Shown piece after piece: positions 1 through 64,000 of a stretch of DNA of 64,000 nt. Within the stretch, counting starts at the first letter, position 1; each line of letters starts with the position of its first letter. This DNA comes from Cupriavidus respiraculi. GTDB taxonomy: Bacteria > Pseudomonadota > Gammaproteobacteria > Burkholderiales > Burkholderiaceae. Under the pieces are notes generated by a model that was not told the DNA's origin, made no database searches, and saw only the letters and a list, made by a program, of their open reading frames with translations. Position numbers and translations under genes: made by a program. The stretch lies in the NCBI RefSeq assembly GCF_914271545.1, contig NZ_CAJZAH010000003.1, positions 558,001-622,000 of the forward strand, given 5' to 3'.

Positions 1-46
1 GTCTTCGTAAAACCGTAGAACCGCTAACTCTCACTTTTTTGGCCAA

Positions 47-259
47 ATGACGACGATCCGCCTAAAAGAAAACGAGCCCTTCGAAGTTGCGATGCGTCGC
101 TTCAAGCGCACGATCGAGAAGAACGGCTTGATCACCGAGCTGCGGGCCCGCGAGTTTTACGAGAAGCCGACGGCCGAGCGCAAGCGCAAGAAGGCCGCGG
201 CGGTGAAGCGCCACTACAAGCGCATCCGCAGCCAGATGCTGCCGAAGAAGCTCTACTGA
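47..259 (+). CDS. rpsU: 30S ribosomal protein S21
   Basis: The 70-residue product is the small basic ribosomal protein S21, which binds the 30S subunit and helps translation initiation. The start [20 protein letters not shown] and the very basic C-terminus ([19 protein letters not shown]) are diagnostic, and the length matches the family. It is the first gene of the macromolecular-synthesis operon (rpsU, yqeY, dnaG, rpoD). No clear Shine-Dalgarno sequence precedes the ATG; the upstream bases are T-rich (cttttttggccaa). A hairpin terminator follows 22 bp after the stop, so part of the transcription probably ends before yqeY. Identification is secure. Confidence 0.97.
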
Positions 260-281
260 TCGCGTCCCGCGTCAGCTCCCG

Positions 282-315
282 AACCCGCTGTGGGCAACGC
301 TCCGGCGGGTTTTTG
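282..315 (+). terminator. Rho-independent terminator after rpsU
   Basis: The arms AACCCGC (282-288) and GCGGGTT (305-311) form a perfect stem followed by a short T-run. It separates rpsU from yqeY, as expected for an operon in which S21 is needed in far greater amount than primase. Confidence 0.6.
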
Positions 316-371
316 CGTTGGCGCTGGTCGCCGACGGCCAACCGACTGCCAACCTCTCCCGGAAAACTGCC

Positions 372-821
372 ATGTCCCTCAAAGCCCGCATCAATGACGA
401 CATGAAGGCCGCCATGCGCGCCCGCGAATCCGAGCGCCTGGGCACGATCCGGCTGCTGCTCGCCGCCATCAAGCAGCGGGAAGTCGACGAGCGCATCGAA
501 CTGGACGACCAGGCCGTGATCGCGGTGGTGGACAAGCTGCTGAAGCAGCGCAAGGACTCCATCTCCCAGTTCCAGCAGGCCGGACGCACCGACCTGGCCG
601 ACAAGGAAGCCGCCGAAGTCGTGGTACTGCAGGCGTATATGCCGGCAGCGCTGTCGGACGCCGAGGTGGCGGAGGAAGTGCGCAAGGCCATCGCCGAGAG
701 CGGGGCGGCCGGTCCGCAGGACATGGGCAAGGTCATGGGCCTGCTCAAGCCGCGCCTGGCGGGCAAGGCCGACATGACGGCGGTCTCGGGCCAGGTGAAG
801 GCGGCGCTCGCGCCGAAATAA
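372..821 (+). CDS. yqeY: GatB/YqeY domain-containing protein
   Basis: The 149-residue protein is a stand-alone YqeY domain, related to the C-terminal tRNA-binding domain of the amidotransferase subunit GatB. Its biochemical role is not established. Recognisable segments are MSLKARINDDMKAAMRARES at the N-terminus, the IRLLLAAIKQREVDER helix and the QAYMPAALSDAE segment. I chose the ATG at 372 over the upstream in-frame TTG at 318 because it gives the usual family length of about 148 residues and the TTG lies in the T-run of the rpsU terminator. Position between rpsU and dnaG is common in proteobacteria. Confidence 0.9.
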   Translation: MSLKARINDDMKAAMRARESERLGTIRLLLAAIKQREVDERIELDDQAVIAVVDKLLKQRKDSISQFQQAGRTDLADKEAAEVVVLQAYMPAALSDAEVAEEVRKAIAESGAAGPQDMGKVMGLLKPRLAGKADMTAVSGQVKAALAPK

Positions 822-863
822 GCGCCCGGCCGGCGCCGCCGGCCAGCCAGTTCCGCGGTGCGG

Positions 864-883
864 TTGTGATACCGCAGTCACAA
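864..883. repeat. Inverted repeat TTGTGA-N8-TCACAA upstream of dnaG
   Basis: Perfect 6-bp arms (864-869 and 78-83 of the same block, that is 878-883) lie 30 bp before a probable -10 box. The half-sites resemble CRP/FNR-type sites, but the spacer is 8 rather than 6 bp, so the identity of any binding protein is open. Confidence 0.4.
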
Positions 884-912
884 ATTATCCCGGCAAGCCG
901 CGAGCTGGGCAC

Positions 913-918
913 TACAAT
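913..918 (+). promoter_or_regulatory. Probable -10 element (TACAAT) for dnaG-rpoD
   Basis: TACAAT lies 91 bp before the dnaG start in a 188-bp intergenic region. No good -35 hexamer is seen 17 bp upstream, so the promoter may need an activator; the inverted repeat at 864-883 is suitably placed. Confidence 0.4.
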
Positions 919-1009
919 GGTTCGATACCAGCCGGCTCGCAGCGCCGGCCACGCATATCTATAAGGGCCGCCAACACCGTATGGCGGCCGCTTCAGGACG
1001 GTCAAACGG

Positions 1010-2821
1010 GTGATTCCGCAATCCTTTATTCAGGACCTGCTCAACCGCGTCGATATAGTCGATGTGGTGGGCAAGTATGTGCAGCTGAAGAAGGGCGGGG
1101 CGAATTTCATGGGCTTGTGCCCGTTCCATAACGAAAAATCGCCGTCATTTACCGTCTCCCCGGCCAAGCAGTTCTACCACTGCTTCGGCTGCGGGGCGCA
1201 CGGCTCGGCCATCGGTTTCCTGATGGAGTATTCCGGCCAGTCGTATCCGGATGCGGTGCGCGAGCTGGCGCAGTCGGCCGGCCTGACCGTGCCGGAGGAG
1301 CGCGACCGGTTGCCGCCGGCCCAACGCGCGGAGCAGCAGGCTCGCACGCTGGCGCTGTCGGACGCCATGACGCGCGCCACCGAGTTCTACCGGCGGCAGT
1401 TGCGCGGCGCCCCGCAGGCCATTCAGTACCTGAAGGGGCGGGGCCTGACCGGCGAGATCGCCGCGGCGTTCGGCCTGGGCTATGCCCCGGACGACTGGCA
1501 GGGGCTGGAGGCCGTGTTCGGCAGCTATCGGGACGACACCATCGCCGGACCGCTGACCGAGGCGGGGCTGCTGATCGAGAGCGAGAAGCGCGATCCCGAC
1601 GGCAAGCCGCGCCGCTATGACCGTTTCCGGGACCGCATCATGTTCCCGATCCGCAATACCAAGGGCCAGGTCATCGGCTTTGGCGGCCGGGTGATGGGCC
1701 AGGGGGAGCCCAAGTATTTGAATTCTCCCGAAACGCCCCTGTTCAGCAAGGGCACCGAGCTATACGGATTATTCGAAGCACGGCATGCGATCCGGGAAAC
1801 CGGCTACGTTCTCGTGGTCGAAGGGTATATGGACGTGGTGGCGCTGGCGCAACTTGGGTTCGCCAATGCGGTGGCCACGCTGGGAACGGCGTGTACGCCG
1901 GTCCATGTGCAGAAGCTGTTGCGCCAGTCGGACGCCGTGGTGTTCTCGTTCGACGGCGACGCGGCGGGCCGCCGCGCGGCGCGCCGGGCGCTGGAGGCTT
2001 GCCTGCCGCACGTGGCGGACAACAAGACCATCCGCTTCCTGTTCCTGCCGGCCGAGCACGACCCGGACAGCTATGTACGGGAGGAAGGCACGGAAGCCTT
2101 CGCCGCCCAGGTGCGGGACGCCATGCCCTTGTCCCGCTTCCTGCTGCAGACGGTGACGGAAGAGCAGGACCTGCGCCAGCCCGAGGGCCGCGCGCGGGCG
2201 CAGTACGAGGCCAAGCCGCTGCTGCAGGCGATGCCCCCGGGCGGCCTGCGGCTGCAGATCGTGCGCGAGCTGGCCGAGGCGACCGGCACGACGCCGGCCG
2301 AGATCGAGGCGGTCTGCGGCCTGGCGAGCGATCCGGCGCGGGCCGGCCGGTTCGCGCAGCCGCGGCCGCGGGCCAAGCGGCAGGCGCCGACCGGCCTGGA
2401 ACAGCGGGTGCTGCAGCTGCTGATGCGCTATCCGCATCTGTCCGCGCGTCTGGACGAAGACAGCCGGGCGCTGCTGCTGGGCGAGGATGCGCCCGGTTCC
2501 GAGGTGTTCGCGCATCTCGTCGCCAGCTGCGACGACCTGCACGGCGAGGTGAACTTCGCCGCGTTCAGCGAGCACCTGGCGCAGTCGCCCTACGCGGAGT
2601 TCTACGCCAACGTGCGCGCCGCGGTGCTGCGCGAGGAAATCGAAGAGGAGCCGGCCACGCAGGAATTCGACGCGGCGGTGACCAAGTTGCTGGCGGAGCC
2701 GCTGCGGCGCGAGCTGGAGCTGGTGCAGGCCACGGTGGTGAACGGCACGGCGGATGAGGAGGCGAAGGCACGTCTGCGCTGGCTGGTCACCGAGATCAAC
2801 CGGCGCCGGCAGATCGGCTGA
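1010..2821 (+). CDS. dnaG: DNA primase
   Basis: The 603-residue primase makes RNA primers for chromosome replication. The N-terminal zinc-binding domain has C37, H40, C58 and C61 (CPFH ... CFGC). The catalytic core carries the TOPRIM signatures VVEGYMDVV near residue 270 and DGDAAGR near 315. The C-terminal third is the DnaB helicase-interaction region. The start is GTG at 1010, giving MIPQSFIQDLLNRVDIVDVV, the standard primase N-terminus. It lies between yqeY and rpoD; 211 bp separate it from the rpoD start and contain a separate rpoD promoter. Length is slightly above the E. coli enzyme (581 residues). Confidence 0.97.
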   Translation: MIPQSFIQDLLNRVDIVDVVGKYVQLKKGGANFMGLCPFHNEKSPSFTVSPAKQFYHCFGCGAHGSAIGFLMEYSGQSYPDAVRELAQSAGLTVPEERDRLPPAQRAEQQARTLALSDAMTRATEFYRRQLRGAPQAIQYLKGRGLTGEIAAAFGLGYAPDDWQGLEAVFGSYRDDTIAGPLTEAGLLIESEKRDPDGKPRRYDRFRDRIMFPIRNTKGQVIGFGGRVMGQGEPKYLNSPETPLFSKGTELYGLFEARHAIRETGYVLVVEGYMDVVALAQLGFANAVATLGTACTPVHVQKLLRQSDAVVFSFDGDAAGRRAARRALEACLPHVADNKTIRFLFLPAEHDPDSYVREEGTEAFAAQVRDAMPLSRFLLQTVTEEQDLRQPEGRARAQYEAKPLLQAMPPGGLRLQIVRELAEATGTTPAEIEAVCGLASDPARAGRFAQPRPRAKRQAPTGLEQRVLQLLMRYPHLSARLDEDSRALLLGEDAPGSEVFAHLVASCDDLHGEVNFAAFSEHLAQSPYAEFYANVRAAVLREEIEEEPATQEFDAAVTKLLAEPLRRELELVQATVVNGTADEEAKARLRWLVTEINRRRQIG

Positions 2822-2923
2822 AAGCCGGTCGAAAGCGCCGTCGCGCATGGTGTGCGGCAAGCGCTGCCGCAGGGAAGGAATCAGTGGGGCGAGCCCGGGA
2901 AACCGGCTTAAGCCTTGATTTTT

Positions 2924-2942
2924 CAGGTGAAAACCTCACCTG
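2924..2942. repeat. Inverted repeat in the rpoD upstream region
   Basis: CAGGTGA (2924-2930) and TCACCTG (2936-2942) form perfect 7-bp arms around a 5-base spacer, 26 bp upstream of the rpoD -10 element. There is no T-run, so it looks more like an operator or a mild attenuating hairpin than a terminator for dnaG. Confidence 0.4.
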
Positions 2943-2967
2943 TCAGGAAAGCCGGCTGTTGGTTACG

Positions 2968-2976
2968 TGCTACAAT
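2968..2976 (+). promoter_or_regulatory. Extended -10 promoter for rpoD (TGCTACAAT)
   Basis: TG-C-TACAAT is a textbook extended -10 element, which tolerates a poor -35 region. Initiation about 7 bp downstream would leave a leader of about 50 nt before the rpoD ATG at 3033. It also excludes the upstream in-frame TTG at 2967 as a start. Confidence 0.5.
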
Positions 2977-3032
2977 TGCCGGTTTGGATTGCGAAATCTT
3001 TCTCTCCAGTTCTGGTGAAAGTGAGCGTGCCA

Positions 3033-5603
<2,571 letters not shown>

Positions 5604-5622
5604 TTCTGGCTGACGCTTCCAC

Positions 5623-5701
<79 letters not shown>

Positions 5702-5710
5702 CACGCGGGC

Positions 5711-5746
5711 AAAAGGGGTTACGACGATTCGTAACCCCTTTTTTTT
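5711..5746 (+). terminator. Strong Rho-independent terminator after rpoD/tRNA
   Basis: Arms AAAAGGGGTTAC (5711-5722) and GTAACCCCTTTT (5731-5742) are perfectly complementary over 12 bp and run into an eight-T tract. It ends the macromolecular-synthesis operon. Confidence 0.9.
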
Positions 5747-5907
5747 GTCCCGGCGTGCCGCGATGGTGCGCTCCGCCGCAACGGCATCCCCCGCCAGTGC
5801 GCGCGTCCAGGGACCAAAGTCCAACGCCAATCCGTTTGCCTCGTCCGCGCGGAGCTACCAAACTGTAGCGATACAGCATCTTCGTTCCGACCTTCGCGGG
5901 GGCCGCC

Positions 5908-6792
5908 ATGAGCAAATCGAAGCGACGCAAGTCATCGGAAGAGGCGACGGCCGGAGCGGGCGCGACGCTTGATCGCAATGGCGATGCCGGCCGCCATGCC
6001 GGCGCCGGCGTGGCGAGGCCGCGCATGTCCGGCAAGGAATATGAGGAGGCATTGCGCAAGCTGCATGTGGAACTGGTGACGCTGCAGGAATGGGTCGTCA
6101 GGACCGGCGCCAAGATCTGCATCGTGTTCGAAGGGCGCGACGGCGCGGGAAAGGGCGGCACCATCAAGGCGCTGACCGAACGGGTCAGTCCGCGCGTGTT
6201 CCGTGTCGTGGCGCTGCCCGCGCCTACCGACCGCGAGAAAAGCCAGATGTATTTCCAGCGTTACCTGCCGCACCTGCCGGCGGCGGGCGAAGTCGTCATC
6301 TTCGACCGCAGCTGGTACAACCGGGCCGGCGTGGAGCGCGTCATGGGCTTCTGTTCGGAGGAAGACGCGGCACGCTTCCTGGAGGCGGTGCCGCTGGTGG
6401 AGCGCGCCATCGTCTCGTCCGGGATCGTGCTGATCAAGTACTGGCTGGAGGTCAGCCAGGAGGAGCAGACGAAACGGCTCGAGGCGCGCATCCATGACGG
6501 TCGCAAGCTGTGGAAGCTGACCGGGATGGACCTGAAGTCGTACAGCCGCTGGTACGACTATTCGCGCGCGCGCGACGACATGTTCGAGGCCACCGACACG
6601 CCGGACACGCCCTGGCATGTCGCCGATTCGAACGACAAGCGGCGTGCCCGCCTGAACATCATCAGCGACCTGCTGGGCCGAATCCCCTACGAAAAACTGC
6701 CGCGCAAGACGCCGGAGCTGCCGGCCCGCCAGAAGCGAGGGGACTATCGCGAGCCGGACCACCCGTTCCGCTATATCGCGCAGCGGTATTGA
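5908..6792 (+). CDS. ppk2: Polyphosphate kinase 2
   Basis: The 294-residue enzyme belongs to the PPK2 family, which transfers phosphate between inorganic polyphosphate and nucleoside (di)phosphates. The Walker A motif GRDGAGKGG is at residues 76-84 and the Walker B/lid segment IFDRSWYNRAGVERVMGF at about 129-147, both hallmarks of single-domain PPK2. The C-terminal part contains the conserved DMFEATDTPDTPWHVADSNDKRRARLN stretch (quoted in part as TPWHVADSNDK). The first 40 residues are a variable basic/Ala-rich tail. It stands alone between the rpoD terminator and a convergent small membrane gene. Substrate preference (ADP, AMP or GDP) cannot be read from the sequence. Confidence 0.93.
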   Translation: MSKSKRRKSSEEATAGAGATLDRNGDAGRHAGAGVARPRMSGKEYEEALRKLHVELVTLQEWVVRTGAKICIVFEGRDGAGKGGTIKALTERVSPRVFRVVALPAPTDREKSQMYFQRYLPHLPAAGEVVIFDRSWYNRAGVERVMGFCSEEDAARFLEAVPLVERAIVSSGIVLIKYWLEVSQEEQTKRLEARIHDGRKLWKLTGMDLKSYSRWYDYSRARDDMFEATDTPDTPWHVADSNDKRRARLNIISDLLGRIPYEKLPRKTPELPARQKRGDYREPDHPFRYIAQRY

Positions 6793-6799
6793 GCGCGCA

Positions 6800-7081
6800 C
6801 TACGTCCCGAGGCGGCGCGAGCTGCGGTAGTGCGCGATGCCGACCAGCACGGCGCCGGCCAGGAACACCAGCAGGCAGCCCCACAGCCATTGGTGGGCCA
6901 CGATGTTGATCCAGTAGCCGGTGGGGCTGTCGGCGCGGATCAACTGCACCTGCAAACCGTACAGCGCGAAGTTGATCAGGTGATGCGGCTCGGGAATATT
7001 GCCGACGGGATCGGAGAACAGCAGGCCGAGCGCCGCCAGCCAGAAGGCTGCGATCATCAGTCGGATGCCGGCTTTGCGCAT
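6800..7081 (-). CDS. Small two-helix membrane protein, unknown function
   Basis: The 93-residue product has two hydrophobic segments, about residues 5-22 (IRLMIAAFWLAALGLLF) and 62-81 (WLWGCLLVFLAGAVLVGIA), separated by a polar loop, and a short basic tail. The start at 7081 is favoured over an in-frame ATG ten codons upstream because GGGAG lies 5 nt before it. It is convergent with ppk2, with 7 bp between the two stops. I do not recognise a family; function is unknown. Confidence 0.65.
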   Translation of the reverse strand: MRKAGIRLMIAAFWLAALGLLFSDPVGNIPEPHHLINFALYGLQVQLIRADSPTGYWINIVAHQWLWGCLLVFLAGAVLVGIAHYRSSRRLGT

Positions 7082-7150
7082 GGTCGCTCCCAAGCCGCGT
7101 GCGTGCCGCACTTGCCTCGATCATTGGGCGCGGCCGTGGCCCGCGCAATT

Positions 7151-7162
7151 GGACCAAGGTCC
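7151..7162. promoter_or_regulatory. GGACC-AA-GGTCC palindrome, site 1
   Basis: GGACCAAGGTCC is a 12-bp palindrome (5-bp arms, 2-bp centre) 131 bp upstream of the DUF3300 gene. The wider 18-bp CAATTGGACCAAGGTCCC (7146-7163) recurs exactly, inverted, at 11437-11454. See the sites at 10966 and 11438. It is most likely an operator. Confidence 0.65.
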
Positions 7163-7293
7163 CATCCGCCGCCACGCGCCCCCGCGCGGAACCGCGCCCA
7201 AAGGCCAATACCAAACGCGGCCGGCGAATCCACAATGAACTGGCCTGCGGCAAACGCGGCATTGCAGCCGGTTCGGCGGAAATGGAGGCGGCC

Positions 7294-8757
7294 ATGGCCC
7301 GATGGCTCGAACGCCTGATGTCCTGCGTGCGCATGCTCGCGGCGGCGGGATGTCTGGCCATGCCAGCCGTGCCGGGGGCCCAGACTTCGGCGCCGGCGGC
7401 GGCGCCCACGTTCCGGCCCGAGGAGATCGAGGCGCTGGTGGCGCCGATCGCACTGTATCCGGACACGGTGCTGTCGCAGGTGCTGATGGCCTCCACCTAC
7501 CCGCTGGAGATCGTCTACGCCGCGCGCTGGCTCAAGGCCAATCCCAACACGAAGGGCGAAGCGGCGGTCAAGGCGGTGGAGAACCAGCCGTGGGACGTCA
7601 GCGTGAAGTCGCTGGTGGCGTTCCCCCAGGTGCTCGAACCGATGAGCGACAAGCTGGACTGGACCCAGAAGCTCGGCGACGCCTTCCTCGCGCAGGAGAA
7701 GGACGTGCTGGCCGCGGTACAACGCCTGCGCGCGCGGGCGCGTGACGCCGGCAACCTGCAATCGAACGAACAGCAAAAGGTATCGGTGAAGGCGACGCCG
7801 CCTGCGCAGGGCACGTCCGGGCCGCCCCCGCCGCCGCAGACCATCGTGATCGAGTCCGCGAATCCGCAGGTCATCTACGTGCCCGCCTACAACCCGACGG
7901 TGGTCTATGGCGCCTGGGGTTATCCCAGTTATCCACCGTACTACTGGCCGCCGTATCCGGCCTACTATCCCGGCGCCGCGCTGGCGACAGGGCTGGCATG
8001 GGGCATCGGGTTCGCGGCCGCGGGCGCCATCTTCGGCGACTGCAACTGGGGCGGCGGCGATGTGAATATCGATATCGACCGGGCGACCAATATCGACCGC
8101 AGCTTCGATCGCACCAAGGTGCAGGGCGGCAACAAGTGGCAGCACGATGCGAAGCACAGGCAGGGGGTGGCCTATCGGGACAATGCCTCGCGAGAGCGCT
8201 TTTCCAGCAACGTGGGCGGCGCGGACCGGCGCAGCGACTATCGCGGGCGCGAGGGCGGTGGCGAGCGGGCTGGCGTATCGGATCGCGCCGCGGACCGCGA
8301 GGGCCGGGCAGATCGCGCGGGAGGGGACAGGCAGGCCGGCGACCGCCAGGCCGGGACGCGCCAGGTGTCGGACCGGCAGGCGGGAGACCGGCAGGCGCCA
8401 GACCGGCAGGTCGGCGATCGCCAGAGCGGCGGCAGGGAGGGCCTGGGCGATGGCGCCGGCCGCACGGCCGCCGCGGGCGACCGCTCGCACGGCGGCGGCC
8501 GGGACAACGCGTTCCAGGGCGTGGGCAGCGGCCAGAGCGCCCAGCGCGACATCGACCGCGGCCGCGCCAGCACGCAGTCGGCGAGCCTGCACAGCGGCGG
8601 CCGCGGCGGCGGCGACTTCGGTGGCGGCGGCGGGCGCTCCGGCGGCGGCTTCAGCGGCGGTGGCGGGCATGGAGGCGGCTTCAGTGCCGGCGGCCGGGGC
8701 GGCGGCGGCGGTTTCGGCGGTGGCCGGGGCGGCGGTCGCGGCGGCGGCAGGCGTTGA
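7294..8757 (+). CDS. DUF3300 domain-containing exported protein
   Basis: The 487-residue protein begins with a signal-peptide-like segment (MLAAAGCLAMPAVPGAQ) and then a DUF3300 domain of about 250 residues, recognised by IEALVAPIALYPDTVLSQVL, SLVAFPQVLEPMSDKLDW and the Pro/Tyr-rich YVPAYNPTVVYG. Its second half is low complexity: Arg/Asp/Gln repeats (units like DRQAG) around 8320-8430 and a Gly/Arg tail. Start 7294 is chosen because GGAGG is ideally spaced upstream; ATG 7282 and longer extensions are possible. DUF3300 has no known enzymatic role. It pairs with the DUF2950 gene 12 bp downstream and has a GGACC-WW-GGTCC site upstream. Envelope location is inferred. Confidence 0.85.
   Translation: MARWLERLMSCVRMLAAAGCLAMPAVPGAQTSAPAAAPTFRPEEIEALVAPIALYPDTVLSQVLMASTYPLEIVYAARWLKANPNTKGEAAVKAVENQPWDVSVKSLVAFPQVLEPMSDKLDWTQKLGDAFLAQEKDVLAAVQRLRARARDAGNLQSNEQQKVSVKATPPAQGTSGPPPPPQTIVIESANPQVIYVPAYNPTVVYGAWGYPSYPPYYWPPYPAYYPGAALATGLAWGIGFAAAGAIFGDCNWGGGDVNIDIDRATNIDRSFDRTKVQGGNKWQHDAKHRQGVAYRDNASRERFSSNVGGADRRSDYRGREGGGERAGVSDRAADREGRADRAGGDRQAGDRQAGTRQVSDRQAGDRQAPDRQVGDRQSGGREGLGDGAGRTAAAGDRSHGGGRDNAFQGVGSGQSAQRDIDRGRASTQSASLHSGGRGGGDFGGGGGRSGGGFSGGGGHGGGFSAGGRGGGGGFGGGRGGGRGGGRR
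8320..8430 (+). repeat. Degenerate DRQ(A/V)G codon repeats in the DUF3300 gene
   Basis: About eight copies of a 12-15-bp unit of the gaccggcaggcg type encode GDRQAG/TRQVS/DRQAP/DRQVG peptides. They form a hydrophilic, charged, probably disordered linker before the Gly-rich tail. Confidence 0.7.
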
Positions 8758-8769
8758 CAAGGAGGCAGC

Positions 8770-9666
8770 ATGACGTCGCGATCGTTCGGGGCGAAGCCCA
8801 TGACCGCAGCCATGGCGCTGGCCGTATCGGCCGGAGCCTGGGCGGCCGCCGCGCAGGAACACTTTGCCTCGCCGCAGGCCGCCATGCAGGCATTTGGCGA
8901 CGCGGTGGCGACGAGCGACGAGGACGCGCTGCGCGCGATTCTCGGCAGCGATTACCGCCGCCTGATCCCGCCGGTCGGCGCCGAGGCGCGCTATCGCTTT
9001 CTCGGCGCCTGGAGCGAGGCGCGCACGGTGCGGCCCGATGGCGACAGCCGGGCCTATATCGCGGTGGGCCACGATGGCTGGACGCTGCCGATTCCGCTGG
9101 CGAAGTCGGCGCAGGGCTGGACGTTCGACGTGCCGGAGGGAGTGCGCGAGATGCGGCTGCGCCGTATCGGCCGCAACGAGCTGGCGGTGATGCAGACCAT
9201 GCTGGCGATCTACGACGCGCAGCGCGAATACGCGAGCGTGGACCGCGACGGCGACGGCGTACTGGCCTACGCCGGCAGGCTGTCCAGCGCGCCGGGCAAG
9301 CGCGACGGCCTGTACTGGCCGACGCGCGGCGACGAGCCTGAAAGCCCGCTCGGCCCGGCGTTTCTCGCGGCGGGCCGCGGCAATGCCACGCAGCAGGGCT
9401 ACCACGGTTACCACTATAAGCTGCTGACCGCGCAGGGCCCGCACGCGCCGGGCGGGGAGTACGACTACGTCGTCCGCGGCCAGCTGTTCGGCGGCTTTGC
9501 CGTCGTGGCTTGGCCTGCGCGGTACGGCGACTCCGGTGTGAAAAGTTTTTTGATCAGCCATGAAGGCCAGCTGTATGAGGCCGACCTTGGCCCGCAGAGC
9601 GCGGCGCGCGCTGCCGCGATGCGCCGTTTCGATCCCGGCCCGGGCTGGAGCCGCATCACGCCGTGA
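8770..9666 (+). CDS. DUF2950 domain-containing exported protein
   Basis: The 298-residue protein has a signal sequence (MALAVSAGAWAAAAQEHF, mature end after about residue 28) and then a DUF2950 domain, recognised by FASPQAAMQAFGDAVATSDE, PLGPAFLAAG, the YHGYHYKLLTAQGPHAPGG block and FAVVAWPARYGDSGVKSFLI. The family has no assigned biochemical function. It follows the DUF3300 gene by 12 bp with GGAGG in the spacer, so the two are co-transcribed; this DUF3300-DUF2950 pairing is common in proteobacteria. Export to the periplasm is inferred from the leader. Confidence 0.87.
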   Translation: MTSRSFGAKPMTAAMALAVSAGAWAAAAQEHFASPQAAMQAFGDAVATSDEDALRAILGSDYRRLIPPVGAEARYRFLGAWSEARTVRPDGDSRAYIAVGHDGWTLPIPLAKSAQGWTFDVPEGVREMRLRRIGRNELAVMQTMLAIYDAQREYASVDRDGDGVLAYAGRLSSAPGKRDGLYWPTRGDEPESPLGPAFLAAGRGNATQQGYHGYHYKLLTAQGPHAPGGEYDYVVRGQLFGGFAVVAWPARYGDSGVKSFLISHEGQLYEADLGPQSAARAAAMRRFDPGPGWSRITP

Positions 9667-9966
9667 GGCCGGCGGCCGGGCGCGATGCGGCGAAGTTTGC
9701 ATTTGTGCGCTGCGCCCACTACTGTGAACAGCGAACATCGCCGGATATCGACGGTGGCGGAATGGCGCGGCCCTCGTCGTGGCGTTGCTTCGCCGCTGCG
9801 CGACGCAACGCGCGGGATACCCGGCATCATCCCAGGGGGAATGCCATGTTTCGTCGCTCACTGACGTCCGTGCCGGCTGCACCCGCGTCGGGCGCCCCCG
9901 CGCCCGGCTGTACCGCCATCTTCCGCTGCGCTGGATCGTCTCTGGCCGCGTAGCGCGAGACCCGCG
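9667..9966. other. Intergenic stretch between DUF2950 gene and histidine kinase
   Basis: No convincing gene lies here. A 35-codon reading frame (9846-9953) has an AGGGGGA sequence 5 nt before its ATG and ends 13 nt before the kinase start. Its Pro/Ala composition gives no family signal, so it is noted only as a possible leader peptide. Confidence 0.4.
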
Positions 9967-10908
9967 ATGGGGCGCTCCCTGTCGTCTCGCATCGTACTGG
10001 GCGCATGCTGCCTGCTCGGTGCCATCTCGGTCCTGACCGCGGGACGCGCGCTGCTCCGCGCCGGCGATGATGCCCCGCGCAGCGGCCTGCGCCGCCGTCC
10101 GCCTGCGCATCCGCAGGGCAATGACGACTATGCCTCGCTGAGCCGCGTCTCGCGGCTCTCCAGCATGGCGGAGCTGGCCGGCTCGCTTGCCCACGAACTC
10201 AACCAGCCGCTCACCGCCATCGTCAGCAATGCCCAGGCCGCCCGCCGGTACCTGGAGGCCGATGTCCTGGACATGGACGAGCTGCGCGAGATCGTCAAGG
10301 ACGTTTCCGACGAAGCGTGCCGCGCCAGCGCCACGGTGCGCCAGATTCGCGCGCTGATCAACGGCGAGTCGCCGGCGCTGGCACCGCTGGATGTCGTGGC
10401 GGTGATCGACGACGTGCTGTCGCTGGTGCGCGGTAACGCGCTGGGGCGAGGCATCGCGCTTGCGCGCGAGGTGACGGCGCCGCTGCCGCGCGTCAATGGC
10501 GATGCGGTGCAGCTCCAGCAATTGCTCCTGAACGTGCTACTCAACGCCTTCGACGCCGTGGACAGCAGCGGCCTGGCGGCGGGGACGCCCCGCGAGGTCA
10601 AGGTGCGGGCCGACGCCCACGGCGGCATGGTGCGCATTTCGGTGCGCGATACCGGTAAGGGCGTGGCGCCCGGCGACCTGGAGACCATCTTCGAGCCCTT
10701 CGTCACGTCCAGGCCGCAGGGCATGGGCCTCGGGCTCTCCATCAGCCGCTCCATCGCGGCCCGCCATGGGGGCACGCTGCAGGCGCGGAAAAACGCAGAC
10801 CGCGGCATGACGTTTGTGTTTTCGCTGCCTGAGGAAGGCATGCCCGCCCGGCGCGCCACGCCTGGGCCTCTGGACAGGCTGCTCACGCAGCGGTCGCTGC
10901 ACGGCTGA
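9967..10908 (+). CDS. Sensor-less histidine kinase (HisKA/HATPase_c)
   Basis: The 313-residue protein has one hydrophobic helix at residues 8-26 (RIVLGACCLLGAISVLTAG), a short linker, and then a complete kinase core. The H-box is SLAHELNQPL with H76, typical of the DctB/FixL-like class. The ATPase domain shows the N-box (LLLNVLLNAFDAV), the G1 box DTGKGVAP and the G2 box GMGLGLSISRSIA. No PAS, HAMP or periplasmic sensor domain fits in the 60 residues before the H-box. The likely partner is the receiver-only regulator at 11060, after a 151-bp gap. What it senses cannot be inferred. Confidence 0.87.
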   Translation: MGRSLSSRIVLGACCLLGAISVLTAGRALLRAGDDAPRSGLRRRPPAHPQGNDDYASLSRVSRLSSMAELAGSLAHELNQPLTAIVSNAQAARRYLEADVLDMDELREIVKDVSDEACRASATVRQIRALINGESPALAPLDVVAVIDDVLSLVRGNALGRGIALAREVTAPLPRVNGDAVQLQQLLLNVLLNAFDAVDSSGLAAGTPREVKVRADAHGGMVRISVRDTGKGVAPGDLETIFEPFVTSRPQGMGLGLSISRSIAARHGGTLQARKNADRGMTFVFSLPEEGMPARRATPGPLDRLLTQRSLHG

Positions 10909-10965
10909 GGCGCCACTGCAACGCGGCGATCGCACGACGCCGCGCATCCTTTGCCGCTCCCTCAG

Positions 10966-10977
10966 GGACCATGGTCC
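10966..10977. promoter_or_regulatory. GGACC-AT-GGTCC palindrome, site 2
   Basis: GGACCATGGTCC lies 83 bp upstream of the response-regulator gene, in the 151-bp gap after the kinase gene. It shares both 5-bp arms and the spacing of the sites at 7151 and 11438, differing only in the central AT. Confidence 0.6.
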
Positions 10978-11059
10978 ACTACCGGCGGCCGGTGCCAACT
11001 CATAGCCTTCGGTCATACCGGGCGCCGGCCCGGGTTGCCGTTACTGCCATCGTCCACCT

Positions 11060-11431
11060 ATGGGTTCTGCAACGACCTTTGTCGTCATCGTCGATGACGA
11101 CGATGCCGTCGCCCGCGCGATCGCAAGGCTCCTGCGCGCCGCGGGGGTCCGCGTGGACGCGTATGCCAACGGCCGCGCGCTGCTGGAGCGCCTCGGGGAA
11201 GATCCCGGTTACCGTCCCGATTGCGTGATCCTGGATGTGTGCATGCCCGGAATCGACGGCCTCGAGATGCAGCGTCGGCTGGCGCCGACCCGACTGCCCG
11301 TGCTGTTCGCCACGGCGTACGACGTGCCGGAGGCGCGCGAACGGGCGCTGGCCAACGGAGCGATCGGCTACATGCGCAAGCCCTTCAACGCCGCGCAACT
11401 GCTGGCACTGATTCCCGGCGTGCGCTGCTGA
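11060..11431 (+). CDS. Single-domain response regulator (receiver only)
   Basis: The 123-residue protein is one receiver domain of the FixJ/NarL-like type. The acidic pocket is VDDDD (residues 11-15), the phospho-acceptor is D59 in VILDVCMPG, the conserved Thr lies in LFATAYD, and the invariant Lys in YMRKPF. There is no helix-turn-helix output domain: the frame stops at PGVRC, 7 bp before a GGACC-WW-GGTCC palindrome. It must act through a protein partner or as a phosphate sink. No Shine-Dalgarno sequence precedes the ATG. Partnership with the kinase at 9967 is inferred from position. Confidence 0.85.
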   Translation: MGSATTFVVIVDDDDAVARAIARLLRAAGVRVDAYANGRALLERLGEDPGYRPDCVILDVCMPGIDGLEMQRRLAPTRLPVLFATAYDVPEARERALANGAIGYMRKPFNAAQLLALIPGVRC

Positions 11432-11437
11432 GGGGAG

Positions 11438-11449
11438 GGACCTTGGTCC
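11438..11449. promoter_or_regulatory. GGACC-TT-GGTCC palindrome, site 3
   Basis: GGACCTTGGTCC lies 103 bp upstream of the RND efflux operon. The flanked form GGGACCTTGGTCCAATTG (11437-11454) is the exact reverse complement of the 18 bp at site 1, beyond what the palindrome itself requires. Confidence 0.65.
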
Positions 11450-11551
11450 AATTGCCGCCGCTTGCAAGGAGGCCCAAGCTAGCTTCGTAAGCATCCGCGG
11501 CATGGCGGGCCCACGGGGGCGCCGGCGTATGCGCGCGTGGGAGATACCGAG

Positions 11552-12742
11552 ATGCGCAGCAGGAACAGCCGGCGATGGATGGCAATGCTCGCGGCCGTTG
11601 CGTTGGCCGCCGGATGTCAGAAGGAGGAGCGCAAGGCCGCGGCGCCGCCGGTGACGGACGTCGGCGTAATGACGGTGGCGCTGCGCGATGTGCCGCTGAA
11701 CTTCGAGTTCGTGGGCGAGACCCAGAGTTCGCAGCAGGTAGAGATCCGCGCGCGGGTCAGCGGCTTCCTGGAGGAGCGGGTCTACACCGAGGGCTCGCTG
11801 GTCAAGGCCGGCGACGTGCTGTTCCGCATGGACCGCAAGCCGTTCGCCGCGGCGCTGAGCGCCGCGCAGGCGGAACTGGCGATGCAGCAGGCCCGCCTGA
11901 CCACGGCGAACGCGAACCTTGCGCGGGTGCGGCCGCTGGCCGCCAGGAACGCGTTGAGCCAGAAGGATCTGGACGAGTCCATCGGCCAGCAGCAGGCCGC
12001 CGCGGCGGCTGTCGAGGCGGCCAAGGCCAACGTCGTCAGCGCCAGGTTGAACCTGGGCTATACCACCATCGTGTCACCGGTGAACGGCCTGTCGAGCTTC
12101 GCCAAGAAGCAGGTCGGCAGCTATATCGACAGCACCGACAGCCTGCTGACCTACGTGGCCAAGCTCGACCCCATGTGGGTCAACTTCAGCCTTTCGGAGA
12201 ACGAGGTGCTGCAGACGCGCGCGCAGCAGCAGTCGGGCGCGCTGCGCCTGCCCGAGCGCGGTGCGCTGGAAGTGGAAGTCGTGCTCGCCGACGGCAGCGT
12301 CTATCCCAGCCGGGGCCGCATCGCGTTCGCCGATGCGGCGTTCAGCGCGGAGACCGGGACCTATCTGGTTCGCGCCGAGGTGCAGAACCGCGAGGGGGTG
12401 CTGCGGCCGGGACAGTTCGTGCGGGTGAGGGTCATCGGGGCACAGCGCACGCGCGCCATCACCGTGCCGCAGGAAGCGGTGATGCAGGGGCAGCGGGGGG
12501 AATCGGTCTGGATCGTCGACAAGGAAGGCAAGGCGCAGCAGCGCGTCGTGGAGGTGGCCGAATGGACCGAGGGCAACTGGGTGGTCCGCTCGGGCCTGCG
12601 TGAGGGCGATGTGGTCATCGTGGACGGGGCGATGCGGCTGGCGCCCGGGGCGCCGGTGCGGCCGGTGCATGCCGGCGCCGAGGGCGCGCCCAAGCCGCAG
12701 AGCGCGGCGGCACCCACGCCGGGTACGAAGGCGGCGCCATGA
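11552..12742 (+). CDS. RND efflux periplasmic adaptor subunit (membrane fusion protein)
   Basis: The 396-residue lipoprotein links the inner-membrane RND pump to the outer-membrane channel. The signal ends in the lipobox LAAGC, with lipidated Cys at about residue 20. The family core follows: VEIRARVSGFLEERVYTEGSLVKAGD (lipoyl half, quoted in part as VRARVSG-type motif), a coiled-coil hairpin rich in Ala/Gln, LNLGYTTIVSPVNG and a beta-barrel domain. It is most like MexE/AcrA-type adaptors. ATG 11552 is preceded by GGAG at 9 nt. The stop overlaps the permease start by 4 bp (ATGA), indicating translational coupling. Substrate is unknown. Confidence 0.93.
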   Translation: MRSRNSRRWMAMLAAVALAAGCQKEERKAAAPPVTDVGVMTVALRDVPLNFEFVGETQSSQQVEIRARVSGFLEERVYTEGSLVKAGDVLFRMDRKPFAAALSAAQAELAMQQARLTTANANLARVRPLAARNALSQKDLDESIGQQQAAAAAVEAAKANVVSARLNLGYTTIVSPVNGLSSFAKKQVGSYIDSTDSLLTYVAKLDPMWVNFSLSENEVLQTRAQQQSGALRLPERGALEVEVVLADGSVYPSRGRIAFADAAFSAETGTYLVRAEVQNREGVLRPGQFVRVRVIGAQRTRAITVPQEAVMQGQRGESVWIVDKEGKAQQRVVEVAEWTEGNWVVRSGLREGDVVIVDGAMRLAPGAPVRPVHAGAEGAPKPQSAAAPTPGTKAAP

Positions 12743-15700
12743 AACTGTCGCACTTCTTCATCGACCGGCCGATCTTTGCATCGGTCCTGTCCATCATCAT
12801 CGTGGTGGGCGGGCTGGTGGCGATGTTCAACCTGCCGGTGGCGCAGTTTCCCGACATCACGCCGCCGAGCATCACGGTCTCCACCACCTACCCCGGCGCG
12901 AACTCCGAGGTGGTGGCGCAGAACGTGGCCGCGCCCATCGAGCAGCAGGTCAATGGCGCGGACAACATGCTCTACATGTCCTCGACCAGTTCTTCCACGG
13001 GGAACATGACGCTGACGGTGTACTTCGAGATCGGCACCGATCCGTCGCTGGCGCAGGTCGACGTGCAGAACCGCGTCAACCTCGCGCTGCCCACGCTGCC
13101 CGATGCGGTCACCCGCCAGGGCGTGTCGGTGCAGAAGCGGTCGTCGGCCTTCATGATGGTGATCGCGGTCTATTCGCCCGACAACAGCTTCGACAAGACC
13201 TTCGTCGACAACTACACCAACATCTACATTCTCGATGCGCTCAAGCGCATCCCCGGCGCGAACCAGGCATCGATCTTCGGCACGCCCGACTATGCGATGC
13301 GCATCTGGCTGTTGCCGGACCGCATGGCGCGGCTGGGCATCACCGTGGAAGACGTGAAGAACGCCGTGTCCTCGCAGAACGAGCAGTTCTCCGCGGGGCG
13401 CATCGGCCAGTCGCCCACCGACGGCCCGGTCAAGCAGACGTTTCCGGTTGCCACCAAGGGGCGCATGACCGAGCCGGCGGAGTTCGAGAACATCATCCTG
13501 CGAGCCGCCTCGGGCGACGCGGCCATCGTGCGCCTGAAGGATATCGGCCGCGCGGAACTGGGCTCCAAGGACTATTCGCTGCGCAGCCGTTTCAACGGCA
13601 AGACCGCCACGCTGCTGGCCGTGTACCAGCAGCCGGGCGCCAACGCGCTGGACGTGGCGCAGCAGGTGCGCACCACGCTGGAGACGATGAAGAAGACGTT
13701 TCCGCCGGGCCTGGAGTACGAGATCGCGCTGGACACCACCGACTTCGTCCGCGAATCGATCAACGAGGTCGTGCACACGCTGCGCGACGCGGTGATCCTC
13801 GTCATCCTGGTGGTCTATCTGTTCCTGCAGAGTTTCCGCGCCACGCTCGTGCCGATACTGGCCGTGCCGGTGTCCATCATCGGCACGTTCATGGCGATGT
13901 CGGCGTTCGGCTTCTCGGTCAACATGCTGACGCTGTTCGGCATGGTGCTGGCCATCGGCATCGTGGTGGACGACGCCATCGTGGTGATCGAGAACGTCGA
14001 GCGCAACATGGTCGAGTTCAAGATGCCGCCGAAGGAAGCCGCCAAGCACGCGATGGACGAAGTGGGCGGGCCGGTGATCGCCATCGTGCTGGTGCTGCTC
14101 GCGGTGTTCATTCCGGTGGCGTTCCTGTCCGGCATCACGGGCCAGTTGTACAAGCAGTTCGCCATCACGCTGGCGGTGTCGGTGTTCCTCTCCGGCGTGG
14201 TCGCGCTGACGCTGTCGCCCGCGTTGGCCGCCGTGCTGCTCAAGCCGGGGAGCCACGAGAAGAACCGCTTCTTCCGCTGGTTCAACGAGAAGTTCGACCG
14301 GATGGTGGAAGGGTACGGGCGGTCGGTGCAACTGGTCATCCGGCGGGTGGCGATTTCGGCGGCGCTGGTGCTCGCGCTGATCGTGGCCGCCGTGCTGCTG
14401 TTCATGCGCATCCCCTCGTCGTTCCTGCCGGTGGAAGACCAGGGCTATCTGCTGGGCGCCGTCATCATGCCGGATGCGGCAAGCCTGGACCGCACCGGCG
14501 AAGTATCCAGGCGCGCCGAGCAGTGGTTCAAGGCGCAGCCCGCGGTGCGCTCGGTGGCCACGCCAGACGGCTACAGCCTGATCGACTCGCAGAACAAGTC
14601 CAATGCCGGCACGTTGTTCGTCGCGCTGAAGGGCTTCCACGAGCGCGGCGACGGCGAGAGCGCCGAGGACCTGATCGTCAAGGCCACGCGCGAATTCTCG
14701 ACGTGGCGCGATGGGCTGGTGATCCCGGTCAACCCGCCGGCGATTCCCGGGCTGGGCACCACCGGAGGGTTCGAGTTCTGGCTGCAGAGCACCGGCGACG
14801 GCACCTACCAGCAGCTGGAGGAGCGTGTGCGCGCGTTCATTGCCAAGGCGCGCGCGCGGCCCGAACTGCGCAGCGTCAGCACCACCATCAATACGCGCTC
14901 GCGCCAGCTGCTGGTCGACCTGGACCGCGAACGCGCGGAAACGCAGGGCGTGCCGGTGGACCAGGTCTACTCGGCGCTGCAGACGATGTTCGGCTCGCTG
15001 TACGTCAGCCAGTTCCCCAAGAACAGCCGCCTGTTCCAGGTCATCCTGCAGGCCGAGCCGCAGTACCGTTCCCGGCCCGAGGACCTGGACAAGGTCTATG
15101 TGCGCAACGCCAGCGGCGACATGGTGCCGATCAAGGCGGTGACCACCTCGCGCTACGTGGCGGGGGCGGATCTGGTGACGCGCTTCAACAACTTCCCGGC
15201 GGCCAAGATCACCGGCGACGCGGCGACGGGCTACAGCTCCGGGCAGGCGCTGGCCGCGATGGAGGAGGTCGCCGCCGAGGTGCTCGGCGAGGGCTACAGC
15301 TTTGCCTGGAGCGGGCAGGCTTACGAGGAGAAGAAGGCCGGCTCGACGGCGGCGATGGTGTTCGGCTTCGCGCTGCTGATGGTGTTCCTGATCCTGGCCG
15401 CGCAGTACGAGAAGTGGACTCTGCCGATCGGTGTGCTGCTGGCGGTGCCGTTCGCGCTGTTCGGCGCGCTGGTGGCCATCCTGGTGCGCGGCATGGAGAA
15501 CGACGTGTATTTCCAGATCGGCCTCACCGTGCTGATCGCGCTGGCCGCGAAGAACGCGATCCTGATCTTCGAGTTCGCGGTGGAGATGCGCATCAAGGAA
15601 GGGCTGAGCGCCTATGACGCGGCGGTCAAGGCGTCCAAGCTGCGCCTGCGGCCGATCATCATGACGTCGCTGGCTTTTATCCTCGGCTGCATTCCGCTGG

Positions 15701-15915
15701 CCATCGCCAGTGGCGCGTCGGCGGCGAGCCGGCAATCGCTGGGCACCGGCGTGATCGGCGGCATGCTGGGCGCCACGGTGATCGCGGTGTTCTTTATCCC
15801 GATGTTCTTCTGGCTGCTGGAGCGGCGCACCGCCGGCAAGGTGCCGGCCAAGCCGGCGAAGGGGCCCGGCGAAGCGGTGCCGGATGCCGCGAACCCGCAT
15901 GGAGCGGCGGAATGA
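12739..15915 (+). CDS. RND efflux permease, HAE1 family (AcrB/MexF-like)
   Basis: The 1058-residue inner-membrane pump has the usual RND architecture. TM1 is at the N-terminus (FFIDRPIFASVLSIIIVVGG), followed by a large periplasmic domain, a TM2-TM6 bundle near residues 340-560 containing the proton-relay aspartates in GIVVDDAIVVIENVERNM, a second periplasmic domain, and the C-terminal TM bundle. Length and the hydrophobic-amphiphilic efflux (HAE1) signatures (FPDITPPSITV, SFLPVEDQGYLL) fit multidrug exporters rather than metal exporters. It overlaps both neighbours by 4 bp. Substrates cannot be predicted from sequence. Confidence 0.95.
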   Translation: MKLSHFFIDRPIFASVLSIIIVVGGLVAMFNLPVAQFPDITPPSITVSTTYPGANSEVVAQNVAAPIEQQVNGADNMLYMSSTSSSTGNMTLTVYFEIGTDPSLAQVDVQNRVNLALPTLPDAVTRQGVSVQKRSSAFMMVIAVYSPDNSFDKTFVDNYTNIYILDALKRIPGANQASIFGTPDYAMRIWLLPDRMARLGITVEDVKNAVSSQNEQFSAGRIGQSPTDGPVKQTFPVATKGRMTEPAEFENIILRAASGDAAIVRLKDIGRAELGSKDYSLRSRFNGKTATLLAVYQQPGANALDVAQQVRTTLETMKKTFPPGLEYEIALDTTDFVRESINEVVHTLRDAVILVILVVYLFLQSFRATLVPILAVPVSIIGTFMAMSAFGFSVNMLTLFGMVLAIGIVVDDAIVVIENVERNMVEFKMPPKEAAKHAMDEVGGPVIAIVLVLLAVFIPVAFLSGITGQLYKQFAITLAVSVFLSGVVALTLSPALAAVLLKPGSHEKNRFFRWFNEKFDRMVEGYGRSVQLVIRRVAISAALVLALIVAAVLLFMRIPSSFLPVEDQGYLLGAVIMPDAASLDRTGEVSRRAEQWFKAQPAVRSVATPDGYSLIDSQNKSNAGTLFVALKGFHERGDGESAEDLIVKATREFSTWRDGLVIPVNPPAIPGLGTTGGFEFWLQSTGDGTYQQLEERVRAFIAKARARPELRSVSTTINTRSRQLLVDLDRERAETQGVPVDQVYSALQTMFGSLYVSQFPKNSRLFQVILQAEPQYRSRPEDLDKVYVRNASGDMVPIKAVTTSRYVAGADLVTRFNNFPAAKITGDAATGYSSGQALAAMEEVAAEVLGEGYSFAWSGQAYEEKKAGSTAAMVFGFALLMVFLILAAQYEKWTLPIGVLLAVPFALFGALVAILVRGMENDVYFQIGLTVLIALAAKNAILIFEFAVEMRIKEGLSAYDAAVKASKLRLRPIIMTSLAFILGCIPLAIASGASAASRQSLGTGVIGGMLGATVIAVFFIPMFFWLLERRTAGKVPAKPAKGPGEAVPDAANPHGAAE

Positions 15916-17360
15916 ACCGCGTGCGCCAGCGGCACGGGACCGCCACGCTGGTGCCGGCGCTGCTCGCCGCGGCGCTCGCCGGCTGCGCCGTAGGCCCGGA
16001 CTACGAGCGGCCTGCGGTGGACGTGCCGGCAGCCTATCGCTTCGCGCAGCCCGGCGAGGTGGCGCCCATGGCCATCGAACCGCGCTGGTGGGGGCAGTTC
16101 CACGACCCGGTGCTCGATGCGCTGATCGTGCAGGCACTGGAGCGCAACCGCGACATCCTGATCGCCGTGGCGCGCGTGGAGGAGTACTACGGCCGCGTGA
16201 TGTCCACCCGGGGCCTGCTGTTCCCGCAGGTCGGGGTGGAGGCGCTGGCCGGCCGCCAGCGCATCGGCGAGGGCGGCGCCGCGGTGCTGCCGGGCAACAA
16301 CCCGTTCAACCAGGTGCAGGCCGACGTCTTCGCCTCCTGGGAGATCGATCTGTTCGGCCGGCTGCGCCGCCTGACCGAATCGGCGCGGGCGCAGTGGGCC
16401 GCCTCGGACGAGGCGCGCCGGGCGGTGGAGATCAGCGTGGTGGCGGCGGTGGCGTCGGCGTATATCACGCTGCGCGACCTGGACAACCGGCGCCTGGTGG
16501 CCATCGATACGCTGAGCACGCGCGAGGGTGCGCTAAAGCTGTTCCGCGACCGCTTCGAGGGCGGGGTGGTGGGGGAAGTGGAGGTGGCCCAGGCGCAGTC
16601 CGAGTACTCGTCGGCGCAAGGCACCGTCGCGCTCTACGAGCTGCTGGTGGCGCAGCAGGAGAACCTGCTGTCGGTCCTGGTCGGCGACAACCCGCGGGAT
16701 ATGCCGCGGGGGCTGGCGATCGGCGAGCTGGCCTCTCCGGTCATTCCCGCCGGTCTGCCGTCCGAGCTGCTGGCGCAGCGGCCGGATCTGCTCCAGGCGG
16801 AGCAGCAACTGATCGCCGCCAACGCCGAGATCGGCGCGGCCCGCGCGCAGTATTTCCCCACCATCACACTCACCGGCCTCTTCGGCGCGGCCAGCACGGC
16901 GCTGTCCGGCCTGTGGGGCGGCGCGGCGAAGACGTGGTCGTATGGCGCCTCGGTGGCCATGCCCATCTTTACCGCCGGGCGCATCGCGGGCGATGTGAGG
17001 CAGGCCGAGGCGCGGCAGCGGCAGGCGCTGCAGGCGTACCAGCAGGCCATCCAGACCGCGTTCCGCGAGGTGGCCGATGCGCTGGTGGGCGTGCAGCGCA
17101 CGCGCGACCAGCTCGCGGCCAAGAACGCGCAGGTGGACGCGCTGGTGCGCTACGTCGCACTGGCGCAGGACCGGTATGAGGGCGGCTACACCAGCTACCT
17201 GGAAGTGCTCGATGCCGAGCGCTCGCTGTTCGCGGCGCAGCTCGACCAATCCAACCTGCGCGGCACCGAGTTCGGGCAGATCGTGCAGCTTTACAAGGCG
17301 CTCGGGGCGGGATGGCCGATGCGGCAGGACCCCACGATGTTGACGACGACGGAGAGATGA
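15912..17360 (+). CDS. RND efflux outer-membrane channel lipoprotein (NodT/OprM family)
   Basis: The 482-residue protein is the outer-membrane channel of the tripartite pump. It has a lipoprotein signal with lipobox ALAGC (Cys at about residue 25) followed by the family motif AVGPDYERPAV. Two OEP repeats follow, each with long Ala/Gln-rich helices, and the second ends in YVALAQDRYEGGYTSYLEVLDAERSL (quoted in part). The start codon overlaps the permease stop (ATGA). Being the third gene of the operon, it makes the pump self-contained. Confidence 0.93.
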   Translation: MNRVRQRHGTATLVPALLAAALAGCAVGPDYERPAVDVPAAYRFAQPGEVAPMAIEPRWWGQFHDPVLDALIVQALERNRDILIAVARVEEYYGRVMSTRGLLFPQVGVEALAGRQRIGEGGAAVLPGNNPFNQVQADVFASWEIDLFGRLRRLTESARAQWAASDEARRAVEISVVAAVASAYITLRDLDNRRLVAIDTLSTREGALKLFRDRFEGGVVGEVEVAQAQSEYSSAQGTVALYELLVAQQENLLSVLVGDNPRDMPRGLAIGELASPVIPAGLPSELLAQRPDLLQAEQQLIAANAEIGAARAQYFPTITLTGLFGAASTALSGLWGGAAKTWSYGASVAMPIFTAGRIAGDVRQAEARQRQALQAYQQAIQTAFREVADALVGVQRTRDQLAAKNAQVDALVRYVALAQDRYEGGYTSYLEVLDAERSLFAAQLDQSNLRGTEFGQIVQLYKALGAGWPMRQDPTMLTTTER

Positions 17361-17361
17361 C

Positions 17362-18012
17362 ATGGACCCAGATACCCGCATGGCAGACACCGCGACCGCA
17401 GGCGGCGGCGTGAGGGCGGCGATGGCGGCGACGGCAGCGATGGCAGTGATGGCAGTGATGGCCGTTGCGCTGGCCGGCGCCGCGCAGGCGCAGCCGGATA
17501 CCCGGATGGACGTGCAACGCACGCCTGGCAAGACGACGATGACCGGCACGGCCACGGTGAAGGCAACCATCGCCAGGATCGACGCGCCGACGCGCACCGT
17601 GACGCTGAAGACCCACACCGGTCGGGTCGTGGACCTGAAGGTCGGCGAGGAGGCCCGCAACTTCGACCAGCTGCGGGTCGGCGACATGGTCACCGTGGAA
17701 TACCGGGAGGCGCTCGCGATGAGCCTGGAAAAGGGCAGCGGGCCGCTGTCCGTCCAGACGCGGCCCATCGAGGAACGCTCCGCGCCCGGCGCGCGGCCGG
17801 GCGGCATGATCGGCCAGGAGGTGACCGTGGTGGCCGACGTGGTGGCGGTCAGCCCCAGCAAGCATGCCGTCACGCTGAAGGGGCCCGGCGGCAATGTCGT
17901 GGACCTGCTGGTGGACGATCCCTCGCAGCTGGCGAGCGTAAAGAAGGGCGATCGCGTCAAGGCCGTGTACACCGAGGCCATTGCGGTTGCGGTGCAGCCC
18001 GCGGCGAAGTAA
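17362..18012 (+). CDS. Exported protein with two tandem small beta-type repeats
   Basis: The 216-residue protein has a signal peptide (AMAVMAVMAVALAGAAQA, ending near residue 47). The mature part holds two related segments: ATVKATIARIDAPTRTVTLK ... VGDMVTVEYREALAM at about 57-120 and VTVVADVVAVSPSKHAVTLK ... KGDRVKAVYTEAIAV at about 153-211. Each is of the DUF5666/OB-fold-like kind, which suggests internal duplication. The gene starts 2 bp after the efflux channel stop, with GGAGAG upstream, so it is probably the fourth gene of the operon. Function unknown; periplasmic location inferred. Confidence 0.75.
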   Translation: MDPDTRMADTATAGGGVRAAMAATAAMAVMAVMAVALAGAAQAQPDTRMDVQRTPGKTTMTGTATVKATIARIDAPTRTVTLKTHTGRVVDLKVGEEARNFDQLRVGDMVTVEYREALAMSLEKGSGPLSVQTRPIEERSAPGARPGGMIGQEVTVVADVVAVSPSKHAVTLKGPGGNVVDLLVDDPSQLASVKKGDRVKAVYTEAIAVAVQPAAK

Positions 18013-18029
18013 TCAGCGAGGAGTCCGCC

Positions 18030-18413
18030 ATGCGCAGTCCGCTTGCAAGGCAATGGGTTGGCCTGACGCTCGCTGCCTGGGCGATGCCGGCCCTGGCCTT
18101 TTTCGACCACTACCTGAGCAACACCATCGTGGGCCAGCTCAGCCGCGCGCAGACCGAGACGCTGGTCGCCATCTGGCACCAGGCGCTGTCGGAGAAGGGC
18201 GATGGCGAGAGCACGGAGTTCCAACTGGCGGCCGACCGGGACGCCAGGGCCACCGAGGGAACCATGACGCCCGTGAAGACCACCGTCGACGGCGACCAGC
18301 GCTGCCGCCAGGTCCGCTCGGAGTTCCGGCAGGCGGGCCGGCAGGAGAAATGGTCCGGCTGGTACTGCCGGCAGGGCGACGGGCCCTGGCGGGTGCGCCA
18401 GCAGAAGGGGTAG
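18030..18413 (+). CDS. Small exported surface-antigen-like protein
   Basis: The 127-residue product has a signal peptide (LARQWVGLTLAAWAMPALA) and a mature part with the pattern CRQVRSEFRQAGRQEKW ... YCRQGDGPWRV. Two cysteines about 24 residues apart and a terminal GPWRV resemble the C-terminal domain of Rickettsia-type 17-kDa/RT0821 surface proteins, but the glycine-zipper half is missing. It lies 17 bp after the preceding gene and GAGGAG precedes the ATG, so it probably ends the efflux operon. The assignment is by motif similarity only. Confidence 0.6.
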   Translation: MRSPLARQWVGLTLAAWAMPALAFFDHYLSNTIVGQLSRAQTETLVAIWHQALSEKGDGESTEFQLAADRDARATEGTMTPVKTTVDGDQRCRQVRSEFRQAGRQEKWSGWYCRQGDGPWRVRQQKG

Positions 18414-18716
18414 CTGGCGGGTCTCGCCCGCGCCCCTTGCCTTTGCGTCGCGCCACCCGCAACAGGCGGTGGCAGCCTTGCGCATGACTTCCGTGTCGAC
18501 CGCTTTCGCCTGACCGCAGACCCGTGGCAACGGAAGGCGCAGGCGAGGCACTGCGCTCGCGCGGTGCCGGCGAAGTGCTTCTCGTCTACCATAAGGTCCC
18601 GCCGCGGGACGGTTTCCAGGGATCCGCGGCGCCAGGCATGGACCACGCATGACGCAAAACATCACACGACGCACTACAGGGGCAAGGGGAAAGGGAAAAG
18701 CCGTGACCAATGACCA
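18414..18716. other. Intergenic stretch before the aryl-polyene-like trio
   Basis: I see no supported gene here. Short open stretches on the plus strand lack start sites with ribosome binding sequences and have no family signal. It may hold the promoter of the COG4648 gene and could be the scar where a larger cluster was lost. Confidence 0.3.
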
Positions 18717-19334
18717 ATGCCTCGCCAGGATCTGAGGCGGATGTTGGACGGCCACGACTCGCGCGATGCGCGGCACGTTCGATGGAGCGGCGTGCTCGCT
18801 GCCGGCGCGACGATGCTCTATCCGCTGGCGATCTACGGGGGCCTGCAGGTGTGGTCGCCCCGCGTGATGGCGCTGGCGCTGGTGGTGCTGATCGTGCTGC
18901 GGCTGGGCGCGCTGTCCCGCGCCGGCTTGTTTCGCACGCCTGGCCTGGGGCTTGCCGCCGGCGCCATCGCACTGCTGGTCGCCCTGTCCAACGAGGCGCT
19001 CCCGCTCAAGCTCTATCCGGCCGCCGTCAATGTCGCGATGCTGGCCGTGTTCGGCTGGAGCCTGTGGCACCCTCCCACCGTCGTGGAGCGCCTGGCACGG
19101 ATGCGGGACCCCGATCTGCCGCCGCGCGGCGTCGCCTATACGCGCCGTGTCACGCAGGCCTGGTGCGTGTTTTTCGTTTTCAACGGCGGGGTCGCCGCGG
19201 CGACGGCGTTCCTCGCCAGCAATCGGATCTGGGCGCTGTACAACGGCGGCATCGCCTATGTGCTGATCGGCGCGATGTTCGCTGGCGAATGGCTGGTGCG
19301 CCGGCGCGTGATGGGCCGCAGCGCGGCACCCTGA
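18717..19334 (+). CDS. COG4648-type membrane protein of aryl-polyene clusters
   Basis: The 205-residue inner-membrane protein has about five hydrophobic segments, including VMALALVVLIVLRLGAL and IAYVLIGAMFAGEWLV. The segment PTVVERLARMRDPDLPPRGV followed by YTRRVTQAWCVFFVFNGG and WALYNGGIAY is diagnostic of the COG4648 family. That family is found mainly inside aryl-polyene (xanthomonadin/flexirubin-like) gene clusters. The start is uncertain (ATG 18717 or 18741). An FAD-dependent oxidoreductase and a FabG follow. No ketosynthase, carrier protein, dehydratase or exporter is nearby, so the cluster is partial. Confidence 0.78.
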   Translation: MPRQDLRRMLDGHDSRDARHVRWSGVLAAGATMLYPLAIYGGLQVWSPRVMALALVVLIVLRLGALSRAGLFRTPGLGLAAGAIALLVALSNEALPLKLYPAAVNVAMLAVFGWSLWHPPTVVERLARMRDPDLPPRGVAYTRRVTQAWCVFFVFNGGVAAATAFLASNRIWALYNGGIAYVLIGAMFAGEWLVRRRVMGRSAAP

Positions 19335-19401
19335 ACATCCGACTGGGGCGCCTCCCGAGCGGCGCGACCAACGAAGCGGCGAAGTCCCAAGGAATAACGA
19401 C

Positions 19402-20640
19402 ATGAATCAGGGCAAGGAAGAAAACGTCGACGTCCTCGTCATCGGTGCCGGTCCGGCCGGCTCGGTGGCCGCGGGCCTCTTGCGCCAGCGCGGCATCGAC
19501 GTGCTGGTGCTGGAAAAGGAAGTCTTTCCGCGCTTCTCGATCGGCGAGAGCCTGCTGCCGCAGAGCATGGAATATATCGAGCAGGCCGGCATGCTGCGCG
19601 CCGTCGTCGAGGCGGGCTTCCAGTACAAGAATGGCGCGGCCTTCGTGCGCGGCGACCGCTACACCGATTTCGACTTCCGCGACAAGTTCTCGCCCGGCTG
19701 GGGCACGACCTATCAGGTGCAGCGCGCCCGCTTCGACGACGTGCTCGCGCGCGATGCCGTGAGGCAGGGCGCCGAGGTGCGCTTCCGCCATCAGGTCACA
19801 GCGCTGGACGTCGAAGGGCGGGGCCCGGTCGCCACCGTCGCCGACGCGGACGGCGCCAGCTATCAAGTGCGGGCTCGCATCGTGCTGGACGCATCGGGCT
19901 TCGCGCGCGTGCTGCCGCGCCTGCTGGACCTGGAGTCGCCGTCGAACTTCCCGGTGCGCGGCGCCATCTTCACTCACGTCGAGGACCGCATTCCCCCTGG
20001 CACCTTCGACCGCAACAAGATCCGCGTCAGCATCCACCCCGAGCATGTGGACGTGTGGTACTGGACCATTCCGTTCTCCGACGGGCGCTGCTCGCAGGGC
20101 GTGGTGGCCGAGCAGAGCTTCCTGTCGCGCTACGCCGGCACCGAAACCGAGCGCCTGCGGGCGCTGGTCGAGGAGGAACCCGCGCTGGCGAAGCTGCTCG
20201 CCAACGCCAACTGGGACACGCCGGCGCGGCAGATCGTCGGCTATTCGTCCAATGTGAAATCGCTGTGGGGCAAGGGCTATGCGCTGCTGGGCAATGCCGG
20301 CGAATTCCTCGATCCGGTGTTCTCGTCGGGCGTCACCATTGCCTTCAAGTCCGCCAGCCTCGCCGTGGACTGCATCGCGCGCGAATTCAACGGCGAGACA
20401 GTCGACTGGGAAACCGACTATGCCCGCACGCTCAAGGACGGTGTGGATTGTTTCCGTACCTATGTCGAGGCATGGTACGAGGGCCGCTTCCAGAGCGTGA
20501 TTTTTCATTCGAATGCGTCGCCCGAGATTCGCCGCATGATCTCGTCGATCCTGGCCGGCTACGCCTGGGACCGGCAGAACCCCTTCGTGGCCGAATCCAG
20601 GCGCCGCCTGCGCGTGCTGGAGCAGATCTGCGGCGCCTGA
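19402..20640 (+). CDS. FAD-dependent oxidoreductase (halogenase/geranylgeranyl reductase-like)
   Basis: The 412-residue flavoprotein starts with a Rossmann FAD-binding motif, VLVIGAGPAGSVAAGLLRQR, at residues 11-30. IGESLLPQSMEY and the later GYALLGNAGEFLDPVFSSGV contain the second FAD contact (GD/GN-type) shared with tryptophan-halogenase-like and GG-reductase enzymes. The halogenase WxWxIP motif is not evident, although WYWTIPFSDGR is reminiscent. AAGGA precedes the ATG at 9 nt. Such oxidoreductases occur in aryl-polyene and xanthomonadin clusters, where they probably modify the polyene head group. The exact reaction is not known. Confidence 0.82.
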   Translation: MNQGKEENVDVLVIGAGPAGSVAAGLLRQRGIDVLVLEKEVFPRFSIGESLLPQSMEYIEQAGMLRAVVEAGFQYKNGAAFVRGDRYTDFDFRDKFSPGWGTTYQVQRARFDDVLARDAVRQGAEVRFRHQVTALDVEGRGPVATVADADGASYQVRARIVLDASGFARVLPRLLDLESPSNFPVRGAIFTHVEDRIPPGTFDRNKIRVSIHPEHVDVWYWTIPFSDGRCSQGVVAEQSFLSRYAGTETERLRALVEEEPALAKLLANANWDTPARQIVGYSSNVKSLWGKGYALLGNAGEFLDPVFSSGVTIAFKSASLAVDCIAREFNGETVDWETDYARTLKDGVDCFRTYVEAWYEGRFQSVIFHSNASPEIRRMISSILAGYAWDRQNPFVAESRRRLRVLEQICGA

Positions 20641-20737
20641 GCGTCCATGCCGCGTGGTGCCGCGCGTCGGCGACGCTGGCCCATTTTTCCGTATTCCAGC
20701 CTGCGCATGCGCAGGCCCTCTTGCAGGGAGCACAACC

Positions 20738-21469
20738 ATGACGAATCCCACCGTGCTGGTCACGGGCTCGTCCCGCGGCATCGGCCGCGCCATCGCGCTG
20801 CGGCTGGCCCGGGACGGCCACGACATCGTCGTGCATTGCCGCGCCGCGCACGACGAAGCGCGCTCCGTCGCGGACATGGTGCGCGGCCTGGGCCGCAATG
20901 CGCGCGTGTTGAGCTTCGACGTAAGCCGCCGCGAGGAGGCCGCCGAGGCGCTCGCGCGCGATATCGAGGCGCACGGTGCCTACTACGGGGTGGTGTGCAA
21001 TGCCGGCATCGCGCGCGACGCCGCCTTTCCGGCGATGAGCGGCCAGCAGTGGGACGAGGTCATCCACACCAACCTCGACGCCTTCTACAACGTGCTGAAC
21101 CCGGTGGTGATGCCGATGGTGCAGCGGCGCGCGCCCGGCCGCATCGTGACGCTGTCGTCCGTGTCCGGGCTGGTGGGCAACCGCGGCCAGACCAACTACA
21201 GCGCCGCCAAGGCCGGAATCATCGGGGCCACCAAGGCGCTGGCCATCGAGCTGGCCAAACGCAATATCACCGTCAACTGCGTGGCGCCGGGACTGATCGA
21301 TACCGACATGGTCGACGACGCCGTGCGCGACGAGGCGCTGAAGATGATTCCCGCACGGCGCATGGGCACGCCCGACGAGGTCGCCGCCACCGTGGCGTTC
21401 CTGCTGTCGCCCGACGCCGGCTACATTACGCGGCAGGTCATTTCGGTCAATGGCGGGATGTTCGGCTGA
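20738..21469 (+). CDS. fabG: 3-oxoacyl-ACP reductase (FabG-like, aryl-polyene type)
   Basis: The 243-residue short-chain dehydrogenase has the cofactor motif TGSSRGIG (residues 9-16), NAG near 89, and the catalytic Ser/Tyr/Lys set in LSSVSGLVGN and YSAAKAG. It reduces 3-oxoacyl-ACP to 3-hydroxyacyl-ACP. The ending YITRQVISVNGGMFG and the TDMVDDAVRDEALKMIPARR segment are of the kind seen in the ketoreductases of aryl-polyene clusters rather than the primary FabG. ATG 20738 is chosen because CAGGGAG is well spaced. The housekeeping fabG cluster is not here. Confidence 0.88.
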   Translation: MTNPTVLVTGSSRGIGRAIALRLARDGHDIVVHCRAAHDEARSVADMVRGLGRNARVLSFDVSRREEAAEALARDIEAHGAYYGVVCNAGIARDAAFPAMSGQQWDEVIHTNLDAFYNVLNPVVMPMVQRRAPGRIVTLSSVSGLVGNRGQTNYSAAKAGIIGATKALAIELAKRNITVNCVAPGLIDTDMVDDAVRDEALKMIPARRMGTPDEVAATVAFLLSPDAGYITRQVISVNGGMFG

Positions 21470-21505
21470 GGCGAACGGCACCGTTCCAGTGCCGTCCATG
21501 CGCCC

Positions 21506-22291
21506 TCAGCGCGCCCGCAACACCGCCTCGATGCGCCCGGCGGCCGCGCGCAGCGGCGCCAGATAGCGCTCGCGCAGTTGCTCCGCATTGCGGCTGCCGA
21601 GCACCATGCTGAAGCCGATGCCGGCCACCACCTTGCCGGCCTGGTCGTGCAGCGGCACCGAGATGCCCGCAAAGCCGTCCACCAGTTCGCTGACCAGCGT
21701 GCAGTAGCCGTCCTCGCGCACCTGCTCCAGCGTGCGGGCTAGCGCCGCGCGCGTGCGTACCGTGAAGGGCGTCAGCGGCCGCAGTTCCGCGCGCGCGAGA
21801 TACGCCGCGCGCGCCTCGTCGTTCAGCCCGGCCAGCAGCACCCGCCCCAGCGAGTGGGCATAGGCGGGCATGCGCCGGCCGATCGCCATGTCGACGCGCA
21901 GCAGCTGGCTCGGTTCCTCGCGCGCGACCAGCACCACCGATTCGCCGTCGAGCATCCCGACCGAACAGGTCTCGCCGCAGTCCGCCGCGAGCGCCTTCAG
22001 GTGCGGCATGGCCAGCCGCGGCAGGCTCATCGAGGCGAAATACGCGTAGCCCAGGTCCATTACCCGCGGCGTCAGCGCGAACTGGCGGCCGTTCTGGGAC
22101 AGATAGCCGTTGTGCTCCAGCGTCAGCAGCAGGCGGCGCGCGGCCGCCCGGGTTACCTCCAGGCGCTCGGCCACTTCCTGCATGGTCAGCGTTTCGGTGC
22201 CCTGTGCGAACAGGCGCAGCAGGGCCAGGCCCTTGGTCAGGGAATCGAGCAGTTCTTCCTTCTTTTGTGGCTGGGCGTCCGCTTCCGGCAT
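21506..22291 (-). CDS. IclR family transcriptional regulator
   Basis: The 261-residue regulator has an N-terminal winged helix-turn-helix (LTMQEVAERLEVTRAAARRL, about residues 35-54) and a C-terminal IclR effector domain with MPAYAHSLGRVLLAG and GISVPLHDQAGKVVAGIGFS. It is divergent from the CoA-transferase gene across 181 bp that contain a promoter and the palindrome CGAACA-CT-TGTTCG. It very likely controls the CoA-transferase/Bug operon in response to an aromatic or carboxylic acid, and possibly itself. The effector is unknown. Confidence 0.92.
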   Translation of the reverse strand: MPEADAQPQKKEELLDSLTKGLALLRLFAQGTETLTMQEVAERLEVTRAAARRLLLTLEHNGYLSQNGRQFALTPRVMDLGYAYFASMSLPRLAMPHLKALAADCGETCSVGMLDGESVVLVAREEPSQLLRVDMAIGRRMPAYAHSLGRVLLAGLNDEARAAYLARAELRPLTPFTVRTRAALARTLEQVREDGYCTLVSELVDGFAGISVPLHDQAGKVVAGIGFSMVLGSRNAEQLRERYLAPLRAAAGRIEAVLRAR

Positions 22292-22344
22292 CTCAGTCGG
22301 CGTCTTTCTAAAGATTTGGCAGGGTTTCTACGGCCACATCCGTC

Positions 22345-22374
22345 TTGCGTGGTAGGGCCGGTCGTCCGTATGAT
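22345..22374 (+). promoter_or_regulatory. Sigma-70 promoter of the CoA-transferase operon
   Basis: TTGCGT (22345-22350) and TATGAT (22369-22374) are separated by 18 bp, giving initiation near 22381 and a leader of about 90 nt. Confidence 0.45.
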
Positions 22375-22384
22375 AGGCGTTTTG

Positions 22385-22398
22385 CGAACACTTGTTCG
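22385..22398. promoter_or_regulatory. Probable IclR-type operator CGAACA-CT-TGTTCG
   Basis: This perfect palindrome lies just downstream of the predicted -10 box, between the divergent IclR and CoA-transferase genes. IclR-family operators often contain GTTCG/CGAAC half-sites, so this regulator is the obvious candidate. Confidence 0.5.
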
Positions 22399-22472
22399 GG
22401 AATTGCGGTTCGAGATCGGGCCCGCCCGCAAGGCCGCGACACAGAACAGAACAAGACGAGACGGAGACAGCG

Positions 22473-24107
22473 ATGAAAGTCATCACCGCGCAGCAGGCCG
22501 CCGGCCTGGTACAGGACCGCTGGACCGTGGCCAGCGCGGGCTTTGTCGGCGCCGGCCACGCCGAGGCGGTGACCGAGGCGCTGGAGCAGCGCTTCCTGCA
22601 GACCGGACTGCCCCGTGACCTGACGCTGGTGTACTCGGCGGGACAGGGGGACCGCGGCGCGCGCGGGGTCAACCATTTCGGCAATGCCGGCATGACGGGC
22701 GTCATCGTCGGGGGCCACTGGCGCTCGGCCACGCGGCTGGCCACGCTGGCCATGGCCGAGCAATGCGAGGGCTACAACCTGCCGCAGGGCGTGCTGACCC
22801 ACCTGTATCGCGCGATCGCGGGCGGCAAGCCCGGCGTGCTGACCAAGATCGGCCTGCATACCTTCGTCGATCCGCGCACCGCGCAGGACGGCCGCTATCA
22901 CGGCGGCGCGGTCAACGAGCGCGCCCGCGCGGCGCAGCGCGAGGGGCGTGCGAACTGGGTCGAGGCGGTGGACTTCCGCGGCGAGGAATTTCTGTTCTAT
23001 CCGAGCTTTCCGATCCACTGCGCGCTGATCCGCTGCACCGCGGCCGATACGCGCGGCAACCTGAGCACGCACCGCGAGGCGTTCCATCACGAGCTGCTGG
23101 CGATGGCCCAGGCCGCGCACAACTCCGGCGGCATCGTGATCGCGCAGGTCGAGCAGGTGGTCGATCACCACGAGAACCTGCAGGCCATCCACGTGCCCGG
23201 CATCCTGGTCGACTATGTGGTCGTCAGCGAAGACCCCGCACACCACCAGATGACCTTCGCGGAGACCTTCAATGCCGCCTACGTGACGCCGTGGCAGGGC
23301 GAGGCCGCGAGCGCACGCGAGGAAGCGGCGCACGCGCCGGCGCCGGCGGCAGTGCTCGACGCGCGCACGATCGTGCAGCGCCGCGCGGTGATGGAGCTGG
23401 CCGCGCGTGGGCCGCGCGTGGTGAACCTCGGGGTCGGCATGCCCGCCGCGGTCGGCATGCTGGCGCACGAGGCGGGACTCGGCGGCTTTACGCTGACCGT
23501 GGAGGCCGGCCCGATCGGCGGCACACCGGCCGACGGGCTGAGCTTCGGCGCCTCGGCCTATCCGGAGGCGGTGGTGGACCAGCCGGCGCAGTTCGATTTC
23601 TACGAAGGCGGCGGCATCGACCTGGCCATCCTCGGCCTGGCCGAGCTGGACGGCCACGGCAACGTCAACGTCAGCAAGTTCGGCGCCGGCGAGGCCGCGC
23701 TGATCGCCGGCGTGGGTGGCTTCATCAATATCACGCAGAGCGCCAAGGCGGTGGTCTTCATGGGCACGCTCACCGCGGGCGGGCTGGAGGTGCGCGCCGA
23801 GGACGGGCAGCTGCGCATCGTGCGCGAAGGCGCGGTCAAGAAGATCGTGTCCGAGGTCTCGCACCTGAGCTTCAACGGCCCCTACGTGGCATCGCTGGGC
23901 GTGCCCGTCGTCTATATCACCGAGCGGGCGGTGTTCGAGATGCGTCCCGACGCGAGCGGCGAGGCGCGGCTGACGCTGATCGAGATCGCCCCCGGCGTCG
24001 ACCTGCAGCGGGACGTGCTGGACCAGTGCGCGACGCCCGTCGCGGTGGCGGCGGACCTGCGCACCATGGACGAGCGGCTGTTCCGCCCCGGCACCATGCG
24101 CCTTTGA
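22473..24107 (+). CDS. Acyl-CoA:acetate/3-ketoacid CoA-transferase, fused alpha-beta (family I)
   Basis: The 544-residue protein is a single-chain family I CoA-transferase like YdiF. The alpha-like half begins MKVITAQQAAGLVQD. The beta-like half contains the E-x-G motif VEAGPIGG, whose Glu at about residue 344 would form the glutamyl-CoA intermediate, and GGGIDLAILGLAELDGHGNV. GGAGAC precedes the ATG at 22473. It is the first gene after the IclR-controlled promoter, followed by a Bug solute-binding protein, which suggests activation of an imported carboxylate. The donor and acceptor acids are not known. Confidence 0.9.
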   Translation: MKVITAQQAAGLVQDRWTVASAGFVGAGHAEAVTEALEQRFLQTGLPRDLTLVYSAGQGDRGARGVNHFGNAGMTGVIVGGHWRSATRLATLAMAEQCEGYNLPQGVLTHLYRAIAGGKPGVLTKIGLHTFVDPRTAQDGRYHGGAVNERARAAQREGRANWVEAVDFRGEEFLFYPSFPIHCALIRCTAADTRGNLSTHREAFHHELLAMAQAAHNSGGIVIAQVEQVVDHHENLQAIHVPGILVDYVVVSEDPAHHQMTFAETFNAAYVTPWQGEAASAREEAAHAPAPAAVLDARTIVQRRAVMELAARGPRVVNLGVGMPAAVGMLAHEAGLGGFTLTVEAGPIGGTPADGLSFGASAYPEAVVDQPAQFDFYEGGGIDLAILGLAELDGHGNVNVSKFGAGEAALIAGVGGFINITQSAKAVVFMGTLTAGGLEVRAEDGQLRIVREGAVKKIVSEVSHLSFNGPYVASLGVPVVYITERAVFEMRPDASGEARLTLIEIAPGVDLQRDVLDQCATPVAVAADLRTMDERLFRPGTMRL

Positions 24108-24299
24108 TCTTCCGTTTCACGCGCGGGCACGCCCTTTGGCGGGCGCCCGCCGCTTCCATCCGATAAGCGATAAAGGGCCGGCCACGACCGCCCATGGAGG
24201 AGACCAACGAAGCCATGTCCTGACTGACCAGATGTTCCTGAATTGCGACGCGCGCGGTCCGCCGGCGCGTCATTGTCGGATGACGTTTCCTTGTCGTAT

Positions 24300-25328
24300 A
24301 TGCACAGCCATCACCACACCCAACGCAACACCGGTCGTAGTACCCCCGCCCCGCGCCGCCGCCTGGCCGTCGCGCTGATCCTGGCTGCCGCGCTGCCGTT
24401 CGGCGCCGGCCACGCCATGGCGGACACCTATCCCTCCAAGCCGATCCGGCTGGTGGTGCCTTTCCCGCCGGGCGGCCCGACCGACACGGCGGCCCGCATC
24501 ATCGGCCAGAAGATGAGCGAGGCGCTCAAGCAGCCGGTGGTGGTCGACAACCGGCCGGGCGCCTCGGGCACGATCGGCGCCGACACGGTGGCCAAGAGCG
24601 CCCCGGACGGCTACACGCTGATGGTGCTGGCCACGCCCACGCTGATCGCCCCGCATCTGATCGCCCGCAAGAGCTATGACCTGTTCAAGGACTTCACGCC
24701 CATCGGCGCGGCCTACGACTTGCCTATCGTCATGGTGGTCAACCCGCAGGCGCTGCCGGACGTCAATGACCTGCAGCAGTACATCGCCAAGGCGAAGGCC
24801 AAGCCGGGCGCGATGAACTACACCAGCGCGGGCAATGGCAGCTTCGGCCACCTGTCCACGGAACTGCTGAAGAACCTCGGCGGCTTCGACGTGCAGCACG
24901 TGCCGTACAAGGGCAGCGCGCCCGCCATCTCGGACTTGCTGGCCGGCCAGGTGCCGATGATGTTCTCGGACATGATCGCCGCGCTGTCGCATATCAAGGC
25001 GGGCAAGCTCAAGCCGGTGGCGGTGGGCTCGGCCAAGCGCGTGAGCTTCACGCCGGAGGTCAAGACCGTGGCCGAGCAGGGTTTTCCCGGCTTCGAGGCC
25101 ACCGCCTGGGGCGGCCTGCTGGCGCCCGCCGGCACGCCCAAGGACGTAGTCGTCAGGCTGTCGGCAGAGCTGAAGAACGCGCTGGCCGATCCCGTGGTCC
25201 AGGAAAAGATGCTGGGCGCGGGCACCGTCGCCGCCTATATGCCGCCGGAGCAGTTGGCCGCGCGCATGCGGGCCGATGACAAGAAGTGGGGCAAGGTCAT
25301 CAAGGACAACGGCATCAAGGGCGACTGA
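24300..25328 (+). CDS. Bug-family tripartite tricarboxylate transporter solute-binding protein
   Basis: The 342-residue periplasmic protein is of the Bug (TctC) type abundant in Bordetella and Cupriavidus. It has a signal peptide (LAVALILAAALPFGAGHAMA) and the family blocks YPSKPIRLVVPFPPGGPTD, VDNRPGASGTIGAD, APDGYTLM and VPYKGSAPAISDLLAGQV. No TctA/TctB membrane subunits are adjacent, as is usual for orphan Bug proteins. The start is uncertain: ATG 24300 has no ribosome binding site, and a good GGAGGAG lies 100 bp upstream before a frame that stops at once (ATG TCC TGA at 24215). The ligand is unknown; the gene is probably co-regulated with the CoA-transferase. Confidence 0.88.
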   Translation: MHSHHHTQRNTGRSTPAPRRRLAVALILAAALPFGAGHAMADTYPSKPIRLVVPFPPGGPTDTAARIIGQKMSEALKQPVVVDNRPGASGTIGADTVAKSAPDGYTLMVLATPTLIAPHLIARKSYDLFKDFTPIGAAYDLPIVMVVNPQALPDVNDLQQYIAKAKAKPGAMNYTSAGNGSFGHLSTELLKNLGGFDVQHVPYKGSAPAISDLLAGQVPMMFSDMIAALSHIKAGKLKPVAVGSAKRVSFTPEVKTVAEQGFPGFEATAWGGLLAPAGTPKDVVVRLSAELKNALADPVVQEKMLGAGTVAAYMPPEQLAARMRADDKKWGKVIKDNGIKGD

Positions 25329-25382
25329 TACGCCCGCCGCCCGTACGGGCTGCCGGATTTTTTCGTTTCGCGGGGTGGTGCG

Positions 25383-25411
25383 AGGGCCGGGACCGAAGGG
25401 TTCCGGCCCTT
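25383..25411 (+). terminator. Hairpin after the Bug gene
   Basis: AGGGCCGGGACC and GGTTCCGGCCCT pair over 12 bp with one G-T wobble. The following tract (tgcgcctttcc) is only weakly T-rich, so this is a probable rather than certain intrinsic terminator. Confidence 0.5.
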
Positions 25412-25757
25412 GCGCCTTTCCGGGCGGCATTGCCGTGCGGGCATGCCGCCGCAACCTTCGCTACCATACGGGTCGGCCCTGCACTATCTATCGATAGCGC
25501 AGTGTTGTAGAATCTAAGTCTTTGATTCTCAAGAGCTATTGATCGGCTCCCGAGACGACGCAGGAAGTGGCCATGGTTGTGCCGCGACACGCGCTCGACG
25601 ATCGGCCGGTCACCGGGGCGGGGCAGGGCGGAAACGCCCGTAAACAGTGCCTCTCCGGGCTACACCAGCCGCGCTCGATCCCGTCGTTTCATTCGCTGCC
25701 CCCGTTTCAGACGCGTGTCCGCTGGCGCCGGGTTCGCTCCCGCCACACACCGAAAAC
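25412..25757 (+). other. Long leader region of rhlE
   Basis: No gene is seen. It contains the 10-bp palindrome CTATCGATAG (25488-25497) next to TAGAAT (25508-25513), a possible -10 box. Initiation there would give a leader of about 240 nt before rhlE, reminiscent of the long 5' leaders of cold-inducible helicase mRNAs. Confidence 0.4.
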
Positions 25758-27311
25758 ATGACCACGACTACCGCACCCGCACAGACCGACCCCCAGATCA
25801 CGTTCGACAGCTTCGGCCTGGATGCCCGCATCCAGCGCGCGCTGGCCGAGCAGGGCTACACCAAGCCCACGCCGATCCAGGCGCAGGCCATTCCCGTGGT
25901 GCTGCTGGGCAAGGACGTGATGGGCGCCGCCCAGACGGGCACCGGCAAGACCGCGGGCTTCGCCCTGCCGATCATCCAGCGGCTGCTGCCGATGTCCAAT
26001 GCCAGCGCCTCGCCCGCGCGGCATCCGGTGCGCGCGCTGATGCTGACGCCGACCCGCGAACTGGCCGATCAGGTCTACGACAACGTGGCCCGCTACGCGC
26101 GCCATACCGACCTGCGCAGCACGGTGGTGTTCGGCGGTGTCGACATGAACCCGCAGACGGAAGCCCTGCGCCGCGGCGTGGAAATCCTGGTGGCCACGCC
26201 GGGCCGCCTGCTGGATCACGTGCAGCAGAAGTCGGTCAACCTGTCGCAGGTCCAGATGCTGGTGCTGGACGAAGCCGACCGCATGCTGGACATGGGCTTC
26301 CTGCCCGACCTGCAGCGCATCATCAACCTGCTCCCCGCGCAGCGCCAGACGCTGCTGTTCTCGGCGACCTTCTCGGCGGAAATCAAGCGGCTGGCGGCGA
26401 GCTATCTGCGCCAGCCGGTCACCATCGAAGTCGCGCGCAGCAACTCGGCCAACGAAAACGTGCGCCAGGTGGTGTACCAGGTGCAGGACGGCCAGAAGCA
26501 GGAGGCCGTGGTCCATCTGCTCAAGGCCCGCGCGGCGCAGGGCCTGTCGCGCCAGTGCATCGTCTTCGTCAACAGCAAGATCGGCTGCTCGCGCCTGGCG
26601 CGCCACCTGGAGCGCGAGGGCATCAACGCCGCCGCGATCCACGGCGACAAGACGCAGACCGAGCGGATGCAGACGCTCGAAGGCTTCAAGCAGGGCACCA
26701 TCGACGCGCTGGTGGCCACCGACGTGGCGGCGCGCGGCCTGGATATCGCGGACATGCCCTGCGTGATCAACTTCGACCTGCCGTTCAGCGCCGAGGACTA
26801 TGTGCACCGCATCGGCCGTACTGGCCGCGCCGGCGCCACCGGCGACGCGCTGTCGGTGTTCGTGCCGAGCGAGGAACGGCTGCTGGCCGATATCGAGAAG
26901 CTGCTCAAGCGCGCCATTCCGCGCGCGACGATCGAAGGCTTCGACCCCTCGCGCTACGAGGGCCGCACGGGCGGCCGGGAAGGCCGTGACGACGACCGCC
27001 GCCGTCCGCGTGCCGATGGCCGGGGCGATTCGCGCGAAGGGCGTTCCGATGCGCGCCGTACGCGTGGCGAGGGCGATGAGCGTCCGCGCAAGTCCGAATA
27101 CACGCCGGCGCGCGGTGGCGCGTTCCGCCCCTCCGACGATCCGTTCTTCTCGCGTCCCTACGAGCCGGGCAACGGTTCGGCCGGCACGGGCGCCGGCGCG
27201 CAGGCCGAGCAGAACGGCGCCGATGCCAATGCCGTGGGCTTCGGCCGCGCGCGGCCCGTATCCAAGCGCCCGCTGGCGGCGCTGCTCGGCGGCGGCGCCC
27301 GCAAGAGCTGA
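25758..27311 (+). CDS. rhlE: DEAD-box ATP-dependent RNA helicase RhlE
   Basis: The 517-residue helicase unwinds RNA, probably in ribosome maturation or mRNA turnover. It has the Q motif (FDSFGLDARIQRALAEQGYTKPTPIQ, quoted partly as GYTKPTPIQ), motif I AQTGTGKT, motif Ia PTRELADQ, motif II DEAD, motif III SAT, motif V ATDVAARGLD and motif VI HRIGRTGRAG. After about residue 400 comes an Arg/Asp-rich basic tail and the conserved terminal block RPVSKRPLAALLGG. ATG 25758 gives a normal N-terminus. A second DEAD-box helicase lies at 43706 in this window. Confidence 0.92.
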   Translation: MTTTTAPAQTDPQITFDSFGLDARIQRALAEQGYTKPTPIQAQAIPVVLLGKDVMGAAQTGTGKTAGFALPIIQRLLPMSNASASPARHPVRALMLTPTRELADQVYDNVARYARHTDLRSTVVFGGVDMNPQTEALRRGVEILVATPGRLLDHVQQKSVNLSQVQMLVLDEADRMLDMGFLPDLQRIINLLPAQRQTLLFSATFSAEIKRLAASYLRQPVTIEVARSNSANENVRQVVYQVQDGQKQEAVVHLLKARAAQGLSRQCIVFVNSKIGCSRLARHLEREGINAAAIHGDKTQTERMQTLEGFKQGTIDALVATDVAARGLDIADMPCVINFDLPFSAEDYVHRIGRTGRAGATGDALSVFVPSEERLLADIEKLLKRAIPRATIEGFDPSRYEGRTGGREGRDDDRRRPRADGRGDSREGRSDARRTRGEGDERPRKSEYTPARGGAFRPSDDPFFSRPYEPGNGSAGTGAGAQAEQNGADANAVGFGRARPVSKRPLAALLGGGARKS

Positions 27312-27350
27312 ACCCGCGGCTGGGCCGGCGGGCCGCCTGGTCCGCGACGC

Positions 27351-28280
27351 CTACCGCGCGACCCGCCGGGCCGCCGGCACCGCCAGCCATTGTGTGGCCG
27401 CCTCGGCGAGCCACGCGTCCACATCGCCCGCCGCGCTGGCCACGCCCAGATGCCGGCCCGCGGCGCGCAACGCCTCCAGCGGCGCCATGGCATCGATGGA
27501 TTCCGCGCCGCTCTGCTTGCTCAGTTTCTCCCCCAGCGCATTGACCACGACCGGCACGTGCAGATAGGCCGGCGTCGGCCATCCCAGCAGATGCTGCAGA
27601 TGGATCTGCCGCGGCGTGGAGTCCAGCAGATCGGCCCCCCGTACGATATGGGTGATGCCCTGCAGGCCATCGTCCACGACCACCGCGAGTTGATAGGCCC
27701 ACAGGCCGTCGGCGCGCCGCAGCACGAAATCCCCCAGTTCGGTTTCCAGGTCCTGGCATTGGCGGCCCTGCCAGCGGTCGTCGAAGCAGAGCGTCGCCGC
27801 GTCGCCCGTCGGCACCCGCACGCGCCATGCGCGCGGCGGCTTGCCGTGCAGCCCGTTGCGGCAGGTGCCCGGATAGGCCAGGGTCTGGTGGCGCTCGCGC
27901 GCGTGCACCAGCGAGTCGGCAATTTCCTTGCGCGAGCAGCCGCAGGGATAGAGGTGTCCCGTCTCTTCGAGCTGGCGCAGCGCGGCCGCGTAGTGCGCCT
28001 CGCGCTGGCTCTGCCAGACCGGCGGTTCGTCGGGATGCATGCCGAGCCGGGCCAGGGTTTGCAGGATCTGGCCGTCGGCGCCGCGCACGCAGCGGGGATG
28101 GTCGATATCCTCGATACGGACCAGCCATTTGCCGCCGTGGGCGCGCGCATCGAGCCAGCTGGCGAGCGCGGTGACCAGCGAGCCCATGTGCAGCGGACCC
28201 GTGGGGGAGGGGGCGAAACGACCGCGGTACAGGGCGGCAGGGACGGCCGGCGCGGCGGAGTCTGACGGGTGCGACGACAT
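27351..28280 (-). CDS. gluQRS: Glutamyl-Q tRNA(Asp) synthetase
   Basis: The 309-residue enzyme attaches glutamate to the queuosine base of tRNA-Asp. It is a GluRS paralogue lacking the anticodon-binding domain. The HIGH-type motif is PTGPLHMGS (about residues 26-34), the KMSKS-type motif is KLSKQ near the end, and a zinc site is formed by YPCGC and the later YPGTC. The length matches the family (about 300). It is convergent with rhlE (39 bp between stops) and lies 13 bp downstream of the LysR gene on the same strand, so the two may be co-transcribed. Confidence 0.93.
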
Positions 28281-28293
28281 GCGGCCCGCCTCG

Positions 28294-29217
28294 TCAGTCC
28301 TGCGCGCCCGGCTGTTGCTGCAGCAGCGCCTGCGCCAGGCGCGGATCCTCCAGCTTGCCGGTCCACCACTGCAGTGCCTTGCCGCGCATGCTGGTGCGCC
28401 AGGCGACGTTGAAGGTGCCCGGCGCGCGTACCTCCACGGTTTCCCTGACCTGCAACACGCCGCTCTCGATATAGGGCTGCGCCATCGGCGCGGGCAGCCA
28501 GCCGCAGCCCAGGCCGCGGATCTGCGCCTCGACCTTGTCGCGCATCGTCGGCACCACCAGCACGTCCTGTCCGGCGAGTACACCGCGCGTGCGCGCCGGC
28601 AGGTTGCGCGAGGTATCGCCGACCGCGACGATCCGGTGCTTGGCGATCTGCGTGCTGGTCAGCGGGCCCGCCTCGCTGGAGAGCGGATGGTGCGCGGCGA
28701 CGGCGAACACGAACGGGATGGTGCCCAGCGGACGCAGCTGGAAGCCCTGCGTGCTCGGCGCCTCGTAGGCCGCGCCGATCACCAGGTCTGCCCGGTTGCT
28801 CATCAGCGCATCCCAGCTGCCGCCCAGCACTTCCTTGCCGAAGCGCAGCCGCGTGGCGCTGTTCTCGGCGTAGAAGTCCTGGATCACCGGCAGCAGCGCG
28901 CGGAAATTGATCAGGTCGTCCACCACGATGGTCAGGTCCGACTCCCAACCCGAGGCCAGCCGCTTGACGCGCCGCTCCAGTTCTTCGGCCGCGTGCAGCA
29001 GGTGGCGTCCCTCGTCGAGCAGCGCCCGGCCGGCCGGGGTCAGTTCGGCGCGGTGGCGGCGCCGGTCGAACAGCAGCACGTCCAGGTCTTCTTCGAGCCG
29101 GCGCACCACATAGGTCAGCGCCGAGGGCACCTTGCCCATTTCGTGCGCGGCGGCGGCAAAGCTGCCGCGGCGTTCGATGGCGTCCAGCACTTCCAGGGAT
29201 TCGAGCGAGAGTGGCAT
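28294..29217 (-). CDS. LysR family transcriptional regulator
   Basis: The 307-residue regulator has an N-terminal LysR winged helix-turn-helix ([20 protein letters not shown] then [16 protein letters not shown]) and a substrate-binding domain of the periplasmic-binding fold. ATG 29217 is chosen because it starts at [12 protein letters not shown], the usual distance before the helix-turn-helix. It is divergent from a pirin gene over 140 bp, and a perfect palindrome at 29218-29234 directly abuts its start codon, suggesting autoregulation. Control of the pirin gene is inferred from the arrangement. Confidence 0.92.
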
Positions 29218-29234
29218 ATTCAGAAATACTGAAT
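29218..29234. promoter_or_regulatory. LysR-type operator ATTCAG-N5-CTGAAT
   Basis: Perfect 6-bp arms around aaata contain a T-N11-A pattern typical of LysR-regulator sites. Its position against the lysR start codon means binding would block lysR expression. Confidence 0.6.
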
Positions 29235-29357
29235 GACTGATTGCAAGTCGGAGCCAGCCAATATAACCGAAGCGGCCTAAACTTCCTAGCATCAACACGG
29301 CGCGGCAAGCCAGGCCAAGGGGTCAGGCCCCGTTCCGGGGAAACAGGAGCCATCAAA

Positions 29358-30056
29358 ATGATTGAAATCAGAAAATCCGCAGAGCGTGGCTATGCCGACC
29401 ATGGCTGGCTGAAGTCGTATCACAGCTTTTCGTTCGCCGACTACTTCGACCCGCGCCACACCCAGTTCGGTCCGCTGCGCGTGATCAACGAAGACCGCGT
29501 CGCGCCCGGCATGGGCTTCGGCACGCACGGCCACCGCGACATGGAGATCATCAGCTATGTGCTGTCGGGCGAGTTGGCGCACAAGGACAGCATGGGCAAC
29601 GGCAGCGTGATCCGCCCCGGCGACGTGCAGCGGATGAGCGCCGGCACGGGCGTGCGCCATTCGGAGTACAACCATGCCGCCGATGACACCACGCATTTCC
29701 TGCAGATCTGGATCATGCCGCAGCAGAACGGCATCGAGCCGGGCTACGAGGAAAAGCACTTCGAGCCGGCCGACAAGCGCGGACGCCTGCGCCTGGTGGG
29801 CAGCCCCGACGGCGCCGACGGCTCGGTGGTGATCCACCAGGACGTGCGGCTGTACGCTGGTCTGTTCGACGGCGACGAAGCGGCCACGCTGGCTCTGGCC
29901 CCGCAACGCCGTGCCTATGTGCACGTGGCGCGCGGCCGCGTTACGGTCAACGGGCAGGCGCTCGAGGCCGGCGACGCCGCGAAGCTGGAAGGCGTGGAGT
30001 CCATCGAGCTGGGCCGCGGCAGCGACGCCGAGGTGCTGGTGTTCGACCTGCCGTGA
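29358..30056 (+). CDS. Pirin family protein (quercetin dioxygenase-like bicupin)
   Basis: The 232-residue protein is of the YhhW/pirin type, a double cupin with one metal site. Family motifs are RKSAERGYADHGWLKSYHSF, FGPLRVINEDRVAPG, the metal-binding FGTHGHRDMEIISYVL (His residues near 57-59, Glu near 62), and MSAGTGVRHSEYN with a further His. The size matches E. coli YhhW (231), which can oxidise quercetin in vitro; the natural substrate is uncertain. AGGAG precedes the ATG at 10 nt. It is divergent from the LysR gene that probably controls it. Confidence 0.92.
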   Translation: MIEIRKSAERGYADHGWLKSYHSFSFADYFDPRHTQFGPLRVINEDRVAPGMGFGTHGHRDMEIISYVLSGELAHKDSMGNGSVIRPGDVQRMSAGTGVRHSEYNHAADDTTHFLQIWIMPQQNGIEPGYEEKHFEPADKRGRLRLVGSPDGADGSVVIHQDVRLYAGLFDGDEAATLALAPQRRAYVHVARGRVTVNGQALEAGDAAKLEGVESIELGRGSDAEVLVFDLP

Positions 30057-30104
30057 GCGGGCGCAAGCCCCCGGGCGCGTGCGTGAGTACGCGCTCGCAT
30101 GCGC

Positions 30105-30128
30105 CGCCGCGCCTGTAAAGGCGCGGCG
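30105..30128 (+). terminator. Hairpin after the pirin gene
   Basis: CGCCGCGCC and GGCGCGGCG are perfect 9-bp arms around TGTAAA, 48 bp after the pirin stop. There is no T-run, so termination efficiency is doubtful. Confidence 0.35.
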
Positions 30129-30171
30129 CGCGGCCGCCGGGGCGGGCCATGTCTGGAATGCCTCATCGCTG

Positions 30172-30195
30172 TGCTATCTTCTCGCTATCGAGAAG
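30172..30195 (+). promoter_or_regulatory. Extended -10 with overlapping inverted repeat upstream of the CobD/CbiB-like gene
   Basis: TGC-TATCTT (30172-30180) resembles an extended -10 element. CTTCTCG (30178-30184) and CGAGAAG (30189-30195) are perfect 7-bp arms overlapping it, so a repressor or an RNA hairpin at the start of the transcript is possible. Confidence 0.35.
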
Positions 30196-30251
30196 CGCCC
30201 GGGCCGGCACATGCCCATTGGCGCCATGGCTCCAGCCTTACCAGACCTGAG

Positions 30252-31244
30252 ATGACCTTCGTTGCCGTACTTCTTGCGCTGATCGCCGAGCAGTTCCGGG
30301 CCCTGGGCCGAGACAATCCGATCTACGACATCGTGCGCGCGCTGGCCGAGCGCGCCGAGCGCGCCTTCGACACGGGACGCCCCCGCGATGCCGCGCTCGC
30401 CTGGCTGACGGTGGTGCTGCCGCTGACGCTGGCCGCCGCCGGCGTTCACTACCTGCTCGCTTCGATCAGCATCGCGCTCACCGTCGCGTGGAACGTGCTG
30501 GTGCTGTACCTCACGCTCGGCTTCCGGCAGTTCAGCCACTTCTTCACCGATATCCACGAGGCGCTCAATCGCGACGACACGGCGACCGCGCGCGCGCTGC
30601 TGCACCAATGGACGGGGCTCGACACCGTGGACATGCCGGTCAGCGAGATCGTGCGCCATACGCTGGAGGCCGCCATCATCGCCGTGCACCGCCACGTCTT
30701 CGGCGTGTTCTTCTGGTTCCTGGTGCCGGTGGGACCGGCCGGCGTGGTGCTCTACCGCATCTCCGAATACCTGGCGCGGCACTGGACCCGCCCGTCGCCC
30801 GAGCGCAGCCTGGCGCTGGGCCGCTTCGCCGCGCGCGCCTTCTATGCGATGGACTGGATTCCGTCGCGGCTGACCGCCATCGGCTTTGCCATCGTTGGCA
30901 ATTTCGAGGACGCGGTCTACGCCTGGCGCAACCATGCGCGCAAGTGGAGCGACGAGACCAACGGGATCCTGCTCGCCAGCGGCGGCGGGGCGCTCGGCGT
31001 GCGGCTCGGCGTGCCGCTGCCCGAGGACGATACCAGCGTGGTGCTGCGCAGCCGGCTGGCCGGCGCGGCGTTCGACTACGCGCCCGGGATGGAGGACGAG
31101 AACGGCCCCGAGCCGAGTGCGCCGGAATACGGCGCCGAGCCCGGCGTGCGGGCGCTGCAGTCGGCGGTGGGCCTGGTGTGGCGCGCCGTGGTGCTGTGGA
31201 TGCTGCTGCTGGCGATGCTGTCGCTGGCGATCTGGCTGGGCTGA
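30252..31244 (+). CDS. CobD/CbiB-like inner-membrane protein
   Basis: The 330-residue protein resembles the CobD/CbiB superfamily (adenosylcobinamide-phosphate synthase and its AmpE-like relatives). N-terminal FVAVLLALIAEQFRAL, several membrane helices (VVLPLTLAAAGVHYLL, VAWNVLVLYLTLGF), HRHVFGVFFWFLVPVGPAG and a C-terminal helix are visible. No cobalamin genes are nearby and the family's CbiB-type catalytic region is only partly conserved, so true cobalamin synthesis is unlikely. ATG 30252 gives the family N-terminus MTFVAVLL. It is convergent with the DUF2007 gene; the two stops touch. Confidence 0.8.
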   Translation: MTFVAVLLALIAEQFRALGRDNPIYDIVRALAERAERAFDTGRPRDAALAWLTVVLPLTLAAAGVHYLLASISIALTVAWNVLVLYLTLGFRQFSHFFTDIHEALNRDDTATARALLHQWTGLDTVDMPVSEIVRHTLEAAIIAVHRHVFGVFFWFLVPVGPAGVVLYRISEYLARHWTRPSPERSLALGRFAARAFYAMDWIPSRLTAIGFAIVGNFEDAVYAWRNHARKWSDETNGILLASGGGALGVRLGVPLPEDDTSVVLRSRLAGAAFDYAPGMEDENGPEPSAPEYGAEPGVRALQSAVGLVWRAVVLWMLLLAMLSLAIWLG

Positions 31245-31550
31245 TCAGTCCCGCGCGGCGCCGCAGCGCCAGCACGAGCCGAACTGCGGCTCGTGCCATT
31301 CCCCGCAACGATCGCATTGCCAGCGCGGCCCCGGCGCGGGATGCGCGGCCGCGTGCAGCACGGCGCGCGCCTGCTCTTCCATCCCGTCGTCCAGCAGCCA
31401 TACCTGGGGAGCGCTTTCCTGGAACGGAATATCGCCGGTGGCGCCCGCCAGCCAGGTATTGCGAACCTCCGCGCGGATGCCCGCGGCCTGCAGCACGTTG
31501 CAGCAGTGCGTCGCGTGCACGAGGGAGGCCGTCGAGAGCAGCAGCTTCAC
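31245..31550 (-). CDS. DUF2007 domain protein with C-terminal zinc ribbon
   Basis: The 101-residue protein has a DUF2007 (PII-like fold) N-terminal part, beginning MKLLLSTASLVHATHCCNVL, with the motif NVLQAAGIRAEVRN. The C-terminus carries two CxxC pairs (CDRCGEW and CWRCGA) that would bind zinc. The start is GTG at 31550, preceded by GGAG at 6 nt. It is 10 bp downstream of rsgA on the same strand, so it belongs to the M48-rsgA operon. DUF2007 proteins are putative signal transducers; the role is not known. Confidence 0.82.
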   Translation of the reverse strand: MKLLLSTASLVHATHCCNVLQAAGIRAEVRNTWLAGATGDIPFQESAPQVWLLDDGMEEQARAVLHAAAHPAPGPRWQCDRCGEWHEPQFGSCWRCGAARD

Positions 31551-31560
31551 GGGCGCTCCG

Positions 31561-32535
31561 CTACCACGGCTTCTGCTGCCGCGACTCGTGCAGCAGCTGC
31601 GTGTAGAGCTGGTGCCGGCGCGGCGAGATATCGCCGGCCGCCATGGCCTCCAGCACGCCGCATCCCGGCTCGTTGACATGGTGGCAGTTGTAGAAGCGGC
31701 ATGCCGTCAGGCGTGGGCGAAACTCCGGAAACGCGCGCTCCAGCATCCCTTCGGACAGATGGTGCAGGCCGAACTCCTGGAAGCCCGGCGAGTCGATGAG
31801 GCTGCCGCCGTCGCCCCAGTCGCCGGGCAGGTGGTACAGCCGCGTAAAGGTCGTGGTGTGCTTGCCCGAATCGAGCTTGGCCGAGATCTCGCGCGTTTGC
31901 GCATCGACGCCGGGGATGAGCAGGTTCAGCAGCGACGACTTGCCCATGCCGGACTGGCCGATGAGGATGGTGGAGCGGCCGGCGGTCTGCGGCTTGAGCA
32001 GCGCCAGCGCGGCCGCGGGGTCGGCGTGCACCGACAGCGCCAGGGTCTCGTAGCCCAGGCCCCGGTACAGTTCCAGGCGTGCCCGTGCCTCGTCCAGCCG
32101 TTCGGTCAGGTCGGTCTTGTTGAGCAGGATCAGCGGGCGGATATGCAGCGCCTCGGCAGACACCAGCGCGCGCCCCAGCAGGTCCTCCGAAAAGCCCGGC
32201 TCGGTGGCCAGCACGATGATGACCTGGTCGATATTGGCCGCCAGCAGCTTGGACTTGAACTGGTCCGAGCGGTGCAGCAGGTTCTTGCGCGGTTCGATGC
32301 CGGCGATCACGCACTGGTCCGACGCCATGCGCTCGACCATCACGTGGTCGCCCACCGCGCATTCGCTCTTCTTGCCGCGCGGGAAGGCGTGCAGCCGCAC
32401 GCCGGGTTCGTCGTGCAGCTCGATCACGTAGTGGCGACCGTGCGCCGCCACCACCAGCGCGCGCTCCACCGCCGCGCCGCCCGCCTTTCCCGCCTGCTTT
32501 CCCGCGCCTGCGCGCCCGCGTGCGGGCCGGCTCAT
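31561..32535 (-). CDS. rsgA: Small ribosomal subunit biogenesis GTPase RsgA
   Basis: The 324-residue circularly permuted GTPase checks late maturation of the 30S subunit. An N-terminal OB fold is followed by G motifs in the permuted order G4 NKTD (139-142), G1 GQSGMGKS (193-200) and G3 DSPG (248-251). The C-terminal zinc finger has C279, C284, H286 and C292. The first 22 residues are a basic extension. It overlaps the upstream M48 protease gene by 4 bp (ATGA), so the two are translationally coupled. Confidence 0.96.
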
Positions 32536-33779
32536 GCGTGCGCCATCAGGCGATCGATCCGCTGGGCCGCCGGCGGATGCGAATAGTAGAAGGCGCTGTA
32601 GACCGGGTCCGGCGTCAGGGTCGACGCGTTGTCCTTGTAGAGCTTGACCAGCGCCGAGACCAGATGGCCGGCCTGGGTCTGCTGCGCGGCGAATTCGTCC
32701 GCCTCGAACTCGTGCTTGCGCGAGCTCAAACTGGAGATCGGCCCGAGCAGGAAGGTAAAGACGGGCAGCGTCAGGAAGAACAGCACCAGCGCCAGCGCAT
32801 GGTTGTCGGCCACCAGGTTGGGCAGCACGCCGAGGCCGGTATAGAACCAGGCCTGCGTGGCGAGCCAGCCCAGCACCGCGAGGAACAGCAGGCTGAGCGC
32901 GAACGTCACGACGATGCGCTTCAGGATATGGCGGCGCTTGAAGTGGCCAAGCTCATGGGCCAGCACCGCCTCGATCTCGTCGCCGTCCAGCCGCGACAGC
33001 AGGGTGTCGAAGAACACGATGCGCTTGGCCGCGCCGAAGCCGGTGAAATAGGCGTTGCCGTGGGCGCTGCGCTTGCTGCCGTCCATCACGAACAGACCCT
33101 TGCTGGCAAAGCCGCACTTGCGCATCAGAGCCTCGATGCGCTGCTTCAGCGACTCGTCGGTCAGCGGTTCGAACTTGTTGAACAGCGGCGCGATATAGGT
33201 GGGAAATACCACCAGCAGGAACAGGTTGAAGCCCATCCATACCAGCCAGGTCCAGAACCACCAGAGCTGGCCCGTGCGCTCCATCAGCCAGAGCACCGCC
33301 AGCAGCAGCGGCAGGCCAAGGGCGCTGGCCACCACCATCATCTTGAGCGCGTCGGCCAGCCACAGGCGCCAGGTCATCTTGTTGAAGCCGAAGCGCTGCT
33401 CGATGCCGAACTGCCCATAGAGCGAGAAGGGCAGTTCGGCCAGCCCGCCGATCAGCGCCACGCTGGCGATCAGCGCCACGCCGTAGGCATAGCCGGGGCC
33501 GAACACGCCCAGCCAGAACTGGTTCAGCCAGTGCAGGCCGCCCAGCAGCGTGAAGCCGATCAGCACCGCGGCGCCGCCGAGCACTTCCAGCATCGACAGC
33601 CGGGTGCGGGCGATGGTGTAGTCCGCCGCCTTCTGGTGCGCGGCCAGCGAGATAGTGTCGGCAAAGCGCGCCGGTACCGCGTTGCGATGCTGTCCGACGT
33701 GGCGCACCTGGCGGGCGGCCAGCCAGAGCTTGGTCAGCACCATCACGACCAGGGCGGCGAGGAAGATCACTGTGAACAT
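32532..33779 (-). CDS. M48 family membrane metalloprotease (Ste24-like)
   Basis: The 415-residue integral membrane protein has multiple hydrophobic helices and the zinc-protease motif HELGH (in [13 protein letters not shown], near residue 280). A third ligand Glu lies in the later [11 protein letters not shown] segment. The N-terminal helices and total length fit the CAAX-protease/Ste24 branch of M48 rather than short HtpX. Its role in bacteria is probably membrane-protein quality control. It starts an operon with rsgA and the DUF2007 gene and is divergent from orn. Confidence 0.92.
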
Positions 33780-33966
33780 CGGGCAATGCCTTGTGGGTTT
33801 GCGGCGCTGGCGGCCCGGGAAGGGCGCGCCGCGCGCAAGGGATCGGGCCCAAAGGACACACGCGACCGGCGCGCCCTGGACGATATGCGAGAATTATAAA
33901 TTGTTCGCGCCCGGCGACCCGCCCGGCGCACCGGCGGCCCGCCGGTGCCTCGCCCTATCTCTACCG

Positions 33967-34626
33967 ATGTCTTCTCACGCAGTCCACATGACCAGCCAAA
34001 ACACCCACACCGCCGCCACGTCAGTCAAGAGCGAAAACAATCTCGTGTGGATCGACATGGAAATGACGGGCCTGTCGCCCGAACAGGACCGCATCATCGA
34101 GGTGGCCGTGGTGGTCACGGACTCGGAACTCAATATCCTGGCCCAGGGGCCGGTGCTGGTGATCCACCAGGAAGACGCCGTGCTGGACGGCATGGACAAC
34201 TGGAACAAGGGCACCCACGGCCGCTCCGGCCTGATCGACAAGGTCAAGGCCTCGACGCTGACCGAGGCGCAGGCCGAAGCCGAACTGCTCGCCTTCATCA
34301 AGCGCTGGGTGCCGGCGGGCAAGTCGCCGATGTGCGGCAATTCGATCTGCCAGGACCGCCGCTTCATGGCGCGCTACATGCCCAAGCTCGAAGGGTTCTT
34401 CCACTACCGCAACCTGGACGTCTCGACGCTGAAGGAGCTGTGCAAGCGCTGGGAGCCCGCGGTGCACAAGGGCTTCGTCAAGCGCCAGTTGCACACCGCG
34501 CTGGCCGACATCCTGGAATCGGTGGAAGAGCTGCGCTACTACCGCACGCATTTCCTGCGCCAGCCGGCCGCCGCTGCTTCGGCCCCGGCCGCGGCGCCCG
34601 CCGACGCCGCGCCCGGCCAGCAGTAA
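33967..34626 (+). CDS. orn: Oligoribonuclease
   Basis: The DEDDh 3'-5' exonuclease degrades short oligoribonucleotides, including pGpG from cyclic-di-GMP turnover. Motifs are WIDMEMTGL (Exo I), the [14 protein letters not shown] loop, SICQDRRFM (Exo II) and [10 protein letters not shown] (Exo III, catalytic His and Asp). The last 25 residues are an Ala/Pro-rich tail absent from E. coli Orn (181 residues). ATG 33967 gives 219 residues and ATG 33988 gives 212; neither has a clear ribosome binding site. The intergenic region to the M48 gene holds an AT-rich stretch (aattataaatt, near 33893) suitable for divergent promoters. Confidence 0.94.
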
Positions 34627-34719
34627 GAGAGGCGGCCGTCCGCGGCATCGTGCGCGGCCGTCGAACCCTCACGGTCTGATCCTCCCTTCGCCGGGCACGC
34701 GCCCGTACGCTCCCGTCCC

Positions 34720-35601
34720 ATGCTCGCGCGCATCGTCTCGATCATCACGCCGGTCATCCTGATCATCCTGGTCGGCTGGCTCTATGGCCGCAAGGCGCAT
34801 CCCGACATGGCGGGCATCAACCGCGCCACCCTCGACGTGATTGCGCCGCTGCTGGTGGTGTCCGCGTTCGTCAGCAAGGATTTTGCGCTCGGCGACCATC
34901 TGGCGCTGCTCGGGTGCGCGGTGGCGGTGGTGCTGGGCTCTGGCGTGCTGGCGTGGGGCGTGGCACGCATGCTGGGCGTCGATGCGCGGACCTTCGTGCC
35001 GCCGATGATGTTCAACAACTCCGGCAACATGGGCCTGCCGCTGTCGGTCTTCGCGTTCGGGCCGATCGGGCTCGCGCCGGCGGTGGCGCTGTTCGCCGCA
35101 TCCAACCTGATGCACTTCACGCTGGGCCTGAAGATCGTCAACCGGCACGCCTCGCTCGCGCAGATCGCGCGCAACCCGATGGTGCTGGCCACGGTGGCCG
35201 GCGTGGCGCTGTCGCTGGCCCGGCCATGGTTCTCGCTGCCCGAGCCGGTCTACCAGTCGATCCGCCTGCTGGGGGATGCTACCGTGCCGCTGATGCTGTT
35301 CGCGCTGGGCGTGCGGATGAAGGACGTGAGCCTGCGCAACTGGGGGATGGGTGTGGTCGGCGCGGTGGTCTGCCCGCTGACCGGCATTGCCTGCGCGCTG
35401 CTGCTGGTGCAAGTGGTGCCGCTGACCGAGCTGCAGCGGGGGCTGCTGTTCGTGTTCGCGTCGCTGCCGCCGGCCGTGCTCAATTTCCTGGTCGCCGACC
35501 ACTTCCGGCAGGAGCCGGACCAGGTGGCGTCCATCGTGCTGCTCGGCAATATCGGCGCGGTGGTCTTCGTGCCGATCGGGCTGTATCTGGGCCTGCGCTA
35601 G
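34720..35601 (+). CDS. AEC family transporter (auxin efflux carrier superfamily)
   Basis: The 293-residue inner-membrane protein has about ten hydrophobic segments. The family pattern is seen in PVILIILVGWLYGRKAHPDM at the N-terminus and MMFNNSGNMGLPLSVFAFG in the middle, which holds the conserved Asn-Ser-Gly-Asn of the crossover region. AEC carriers export or exchange small carboxylates. No regulator or metabolic gene nearby identifies the substrate. It stands alone between orn and the convergent mog gene. Confidence 0.9.
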   Translation: MLARIVSIITPVILIILVGWLYGRKAHPDMAGINRATLDVIAPLLVVSAFVSKDFALGDHLALLGCAVAVVLGSGVLAWGVARMLGVDARTFVPPMMFNNSGNMGLPLSVFAFGPIGLAPAVALFAASNLMHFTLGLKIVNRHASLAQIARNPMVLATVAGVALSLARPWFSLPEPVYQSIRLLGDATVPLMLFALGVRMKDVSLRNWGMGVVGAVVCPLTGIACALLLVQVVPLTELQRGLLFVFASLPPAVLNFLVADHFRQEPDQVASIVLLGNIGAVVFVPIGLYLGLR

Positions 35602-35619
35602 GCAGGCCGGTGCCGGCCC

Positions 35620-36261
35620 TCACGACTTGGCGCGGATCGCGTGCTTGGGCCGCCAAGCCTTGACCACGGCCTCGTCGGTCTCCACGTAGGGCCCGCCGAT
35701 CAGGTCGATGCAGTAGGGCACCGCGGCGAAGATGCCCTGGACGAGCGCCTTGCCATCGTCGCCGCGCAGCCCTTCGAGCGTTTCGCGGATCGCGCGCGGC
35801 TGGCCGGGCAGATTGATGATCAGCGCCGCGCGGCTGGCCGTCTCGCGGATCACCGCCACCTGCCGCGACAGGATCGCGGTCGGCACGAAATGCAGGCTCA
35901 CCTGGCGCATCTGCTCGCCGAATCCCGGCATCTCCTTGGTCGCCACGGCCAGCGTGGCTTCCGGCGTCACGTCGCGGCGCGCGGGGCCGGTACCCCCCGT
36001 GGTCAGCACCAGATCGCAGCCGGCCACGTCCACCAGATCGATCAGCGTGCGCGAGATCAGCGCCTGCTCGTCCGGAATCAGCCGCTCCACGGCCTGCCAC
36101 GGCGAGGTGAGCGTGCGCGACAGCCAGTCGCGCAGGGCCGGGATGCCCTCGTCCTGATAGGTGCCGGACGAGGCCCGGTCGGAGATCGAGACCAGGCCCA
36201 CCACCAGTTCGTCGGGATGCTTGCGGGCGATGGGTTGGGTCGGTTGCGTGGCTGGCGTCAT
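35620..36261 (-). CDS. mog: Molybdopterin adenylyltransferase
   Basis: The 213-residue enzyme adenylates molybdopterin before molybdenum insertion. The MoCF-fold motifs are VGLVSISDRASSGTYQDEG, the TTGGTGPARRDVTPEAT loop (TTGGTG binds the substrate), and LINLPGQPRAIRETL. The length is close to E. coli Mog (195), with a short N-terminal extension. It lies 38 bp downstream of yjgA on the same strand. No molybdoenzyme gene is close by. Confidence 0.94.
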   Translation of the reverse strand: MTPATQPTQPIARKHPDELVVGLVSISDRASSGTYQDEGIPALRDWLSRTLTSPWQAVERLIPDEQALISRTLIDLVDVAGCDLVLTTGGTGPARRDVTPEATLAVATKEMPGFGEQMRQVSLHFVPTAILSRQVAVIRETASRAALIINLPGQPRAIRETLEGLRGDDGKALVQGIFAAVPYCIDLIGGPYVETDEAVVKAWRPKHAIRAKS

Positions 36262-36299
36262 GGGTAGGCTTGGGGTGGTTGGTGCGATGCGGACGCCCG

Positions 36300-36908
36300 T
36301 CAGTCCTGCGCGTCGTCCGCCGGCGGCGGGGCGGCGGCCGCGGTGGCGGCGTCCTTGTCCTCCAGCGCGGTCTTGATGGCCTGGAACAGCTCGCGGAAAT
36401 ACTTGGGCGGCTTGCCCGACTGCTGTTCCTTGCGCGCGTTGCGGATGATATTGCGCAGCGCCTGCGCGTCGTTCACCGGATGCTCGCCGAGGAAGCGGGT
36501 CAGCGCATCGTCGTCCTTGAGCAGCAGTTCGCGCCAGCGCTCGATCAGATGCAGCCGCGCGGTCTCGGCCTTGCTGGTGCCCTTGAACGCATCGAGCGCG
36601 CTACGGATGGCCTGGACCTCGTCGTCGTCCAGGCTGCGCATCACCTTGCCCACATACTGCATCTGCCGGCGCTTGCCTTCGTGGCTGGTGATGCTGCGCG
36701 CGGCGCGCACCGCGTCCTCGAGCGCTTCGGGCATCGGTACGCGGGCGAAGCGGTCTTTGGGCAGGGCTTCCAGTTCGGCGCCCAGGTCCTGCAGCGCCAG
36801 CATGTCGCGCTTCTTCTGCGACTTGCTCTTGGGTTCGTTGTCATCCTCGGACGGCTCGGGGGCGAACGCGCCGGGGAAGCGGGGGGAATTGCGGGAGTTT
36901 CGCGTCAT
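36300..36908 (-). CDS. yjgA: Dual-action ribosomal maturation protein DarP (YjgA)
   Basis: The roughly 202-residue protein matches the YjgA/DarP family, which associates with late 50S assembly intermediates. Signatures are [37 protein letters not shown] and the ending [25 protein letters not shown] (quoted in part). An Ala/Pro/Asp-rich tail follows. I chose ATG 36908 (MTRNSRN), typical of relatives; ATG 36917 adds three residues. It is divergent from pmbA over about 50 bp, an arrangement conserved in many beta- and gammaproteobacteria. Confidence 0.92.
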
Positions 36909-36924
36909 GGCCGGCATTTTATCT

Positions 36925-36933
36925 TGCTATGAT
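36925..36933 (+). promoter_or_regulatory. Extended -10 promoter for pmbA (TGCTATGAT)
   Basis: TG-C-TATGAT lies 29 bp before the pmbA ATG in the short divergent region with yjgA. No -35 hexamer fits, because the upstream bases are the yjgA start region. Confidence 0.5.
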
Positions 36934-36962
36934 TCCGCTTTGGACTTTTGATACCCGTGCCC

Positions 36963-38321
36963 ATGACCGATTCCACCGTGCATTTCACCTACACCCAGGC
37001 TCAGCTCAGCGAGATGGCGGCCGATGTGCTCCGCGTGGCACGCGAACTGGGTGCCACCGATGCGGCCACGGAGATCTCCGAAGGCAGCGGCCTGTCGGTC
37101 ACGGTGCGCAAGGGGCAGGTGGAAACCATCGAGCAGAATCGCGACAAGGTCGTGGGCGTCACGGTGATGATCGGCAAGCGGCGCGGCAATGCCAGCACCT
37201 CCGACTTCTCGCCCGCCGCACTGCGCGCGACCGCCGAGGCCGCCTACAACATCGCGCGCTTCACCGCGGAGGACGATTGCGCGGGACTGGCCGAGGAAGA
37301 GCTGCTGGAGCGCGATCCGCAGGACCTGGACCTGTTCCACCCCTGGGCCGTCGATGCCGAGCAGTGCATCGATATTGCGCGCCGTTCCGAGGCCGCGGCG
37401 CTGGCCGTGTCGCCGCGCATCCGCAACAGCGATGGCGCCAGCGTGTCCGCCCAGCATTCGCAGTTCGTGCTGGCCACCTCGCGCGGTTTCATGGGCGGCT
37501 ACCCGTATTCCCGGCATTTCATCTCGTGCGCGCCGATCGCCGGCACCGGCGGCGGCATGCAGCGCGACGACTGGTATTCGTCCAAGCGCGACCCGGCCGC
37601 GCTGGCCGCGCCCGAGGACATCGGCCGCTATGCCGCCGAGCGGGCGCTGGCGCGCCTGAACGCGCGCAAGCTGAGCACCCGCCGCTGCCCCGTGCTGTTC
37701 GAGGCTCCGCTGGCCGCGGGACTGCTGGGCGCCTTCGTGCAGGCGGTGTCGGGCGGCGCGCTGTATCGCAAGTCGACCTTCCTCTACGACACGCTGGGCA
37801 AGGCCGTGTTCGGCCCGCATATCGATATCCAGGAGCGGCCTCACGTGCCCGGCGCCATGGGCAGCGCGCCGTTCGACGAGGAAGGCGTCAAGACCAACGC
37901 GCGGCAGGTCGTGCGCGATGGCGTGGTCGAGGGCTACTTCCTGTCCACGTATTCGGCCCGCAAGCTGGGCATGCGCACCACCGGCAACGCGGGCGGCTCG
38001 CACAATCTCGCGCTGACCAGCAAGCTGACGCAGCCGGGCGACGATTTCCCCGCCATGCTGGCCAAGCTCGGCACCGGGCTGCTGGTGACCGAGCTGATGG
38101 GGCAGGGGGTGAACTACGTGACCGGCGACTACTCGCGCGGCGCGTCGGGCTACTGGGTGGAGAACGGCGTGATCCAGTATCCGGTGGAGGAGATCACCAT
38201 CGCGGGCAACATGGCGGAGATGTTCCAGCAGATCGTGGCCGTGGGCGCCGACACGCTGGTGCGCGGCACCAAGGAAACCGGCTCGATCCTGATCGAGCAG
38301 ATGACCATCGCGGGCAACTGA
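36963..38321 (+). CDS. pmbA: Metalloprotease PmbA/TldE
   Basis: The 452-residue protein is the TldE subunit of the TldD/TldE protease, which trims small modified peptides and supports degradation of the CcdA antitoxin in E. coli. Family blocks are EISEGSGLSVTVRKGQVETIEQ (quoted in part), SARKLGMRTTGNAGGSHNL and GDYSRGASGYWVENG. ATG 36963 is preferred to the in-frame TTG at 36948 because it fits the extended -10 upstream. The partner tldD is not in this window, as is usual. Confidence 0.95.
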   Translation: MTDSTVHFTYTQAQLSEMAADVLRVARELGATDAATEISEGSGLSVTVRKGQVETIEQNRDKVVGVTVMIGKRRGNASTSDFSPAALRATAEAAYNIARFTAEDDCAGLAEEELLERDPQDLDLFHPWAVDAEQCIDIARRSEAAALAVSPRIRNSDGASVSAQHSQFVLATSRGFMGGYPYSRHFISCAPIAGTGGGMQRDDWYSSKRDPAALAAPEDIGRYAAERALARLNARKLSTRRCPVLFEAPLAAGLLGAFVQAVSGGALYRKSTFLYDTLGKAVFGPHIDIQERPHVPGAMGSAPFDEEGVKTNARQVVRDGVVEGYFLSTYSARKLGMRTTGNAGGSHNLALTSKLTQPGDDFPAMLAKLGTGLLVTELMGQGVNYVTGDYSRGASGYWVENGVIQYPVEEITIAGNMAEMFQQIVAVGADTLVRGTKETGSILIEQMTIAGN

Positions 38322-38331
38322 GCGTTGCCCG

Positions 38332-38358
38332 GGCGGGCCGCCAGGCCCGCCTTTCTCT
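38332..38358 (+). terminator. Rho-independent terminator after pmbA
   Basis: GGCGGGCC (38332-38339) and GGCCCGCC (38344-38351) are perfect arms around GCCA, followed by TTTCT. It lies between convergent pmbA and folA. Confidence 0.7.
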
Positions 38359-38360
38359 AT

Positions 38361-38861
38361 CTATTCCTCGCCCGACGGCGGACGATCGTAGGTGACGAAG
38401 GCGTAGTCCAGCCCGCTCTTCTCCGAACGATGCGATTCCCGCGCGGTCACGATCCACTTGCCGGGGTCGATGGGCGGGAAGAAGGCATCGCCTTCCACGT
38501 CCGCATCGATTTCCGTCACGACCAGCCGGTCCGCGCTCGGCATGGCTTCCGCGAAAAGCTGGCCTCCGCCGATCAGGAACACCTGATCCACTCCCGCGCA
38601 CAGCCGCTGTGCGTCTTCCAGCGATGCCGCCATCTCGCAGCCCTCGATACGCAGGTCCGCGTTGCGCGTCACCACGATATTGCGGCGGCCCGGCAGCGGC
38701 CGGCCGATCGAGTCATAGGTCTTGCGGCCCATGATGATTGGCGCGCCCATGGTGGTGCGCTTGAAATGCGCCAGATCCTCCGGCAGATGCCACGGCAGCG
38801 CGTTATTGCGGCCGATGGTGCCATTGCGGGCTTTCGCCACGACCAGCGTCAGCAACGTCAT
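38361..38861 (-). CDS. folA: Dihydrofolate reductase
   Basis: The 166-residue enzyme reduces dihydrofolate with NADPH. It begins [30 protein letters not shown], containing the Met20-loop and the active-site Asp/Glu position (E in LPEDL). It continues with [21 protein letters not shown] and the cofactor loop LIGGGQLF. The start codon overlaps the thyA stop by 4 bp, coupling it to thymidylate synthase, the reaction that generates its substrate. Confidence 0.96.
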
Positions 38862-39652
38862 ACCGCCACCGGGGCCTTGATGGCCGGATGCGATTCGTAG
38901 CCCACCAGCGAGAAATCCTCGTACCGGTAGTCGAACAGGCTGTCGGGCCTGCGCGCGATCTGCAGCTTCGGCAGCGCCATCGGCGCGCGCGCCAGCTGGG
39001 TCTCGACCTGCTCGAAGTGGTTGCTGTACAGATGGCAATCGCCGCCCGTCCAGACGAAATCGCCCACTTCGAGGTCGGTCTGCTGCGCGATCATGTGGGT
39101 CAGCAGCGCGTAGCTGGCGATATTGAACGGCACGCCGAGGAAGATATCGGCGCTGCGCTGGTAGAGCTGGCACGACAGCCGGCCGTCGGCCACGTAGAAC
39201 TGGAAGAACGCGTGGCAGGGCGGCAGCTTCATGCGGGGAATGTCGCTGACATTCCATGCCGACACGATCAGCCGGCGCGAGTCCGGGTTGGCGCGGATCT
39301 GCTGCACCAGCTCGGCGATCTGGTCGATATGCCCGCCATTGGGCGCGGGCCAGGAGCGCCACTGGTAGCCATAGATCGGGCCCAGTTCGCCGTTCTCGTC
39401 CGCCCATTCGTCCCAGATGGTGACGCCGTTGTCCTGCAGCCACTTCACGTTGGTCGAGCCCTGCAGGAACCACAGCAGCTCATAGACGATGGACTTCATA
39501 TGCAGCTTCTTGGTGGTCACCACCGGGAAGCCTTCGCGCAGGTCGAAGCGCATCTGGTAGCCGAACACCGAGCGCGTGCCGGTGCCGGTGCGGTCGGCCT
39601 TTTCGGTGCCATGCTCGTACACATGGCGCATGAAGTCGAGATACTGTTTCAT
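38858..39652 (-). CDS. thyA: Thymidylate synthase
   Basis: The 264-residue enzyme methylates dUMP using methylene-tetrahydrofolate. The catalytic Cys is C146 in [13 protein letters not shown], with [23 protein letters not shown] near the N-terminus and the [12 protein letters not shown] block. Length equals E. coli ThyA. ATG 39652 ([15 protein letters not shown]) is chosen over an upstream in-frame ATG. It forms an operon with folA. Confidence 0.97.
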
Positions 39653-39754
39653 CGGCGCGGGGAGGAAATAGGGCGGGCCGCAGCGGCCGCAAGCCGGCAT
39701 TCTAGCCGATGCGCCGCCCCGGGGTTCCGGCCCGCCGCGCTGGCGGCGGGCCCA

Positions 39755-39788
39755 TGAAAAACGGCGGCCCGCACAGGGCGGGCCGCCG
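39755..39788 (-). terminator. Rho-independent terminator of the terC gene
   Basis: On the minus strand CGGCGGCCCGC and GCGGGCCGCCG form a perfect 11-bp stem with a 5-base loop, then five T residues (plus-strand A-run at 39757-39761). Confidence 0.85.
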
Positions 39789-39839
39789 TCGATGCGGTGG
39801 CCACCGTCCGGGAACGGCGGCCGCCTCGGTTGGTGCCGC

Positions 39840-40544
39840 TTAGTGGCTGTCGGCCATCTGGCTGCCTTCGCGGCGCTTCTGCACCAGGTAGCCGGCGCCG
39901 AGCACGCCGCCGACGATCAGCACGTACAGGCCCCAGTTGATGACCGGGTTGGCGTTGAAGAAGTCGCGGATCAGCGGCTCGTGCACGATCATCTTGACGG
40001 CGGTGAAGGCCAGCACGCCAGCGCCGATGTAGATGATGAACGGGTAGCGCGCCATCAGCTTGAGCACCAGGGTCGAGCCCCACACCACGATGGGGATGCT
40101 GATCAGCAGGCCCAGCACCACCAGCAGGAAGCTGCCGTGGGCCGCGCCGGCGACCGCCAGCACGTTGTCCACGCCCATCACCGCGTCGGCGATGATGATG
40201 GTCTTCATCGCGCCGGCCAGGGTGCTGGCGCTTTGGCCGTGCTCGTCCTCGCCGCTGTCGTCGGACAGCAGCTTGTACGCGATCCAGACCAGTGCCAGAC
40301 CGCCGACCAGCATCAGGCCAGGGATCTTCAGCAGCCAGACCACGCCAATGGTCATTGCCGAACGCACCACCACGGCACCTACCGTGCCCCAGATGACCGC
40401 CTTCTTTTGCAGATGCGGGGGCAGGTTACGCGCGGCGAGCGCAATCACGATGGCGTTGTCGCCGGCAAGCACCAGGTCGATGACGACGATCGACAATAGC
40501 GCTGTCAGGAACTGCATCGTGAACAGATCGGTAAGCCACTCCAT
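39840..40544 (-). CDS. TerC family membrane protein under manganese riboswitch
   Basis: The 234-residue inner-membrane protein has about seven helices and the two acidic TerC signatures [16 protein letters not shown] and [14 protein letters not shown], which form a metal-binding pair in the membrane. TerC-family members such as Alx and YkoY export manganese or protect against it. A yybP-ykoY riboswitch lies in the leader, which strongly supports a manganese-linked role. GAGGAG lies 7 nt before the ATG. It is a single-gene unit ended by a strong terminator. Confidence 0.93.
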
Positions 40545-40616
40545 GAAAACTCCTCAGATACGCAAATCGTTGTGGGAAACGCCGGATTCGCCTGGAGTCA
40601 TGCAGCAGTAGACGGG

Positions 40617-40808
40617 AGGGCCTTTGCGAACCATGAATCCAGGTTGCAAAGGTCTTGCTCGACCGTGTTTGCCACATGCCTGCTCGCATGGATTGGACGG
40701 CCAGCACAACCGGAGCGGCCAAATCGCGAATCATCGCGGGCAACGGCGCATCTCGGAATGACGATTGTGCTAAGGGCAACGAGGCCCCTGGAGCTACTCC
40801 CCTTTGAA
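40617..40808 (-). promoter_or_regulatory. yybP-ykoY (Mn2+) riboswitch
   Basis: Read on the minus strand, the leader contains the conserved element AAAGGGGAGTAGC near its 5' end (GGGGAGTAG at 40802-40794). Further on comes GCAAGACCTTTGC, pairing with GCAAAGGCC after an intervening loop. Both are hallmarks of the yybP-ykoY family, where the AAGACC-type loop docks on the GGGGAGUAG loop to bind Mn2+. It ends about 70 nt before the terC start, whose GAGGAG ribosome binding site could be its output. Boundaries are approximate; family assignment is by conserved-motif recognition. Confidence 0.82.
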
Positions 40809-40843
40809 GGGGCTTGGCCGCGGACGGCCCAGCTTGGGGACGG

Positions 40844-40849
40844 ATTATA
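40844..40849 (-). promoter_or_regulatory. Consensus -10 (TATAAT) of the riboswitch-terC transcript
   Basis: A perfect TATAAT on the minus strand lies 35 bp before the riboswitch core. The -35 region is weak (CGACAA at 17 bp). It fixes the transcript start near 40837. Confidence 0.6.
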
Positions 40850-41123
40850 AACGAGAGGCCCCGGTTTTGTCGCGTCGCAGCCACCGCGTTTACCCCAGTT
40901 GGCGGGTTATCGCAAGGCGGTTGCGGGATGCCTGCCGTCCACCCGGTGTGGCGATGCAGCAGGCGCATGTGGCTGGTGATCGGCTATCCTGTAGCGATCG
41001 GCGGAGCCGATGTGCCGCCAGACAGCCACGGCGGGCCTTCTCCGAGCCGTGGCCGGCGTCCCGCCGCGCCGGCCGAACAGCCATCGGGGGTCATGCAGTG
41101 CCATCGACCAATAAGGAAACCAC

Positions 41124-42218
41124 ATGCCGGCTCTTCCGACACCGCTGAACCCAAGACAAGCCGACCGAGAATCCACCACCCATCCCCGCCACACCCGTAC
41201 CGCCACCCAGGGCGCACCTGCCACGGCAGCCGCGGTCGTGCCCCTCGCCAACGGCCATGCCGGCCCGGGCAGGCTCCAGTTCGTACAGCAATACCACGAG
41301 GACAACGCGGCGCTGCGCGCCGAGGTCCTGCACGGCCTGCAGTCGGAGCGGGCCAGCATCAGCCCCAAGTTCTTCTACGACGTGCTCGGATCGCGCCTGT
41401 TCGAGGCGATCACCGAGCTGCCCGAGTACTACCCGACCCGCACCGAAGCCAGGATCTTCAGCGATTCGGCGGCCGATATCGCCGCGCGCGCCGGGCGCGG
41501 CGGCGTGCTGATCGACCTGGGCGCGGGCAACTGCCAGAAGGCGGCGCGCCTGTTTCCATCGCTGCAGCCGGCGCAGTACGTCGCCGTCGATATATCGGTC
41601 GAGTTCCTGCGTGGCACGCTGACCGGGCTGCAACAGCAACATCCGCAGATCCCGATGCTCGGCCTCGGCGCGGACCTGTGCGCGCCGCTGGACCTGCCGC
41701 CGACGGTACGGCGCGGGCGCAGGCTGTTCTTCTACCCTGGCTCGAGCATCGGCAATTTCGCCCCCGTGGAAGCGCTGGCCCTGCTGCAACGGCTGCGGGC
41801 CGCGGCGGAGCAGGGTGACGGCGTGCTGATCGGCGTGGACCTGCTCAAGGACGAGGCGCCGCTGGTGGCCGCCTATGACGATGCGCTGGGCGTGACGGCC
41901 GCCTTCAATCGCAACGTGCTGCGCAACGTCAACCGGATCGTCGGCAGCGATTTCTCGCTGGGAGACTGGCGCCATGTGGCACGCTTCGACCGCGAGTCGT
42001 TCCGGATCGAGATGCTGCTGGAGGCCGAGCGCGATATCGCGGTGGCGTGGCAGGGTGGGGCGCGGACGTTTCGCAAGGGCGAACGCATCCACACGGAGGA
42101 TTCGTACAAGTACCGCCCCGAGGATTTCTCTCTGCTGCTGGAGGCGGCGGGCTTTTCCGACCCGGTTTGCTGGACCGATCCGGCCGGCTGGTTCGCCATG
42201 TTCCACGCCCGGGCCTAG
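41124..42218 (+). CDS. egtD: L-histidine N(alpha)-methyltransferase (EgtD)
   Basis: The 364-residue enzyme trimethylates histidine to hercynine, the first step of ergothioneine synthesis. It has the SAM-binding motif LIDLGAGNCQKAARL (about 127-141), the substrate-pocket motif FYDVLGSRLFEAITELPEYY, FFYPGSSIGNF and FNRNVLRNVNRIVG, all typical of EgtD. The first 45 residues are a variable leader, so a later start is possible. The next gene is an EgtB/SenA-like protein that lacks the metal-binding histidines. Confidence 0.94.
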   Translation: MPALPTPLNPRQADRESTTHPRHTRTATQGAPATAAAVVPLANGHAGPGRLQFVQQYHEDNAALRAEVLHGLQSERASISPKFFYDVLGSRLFEAITELPEYYPTRTEARIFSDSAADIAARAGRGGVLIDLGAGNCQKAARLFPSLQPAQYVAVDISVEFLRGTLTGLQQQHPQIPMLGLGADLCAPLDLPPTVRRGRRLFFYPGSSIGNFAPVEALALLQRLRAAAEQGDGVLIGVDLLKDEAPLVAAYDDALGVTAAFNRNVLRNVNRIVGSDFSLGDWRHVARFDRESFRIEMLLEAERDIAVAWQGGARTFRKGERIHTEDSYKYRPEDFSLLLEAAGFSDPVCWTDPAGWFAMFHARA

Positions 42219-42356
42219 CCCGGCGGCCGGGACCACGGTGTCATAATGGCCCGATCGGCCCCCCGCATCGCGGGGCCCGGCTATTGCAACCCGTTGCCGC
42301 CGCCGCGGCGCCCGCCCAAGGCGGCGCCCCGCGCGGCAACTCAACTGATTCCTCCT

Positions 42357-43616
42357 ATGAGCGGCTTTACCATGCTCCCCGATCTGCACTTCAGCGGCGG
42401 CCAGCGCGACTGGGCGGACCCGCGCCGGCTGCCGCGCGAGGGATTGGCCAGTGCCCTGGTCGAGAGCCGCAACCGCACGCTGGCATGGCTGGCCGCGTTC
42501 GGCCAGTCGCGGCGCGGCTGGATGGTGACGCGCCAGTACGATGCCGATCCGCCGCTGTGGACGCTGGGCGCCATCGCCTGGCACGCCGAGTGGTGGACCC
42601 TGCGCGACGTGCATCCGGTCAGGCGCAACGGCGTCCAGTTGCTGGCGCCGGCCGCGCCCCCGCTGCTGCAGGGGGCTGACGAATGGTTCGATCCGGATCG
42701 CATCGGTCCGGACGAGCGCTGGGAGGCGACCCTGCCCGAGGTCGCGGTAGTCAAGCAGTACGCCGCCGACGTGCTCGACGGCATGCTGCGCCGCCTCGCC
42801 GTGCTCCCTGACGATTCCGACGATACGCTGTACGGCCTGCGCCGCGCGCTGGCCTACGAAGACGAGCAGGGCGAGCGTATCGCGGCGCTGCTGCAGGCCC
42901 TTGGCCTGCCCCCGGTCGAGCCCGCCGCGGCGTGGCCCTCGGTGTCGGTGCCCAGCGGCGGCACGCTGCAGTTTCCGGGCGGCCGTTTCGTGCAGGGATG
43001 GACCGAGCCCGATGGCTTCGCCCTGCCGGACGAACTGCCGCCGCAGACCACCTATGTGCCGGCCTTCGAAATCGATGCCGCGCCGGTGACCAACGCGCAG
43101 TTCCTGGAATTCGTCGAGGACCGGGGCTACGAGCATCCTGCCTGGTGGTCGGAAGCCGGGCGCCAGTGGCTGATGACGCAGGAGCGCTCGGCGCCGCGCT
43201 ACTGGACGCGCCACGCCGAGTCGCGCGCGTGGATGGCCGAGCGCTTCGGCATCCTGCGCACGCTCAACCCCGACGAGCCGGTGCGCCATGTCAGCCTGTT
43301 CGAGGCCCAGGCGTGGTGCCGCTGGGCCGGGCGCCGGCTGCCCGCCGAGGTCGAATGGGAGCTGGCCGCCGTGCAGAACCGCGGCGGATTCCGCTGGGGC
43401 ATGGTGCGGGAGTGGACGGCGACCCCATACGAACCGTATGAGGGCTTCCAGCCCGGTCCCGTCGACATGGCTCTTGTGCGGCGGTTCGGCGAGGACCAGG
43501 CCGTGCGGGGGACCTCCTTCGCCAGCCCCGACCGCCTGAAGCACCCTCGCGCGCGCTGGGCGTTGCCGCCGGAGGACGATATCGCCTTCGTGGGATTTCG
43601 TACGTGCGCGCTGTAG
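42357..43616 (+). CDS. EgtB/SenA-like sulfoxide/selenoxide synthase homologue with lost metal ligands
   Basis: The 419-residue protein has the two-domain layout of EgtB and SenA: an N-terminal DinB-like four-helix domain and a C-terminal FGE-sulfatase domain (YVPAFEIDAAPVTNAQFLEF, VSLFEAQAWCRWAGRRLPAEVEWELA, VREWTATPYEPYEGF, quoted in parts). Its DSSR-type segment and ending resemble SenA. Active members bind iron by one His in a GHxxWF-type motif and two in HExxH-like HEDMH. Here these read GAIAWHAEWW (A72) and YEDEQGE (Y167, Q171), so all three ligands appear replaced. It starts 138 bp after egtD. ATG 42357 is uncertain; ATG 42246 would add 37 residues. Catalysis of hercynine oxidation is therefore doubtful. 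Confidence 0.8.
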   Translation: MSGFTMLPDLHFSGGQRDWADPRRLPREGLASALVESRNRTLAWLAAFGQSRRGWMVTRQYDADPPLWTLGAIAWHAEWWTLRDVHPVRRNGVQLLAPAAPPLLQGADEWFDPDRIGPDERWEATLPEVAVVKQYAADVLDGMLRRLAVLPDDSDDTLYGLRRALAYEDEQGERIAALLQALGLPPVEPAAAWPSVSVPSGGTLQFPGGRFVQGWTEPDGFALPDELPPQTTYVPAFEIDAAPVTNAQFLEFVEDRGYEHPAWWSEAGRQWLMTQERSAPRYWTRHAESRAWMAERFGILRTLNPDEPVRHVSLFEAQAWCRWAGRRLPAEVEWELAAVQNRGGFRWGMVREWTATPYEPYEGFQPGPVDMALVRRFGEDQAVRGTSFASPDRLKHPRARWALPPEDDIAFVGFRTCAL

Positions 43617-43654
43617 TCCCGCTGTACCGCCGCCGTCGCGGCTTCGTTCCCCCA

Positions 43655-43688
43655 AAAGCAAACAAGGCACCCGAGGGTGCCTTGTTGC
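43655..43688 (-). terminator. Terminator between convergent egtB-like and helicase genes
   Basis: AACAAGGCACCC (43661-43672) and GGGTGCCTTGTT (43675-43686) are perfectly complementary. On the minus strand the stem is followed by TTGCTTTT, so it chiefly serves the helicase gene but may work both ways. Confidence 0.75.
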
Positions 43689-43705
43689 ATTAGCGAAGCC
43701 GGAGC

Positions 43706-45562
43706 TTAGCGATCGTAGCGCGAGCGGTTGGGACGCTGGCCGCCGAAGCCGCCGCGGTTGCCGTCGCCGAAGCTGCGCGGCGCGCCGTCGCGGCTGCCGC
43801 CGGCACGATTGCCGAAGCCGCGGTTGTCACCCTGGCTGCGGTCGCCGAAGCTGCGGTCACCGAACGAACGGTCGCCGAACGAGCGGTTGCCGTCACGGTC
43901 GCCGAACGAGCGATTGCCGTCGCGGTTGCCGAAGCCACGGTTGTCGCCGGTGCGCGGTGCGCCTTCGACGCCGAAGGTGCGCGGGGCGCCGTCGTTGGCG
44001 AACGGACGCGGGTTCTGTCCGCGGTAGCCGCCGGCGCCTTGCTCGGCGCCACGGTTGCCGTAGCCGCGGCTTTCGCCGCCGCCGAACTTGCGGTCGCCGA
44101 AGCTGCGCGCCTCGCCGCTGCGATTGCCGCCGTAGCCACCGCCGTAGCCGCCGCCGTTACCACGGCCGCCACCACCGCCCGGCTTGCCGCCGAAGCCGGT
44201 GCGCGGCTTGGGCGTGCGACGCGGCTCCAGGCCCTCGATCACCGATGCGGTGACGCGATGGTTGGTAAAGCGCTCGATGCGCTTCCACTGGAACGTGTCG
44301 TTGTGGTTGACCAGGTTGATGGCCACGCCCGAGCGTCCCGCGCGGCCGGTACGGCCGATGCGGTGCACGTAGTCCTCGGCCTGCTTGGGCAGGTCGAAGT
44401 TCACCACGTGGGTGATATCGGGCACGTCGATGCCGCGCGCGGCCACGTCGGTGGCCACCAGCACGCGCAGGTTGCCGCGACGCAGCGCGGTCAGCGTACG
44501 GTTACGGGCGCCCTGCGTCATGTCCCCGTGCAGCGCGCCGGCGGCGAAGCCGGTGTCCGACAGGCGCTCGGCCAGCGAATCGGCGTCGCGCTTGGTGGCC
44601 GTGAAGACGATGGCCTGCTTCAGCGTGGCGTCGCGCAGCAGATGGTCGAGCAGCTTTTCCTTGTGCGACATGTCGTCGGTGAAGTGCAGGCGTTGCTCGA
44701 TATGGCTCTGGTCGGCGCGCGCGGCGGCGATTTCGATGCGTTGCGGATCACGCAGCTGGCGCGTGGCCAGTTGCGCGATGCGGCCGTCCACCGTCGCCGA
44801 GAACATCAGCGTCTGGCGCGTGGCCGGCGTGGCGGCGACGATCGCGTCGATGTCGTCCGAGAAGCCCATGTCCAGCATGCGGTCGGCCTCGTCGAAGACG
44901 AGCATGTCCAGCTGCGACAGGTCGATGCGGCCGGCGTCGATGTGGTCGAGCAGACGGCCCGGCGTTGCCACCAGGATGTCCGGCATCTTCGACAGCATCG
45001 CGAGCTGCTTCGGATAGGGCATGCCGCCCAGGATGCTCGCGCAGATGATGCGGCGCATATGGCGGCCATACTTGGCTGCGGCTTCGGTCACCTGCAGGGC
45101 CAGTTCGCGCGTCGGCGTCAGCACCAGCAGCGACGGCTGGGCCGGGGCCGGGCGAGGACGCTTGCCCTTCATGCGCTTGATGGGCTCGTCCGCGCGCGGA
45201 CGGTTCGGCGCTTCCTTCTCGCTGATCTTCTGGATCGCGGGCAGCATGAAGGCGGCGGTCTTGCCCGAGCCGGTCTGGCTGGAAACCAGCAGATCGCGGC
45301 CGGCCAGGAAGGCGGGGATCGCCTGGGCCTGGACCGGGGTCGGGACGGTGTAGTTCTGCTCGGTCAGGGCGCGGACGATGGCCGCATCCAGGCCGAGTTC
45401 GGCAAAGGCGTTGTTGCCAACGGCTTCCACGGCGGGCGCCGCGATGGCGTCCTGCGGGTTCAGCATCGCGTCGAGGCGATCGAGCGGGCTGGCGGCCGGG
45501 ATATTGGAAGCGTTGTCTGCGGAGGCAAAAGGCTGCTCCGCACGAAGTTCGTGCTGGGTCAT
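43706..45562 (-). CDS. DEAD-box RNA helicase with RG/FGDR-repeat tail
   Basis: The 618-residue helicase has the Q motif in LTEQNYTVPTPVQAQAIP, motif I SSQTGSGKT, PTRELALQ, DEAD, motif III SAT, ATDVAARGID and HRIGRTGRAG. After about residue 430 comes a Gly/Arg/Asn-rich disordered tail of nearly 190 residues with GGYGG and repeated GNRSFGDRD units. Such tails bind RNA and can drive condensation. It belongs to the RhlE/DbpA-like group, but the subfamily is uncertain. ATG 45562 (MTQHELRAEQ) is chosen. It has a long upstream region without genes, which suggests regulation through its mRNA leader. Confidence 0.92.
   Translation of the reverse strand: MTQHELRAEQPFASADNASNIPAASPLDRLDAMLNPQDAIAAPAVEAVGNNAFAELGLDAAIVRALTEQNYTVPTPVQAQAIPAFLAGRDLLVSSQTGSGKTAAFMLPAIQKISEKEAPNRPRADEPIKRMKGKRPRPAPAQPSLLVLTPTRELALQVTEAAAKYGRHMRRIICASILGGMPYPKQLAMLSKMPDILVATPGRLLDHIDAGRIDLSQLDMLVFDEADRMLDMGFSDDIDAIVAATPATRQTLMFSATVDGRIAQLATRQLRDPQRIEIAAARADQSHIEQRLHFTDDMSHKEKLLDHLLRDATLKQAIVFTATKRDADSLAERLSDTGFAAGALHGDMTQGARNRTLTALRRGNLRVLVATDVAARGIDVPDITHVVNFDLPKQAEDYVHRIGRTGRAGRSGVAINLVNHNDTFQWKRIERFTNHRVTASVIEGLEPRRTPKPRTGFGGKPGGGGGRGNGGGYGGGYGGNRSGEARSFGDRKFGGGESRGYGNRGAEQGAGGYRGQNPRPFANDGAPRTFGVEGAPRTGDNRGFGNRDGNRSFGDRDGNRSFGDRSFGDRSFGDRSQGDNRGFGNRAGGSRDGAPRSFGDGNRGGFGGQRPNRSRYDR
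43837..43930 (-). repeat. Tandem GNRSFGDR codon repeat in the helicase tail
   Basis: The coding strand holds GNRSFGDRD twice, then FGDRS units, with nearly identical codons (plus-strand units like cggtcgccgaacgagcg). Near-identity at DNA level suggests recent expansion or slippage, so length may vary between strains. Confidence 0.75.
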
Positions 45563-46086
45563 GTCGTATGTCTTGAATGCATGGCACCCCGTGCCGGTGG
45601 CGTAGGGGTGGGCGCAGTGCAAAGTCTTAAAAAGGCTTCGGCGCCAATCGGTGAGGCCGTTACGACAGACTCAGCAGGAGCTGGCAGTACGGCAGCAGGC
45701 AGGGGAGAAACCGGTACGAGACCGGAAACCATTTCCCTGGCAGGCAAACAACCACAACGGATTGTTCAACAGGATCGGAGACGAGGCGGCGTCAGGTGAG
45801 ATTGGCGGTCTGCGGGGGTCGACGCCGGTGGCCTGGGCCGGTGGCGATAACGGAAGCAGAGCTTGAGAGCGGAGGCGGGATCGCCATCTGGCCGCGGTGG
45901 GGAGTACTGGGGCGTACAAACCGTTGCGGTCTTTCGGCGCATGCACAGCTCGCATTGCGAACTCACGGGGCGCATTCTAGCAGAGGATTGCCGGCAATGC
46001 TGCGGTGCGAGATGAAAAAAATCACGGATGGCTCTACAAAGTGCCGGCCCGGACCCGTAAACGGCGCGGACGCGGCAAGCTATGGT
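45563..46086. other. Gene-free stretch upstream of the helicase gene
   Basis: No frame here has Cupriavidus-like codon use with a plausible start. It presumably holds the helicase promoter and mRNA leader on the minus strand. An ATG at 46013 opens a frame to 46335, but its codon use is poor and a promoter lies inside it. Confidence 0.4.
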
Positions 46087-46114
46087 TTGAATGCGATATA
46101 CCGTTGCCTATACT
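46087..46114 (+). promoter_or_regulatory. Sigma-70 promoter TTGAAT-N16-TATACT
   Basis: A good -35/-10 pair on the plus strand has no clear coding gene behind it. Initiation near 46121 would start with a perfect hairpin, GCCGGCA-N5-TGCCGGC (46122-46140). Confidence 0.5.
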
Positions 46115-46120
46115 CGGAAA

Positions 46121-46389
46121 CGCCGGCACCCGTTGCCGGCACGGAGCGGACGAGCACAACCGGTGACCCAGCTTCAGCAAGCGACTTGCTGCTCGCCGTC
46201 AGCCCCTTGGCAACACCAGCCGCGGCAGTCCTTCCTCGCCTCCCGGATAGTCCGGAAGACGTCCGCGTCATGGGCGGAATCATGGAAGGCGCGCACGCGT
46301 CACGGTTTGCCAAGCCGCTGAGGGTGCCGACCTAGTTGGTCCGGCCCGTCCGCCCCAAGCCCGCCAGGACATTGGCGGGCTTTTCTTTT
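46121..46389 (+). ncRNA. Candidate small RNA between a promoter and an intrinsic terminator
   Basis: A transcript of about 270 nt is bounded by TTGAAT-N16-TATACT and the terminator at 46357-46389. It starts with a 7-bp hairpin. It has no reading frame with a good ribosome binding site; the best is a 21-codon frame from ATG 46269. I could not match it to 6S, tmRNA, SRP RNA or RNase P RNA motifs. A short protein gene remains possible. Confidence 0.35.
46357..46389 (+). terminator. Rho-independent terminator without an assigned gene
   Basis: AAGCCCGCCA (46357-46366) and TGGCGGGCTT (46373-46382) are perfect 10-bp arms around GGACAT, followed by TTCTTTT. It marks the end of a plus-strand transcript. 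Confidence 0.85.
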
Positions 46390-46488
46390 GGGGCCCGTGG
46401 CGGACTCGTGCAAACTCCGATGAGCGTGTCCGCGGGCGCTTCGGCCGGACGAAGGAGAGCCCTGCGGTTCTCCTGCCGGCATCCTGTT

Positions 46489-46497
46489 TGATATACT
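46489..46497 (+). promoter_or_regulatory. Extended -10 promoter of tRNA-Arg (TGATATACT)
   Basis: TG-A-TATACT lies 67 bp before the tRNA; initiation near 46504 would give a leader of about 60 nt. Confidence 0.5.
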
Positions 46498-46563
46498 CCG
46501 CCCCTGCTTTCGCATCCGACGCGGTCCGGGCCGTATTCCGCCCCGATCCACGCGTCAGTCCCG

Positions 46564-46638
46564 CTCGCCGTAGTTCAATGGATAGAACGAGCGCCTCCTA
46601 AGCGCTAGATACAGGTTCGATTCCTGTCGGCGGGACCA
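46564..46638 (+). tRNA. tRNA-Arg (anticodon CCT)
   Basis: Acceptor arms CTCGCCG (46564-46570) and CGGCGGG (46628-46634) pair with one T-G wobble. The D-arm GTTC-AATGGATA-GAAC, anticodon arm AGCGC-CTCCTAA-GCGCT and T-loop TTCGATT are standard, and CCA is encoded at 46636-46638. The anticodon CCT reads AGG. Starting with C rather than G at position 1 is unusual, so the 5' end could be off by a base. A toxin-antitoxin pair lies immediately downstream. Confidence 0.9.
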
Positions 46639-46673
46639 GGCCATCCGGTGGCGCTGGTCCCACATCAATTCCT

Positions 46674-47045
46674 TCAGGCGTCCACCGGTTCGCCGATCAG
46701 CACCTCGGCCGGAATCTTGAGTTCTCGGTTCAGCCGCCGGATCATCGCCAGGCTCAGCGGCCGTTTTCCGTTCAGTACTTCGTAGACCCGGTTCAGGTTT
46801 CCCAGATACGGCTGCATGTCCCGCGGTGTCAGTCCTTCCTGCTCCATCCGGAAGCGGATGGCCGCTACGGGATCCGGCAAGTCCAATGGGAAATGTTCGG
46901 CCTCAAAGCGCTCCACGAGCATGGCCAGGACCTCGAGGCGATCCCCGTCTTCACTGCCGGGTGCCGGATCGGCGTCGACAAGGACGGACACGGCCGCCAG
47001 TGCCTCCTGGTAGTCCGCTTCAGTATGCAGAGGGCGGATGTCCAT
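46674..47045 (-). CDS. higA: HigA-type antitoxin (helix-turn-helix)
   Basis: The 123-residue protein starts MDIRPLHTEADYQEALAAVS, the typical HigA opening, and has a C-terminal XRE-like helix-turn-helix (LTPRDMQPYLGNLNRVYEVL then SLAMIRRLNRELKIP). It neutralises HigB and represses the operon. It lies 2 bp downstream of higB, in the toxin-first order of the hig family. The operator is probably the palindrome at 47365-47383. Confidence 0.9.
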   Translation of the reverse strand: MDIRPLHTEADYQEALAAVSVLVDADPAPGSEDGDRLEVLAMLVERFEAEHFPLDLPDPVAAIRFRMEQEGLTPRDMQPYLGNLNRVYEVLNGKRPLSLAMIRRLNRELKIPAEVLIGEPVDA

Positions 47046-47047
47046 GC

Positions 47048-47353
47048 TTATTGCTCCAATTCGACGGTGGCGGCATCGATGTGATCGTATTGGCGGTGAG
47101 TGCCAATGAACTTCACGTAGACGATTCCGACCCAATAGGCGACGGCGGCGACCAAACGGTACTTGTTGCCGCCAATGTTGAATACCACGCGGTTGTTGCC
47201 TATGAAACTGGCGCTTACGTAGCGGTCCTTGATGTCCTGGGGCGTGGCCCACTTTGCCCTTGAAGCTTCTTCGTGCCACGCAAGGAGAGGTTGCCTGGCG
47301 TCGGGATGCGCGGCGAAGAAGTCCAGCAGCGGCTTTTTTGCGACGATTCGCAT
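47048..47353 (-). CDS. higB: HigB-type mRNA interferase toxin
   Basis: The 101-residue protein matches the HigB branch of the RelE superfamily (MRIVAKKPLLDFFAAHPDAR, VVFNIGGNKYRLVAAV, VKFIGTHRQYDHID). Members cleave mRNA on the ribosome. It opens the higBA operon, with its start 12 bp from a perfect operator palindrome. The small accessory pair directly beyond tRNA-Arg suggests horizontal acquisition, although no integrase or direct repeat is seen. Confidence 0.92.
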   Translation of the reverse strand: MRIVAKKPLLDFFAAHPDARQPLLAWHEEASRAKWATPQDIKDRYVSASFIGNNRVVFNIGGNKYRLVAAVAYWVGIVYVKFIGTHRQYDHIDAATVELEQ

Positions 47354-47364
47354 CGGTGGTAGTT

Positions 47365-47383
47365 TAGTCCCAATATGGGACTA
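47365..47383. promoter_or_regulatory. higBA operator TAGTCCC-N5-GGGACTA
   Basis: Perfect 7-bp arms surround AATAT, 12 bp upstream of the higB start codon. The AT-rich centre and position fit autorepression by HigA. Confidence 0.7.
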
Positions 47384-47579
47384 TGGGCAAGTGCGGTGGA
47401 TGAGAGGCGGTTCCCGGAACTGCGGGATGGCCCAATGGCGTTCCATTGGAATTCGCGCGCCCCTTTTCCGTCGCGCGATTGCTCGCACCTTCTTGCGAAT
47501 TCTCCGCAACAAGCTCCGCGGCCTTGGGGTGAGCCGTGTTGGCTGCCCTGTCCGGACCTAGGCTGTTTGCCGGTGCCGG

Positions 47580-48761
47580 TCAACCTCCAGCCCGCGGCCG
47601 CAGCACGAACAGCGCCACCATGCCTCCCACCACCCCCCAGAACGCCGACCCGATCCCGGCCAGCGTCATCCCCGACGCCGTGATCATGAAGGTCAGCAGG
47701 GCAGATTCGCGCTCGGCCGGTGTCTGCATGGCCGTGGTCAGGCCGCTGGCGATCGAGCCCAGCAGGGCGAAGGCCGCCACGGCGATCACCAGGGCCTTCG
47801 GAAACGCGGCGAACAGCGCGGCGATGCTCGCCGCCAGCACGCCCGCGACCAGGTAGCCGATACCGCAGACCACCGCCGCCGTGTAGCGGCGCGCGCGGTC
47901 CGGATGGGCCTCCGGCCCGGTGCAGATCGCGGCGGTGATGGCCGCCAGATTGATGCCGTGCGAGCCGAACGGTGCGAGCAGCGCGGAAGCGATGCCGGTG
48001 ACGCTGATCAGCGGCGAGGCGGCAACGTGATAGCCGTCGGCGCGCAGCACCGCCAGGCCAGGGATGTTCTGCGACGCCAGCGCGACGATGAACAGCGGAA
48101 TGGCGATGCTGACGAAGGCGGAGACCGAGAACGCCGGGGTGGTCCACACCGGCACGGCCACCGCGAAGTGGAACTGCTCGAAATGGAGCTGGCCCAGCGC
48201 GCCCGCCAGCGCCACGCCCACCACCAGCACGCCCGGCACGGCGTAGCGCGGCCACCAGCGCTTGCCGACCAGATACACGGCGAACATGGTGAGCAGCAGG
48301 AGGGTCTGGTCCTGCGCCTGCACGAAGACATCGATGCTGATGCGGAACAGGATGCCGGCGAGCAGGGCCGACGCAATGCTCGCGGGCAGCGCGCGCATCA
48401 GTTTGTCGAACCATCCTGTCAGGCCCGCCGCGGTCATCAGCAGCGCCGCCATCAGGAAGGCGCCGATCGCCTCGGGATAGGGCACGCCGGGCAGGCTGGC
48501 GATCAGCAGCGCGGCACCGGGCGTGGACCAAGCCACCACGATGGGCGCTCGCGTGAGCAGCGACAGCCCGATGGTGGTCACGCCCATGCCGATCGACAGC
48601 GCCCAGATCCACGACGAGATCTGCGCATCCGTCAGGTGCGCGGCCTGGCCCGCCTGGATCATCAGCACCAGCGAACTGGTGTAGCCGGTGAGCATGGCAA
48701 CGAAGCCGGCCACCAGCGAGGAGACGGACAGATCGGAGAGCTTGAGCGTGGCGGAGGTCAT
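47580..48761 (-). CDS. benE: Benzoate/H+ symporter BenE family transporter
   Basis: The 393-residue inner-membrane protein has about 12 helices and the BenE blocks GYTSSLVLMIQAGQAA, WSTPGAALL, SQNIPGLAVLRADGY and APFGSHGINLAAITAAICTG. BenE carriers import benzoate with protons, but many act on other substrates. No benzoate catabolic (benABCD) genes are nearby, so the substrate is uncertain. The 226 bp between this gene and higB hold nothing recognisable beyond the hig operator. Confidence 0.92.
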   Translation of the reverse strand: MTSATLKLSDLSVSSLVAGFVAMLTGYTSSLVLMIQAGQAAHLTDAQISSWIWALSIGMGVTTIGLSLLTRAPIVVAWSTPGAALLIASLPGVPYPEAIGAFLMAALLMTAAGLTGWFDKLMRALPASIASALLAGILFRISIDVFVQAQDQTLLLLTMFAVYLVGKRWWPRYAVPGVLVVGVALAGALGQLHFEQFHFAVAVPVWTTPAFSVSAFVSIAIPLFIVALASQNIPGLAVLRADGYHVAASPLISVTGIASALLAPFGSHGINLAAITAAICTGPEAHPDRARRYTAAVVCGIGYLVAGVLAASIAALFAAFPKALVIAVAAFALLGSIASGLTTAMQTPAERESALLTFMITASGMTLAGIGSAFWGVVGGMVALFVLRPRAGG

Positions 48762-48976
48762 GGCGCGAACGAATGAGACGACCGGGACGATGCCCGAACG
48801 GGCGCCAGTTTCTCATGACTCGTGGCGCACCTCCCGCATCGCGCGCTTGAGAGCCGCGCCTCCATCCGAGGGTTGACGGGGCTTTCCCTTACGGAGTTGT
48901 CCGACTACATCGCCGCGCGCCCCATCGTTATGCTTCCTCCCGTGCCTTGTGAGCAGGGCACCGAGGAGAGACTCTT
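48762..48976. other. Region upstream of benE and uup
   Basis: No supported gene. It holds the benE promoter region on the minus strand and, on the plus strand, a TTGACG at 48873 without a matching -10 at standard spacing. Confidence 0.3.
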
Positions 48977-49009
48977 GGGCCCGCGCGTTCCGCGGGCCCT
49001 TCTTTTTTG
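48977..49009 (+). terminator. Orphan intrinsic terminator in the uup leader region
   Basis: GGGCCCGCG (48977-48985) and CGCGGGCCC (48991-48999) are perfect arms, then TTCTTTTTT. No gene precedes it on this strand. It lies 96 bp before uup, so it may be an attenuator or end a small RNA. Confidence 0.75.
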
Positions 49010-49104
49010 CGCTGGTCTACAATGCGGCCTGACCGCGGGGCAGCCCTCCTGGCTTCGTCATCGCCTCGCATCCGCTTCCCGTCCGCCCTCACCGCATCGC
49101 TCCC

Positions 49105-51024
49105 ATGGCCCTGTTTTCCATCTCCGACGCCCAGCTCGCCTTCGGGCACGTGGCGCTGCTCGACCACGCCGACTTCGCGCTGGAGGCGGGCGAGCGCGTC
49201 GGCCTGATTGGCCGCAACGGCTCGGGCAAGTCTTCGCTGCTCAAGATCGTCGCGGGACTGTCCGCGCCCGACGATGGCCTGATCGCGCGGCAAAGCGGTG
49301 TGCGCACGGCCTACGTTCCGCAGGAGCCTCAATTCGGCGCGGGCCTGTCGGTGTTCGACGCGGTCTCGCAGGGCATGGGCGAAGCCCACGACCTGCTGGT
49401 GGCCTACGAGGCGGCGGCGGCCCGGCTGGCCGAGACGCACGACGACGCCACGCTGGCCGAACTGCACCGGCTGCAATCGGAGCTGGACGCCGCCGATGCG
49501 TGGCAGTTGCGCACCCGCGTGGAAACGACCTTGGCCAAGCTGGAGCTCGATCCGGCGGCAACGGTCGACGCGCTGTCGGGCGGCACGCAGAAGCGCGTCG
49601 CGCTGGCGCAGGCGCTGGTGGCCGAGCCCGACATCCTGCTGCTGGACGAGCCGACCAACCATCTCGACGTCGAGGCGATCCGCTGGCTCGAGGACCTGCT
49701 GCTGGCCTTCCGCGGCAGCGTGCTGCTGATCACCCACGACCGCGCCTTCCTCGATCGCGTCGCCACGCGCATCGTCGAACTGGACCGCGGGCGGCTGGTG
49801 TCCTTCCCCGGCAATTTCGCCGCCTACCAGGTGCGCAAGGCCGAGATGCTGGCGGCCGAACAGGTCGAGCAAGCCAAGTTCGACAAGCTGCTGGCGCAAG
49901 AGGAAGTGTGGATTCGCAAGGGCGTGGAAGCCCGGCGCACGCGCAGCGTGGCGCGTATCCAGCGGCTGGAGACGATGCGCGGCGAGCGTGCAGCGCGGCG
50001 CGAGGTGCAGGGCAACGTCAAGCTGGAGGTGTCGCAGGGCGACCGCTCCGGCAAGATCGTCGCGGAGCTGGTCGACGTCAGCAAGGGTTTCGGCGGGCGC
50101 GCGGTGGTGCGCGATTTTTCCGCGACCATCATGCGCGGCGACAAGGTAGGCGTGATCGGCCCCAACGGCGCGGGCAAGACCACGCTGCTGAAGCTGATCC
50201 TGGGGGAACTCGCGCCCGACTCGGGCACCGTGCGCAACGGCAGCAACCTGCAGGTCGCGTACTTCGACCAGATGCGCACGCAGCTCGATATGGAACGGTC
50301 GCTTGCCGACACCATCAGCCCCGGCAGCGACTGGGTCGAGGTCAACGGCCAGCGCAAGCACGTGATGAGCTATCTGGGCGATTTCCTGTTCGCGCCCGAG
50401 CGCGCGCGCTCGCCGGTGAAGTCGCTGTCGGGCGGCGAGCGCAACCGCCTGCTGCTGGCGCGGCTGTTCGCGCGGCCCGCCAATGTGCTGGTGCTGGACG
50501 AGCCGACCAACGACCTGGATATCGATACGCTGGAACTGCTCGAGGAACTGCTGCAGGACTACGGCGGCACGGTCTTCCTGGTGTCGCACGACCGGGCCTT
50601 CCTGGACAACGTGGTGACCTCGACCATCGCCGCGGAGGGCGAGGGCCGCTGGCGGGAATACGTGGGCGGCTATTCGGACTGGCAGGTGCAGTCGGCCCGC
50701 AGCGCGGCGCTGCAGGAGCAGCGCATGGCAGCGGAGCGCAAGCCGGTGGAGGCGCCCAAGGCGCGCGATGCGCGCGGCGCCAATCGCACGGTCAAACTGT
50801 CGTACAAGGAGCAGCGGGAGCTGGACGGGCTGCCGGAGCGCATCGCCGCGCTCGAGACCGAGCAGAAGACGCTGTCCGCGCAGCTGGAGGACGGGTCGCT
50901 CTATGCGAACGATCCGCCCAGGGCGGCGGAGCTTGCCGCCCGGTTCGACGAGATCGAGATGGAATTGCTCGAGGCGCTGGAGCGGTGGGAAGTGCTGGAG
51001 GCGAAGACGAAGGGCGAGGCGTAG
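49105..51024 (+). CDS. uup: ABC-F family ATP-binding protein (Uup-like)
   Basis: The 639-residue soluble ABC-F protein has two nucleotide-binding domains. Domain 1 has Walker A GRNGSGKSS and signature LSGGTQKRVALAQAL; domain 2 has Walker A GPNGAGKTT and signature LSGGERNRLLLARLF; both have LLDEPTNxLD motifs. The linker is about 80 residues and the C-terminal coiled coil (from about residue 560) is the DNA/RNA-binding domain typical of Uup. Uup acts on stalled ribosomes and affects transposon excision. A terminator hairpin in the upstream leader suggests possible attenuation. Confidence 0.93.
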   Translation: MALFSISDAQLAFGHVALLDHADFALEAGERVGLIGRNGSGKSSLLKIVAGLSAPDDGLIARQSGVRTAYVPQEPQFGAGLSVFDAVSQGMGEAHDLLVAYEAAAARLAETHDDATLAELHRLQSELDAADAWQLRTRVETTLAKLELDPAATVDALSGGTQKRVALAQALVAEPDILLLDEPTNHLDVEAIRWLEDLLLAFRGSVLLITHDRAFLDRVATRIVELDRGRLVSFPGNFAAYQVRKAEMLAAEQVEQAKFDKLLAQEEVWIRKGVEARRTRSVARIQRLETMRGERAARREVQGNVKLEVSQGDRSGKIVAELVDVSKGFGGRAVVRDFSATIMRGDKVGVIGPNGAGKTTLLKLILGELAPDSGTVRNGSNLQVAYFDQMRTQLDMERSLADTISPGSDWVEVNGQRKHVMSYLGDFLFAPERARSPVKSLSGGERNRLLLARLFARPANVLVLDEPTNDLDIDTLELLEELLQDYGGTVFLVSHDRAFLDNVVTSTIAAEGEGRWREYVGGYSDWQVQSARSAALQEQRMAAERKPVEAPKARDARGANRTVKLSYKEQRELDGLPERIAALETEQKTLSAQLEDGSLYANDPPRAAELAARFDEIEMELLEALERWEVLEAKTKGEA

Positions 51025-51061
51025 CCGGGTCCGCAGGATGGCGACCGCACACTCACTCCAT

Positions 51062-51199
51062 TCAGCCGCACCACGCCAGCACCATATTGGTCAGATCGAC
51101 CATGAACGCCGGCCGCAGATACGCGAGAAATCCGGCCACGAGCAATAGCCCGGACGCCGCATAGAGCGAGACGCGAAACGCCGGTGACCGGTTATTCAT
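51062..51199 (-). CDS. 45-residue single-helix protein coupled to an MFS transporter
   Basis: This small gene encodes MNNRSPAFRVSLYAASGLLL followed by VAGFLAYLRPAFMVDLTNMV and LAWCG. A single membrane helix spans about residues 11-27. The start lies 4 bp after the MFS stop, and TGAGG is 5 nt before the ATG, which indicates a translated, coupled gene. Small partner proteins next to oxalate/formate-type MFS carriers are known in Burkholderiales annotations. A subunit or stabiliser role is an inference. Confidence 0.65.
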   Translation of the reverse strand: MNNRSPAFRVSLYAASGLLLVAGFLAYLRPAFMVDLTNMVLAWCG

Positions 51200-51203
51200 G
51201 GCC

Positions 51204-52415
51204 TCAGGCCGCCGCGGGCTGCACGCGCGTCACCGCCTGTTCGCGGATCGGCAGGTTGACCAGGGCCGCGACCACGCCGAGCGCGATGGCGATCATCCAC
51301 ACGATGTCGTAGGCGCCGGTGCGGTCGTACAGGAAGCCGCCCAGCCACGCGCCGAGGAAGCTGCCGATCTGGTGCGAGAAGAACACGACGCCCGACAGCA
51401 TCGACAGGTACTGCACGCCGAACACCTGGGCCACGATGCCATTGGTCAGCGGCACGGTGGACAGCCACAGCGCGCCCATCACCGCGGCGAACACCCACGT
51501 GCTCCACGCCGTCAGCGGCAGCAGCAGGTAGGCCGCGATCACGAAGGAACGGCTCAGGTAGATGAAGGCCAGCAGATAGCGCTTGGGCAGGCGCTGGCCG
51601 AGCGAGCCGGCGGTGTAGGTTCCGATCACGTTGAACAGGCCGATCAGCGCGAGCGCCACGGTGGCGATCTTCGGGTCCGTCAGGCCGCGGTCCTTCAGGT
51701 ACGGCGCGAGGTGCACGCCGATGAAGACGACCTGGAAGCCGCAGACGAAGTAGCCCAGGGTCAGCAGCTGGAAGCTGCGGTTGCCGAACGCCTCGCGAAT
51801 GGCCTGGCCGACGGTCTGGTGGTGCCCCGTGTGGGTGTAGCCGTCCTTGGGCTCGCGCAGCGCAAAGGCCAGCGGCAGCATCATGCAGGCCATCACGGCG
51901 AGCACGAACAGCGCGTTCTGCCAGCCCACGGTGGAGATCAGCCCCTGCTCGACCGGAATCATCAGGAACTGCCCGAACGAGCCGGCTGCCGCGGCGATGC
52001 CCATGGCCCACACGCGCTTGTCGGGGCTGGCGACGCGCCCGATCACGCCATAGACCACGCTGTACGTGGTGCCGGACTGGGCGATGCCGATCATGATGCC
52101 CGCGCCGGAGGCGAAGGCGGTCCCGGTGGTGGCCATCGCCATGACGACCAGCCCGGCGACATACAGCGCCACGCCGACCAGCATGATGCGGTAGGCGCCA
52201 TACTTGTCCGCCAGCGCGCCGGCGAAGGGCTGGGTCGCGCCCCACATCAGGTTCTGCAGCGCCAGCGCGAAGGCGAAGGTCTCGCGGGTCCAGCCGTGCG
52301 TCTGCGTGATGGGCAGGTTGAACAGGCCGAAGCCGTGGCGGATGCCCATCGAAAGGGTGACCAGCAGGCCGCCGCAGATCAGGACGGTGGTCAGGGAAAG
52401 TTGTCTCTTTGGCAT
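51204..52415 (-). CDS. MFS transporter, oxalate/formate antiporter-like
   Basis: The 403-residue protein has 12 predicted helices. It starts at ATG 52415 (MPKRQLSLTTVLICGGLLVT) and has MGIRHGFGLFNLPITQTHGW and GALADKYGAYR, the conserved loop 2-3 motif. The N-terminal pattern and length fit the OFA/monocarboxylate branch of the major facilitator superfamily. It is followed by the 45-residue protein in an apparent two-gene unit and is divergent from parE. The substrate, probably a carboxylate, is not certain. Confidence 0.88.
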   Translation of the reverse strand: MPKRQLSLTTVLICGGLLVTLSMGIRHGFGLFNLPITQTHGWTRETFAFALALQNLMWGATQPFAGALADKYGAYRIMLVGVALYVAGLVVMAMATTGTAFASGAGIMIGIAQSGTTYSVVYGVIGRVASPDKRVWAMGIAAAAGSFGQFLMIPVEQGLISTVGWQNALFVLAVMACMMLPLAFALREPKDGYTHTGHHQTVGQAIREAFGNRSFQLLTLGYFVCGFQVVFIGVHLAPYLKDRGLTDPKIATVALALIGLFNVIGTYTAGSLGQRLPKRYLLAFIYLSRSFVIAAYLLLPLTAWSTWVFAAVMGALWLSTVPLTNGIVAQVFGVQYLSMLSGVVFFSHQIGSFLGAWLGGFLYDRTGAYDIVWMIAIALGVVAALVNLPIREQAVTRVQPAAA

Positions 52416-52605
52416 GTCTGGCTCGACGCTTGGGAGTGTTGTTCGTTGTTGTTCTGGCTTGTGCGCCGGCTGGCGACCGCGGCTGGTCCGGCGTGTCGCG
52501 AGTGTACTCCGCATCGAATAACCGCGTTCGGCCCGGTAAAACAGGCCCAGTCCGGCATGCCGGCCCGCCGGGAACAGCGGGACACTTGGCCGCCTGCATG
52601 GCGGT
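52416..52605. other. Divergent region between MFS gene and parE
   Basis: No gene is supported. This stretch should contain the MFS promoter on the minus strand, but I see no strong consensus. Confidence 0.3.
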
Positions 52606-52632
52606 TTGACGTCATCGGCCATCCATTACAAT
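52606..52632 (+). promoter_or_regulatory. Probable parE promoter (TTGACG ... TACAAT)
   Basis: TTGACG (52606-52611) and TACAAT (52627-52632) are good hexamers with a short 15-bp spacer. Initiation near 52639 leaves a leader of about 80 nt. Confidence 0.45.
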
Positions 52633-52718
52633 GCAGGCTGCCCGGCCCCCCGGCAGGCAGCCGCATGCTGCGCATGCGGCCGCGAGGCGGCCGAGAATCT
52701 CACTATTACAACGACTCC

Positions 52719-54710
<1,992 letters not shown>

Positions 54711-54748
54711 GCGGTATCCGAGCCGTAACGCACGGCAGGGAGCGGACC

Positions 54749-55555
54749 ATGGTGTCGAGCGGACCAGCGGAACAGACCAGGCGCCCGGGCACGCAGCGCC
54801 TGAAGACCGTGACGCTCGCCGCCGCCGCGGCCTGCTGCCTGCTGGGCGCGCCGCTGGCCCACGCCGACGTGTATGGCTATGTCGACGAGGACGGCGTCGC
54901 GCACTTCGCGGACAGCCGGCTCGATGACCGCTACACGCTGTTCCTGCGCAACGCCAGCGTCGAGCGGCCGGTACCGCAGGCCGACGAGACGGAGCACGGG
55001 GACCTGACCCGGCACAAGCTCTATCGCTATGTCGTCAATCACCCGCGCATCGCCACGGTGCAGCCGATCATCGACCGCGTCGCGCGCCGCCACGACGTGG
55101 ACCCGGCGCTGGTCAAGGCAGTGATGGCGGTGGAGTCGGGCTTCAATCCTGGCGCGGTCTCGCCCAAGGGCGCGATCGGGCTGATGCAGGTGATTCCGGA
55201 CACTGGCGCGCGCTTCGGCGTGACCGCGGACGCCCGGCGCAGCATCGAGCAGAAGCTGGCCGATCCGCACACCAATATCGCGGCTGGCGTGCGTTACCTG
55301 CGCTGGCTGATGGAGCAGTATCCGGACGACCTCGAGCTCACGCTGGCTGCATACAACGCGGGCGAGGGCGCGGTGCGCCGCCATCACAACCAGATTCCGC
55401 CTTATCCCGAGACCCGGCAGTATGTCAGCACCGTCATGCAGTTCTATCGCTTCTACCGACCCGACGCCCGGCCCGCAGGCCGCGGCGCCGTGGTGCAGGC
55501 CAGCCAGCCCGGCCGCGTCAAACTGGTGATCGGCGGCCGCCGCAACATGCCCTGA
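54749..55555 (+). CDS. Lytic transglycosylase with DUF4124 N-terminal domain
   Basis: The 268-residue exported enzyme cleaves peptidoglycan glycan strands. After a signal peptide ([19 protein letters not shown]) comes a short DUF4124-like segment ([18 protein letters not shown]). The SLT goose-lysozyme-like domain follows, with the catalytic Glu in [23 protein letters not shown] and the [10 protein letters not shown] motif. GGGA precedes the ATG 8 nt upstream. It lies between parE and parC, 38 and 76 bp from them, an odd place for an envelope enzyme. Confidence 0.92.
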
Positions 55556-55631
55556 ATCCCGGCCCACACAAGCAACCCGGCGCGCCGGAGCCCCGCAAGG
55601 GCAAGCGCGCGCGCCGTCTTCGTGTCAATCC

Positions 55632-57971
<2,340 letters not shown>

Positions 57972-57990
57972 GCGGCAATCAGGCGGCACG

Positions 57991-58020
57991 CAGGCCGCAA
58001 GCAGGCCGCAAGCAGGCCGC
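57991..58020. repeat. 11-bp tandem repeat after parC
   Basis: Two copies of CAGGCCGCAAG and a third partial copy lie in the 3' untranslated region of parC, just before its terminator. Confidence 0.8.
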
Positions 58021-58034
58021 GTTGCCGACGTCGG

Positions 58035-58065
58035 GCCCCATGCAATGCGCGTGGGGCTTTTTTTT
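58035..58065 (+). terminator. Rho-independent terminator after parC
   Basis: GCCCCA (58035-58040) and TGGGGC (58052-58057) close a stem that extends inward with GC pairs, followed by eight T residues. Confidence 0.88.
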
Positions 58066-58147
58066 GCCGGCGGGCGAGCGAGCGGCCGTGCGCAAGCGTC
58101 GCTATGATGCCGGCATTCCCACTTTTCCATTTTCAGGACGGACCGAT

Positions 58148-58750
58148 ATGCCGACTCCCTTCACGCTGCTCGACCTCGCCGGCGCCAGCCGCGCCCCTTC
58201 GGCTTGGGAAGCCGCCACGCTGGTGCTGATCGACCACCAGCGCGAGTACGTCGATGGCAAGCTGCCGCTGACCGGCATGCCGGCCGCGGTCGCCGCCTGC
58301 CGCGAGCTGCTGGCGCTGGCGCGCGAACACGGCAGTCCCGTCGTGCACGTGGTCCATCATGGCCGGCCGGGTGGCGGCGTGTTCGATCCACAGGGGCCGT
58401 ATGCGGGGATCGTCGAGGGACTGGAGCCGCGCGACGGCGAGCACACGGTGGTCAAGGGACTGCCGAACAGCTTCGCGGGCACCACGCTGGCGAAGCTGCT
58501 GGAGCAACTGGGCCGTAAGGAGTTGATCGTGGGCGGTTTCCAGACGCATATGTGCGTCAGCGCCACGGTGCGCTCGGCGCTGGATCACGGCTATCGCAGC
58601 ACGGTGGTGGCCGCGGCCTGTGCCACGCGCGATCTGCCGGATGCGCTGGGCGGCGCGCCCATCGATGCGGCCCAGGTGCACCGGGTCGCGCTGGCGGGCC
58701 TGCACGATCGCTTCGCCACGGTGGTCGCCGATGCGACGGCGTGGCGCTGA
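58148..58750 (+). CDS. Isochorismatase-like cysteine hydrolase
   Basis: The 200-residue protein is in the isochorismatase superfamily. The catalytic triad is D29 (VLIDHQREY), K103 (VVKGLPNSF) and C136 (QTHMCVSAT), the last preceded by the cis-peptide region. Members hydrolyse amides such as nicotinamide or cleave isochorismate, so the substrate is undetermined. It is monocistronic, behind the parC terminator. Confidence 0.9.
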   Translation: MPTPFTLLDLAGASRAPSAWEAATLVLIDHQREYVDGKLPLTGMPAAVAACRELLALAREHGSPVVHVVHHGRPGGGVFDPQGPYAGIVEGLEPRDGEHTVVKGLPNSFAGTTLAKLLEQLGRKELIVGGFQTHMCVSATVRSALDHGYRSTVVAAACATRDLPDALGGAPIDAAQVHRVALAGLHDRFATVVADATAWR

Positions 58751-58965
58751 CGGTGCGGTCCGGCGAAGGCAAACGCTCTTTTCCCCTTTCGTGGCGCCGA
58801 TAACGGCCATGCAAATCTGAAGTGAATTCGATCTTGCGGCGCGCGCAGCCGGCCGGCCTATGCTTATTGCGATCCCGGCGTGCCGGTGTAGAGCTTGCCG
58901 GCGGCGGCCGGGTTCGCGGTGTCGCGGCCACACCGTGATCTGGCCGGCGAAATAGGAGGTGGACG

Positions 58966-59283
58966 ATGGACGAGCCCTTTCTATACAAGAGTGCCGAACC
59001 CATGACATGGACCTTCGGCCAGGTGGTGGAACTGGTCCGCGACCTCGAGGAACTCGGTTGCCTGAACGAGTTGGTCGCCGAGGCTGACCGCACCGGCATC
59101 GTGCTGAGCGTGCCGCCCGAGGCAGTGAATCACGTCAAGCGCTATCTGTTTCAGCATCACCACCACAAGACGTCCGAGAAGGCGAAAGGCCTGATCCGCA
59201 GCGCCGCCTGCGGACCGCGGCCGCCCAGCGGGCCGCCGGTGTTTCCGCCGCCCGGCCCGGGCGATCCGCCCCCGCATATGTGA
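58966..59283 (+). CDS. Small protein with His cluster and Pro-rich tail, unknown function
   Basis: The 105-residue protein starts MDEPFLYKSAEPMTWTFGQV with a strong AGGAGGT 7 nt before the ATG. The first 65 residues look like a compact alpha-helical domain (VVELVRDLEELGCLNELV). It is followed by QHHHHK and a Gly/Pro-rich tail ending PPPGPGDPPPHM. I recognise no family. It is a single-gene unit with its own terminator. Confidence 0.6.
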   Translation: MDEPFLYKSAEPMTWTFGQVVELVRDLEELGCLNELVAEADRTGIVLSVPPEAVNHVKRYLFQHHHHKTSEKAKGLIRSAACGPRPPSGPPVFPPPGPGDPPPHM

Positions 59284-59308
59284 ACCGCGCCGGCAACGAG
59301 CCGGCATG

Positions 59309-59340
59309 AAAAAGCCGCGCACGAATGCGCGGCTTTTTTA
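59309..59340. terminator. Bidirectional Rho-independent terminator
   Basis: AAAAAGCCGCGCA (59309-59321) and TGCGCGGCTTTTTT (59326-59339) form a long perfect stem with A/T tracts on both sides. It serves the convergent small gene and the lactate permease gene. Confidence 0.92.
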
Positions 59341-59356
59341 TCGTCGTGGGGACGGC

Positions 59357-61033
59357 CTAGTGAATCACCATCCGCGTGAACGGATCCACATACGCCTGCA
59401 AGGTCACGAAGAGGCCGACCAGGATGGCGAGCACCACCGAGTGGAAGAACACGTAGCGCAGGATGTCGCCCTCGTGGCCGTACCACTTGGTCGCGGTGGA
59501 GGCCACCACGATGGACTGCGCGTCGATCATCTTGCCCATCACGCCGCCCGAGCTGTTGGCCGAGGCCATCAGCACCGGCGACAGGCCAAGCTGCTCCGCC
59601 GTGGTCTTCTGCAGGCCGCCGAACAGCACGTTCGATGCCGTGTCCGAGCCGGTCAGCGCGACGCCCAGCCAGCCCAGCATGGTGCCGAACAGCGGGTAGA
59701 ACACGCCGGTGTGCGCGAACGCGAGGCCCAGCGTGGCATCCAGGCCCGAGTAGCGGGTCAGGTAGCCGACGCCGAACATGGCGCAGATGGTCAGCAGCGA
59801 GTAGCGCACCAGCTTGATGGTGTTCCAGTACTCCTTGAGCAGCGTGGGCAGCGAATAGCCCATCAGCAGGCCGCCGAGCACGGCCGACGCCAGGATGCCG
59901 GTGCCGGCCATCGACAGCACGTTGAAGTTGAACACCGCGCCTTCGGCGATCTCGGCGGGCACCACCGGGGGCACCTTGATCACCGCCTTGTCCAGGCCCG
60001 GAATCGCGTACTTCCACGACCACAGGCCGTCCATCAGCTTCTTGAATTCCGGCACGCCCCAGACGAACACGAAGACGGTCAGGATGATCCAAGGCATCCA
60101 CGCCTTCATCGTCGAGATACCCGCGGCGGCGGCACTGGCACGCTTCTCCGCGGCCACCGCCTCGGGGTCGTCCACTTTCGAATCATCGTGGCGGCCGATG
60201 ATCTTGGTGGTGGTCCAGATTTCCTTGGGGCGCCAGACCTTGAGGAACAGCGTCAGCGAGCCCATCGACACCAGCGCGGCGATCACGTCGACCAGCCACG
60301 GGCCGTGGAAGTTGGACACCAGGAACTGCGGGATCGCGAAGCTCACGCCGGCCACCAGGATGGCGGGCCAGATGGCGATCATGCCGCGGAAGCCCGCGAA
60401 CGCCCAGATCAGCCAGAACGGCACGATCACCGAGAACAGCGGCAACTGGCGGCCGATCATCGCGGACAGGTCGAGCAGGTCGAGCCCGGTCACGGCCGAC
60501 AGCGCGATGATGGGCGAGCCCAGCGCGCCGTAGGCCACCGGCGCGGTATTGGCGATCAGCGCGAGGCCCGAGGCGGCCAGCGGCGAGAAGCCCAGGCCGA
60601 TCAGGATGGCGCCGGTCACGGCCACCGGGGTACCGAAGCCGGCCGCGCCCTCGAAGAAGGCGCCGAAGCTGAACGCCACCAGCAGCAGTTGCAGGCGGCG
60701 GTCCTCGGTGATGCCGGCGATGGAGCCCTGCAAGACCTTGAACGACCCGTTCAGCGTCGTGAGCCGGTGCAGGAAGATGATGTTCAGCACGATCCAGCCG
60801 ATGGGGAACAGGCCCGCGGCGATGCCGAAGCCCGCTGCCTTGCCGGCCATGGCCGCTGGCATCCCGAAGATCGCCGAGGCGACCACGATGCCGACGACCA
60901 GGGCGAGCCCGGCTGCGAGATGCGCCTGCAGATGGAAAAACGCCAGGGCGCCGAGCAGTACGGCGACCGGAACGCCCGCGGCCAGCGTGGACAGTGCCAT
61001 GCTGCCGAGCGGGTCGTAAACTTGACTCCACAC
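59357..61033 (-). CDS. lldP: L-lactate permease
   Basis: The 558-residue protein of the LctP family imports L-lactate (and glycolate) with protons. It has about 13 helices and the family blocks YDPLGSMALSTLAAGVPVAVL, FSFGAFFEGAAGFGTPVAVTG and SANSSGGVMGKMIDAQSIVVA. The start is GTG 61033 (reading MWSQVYDPLG), with GGAGG 8 nt upstream; longer upstream frames lack this signal. No lactate dehydrogenase gene or regulator lies nearby in the window. Confidence 0.94.
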   Translation of the reverse strand: MWSQVYDPLGSMALSTLAAGVPVAVLLGALAFFHLQAHLAAGLALVVGIVVASAIFGMPAAMAGKAAGFGIAAGLFPIGWIVLNIIFLHRLTTLNGSFKVLQGSIAGITEDRRLQLLLVAFSFGAFFEGAAGFGTPVAVTGAILIGLGFSPLAASGLALIANTAPVAYGALGSPIIALSAVTGLDLLDLSAMIGRQLPLFSVIVPFWLIWAFAGFRGMIAIWPAILVAGVSFAIPQFLVSNFHGPWLVDVIAALVSMGSLTLFLKVWRPKEIWTTTKIIGRHDDSKVDDPEAVAAEKRASAAAAGISTMKAWMPWIILTVFVFVWGVPEFKKLMDGLWSWKYAIPGLDKAVIKVPPVVPAEIAEGAVFNFNVLSMAGTGILASAVLGGLLMGYSLPTLLKEYWNTIKLVRYSLLTICAMFGVGYLTRYSGLDATLGLAFAHTGVFYPLFGTMLGWLGVALTGSDTASNVLFGGLQKTTAEQLGLSPVLMASANSSGGVMGKMIDAQSIVVASTATKWYGHEGDILRYVFFHSVVLAILVGLFVTLQAYVDPFTRMVIH

Positions 61034-61360
61034 GATTGAATCCTCCTCTGGTTGGCGGCAAGCCGTCATTCTTCGTGCCTTCGCTTGCCGGTATTGCCGT
61101 TGCTGACGCATGGGACCGCAGGGAGCGGTCTTGCGAACAGGCGTTCGATTCTAAGGACGCATTCAGCAGGTGGCCGTACATCCCGTCATGTCGCTGGTGA
61201 ATCGCTTTCACGGATCAGGGTTAGCCCTGACGCGGCGGCCAGTGTGGAGGGTATACCAATCACGCCCTCGCGCAAATGTATGCGAAACGCCCTCACGGGC
61301 GCAGTGGCTGGCACAATGACTCCTTGCGCCAAGGGGGGCGATGCCGAAACGGAGAACATC
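61034..61360. other. Divergent region between lldP and LysE-family gene
   Basis: No gene is supported. It holds TCAGGG-TTAG-CCCTGA (61215-61230), a perfect inverted repeat, and a minus-strand TAGAAT (61148-61153) that could be the lldP -10. CACAAT (61312-61317) could serve the LysE gene. Confidence 0.35.
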
Positions 61361-62020
61361 ATGACCAGCGTATTGCCTGCCTGGCCGCTGCTGGCGGCCT
61401 TCCTCACCGCCAGCCTGGTGCTGGCGGTAACGCCGGGACCGGCCGTGGTGTATATCGTCACGCAGACCCTCGGGCGAGGGCGCAAGGCCGGTCTCGCGTC
61501 GGTGGCGGGGGTGGCCCTTGGCAACTTCGGCAATGCGGCGGGCGCCGCCATCGGGCTCGCGGCGCTGTTCGCGGTGTCGTCGCTGGCGTTCTCGGTGGTC
61601 AAGTACGCGGGCGCGGCCTATCTGATCTATCTGGGCATCCGCGCCTGGCGGGCGCCGCAGGATATGGCGCAGGCGGGCGCCGCGCCGGGACGGCAAGGCG
61701 CGAAGCCGATCGGCACCATGTTCCGCGATGGTTTCGTGGTGGCGCTGCTGAACCCCAAGACGGCGCTGTTCTTCGCGGCCTTCCTGCCGCAATTCATGAA
61801 TCCGGCGGCCGATCCGATGGCGCAAAGCCTGTTGTTGGGGGCGATCTTCGTGCTGGTGGCGGCGGCGAGCGATGTCTGCTATGTGCTGACCGCCGCCGCG
61901 GTGCTGCCCCGGCTTGCCGGCTCGCGCAAGGCGGTCGCGGCCGGGCGCTATCTGACGGCCGGCGCCTTTATCGGGCTGGGCGTGTTTACCGCGATCTCGG
62001 GCGGGCGTCGCGCGGCCTGA
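61361..62020 (+). CDS. LysE/RhtB family amino-acid exporter
   Basis: The 219-residue inner-membrane protein has six hydrophobic segments and the family motif TPGPAVVYIVTQTLGRGRKAG (residues 24-44, quoted here as its core TPGPAVVYIVTQTLG). The second conserved block is FVVALLNPKTALFFAAFLPQF. Such translocators export amino acids or homoserine lactones. GGAG precedes the ATG 9 nt upstream. A 9-bp tandem repeat immediately follows the stop. Confidence 0.92.
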   Translation: MTSVLPAWPLLAAFLTASLVLAVTPGPAVVYIVTQTLGRGRKAGLASVAGVALGNFGNAAGAAIGLAALFAVSSLAFSVVKYAGAAYLIYLGIRAWRAPQDMAQAGAAPGRQGAKPIGTMFRDGFVVALLNPKTALFFAAFLPQFMNPAADPMAQSLLLGAIFVLVAAASDVCYVLTAAAVLPRLAGSRKAVAAGRYLTAGAFIGLGVFTAISGGRRAA

Positions 62021-62024
62021 GCGG

Positions 62025-62060
62025 CTTCAGCCGCTTCAGCCGCTTCAGCCGCTTCAGCCG
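62025..62060. repeat. Four tandem 9-bp repeats (CTTCAGCCG)
   Basis: Four exact copies of CTTCAGCCG lie between the convergent stops of the LysE-family and glutathione transferase genes. The number of copies is likely to vary by slippage. Confidence 0.9.
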
Positions 62061-62069
62061 CCGGAGGCG

Positions 62070-62714
62070 TCAGCGCAGCGGCAGTTCCAGGATGCCCGCT
62101 GCCGCGGGCCGGGCGCGCATGGCGGCCAGCCAGCGCTCGAGGTGGGGACGCGGCGCGTGCTGAGCCGGCATGCCCATCCAGCGGTGCGCGGCGCAGGCCA
62201 GCGAGATATCGGCCATCGAGAAGCGGCCGTCGCAGATGAAATCGCGGCCCTCCAGCGCCCGGTCGAGCACGGCGGCCAGCGGTTCGGTCTTCTCGCACGA
62301 GCGCTTCACCACCGCGGCATCGCGCTCGGCCTCTGGCTTGCGCACCAGCTGGATGAAGGCGTCCACCATCGCAGGCGTAAAGGCCGTGGCCTGCCAGTCC
62401 ATCCAGCGGTCCGCCGACGCGCGCGTCCTGACGTCGCCAGGCCACAGCGTGTCCTCGCCATAGCGTGCGCACAGGTAGCGCACGATGGCATTGGACTCCC
62501 ACAGCACGAAGGGCTCTCCGCCCACATCGGTGCCGCGAAAATCCTCGATCACCGGGATCAGCCGGTTCGGATTCAGCCGGATATAGGCCTCGGTGTCCAG
62601 GTCGCCCTTGTTGACGCCGATATCGATGCGCTCGTGATCCAGATGCAGCTCACGCGCGCACCACACGACCTTCTGCACGTTGATGGAGGAAAGGCGGCCC
62701 CAGATGCGCAGCAT
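62070..62714 (-). CDS. Glutathione S-transferase family protein
   Basis: The 214-residue protein has an N-terminal thioredoxin-fold domain (MLRIWGRLSSINVQKVVWCARELHL, quoted in part as NVQKVVWCARELHL) with the glutathione-contact motif LWESNAIVRYL. The C-terminal helical domain has the DISLACAAHRW capping motif. S9/S10 near the N-terminus could be the catalytic residue. ATG 62714 is preceded by AAGGAG. It lies 94 bp downstream of the aminotransferase gene on the same strand. Its substrate is unknown. Confidence 0.9.
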   Translation of the reverse strand: MLRIWGRLSSINVQKVVWCARELHLDHERIDIGVNKGDLDTEAYIRLNPNRLIPVIEDFRGTDVGGEPFVLWESNAIVRYLCARYGEDTLWPGDVRTRASADRWMDWQATAFTPAMVDAFIQLVRKPEAERDAAVVKRSCEKTEPLAAVLDRALEGRDFICDGRFSMADISLACAAHRWMGMPAQHAPRPHLERWLAAMRARPAAAGILELPLR

Positions 62715-62808
62715 GATGGACGTCTCCTTGCGATATCGGATCGTTGGGAAAAGCATGGCCGAAGCCCCGGCCGCAGGGAAAAGGGCGGGCCGCGAGGGGC
62801 CCGCCCGC

Positions 62809-63996
62809 TCAGGCGGCCTTCGCTCCCGGCGCGTGCGCCGCGATGGCTTCGCGGAACAGTTCGCCCAGGATCGCCACGCCCTGCTCGATGCGGTCCGGCG
62901 CGACCGTGACGAAGGCCAGACGCAGCGTATTGCGGCGCGGATTGCTGGCATAGAAGGGCGCGCCCGGCACGTAGGCCACGTTGCGCTTCACCGCCTGTTC
63001 CAGGATCGCCATGCTGTCCAGCCCCTCGGGCAGCTCCATCCAGATGAACATGCCGCCTTCCGGCCGGTTCCACGTGACGCCCGCCGGCATATGGCGCTGG
63101 AGCGAATCCAGCATGGCCTGGCACTGGCTGCCGTAGAGCTGGCGGATGGTCGGGATATGCGTGTCGAGCAGCCCGTCGCGGATGGTCTCGTAGGCCAGGC
63201 GCTGGGTAAAGCTGGGCGTGTGCAGGTCGCTGGCCTGCTTGGCCTGGCACAGCTTGAAATGCAGCTCGGGTGGGGCGATCACGTAGCCCAGGCGCAGGCC
63301 CGGCGCCAGCACCTTGGAGAACGAGCCCATGTAGATCACGCCGTCCGGATTCATCGACAGCAGCGAGGGCAGCTGGTCGCCGGTGTAGCTGAGCTCGCCA
63401 TAGGGATCGTCCTCGACCAGCAGCACGCCCAGCTCCTTCGCGCGCGCCACCAGGGCCTGGCGGCGCTCCAGCGGCATGCGGCGGCCGGTGGGGTTCTGGA
63501 AATTCGGCAGCGCGTACAGGAAGCGCGCGTTGGCCGTCAGCTCCGGCGTCAGCGCCTCGGGCAGCAGGCTCTTGTCGTCGCCCGGGACCGAGACGAACTC
63601 GGGCTCGAACAGCGAGAAGGCCTGCAGGGCGCCGAGGTAGCTCGGCGTCTCCACCAGCACCGGGCTGCCCGGGTCGATCAGCACCTTGGCCAGCAGGTCC
63701 AGCGCCTGCTGCGAGCCGGTGGTGATCAGCACGCGCTCGACATCCACGTTGTGGCGGCGCGCCACGAACTCGCGCAGCGGCAGATAGCCTTCGGTGGCGG
63801 CGTACTGCATTGCGCCCTGCGGGTTGTCGGCGAATACGCGGGCTACCGCTTGCTCCATGGCCGCTACCGGGAAGGTGGCCGGCGAAGGCAGGCCGCCGGC
63901 GAAGGAAATGACCTCCGGCCGCTCGGTGACTTTCAGGATTTCGCGGATGGCCGAGCTGGTCAGCTGCTGTGCCCGGCGGGAGATTGCCCAATGCAT
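62809..63996 (-). CDS. PLP-dependent aminotransferase (2-aminoadipate/MocR-like class I fold)
   Basis: The 395-residue enzyme begins MHWAISRRAQQLTSSAIREI and carries VISFAGGLPSPATFP, typical of the LysN/2-aminoadipate transaminase group. The PLP lysine is K228 in GSFSKVLAPGLRLGY, and Asn/Asp ligands lie in LPNFQNPTG and VEDDPYGELSY. No MocR-type DNA-binding domain is attached. The start codon is 4 bp from the window end, so the upstream region cannot be judged. It may act on branched or aromatic amino acids or 2-aminoadipate. Confidence 0.9.
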   Translation of the reverse strand: MHWAISRRAQQLTSSAIREILKVTERPEVISFAGGLPSPATFPVAAMEQAVARVFADNPQGAMQYAATEGYLPLREFVARRHNVDVERVLITTGSQQALDLLAKVLIDPGSPVLVETPSYLGALQAFSLFEPEFVSVPGDDKSLLPEALTPELTANARFLYALPNFQNPTGRRMPLERRQALVARAKELGVLLVEDDPYGELSYTGDQLPSLLSMNPDGVIYMGSFSKVLAPGLRLGYVIAPPELHFKLCQAKQASDLHTPSFTQRLAYETIRDGLLDTHIPTIRQLYGSQCQAMLDSLQRHMPAGVTWNRPEGGMFIWMELPEGLDSMAILEQAVKRNVAYVPGAPFYASNPRRNTLRLAFVTVAPDRIEQGVAILGELFREAIAAHAPGAKAA

Positions 63997-64000
63997 GATG

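Follow-up and report, generated by a model that had tools for sequence, protein, structure and literature searches.

The 64-kb window analysed here, a stretch of the Cupriavidus respiraculi genome, carries a PPK2 polyphosphate kinase gene (5908–6792, + strand; PF03976), a small membrane protein gene without a Pfam match (orf6800; 6800–7081, – strand) and, divergent from the latter, a DUF3300 gene (7282–8757, +; PF11737) followed by a DUF2950 gene (8770–9666, +; PF11453). Downstream lie a histidine kinase gene (9967–10908, +; PF00512 and PF02518), in whose product Pfam finds no sensor domain, a receiver-only response regulator gene (11060–11431, +) and an RND efflux operon encoding membrane fusion, pump and outer-membrane factor proteins (11537–17360, +; PF16576, PF00873 and PF02321). 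The longest DUF3300 reading frame (7099–8757) would overrun the first palindromic site described below, and translation probably starts near 7282, before a signal-peptide-like stretch.

A first, sequence-only reading of this DNA had noted that the nearby regulator lacks a DNA-binding domain, and Pfam indeed gives PF00072 alone for the 11060–11431 protein. Its relatives in 80 loci are all receiver-only (114–134 aa) and retain D59 (80/80), T85 (79, with S in the remaining one), K107 (78, with R in two) and D12 and D13 (78/78 covered). By its sequence, the protein is a single-domain response regulator with an intact receiver and no output domain. The 80 loci were chosen from 267 relatives using peptide patterns that themselves include C55; the invariance of C55 is therefore partly due to ascertainment.

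A conserved 18-bp palindrome flanks the receiver-only gene

The palindromic 12-mer GGACCWWGGTCC occurs at 7151–7162, 10966–10977 and 11438–11449, where the sequence-only reading had placed it. These are the only three copies in the 5.59-Mb genome; all lie within 4.3 kb and, as had also been claimed, in intergenic DNA, one between orf6800 and the DUF3300 gene, one between the kinase and receiver genes and one that follows the receiver gene and precedes the RND operon. None of 100 dinucleotide shuffles of the window contained three copies, and the shuffle mean of 0.02 reproduces the earlier estimate of about 0.02 chance sites per 64 kb. The reversed 12-mer, used as a control, has 5 copies genome-wide vs 3 for the motif, so that the 12-mer alone is not enriched genome-wide, and it is commoner than the motif in 53/60 Cupriavidus genomes (tallied by eye). 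Because the reversed sequence is as common or commoner, the copy number of the 12-mer is uninformative, and the information lies in its clustering, position and conservation. As a stand-alone probe the 12-mer was rejected: five of the loci that it retrieved (L006, L008, L040, L044 and L071) have the context ACATGTACGGACCTTGGTCCAGATCGTT in common, apparently one conserved sequence outside the regulon.

The actual motif is an 18-bp palindrome, approximately ATTGGACC-WW-GGTCCMAT, which at up to 3 mismatches gives five strand matches at three places in the window, with 0.02 expected. These places, all unstranded, are the putative operators O1 (ATTGGACCAAGGTCCCAT; 7148–7165, 0 mismatches), between orf6800 and the DUF3300 gene; O2 (CAGGGACCATGGTCCACT; 10963–10980, exact core, 3 mismatches on the better strand), after the kinase gene and 79 bp 5′ of the receiver-only gene; and O3 (GAGGGACCTTGGTCCAAT; 11435–11452, exact core, 2 mismatches on the better strand), before the RND operon. 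The degenerate outer halves of O2 and O3 count against the explanation that we favour below. Two sites had been described as sharing an identical 18-bp core in opposite orientation; identity and orientation hold for sites 1 and 3, and the shared core, GCAATTGGACCAAGGTCCC, is 19 bp long. A candidate decayed operator absent from the earlier reading, O4 (CAGGGACCAAAGTCCAAC; 5808–5825, unstranded), lies 82 bp 5′ of the PPK2 gene, with the core GGACCAAAGTCC at 5811 carrying one mismatch. Elsewhere in the genome, a 3-mismatch match at position 1140030 of contig C1 falls within a called ORF and was left out of the operator count.

Across the 80 loci with a receiver-only gene relative (948,102 bp), the 18-bp motif occurs 174 times vs 2 for the reversed pattern, and recurs upstream of the receiver-only gene, RND operon, DUF3300, PPK2 and small membrane protein genes. 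A site lies 84–155 bp upstream of the receiver gene (start to start) in 51/80 loci, 19–165 bp past the receiver match in 67/80 and on both sides in 47/80. Counted as distinct promoters (loci L129–L168, L217–L296 and 12 others, overlapping in genomes), sites precede PPK2 in 22 promoters from 27 loci, orf6800 relatives in 10 from 15 and DUF3300 in 15 from 26; a CusF-like gene has a site in only 3 promoters from 25 loci, which we count against the favoured explanation. The sequence-only reading had named two patterns that would speak against operators, namely scatter within genes and lack of conservation upstream of orthologous operons. We found instead that 87 of 106 distinct extended sites were not flagged inside ORFs and 19 were, the ORF caller being crude and prone to over-extending starts (the set comprises the window and the genus loci available at that stage, allowing 2 mismatches at most, or 3 where the core is exact), and that the motif is kept before orthologous genes. 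Both results support the overall reading of the sites as operators of a regulon.

Fixed spacing between the palindrome and a –10-like hexamer

At 134 of 166 distinct sites (the 174 minus duplicates and sites near locus ends), a –10-like hexamer of the form YA...T has its first base exactly 31.5 bp from the site centre. This offset collects 147 counts vs 7.0 on average across 72 offsets, a mean that includes the peak; the hexamer rule was derived and counted on overlapping loci. Such a fixed spacing indicates activator geometry, and the arrangement, a site at fixed distance 5′ of the –10 element and centred near –42 relative to a predicted transcription start, is that of class II (activator-dependent) promoters. 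In the window, the first bases of TAGCCT (11003–11008, +), before the receiver gene, and of CAAGCT (11475–11480, +), before the RND operon, lie at +31.5 from the centres of O2 and O3, respectively. The candidate hexamer for orf6800, AATGAT (7120–7125, –), lies at the equal offset leftward of O1, with A where most sites have Y. No –10-like hexamer was found at the standard offset from O1 toward the DUF3300 gene or on either side of O4.

These data bear on two explanations that involve no activator. A chance origin of the 12-mer in GC-rich DNA might be argued from the equal or greater frequency of its reversed form genome-wide and from the 9 of 37 exact-core sites examined that were flagged inside ORFs; the confinement of all three copies to 4.3 kb, and the retention of the extended motif at orthologous positions (174 vs 2) with a fixed –10 offset, lead us to reject it with near certainty. 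Alternatively, the palindromes could act as RNA or DNA hairpins (terminators or REP-like repeats). One 12-mer copy in the genus (L052) does sit within a long inverted repeat that terminates in Ts, and the site at C1:657859 lies within a longer inverted repeat, but no T run follows the window copies, the genome has just three of them, and in relatives a –10-like hexamer then comes at one exact offset. We reject this explanation too, as highly improbable.

A FixJ-type regulator encoded in trans is the candidate binder

In 64 of the 80 loci, a kinase gene and a FixJ-type regulator gene stand directly upstream of the receiver gene. No FixJ-type regulator gene is present in the window, including the slot between the kinase and receiver genes, and in an alignment with C. 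campinensis (L219) the window has 196 bases where the relative has 949, including its FixJ-type gene. The receiver gene is flanked by a site in 63/64 loci with the FixJ-type gene adjacent and in 8/16 without. Judged by sequence, the likely binder is a response regulator of the FixJ/NarL type. The genome encodes such a protein on contig C1 (656964–657602, –), which combines a receiver (PF00072, 7e-23) with a GerE helix-turn-helix (PF00196, 1e-19) and thus belongs to the FixJ/NarL (LuxR-type) family; the nearest solved chains are 1yio (closest full-length, E 4e-41) and FixJ 5xso. This fits the earlier proposal that the recognising protein is encoded elsewhere.

A FastTree phylogeny of 91 FixJ-type proteins, restricted to matches spanning query residues 25 to 190, places the C1 protein in a clade of 75 (support 0.926) that includes 73/73 proteins with a shared recognition helix and 2/18 without; among nine source-genome proteins in the tree, it is the only clade member. 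Three weaker, near-matching sites lie within 7.5 kb of its gene. Read in the correct frame, the interval 54–1037 of locus L088 matches Pfam PF01515. Identity to C. campinensis is 59% for the C1 regulator vs 80% for the receiver-only protein and 94% for the RND proteins (kinase, 67%; DUF3300, 64%), and therefore lends no support to a simple recent relocation of the regulator gene.

Motif and regulator co-occur in two genome sets. Among 60 Cupriavidus genomes, the motif is present in 23/23 regulator-positive vs 5/37 negative genomes (Fisher 4e-12), and among 259 other genomes of the family in 16/38 vs 1/221 (Fisher 2.8e-14), both tests using per-genome rows from lists compiled by hand, uncorrected for phylogeny, with regulator-positive cut-offs set post hoc at score gaps (199.8 vs 167.9 bits in the genus; 5.3e-81 vs 1.3e-71 in the rest of the family). 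Six genomes (five in the genus, and G268) have a site without the regulator, which we count against the favoured explanation; a site at up to 1 mismatch is absent from 22/38 regulator-positive non-genus genomes and from 4/15 genus rows.

The sites might instead be operators of another factor, a FixJ-type paralogue or a member of another family, with the C1 regulator a mere passenger of the gene set. Eight more FixJ-type proteins of the source genome appear in the tree, a few genomes have the site and no clade member, and in G059 and G020, both lacking a clade member, a related palindrome, ATTGGACCATAGTCCAAT, stands before a gene whose ABM match is weak (below the Pfam cut-off). Against this stand the co-occurrence with this single clade in both genome sets, the near-universal flanking site where the FixJ-type gene is in place, the absence of the clade's recognition helix from the remaining source-genome proteins in the tree, and the inverted repeat with a 2-bp spacer, which is the NarL layout. 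We consider another factor unlikely and conclude that the palindromes are probably operators of one FixJ/NarL-type response regulator, the clade member on C1.

Proposed circuit and its relation to known systems

From these directly computed features we infer a scheme of binding, activation, phosphotransfer and feedback. A regulator dimer would bind the 18-bp site, TTGGACC-WW-GGTCCAA, as a 7-2-7 inverted repeat, a symmetry that agrees at the sequence level with the dimeric binding expected of FixJ/NarL regulators once phosphorylated. Centred near –42/–43, the site would stand in for a –35 box, and the bound dimer would recruit RNA polymerase to the –10 hexamer at fixed spacing. The kinase (9967–10908) may phosphorylate the FixJ-type protein from C1, which in its phosphorylated form would activate the receiver-only gene via O2, the RND operon via O3, orf6800 and perhaps DUF3300/DUF2950 via O1, and also two genes on C1, one for a glycine-zipper protein and one for a phosphotransacetylase. 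Being a predicted target too, the receiver-only protein could either act back on the kinase, in the way that FixT inhibits autophosphorylation of FixL, or draw off the kinase's phosphate. The label 'envelope-response' given to the regulon earlier is plausible only: many envelope proteins are in the gene set, but so are PPK2 and the phosphotransacetylase.

The structure 1yio we take to be StyR, and the StyR/TodT box presumably has the core ACCATGGT in common with O2; its outer half-sites differ from those here. The literature search did not turn up the letters of that box. StyS/StyR and TodS/TodT resemble the proposed system in having a FixJ-type regulator, but control aromatic catabolism operons, unlike the genes here; an excerpt of PMC2442086 puts the high-affinity StyR site at about –40. 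NarL 7-2-7 sites, according to excerpts of PMC4549865, are inverted heptamers with a 2-bp spacer, from which NarL activates napF (site at –40 to –49) and yeaR (–38 to –47). The layout here is the same, whereas the heptamer differs and the NarL regulon concerns nitrate.

The components also resemble Caulobacter crescentus FixL-FixJ-FixT, a sensor kinase, a FixJ-type regulator and a single-domain receiver whose gene belongs to the FixJ regulon (excerpts of PMC7078487). For the receiver-only gene, control by the FixJ-type protein is a prediction: both a site and a –10-like hexamer precede it in the window, and 51/80 loci have a site before it. Unlike FixL, a PAS (heme, oxygen) sensor kinase, neither the window kinase nor 2/2 Cupriavidus kinases scanned have a Pfam PAS domain, which was found in 4/4 kinases scanned from other genera; unlike FixT, the window receiver lacks the 4-Cys motif (by eye). 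Caulobacter targets are fixK and heme genes (same excerpts), whereas those predicted here are RND, PPK2 and DUF3300 genes. Within Burkholderia, excerpts describe B. dolosa FixLJ as a FixL/FixJ-type pair activated in low oxygen (PMC5234846, PMC8406202), with homologues BCAL2210/2211 (PMC6127331). The pair comes from the same bacterial family as the proposed system but has fixK as reported target; 'efflux' and 'binding site' are absent from the main text of PMC5234846, and 'palindrom', 'efflux' and 'RND' from PMC8406202.

The predicted regulon belongs to the FixJ/NarL kind and is apparently undescribed in the literature searched: no description was found in the excerpts of PMC2864759 or among the other matches listed, and, judged by title, none of the papers containing a form of the motif is on this regulon. 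A wider account, on which we are evenly divided, is a conserved, Burkholderiaceae-centred stress regulon in which one FixJ-type activator, through one rigid promoter architecture, drives its own receiver-only antagonist along with RND efflux, PPK2 and DUF3300/DUF2950; here the activator gene would have moved out of the cluster, with kinase, antagonist and operators remaining in place, and the circuit would operate in trans. For little-studied genes (three papers in the literature searched mention DUF3300 or DUF2950), the analysis supplies an operator together with a candidate regulator and a list of genes, and it offers a natural example in which the gene of a two-component regulator is set apart from its likely kinase with operators persisting. 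The conserved receiver-only protein may be a built-in feedback element.

Three palindromes extend to an 18-bp motif

The sequence-only reading placed three GGACC-WW-GGTCC palindromes between genes, with about 0.02 expected by chance; all three are intergenic at those positions, and shuffling gives 0.02. In the C. respiraculi genome (5,594,073 bases, 18 contigs) this 12-mer occurs nowhere else. As the reversed 12-mer occurs five times, copy number is uninformative; the informative feature is that 3/3 copies fall within 4.3 kb. A copy in a comparison locus (L052:4040-4067, AAAAGCCAGGACCTTGGTCCTGGCTTTT) lies within a longer inverted repeat, all paired except the central two bases and with T residues at its end; here the 12-mer is used in the manner of a terminator.

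When sites from across the genus were compared by eye, an 18-bp palindrome emerged, ATTGGACC-WW-GGTCCMAT. With up to three mismatches it is found in this genome at the three window sites and at 649527, 656898, 657859 and 1140030 of contig C1; strand matches number six forward and six reverse. The reversed pattern gives three and two, and the weakest of these sites therefore do not reach significance by count. The motif occurs in 28 of 60 genus genomes (≤2 mismatches; reversed pattern, 4) and in 29 of 299 family genomes, 7 of 25 genera (≤1 mismatch; reversed pattern, one match). Eighty loci carrying a relative of the window's receiver-only gene (11060-11431), mostly from Cupriavidus, Paraburkholderia, Caballeronia and Burkholderia but also from Ralstonia, Trinickia, Pararobbsia, Crenobacter, Bordetella and Achromobacter, hold 174 sites versus 2 for the reversed pattern (≤3 mismatches), with at least one in 75.

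A probable trans-encoded FixJ-type activator

The main points of the sequence-only reading were right, and it is very likely that the window sites serve as operators for a FixJ-type activator whose gene lies in trans. A kinase and a FixJ-type gene (receiver plus GerE helix-turn-helix) precede the receiver gene in 64 of the 80 loci. The receiver gene has a site upstream in 51 loci, downstream in 67 and on both sides in 47; in the window these two positions are taken by the sites at 10963 and 11435. A site flanks the receiver gene in 63/64 loci with the FixJ-type gene in place (the exception, L250, has none) and in 8/16 without it.

Aligned by blastn with C. campinensis, the window matches over the kinase and receiver regions and has 196 bases where the latter has 949; the regulator gene is therefore absent from the window. 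The best match to it in the C. respiraculi genome is C1:656982-657602 (244.5 bits, 57% identity); the next-best scores 150.8 bits, and the next six show 40-47% identity. Of 91 FixJ-type proteins placed in a FastTree phylogeny, 75 form a clade (support 0.926). This clade takes in 73/73 proteins whose helix reads E[KQ]T[IV][KR].HR.[RHSK]VM, and the C1 regulator is its sole member among the nine C. respiraculi proteins in the tree. Its gene adjoins a glycine-zipper protein gene, and tblastn with the window kinase found no kinase in the surrounding 16.5 kb. The C1 regulator may be a relocated gene or an older copy that took over, both being compatible with identities to the C. campinensis counterparts of 59% for the regulator, 67% for the kinase, 80% for the receiver-only protein and 94% for RND. 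The site near C1:657859 (L088:9350-9385), upstream of the C1 regulator gene, is embedded in an extended inverted repeat, GTCCGTATTGG...CCAATACGGAC; it may act as a hairpin, either alongside or in place of an operator function.

Motif and regulator also co-occur. Within the genus, the 18-mer is present in 23/23 genomes with the regulator and in 5/37 without it, at one place each; in the family scan the figures are 11/15 versus 1/25 for the genus and 16/38 versus 1/221 outside it. Regulator-positive genomes lacking a match may carry variant sites. Among the 80 loci, sites such as ATGAGACCAAGGTCCGAT accompany regulators whose helix is AAEKTIKIHRARVM, and ATTGGACCAAGGTCCAAT accompanies those with VAEKTIKVHRARVM, a pairing that fits co-evolution of helix and site but could reflect shared descent. 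The C. respiraculi regulator has helix TVEKTIKAHRARVM; relatives with this helix often have sites in which one outer half is degenerate (TCGGG, CCGGG), a feature shared by 10963-10980 and 11435-11452.

Sites stand at a probable activator position

In profiles around the two receiver-flanking sites, TAG.CT is conserved downstream of the first. Counted at every offset (means over 72 offsets, peak included), TA...T at +31.5 from the site centre reaches 91 (mean 2.4) and YA...T 147 (mean 7.0), the latter on at least one side of 134 of 166 distinct sites. The window has TAGCCT for 10963-10980 and CAAGCT for 11435-11452. From 7148-7165, AATGAT leads leftward toward orf6800, a small membrane protein gene (6800-7081, minus strand), matching.A...T without the Y; no such hexamer stands at this offset toward DUF3300. 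Read by eye, C1:649527 has CACCCT at +31.5 ahead of a phosphotransacetylase gene (PF01515), and at C1:656898 TAGACT stands one base closer, ahead of the glycine-zipper gene. Given a -10 hexamer at that offset, the site centre would lie near -42/-43 of the inferred start, the place of an activator standing in for the -35 box. The high-affinity site of StyR is located at about -40 (PMC2442086), and napF and yeaR are activated by NarL from similar positions (PMC4549865).

The receiver-only protein

Pfam finds no sensor domain in the window HisKA/HATPase kinase. PAS domains were found in 4/4 scanned kinases from other genera and in neither of two from Cupriavidus; FixLJ membership is therefore not claimed. 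The window receiver matches PDB entry 5tqj, a 136-residue receiver chain (E 2.5e-35). Its relatives are all short (80/80 at 114-134 aa) with phosphorylation residues conserved but for two K->R and one T->S, which rules out a broken regulator. The protein could be a phosphate sink; the simplest role by analogy would be negative feedback, modelled on FixT as outlined in PMC7078487, because its gene is preceded by the regulator's site and a -10.

Composition of the putative regulon

Besides the kinase and receiver, Pfam identifies PPK2, DUF3300, DUF2950 and the RND operon in the window, with a CusF-like protein (match below cut-off) downstream of the last. Counted ≤330 bp upstream as distinct promoters, sites precede PPK2 in 22 (27 loci), DUF3300 in 15 (26 loci), orf6800 relatives in 10 (15 loci) and the CusF-like gene in only 3 (25 loci). 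Relatives have good sites before PPK2; the window has CAGGGACCAAAGTCCAAC (5808-5825), 82 bp ahead of the PPK2 start, with no -10-like hexamer at the usual distance, and this may be a fourth operator that has decayed. Of the genes adjoining genus sites, one representative apiece was scanned with Pfam, which identified aminotransferase-class, patatin-DUF3734, Ysc84, carbonic anhydrase, YdjM, NapD, ion channel and glycine-zipper proteins and gave no match for several others; some may be chance neighbours. In three genomes (L153, L128, L148), ATTGGACCATAGTCCAAT or a one-base variant lies 43 bp ahead of a gene that weakly matches ABM monooxygenase; two of them lack the clade regulator, and ATTGGACCATAGTCCAAT may be the operator of a relative.

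An envelope theme for the regulon is plausible, though unproven. Palindromes of this kind also adjoin napD in three Cupriavidus genomes (L131, on G017:C4; L140; L160) and, if real, would tie the regulon to periplasmic nitrate reduction.
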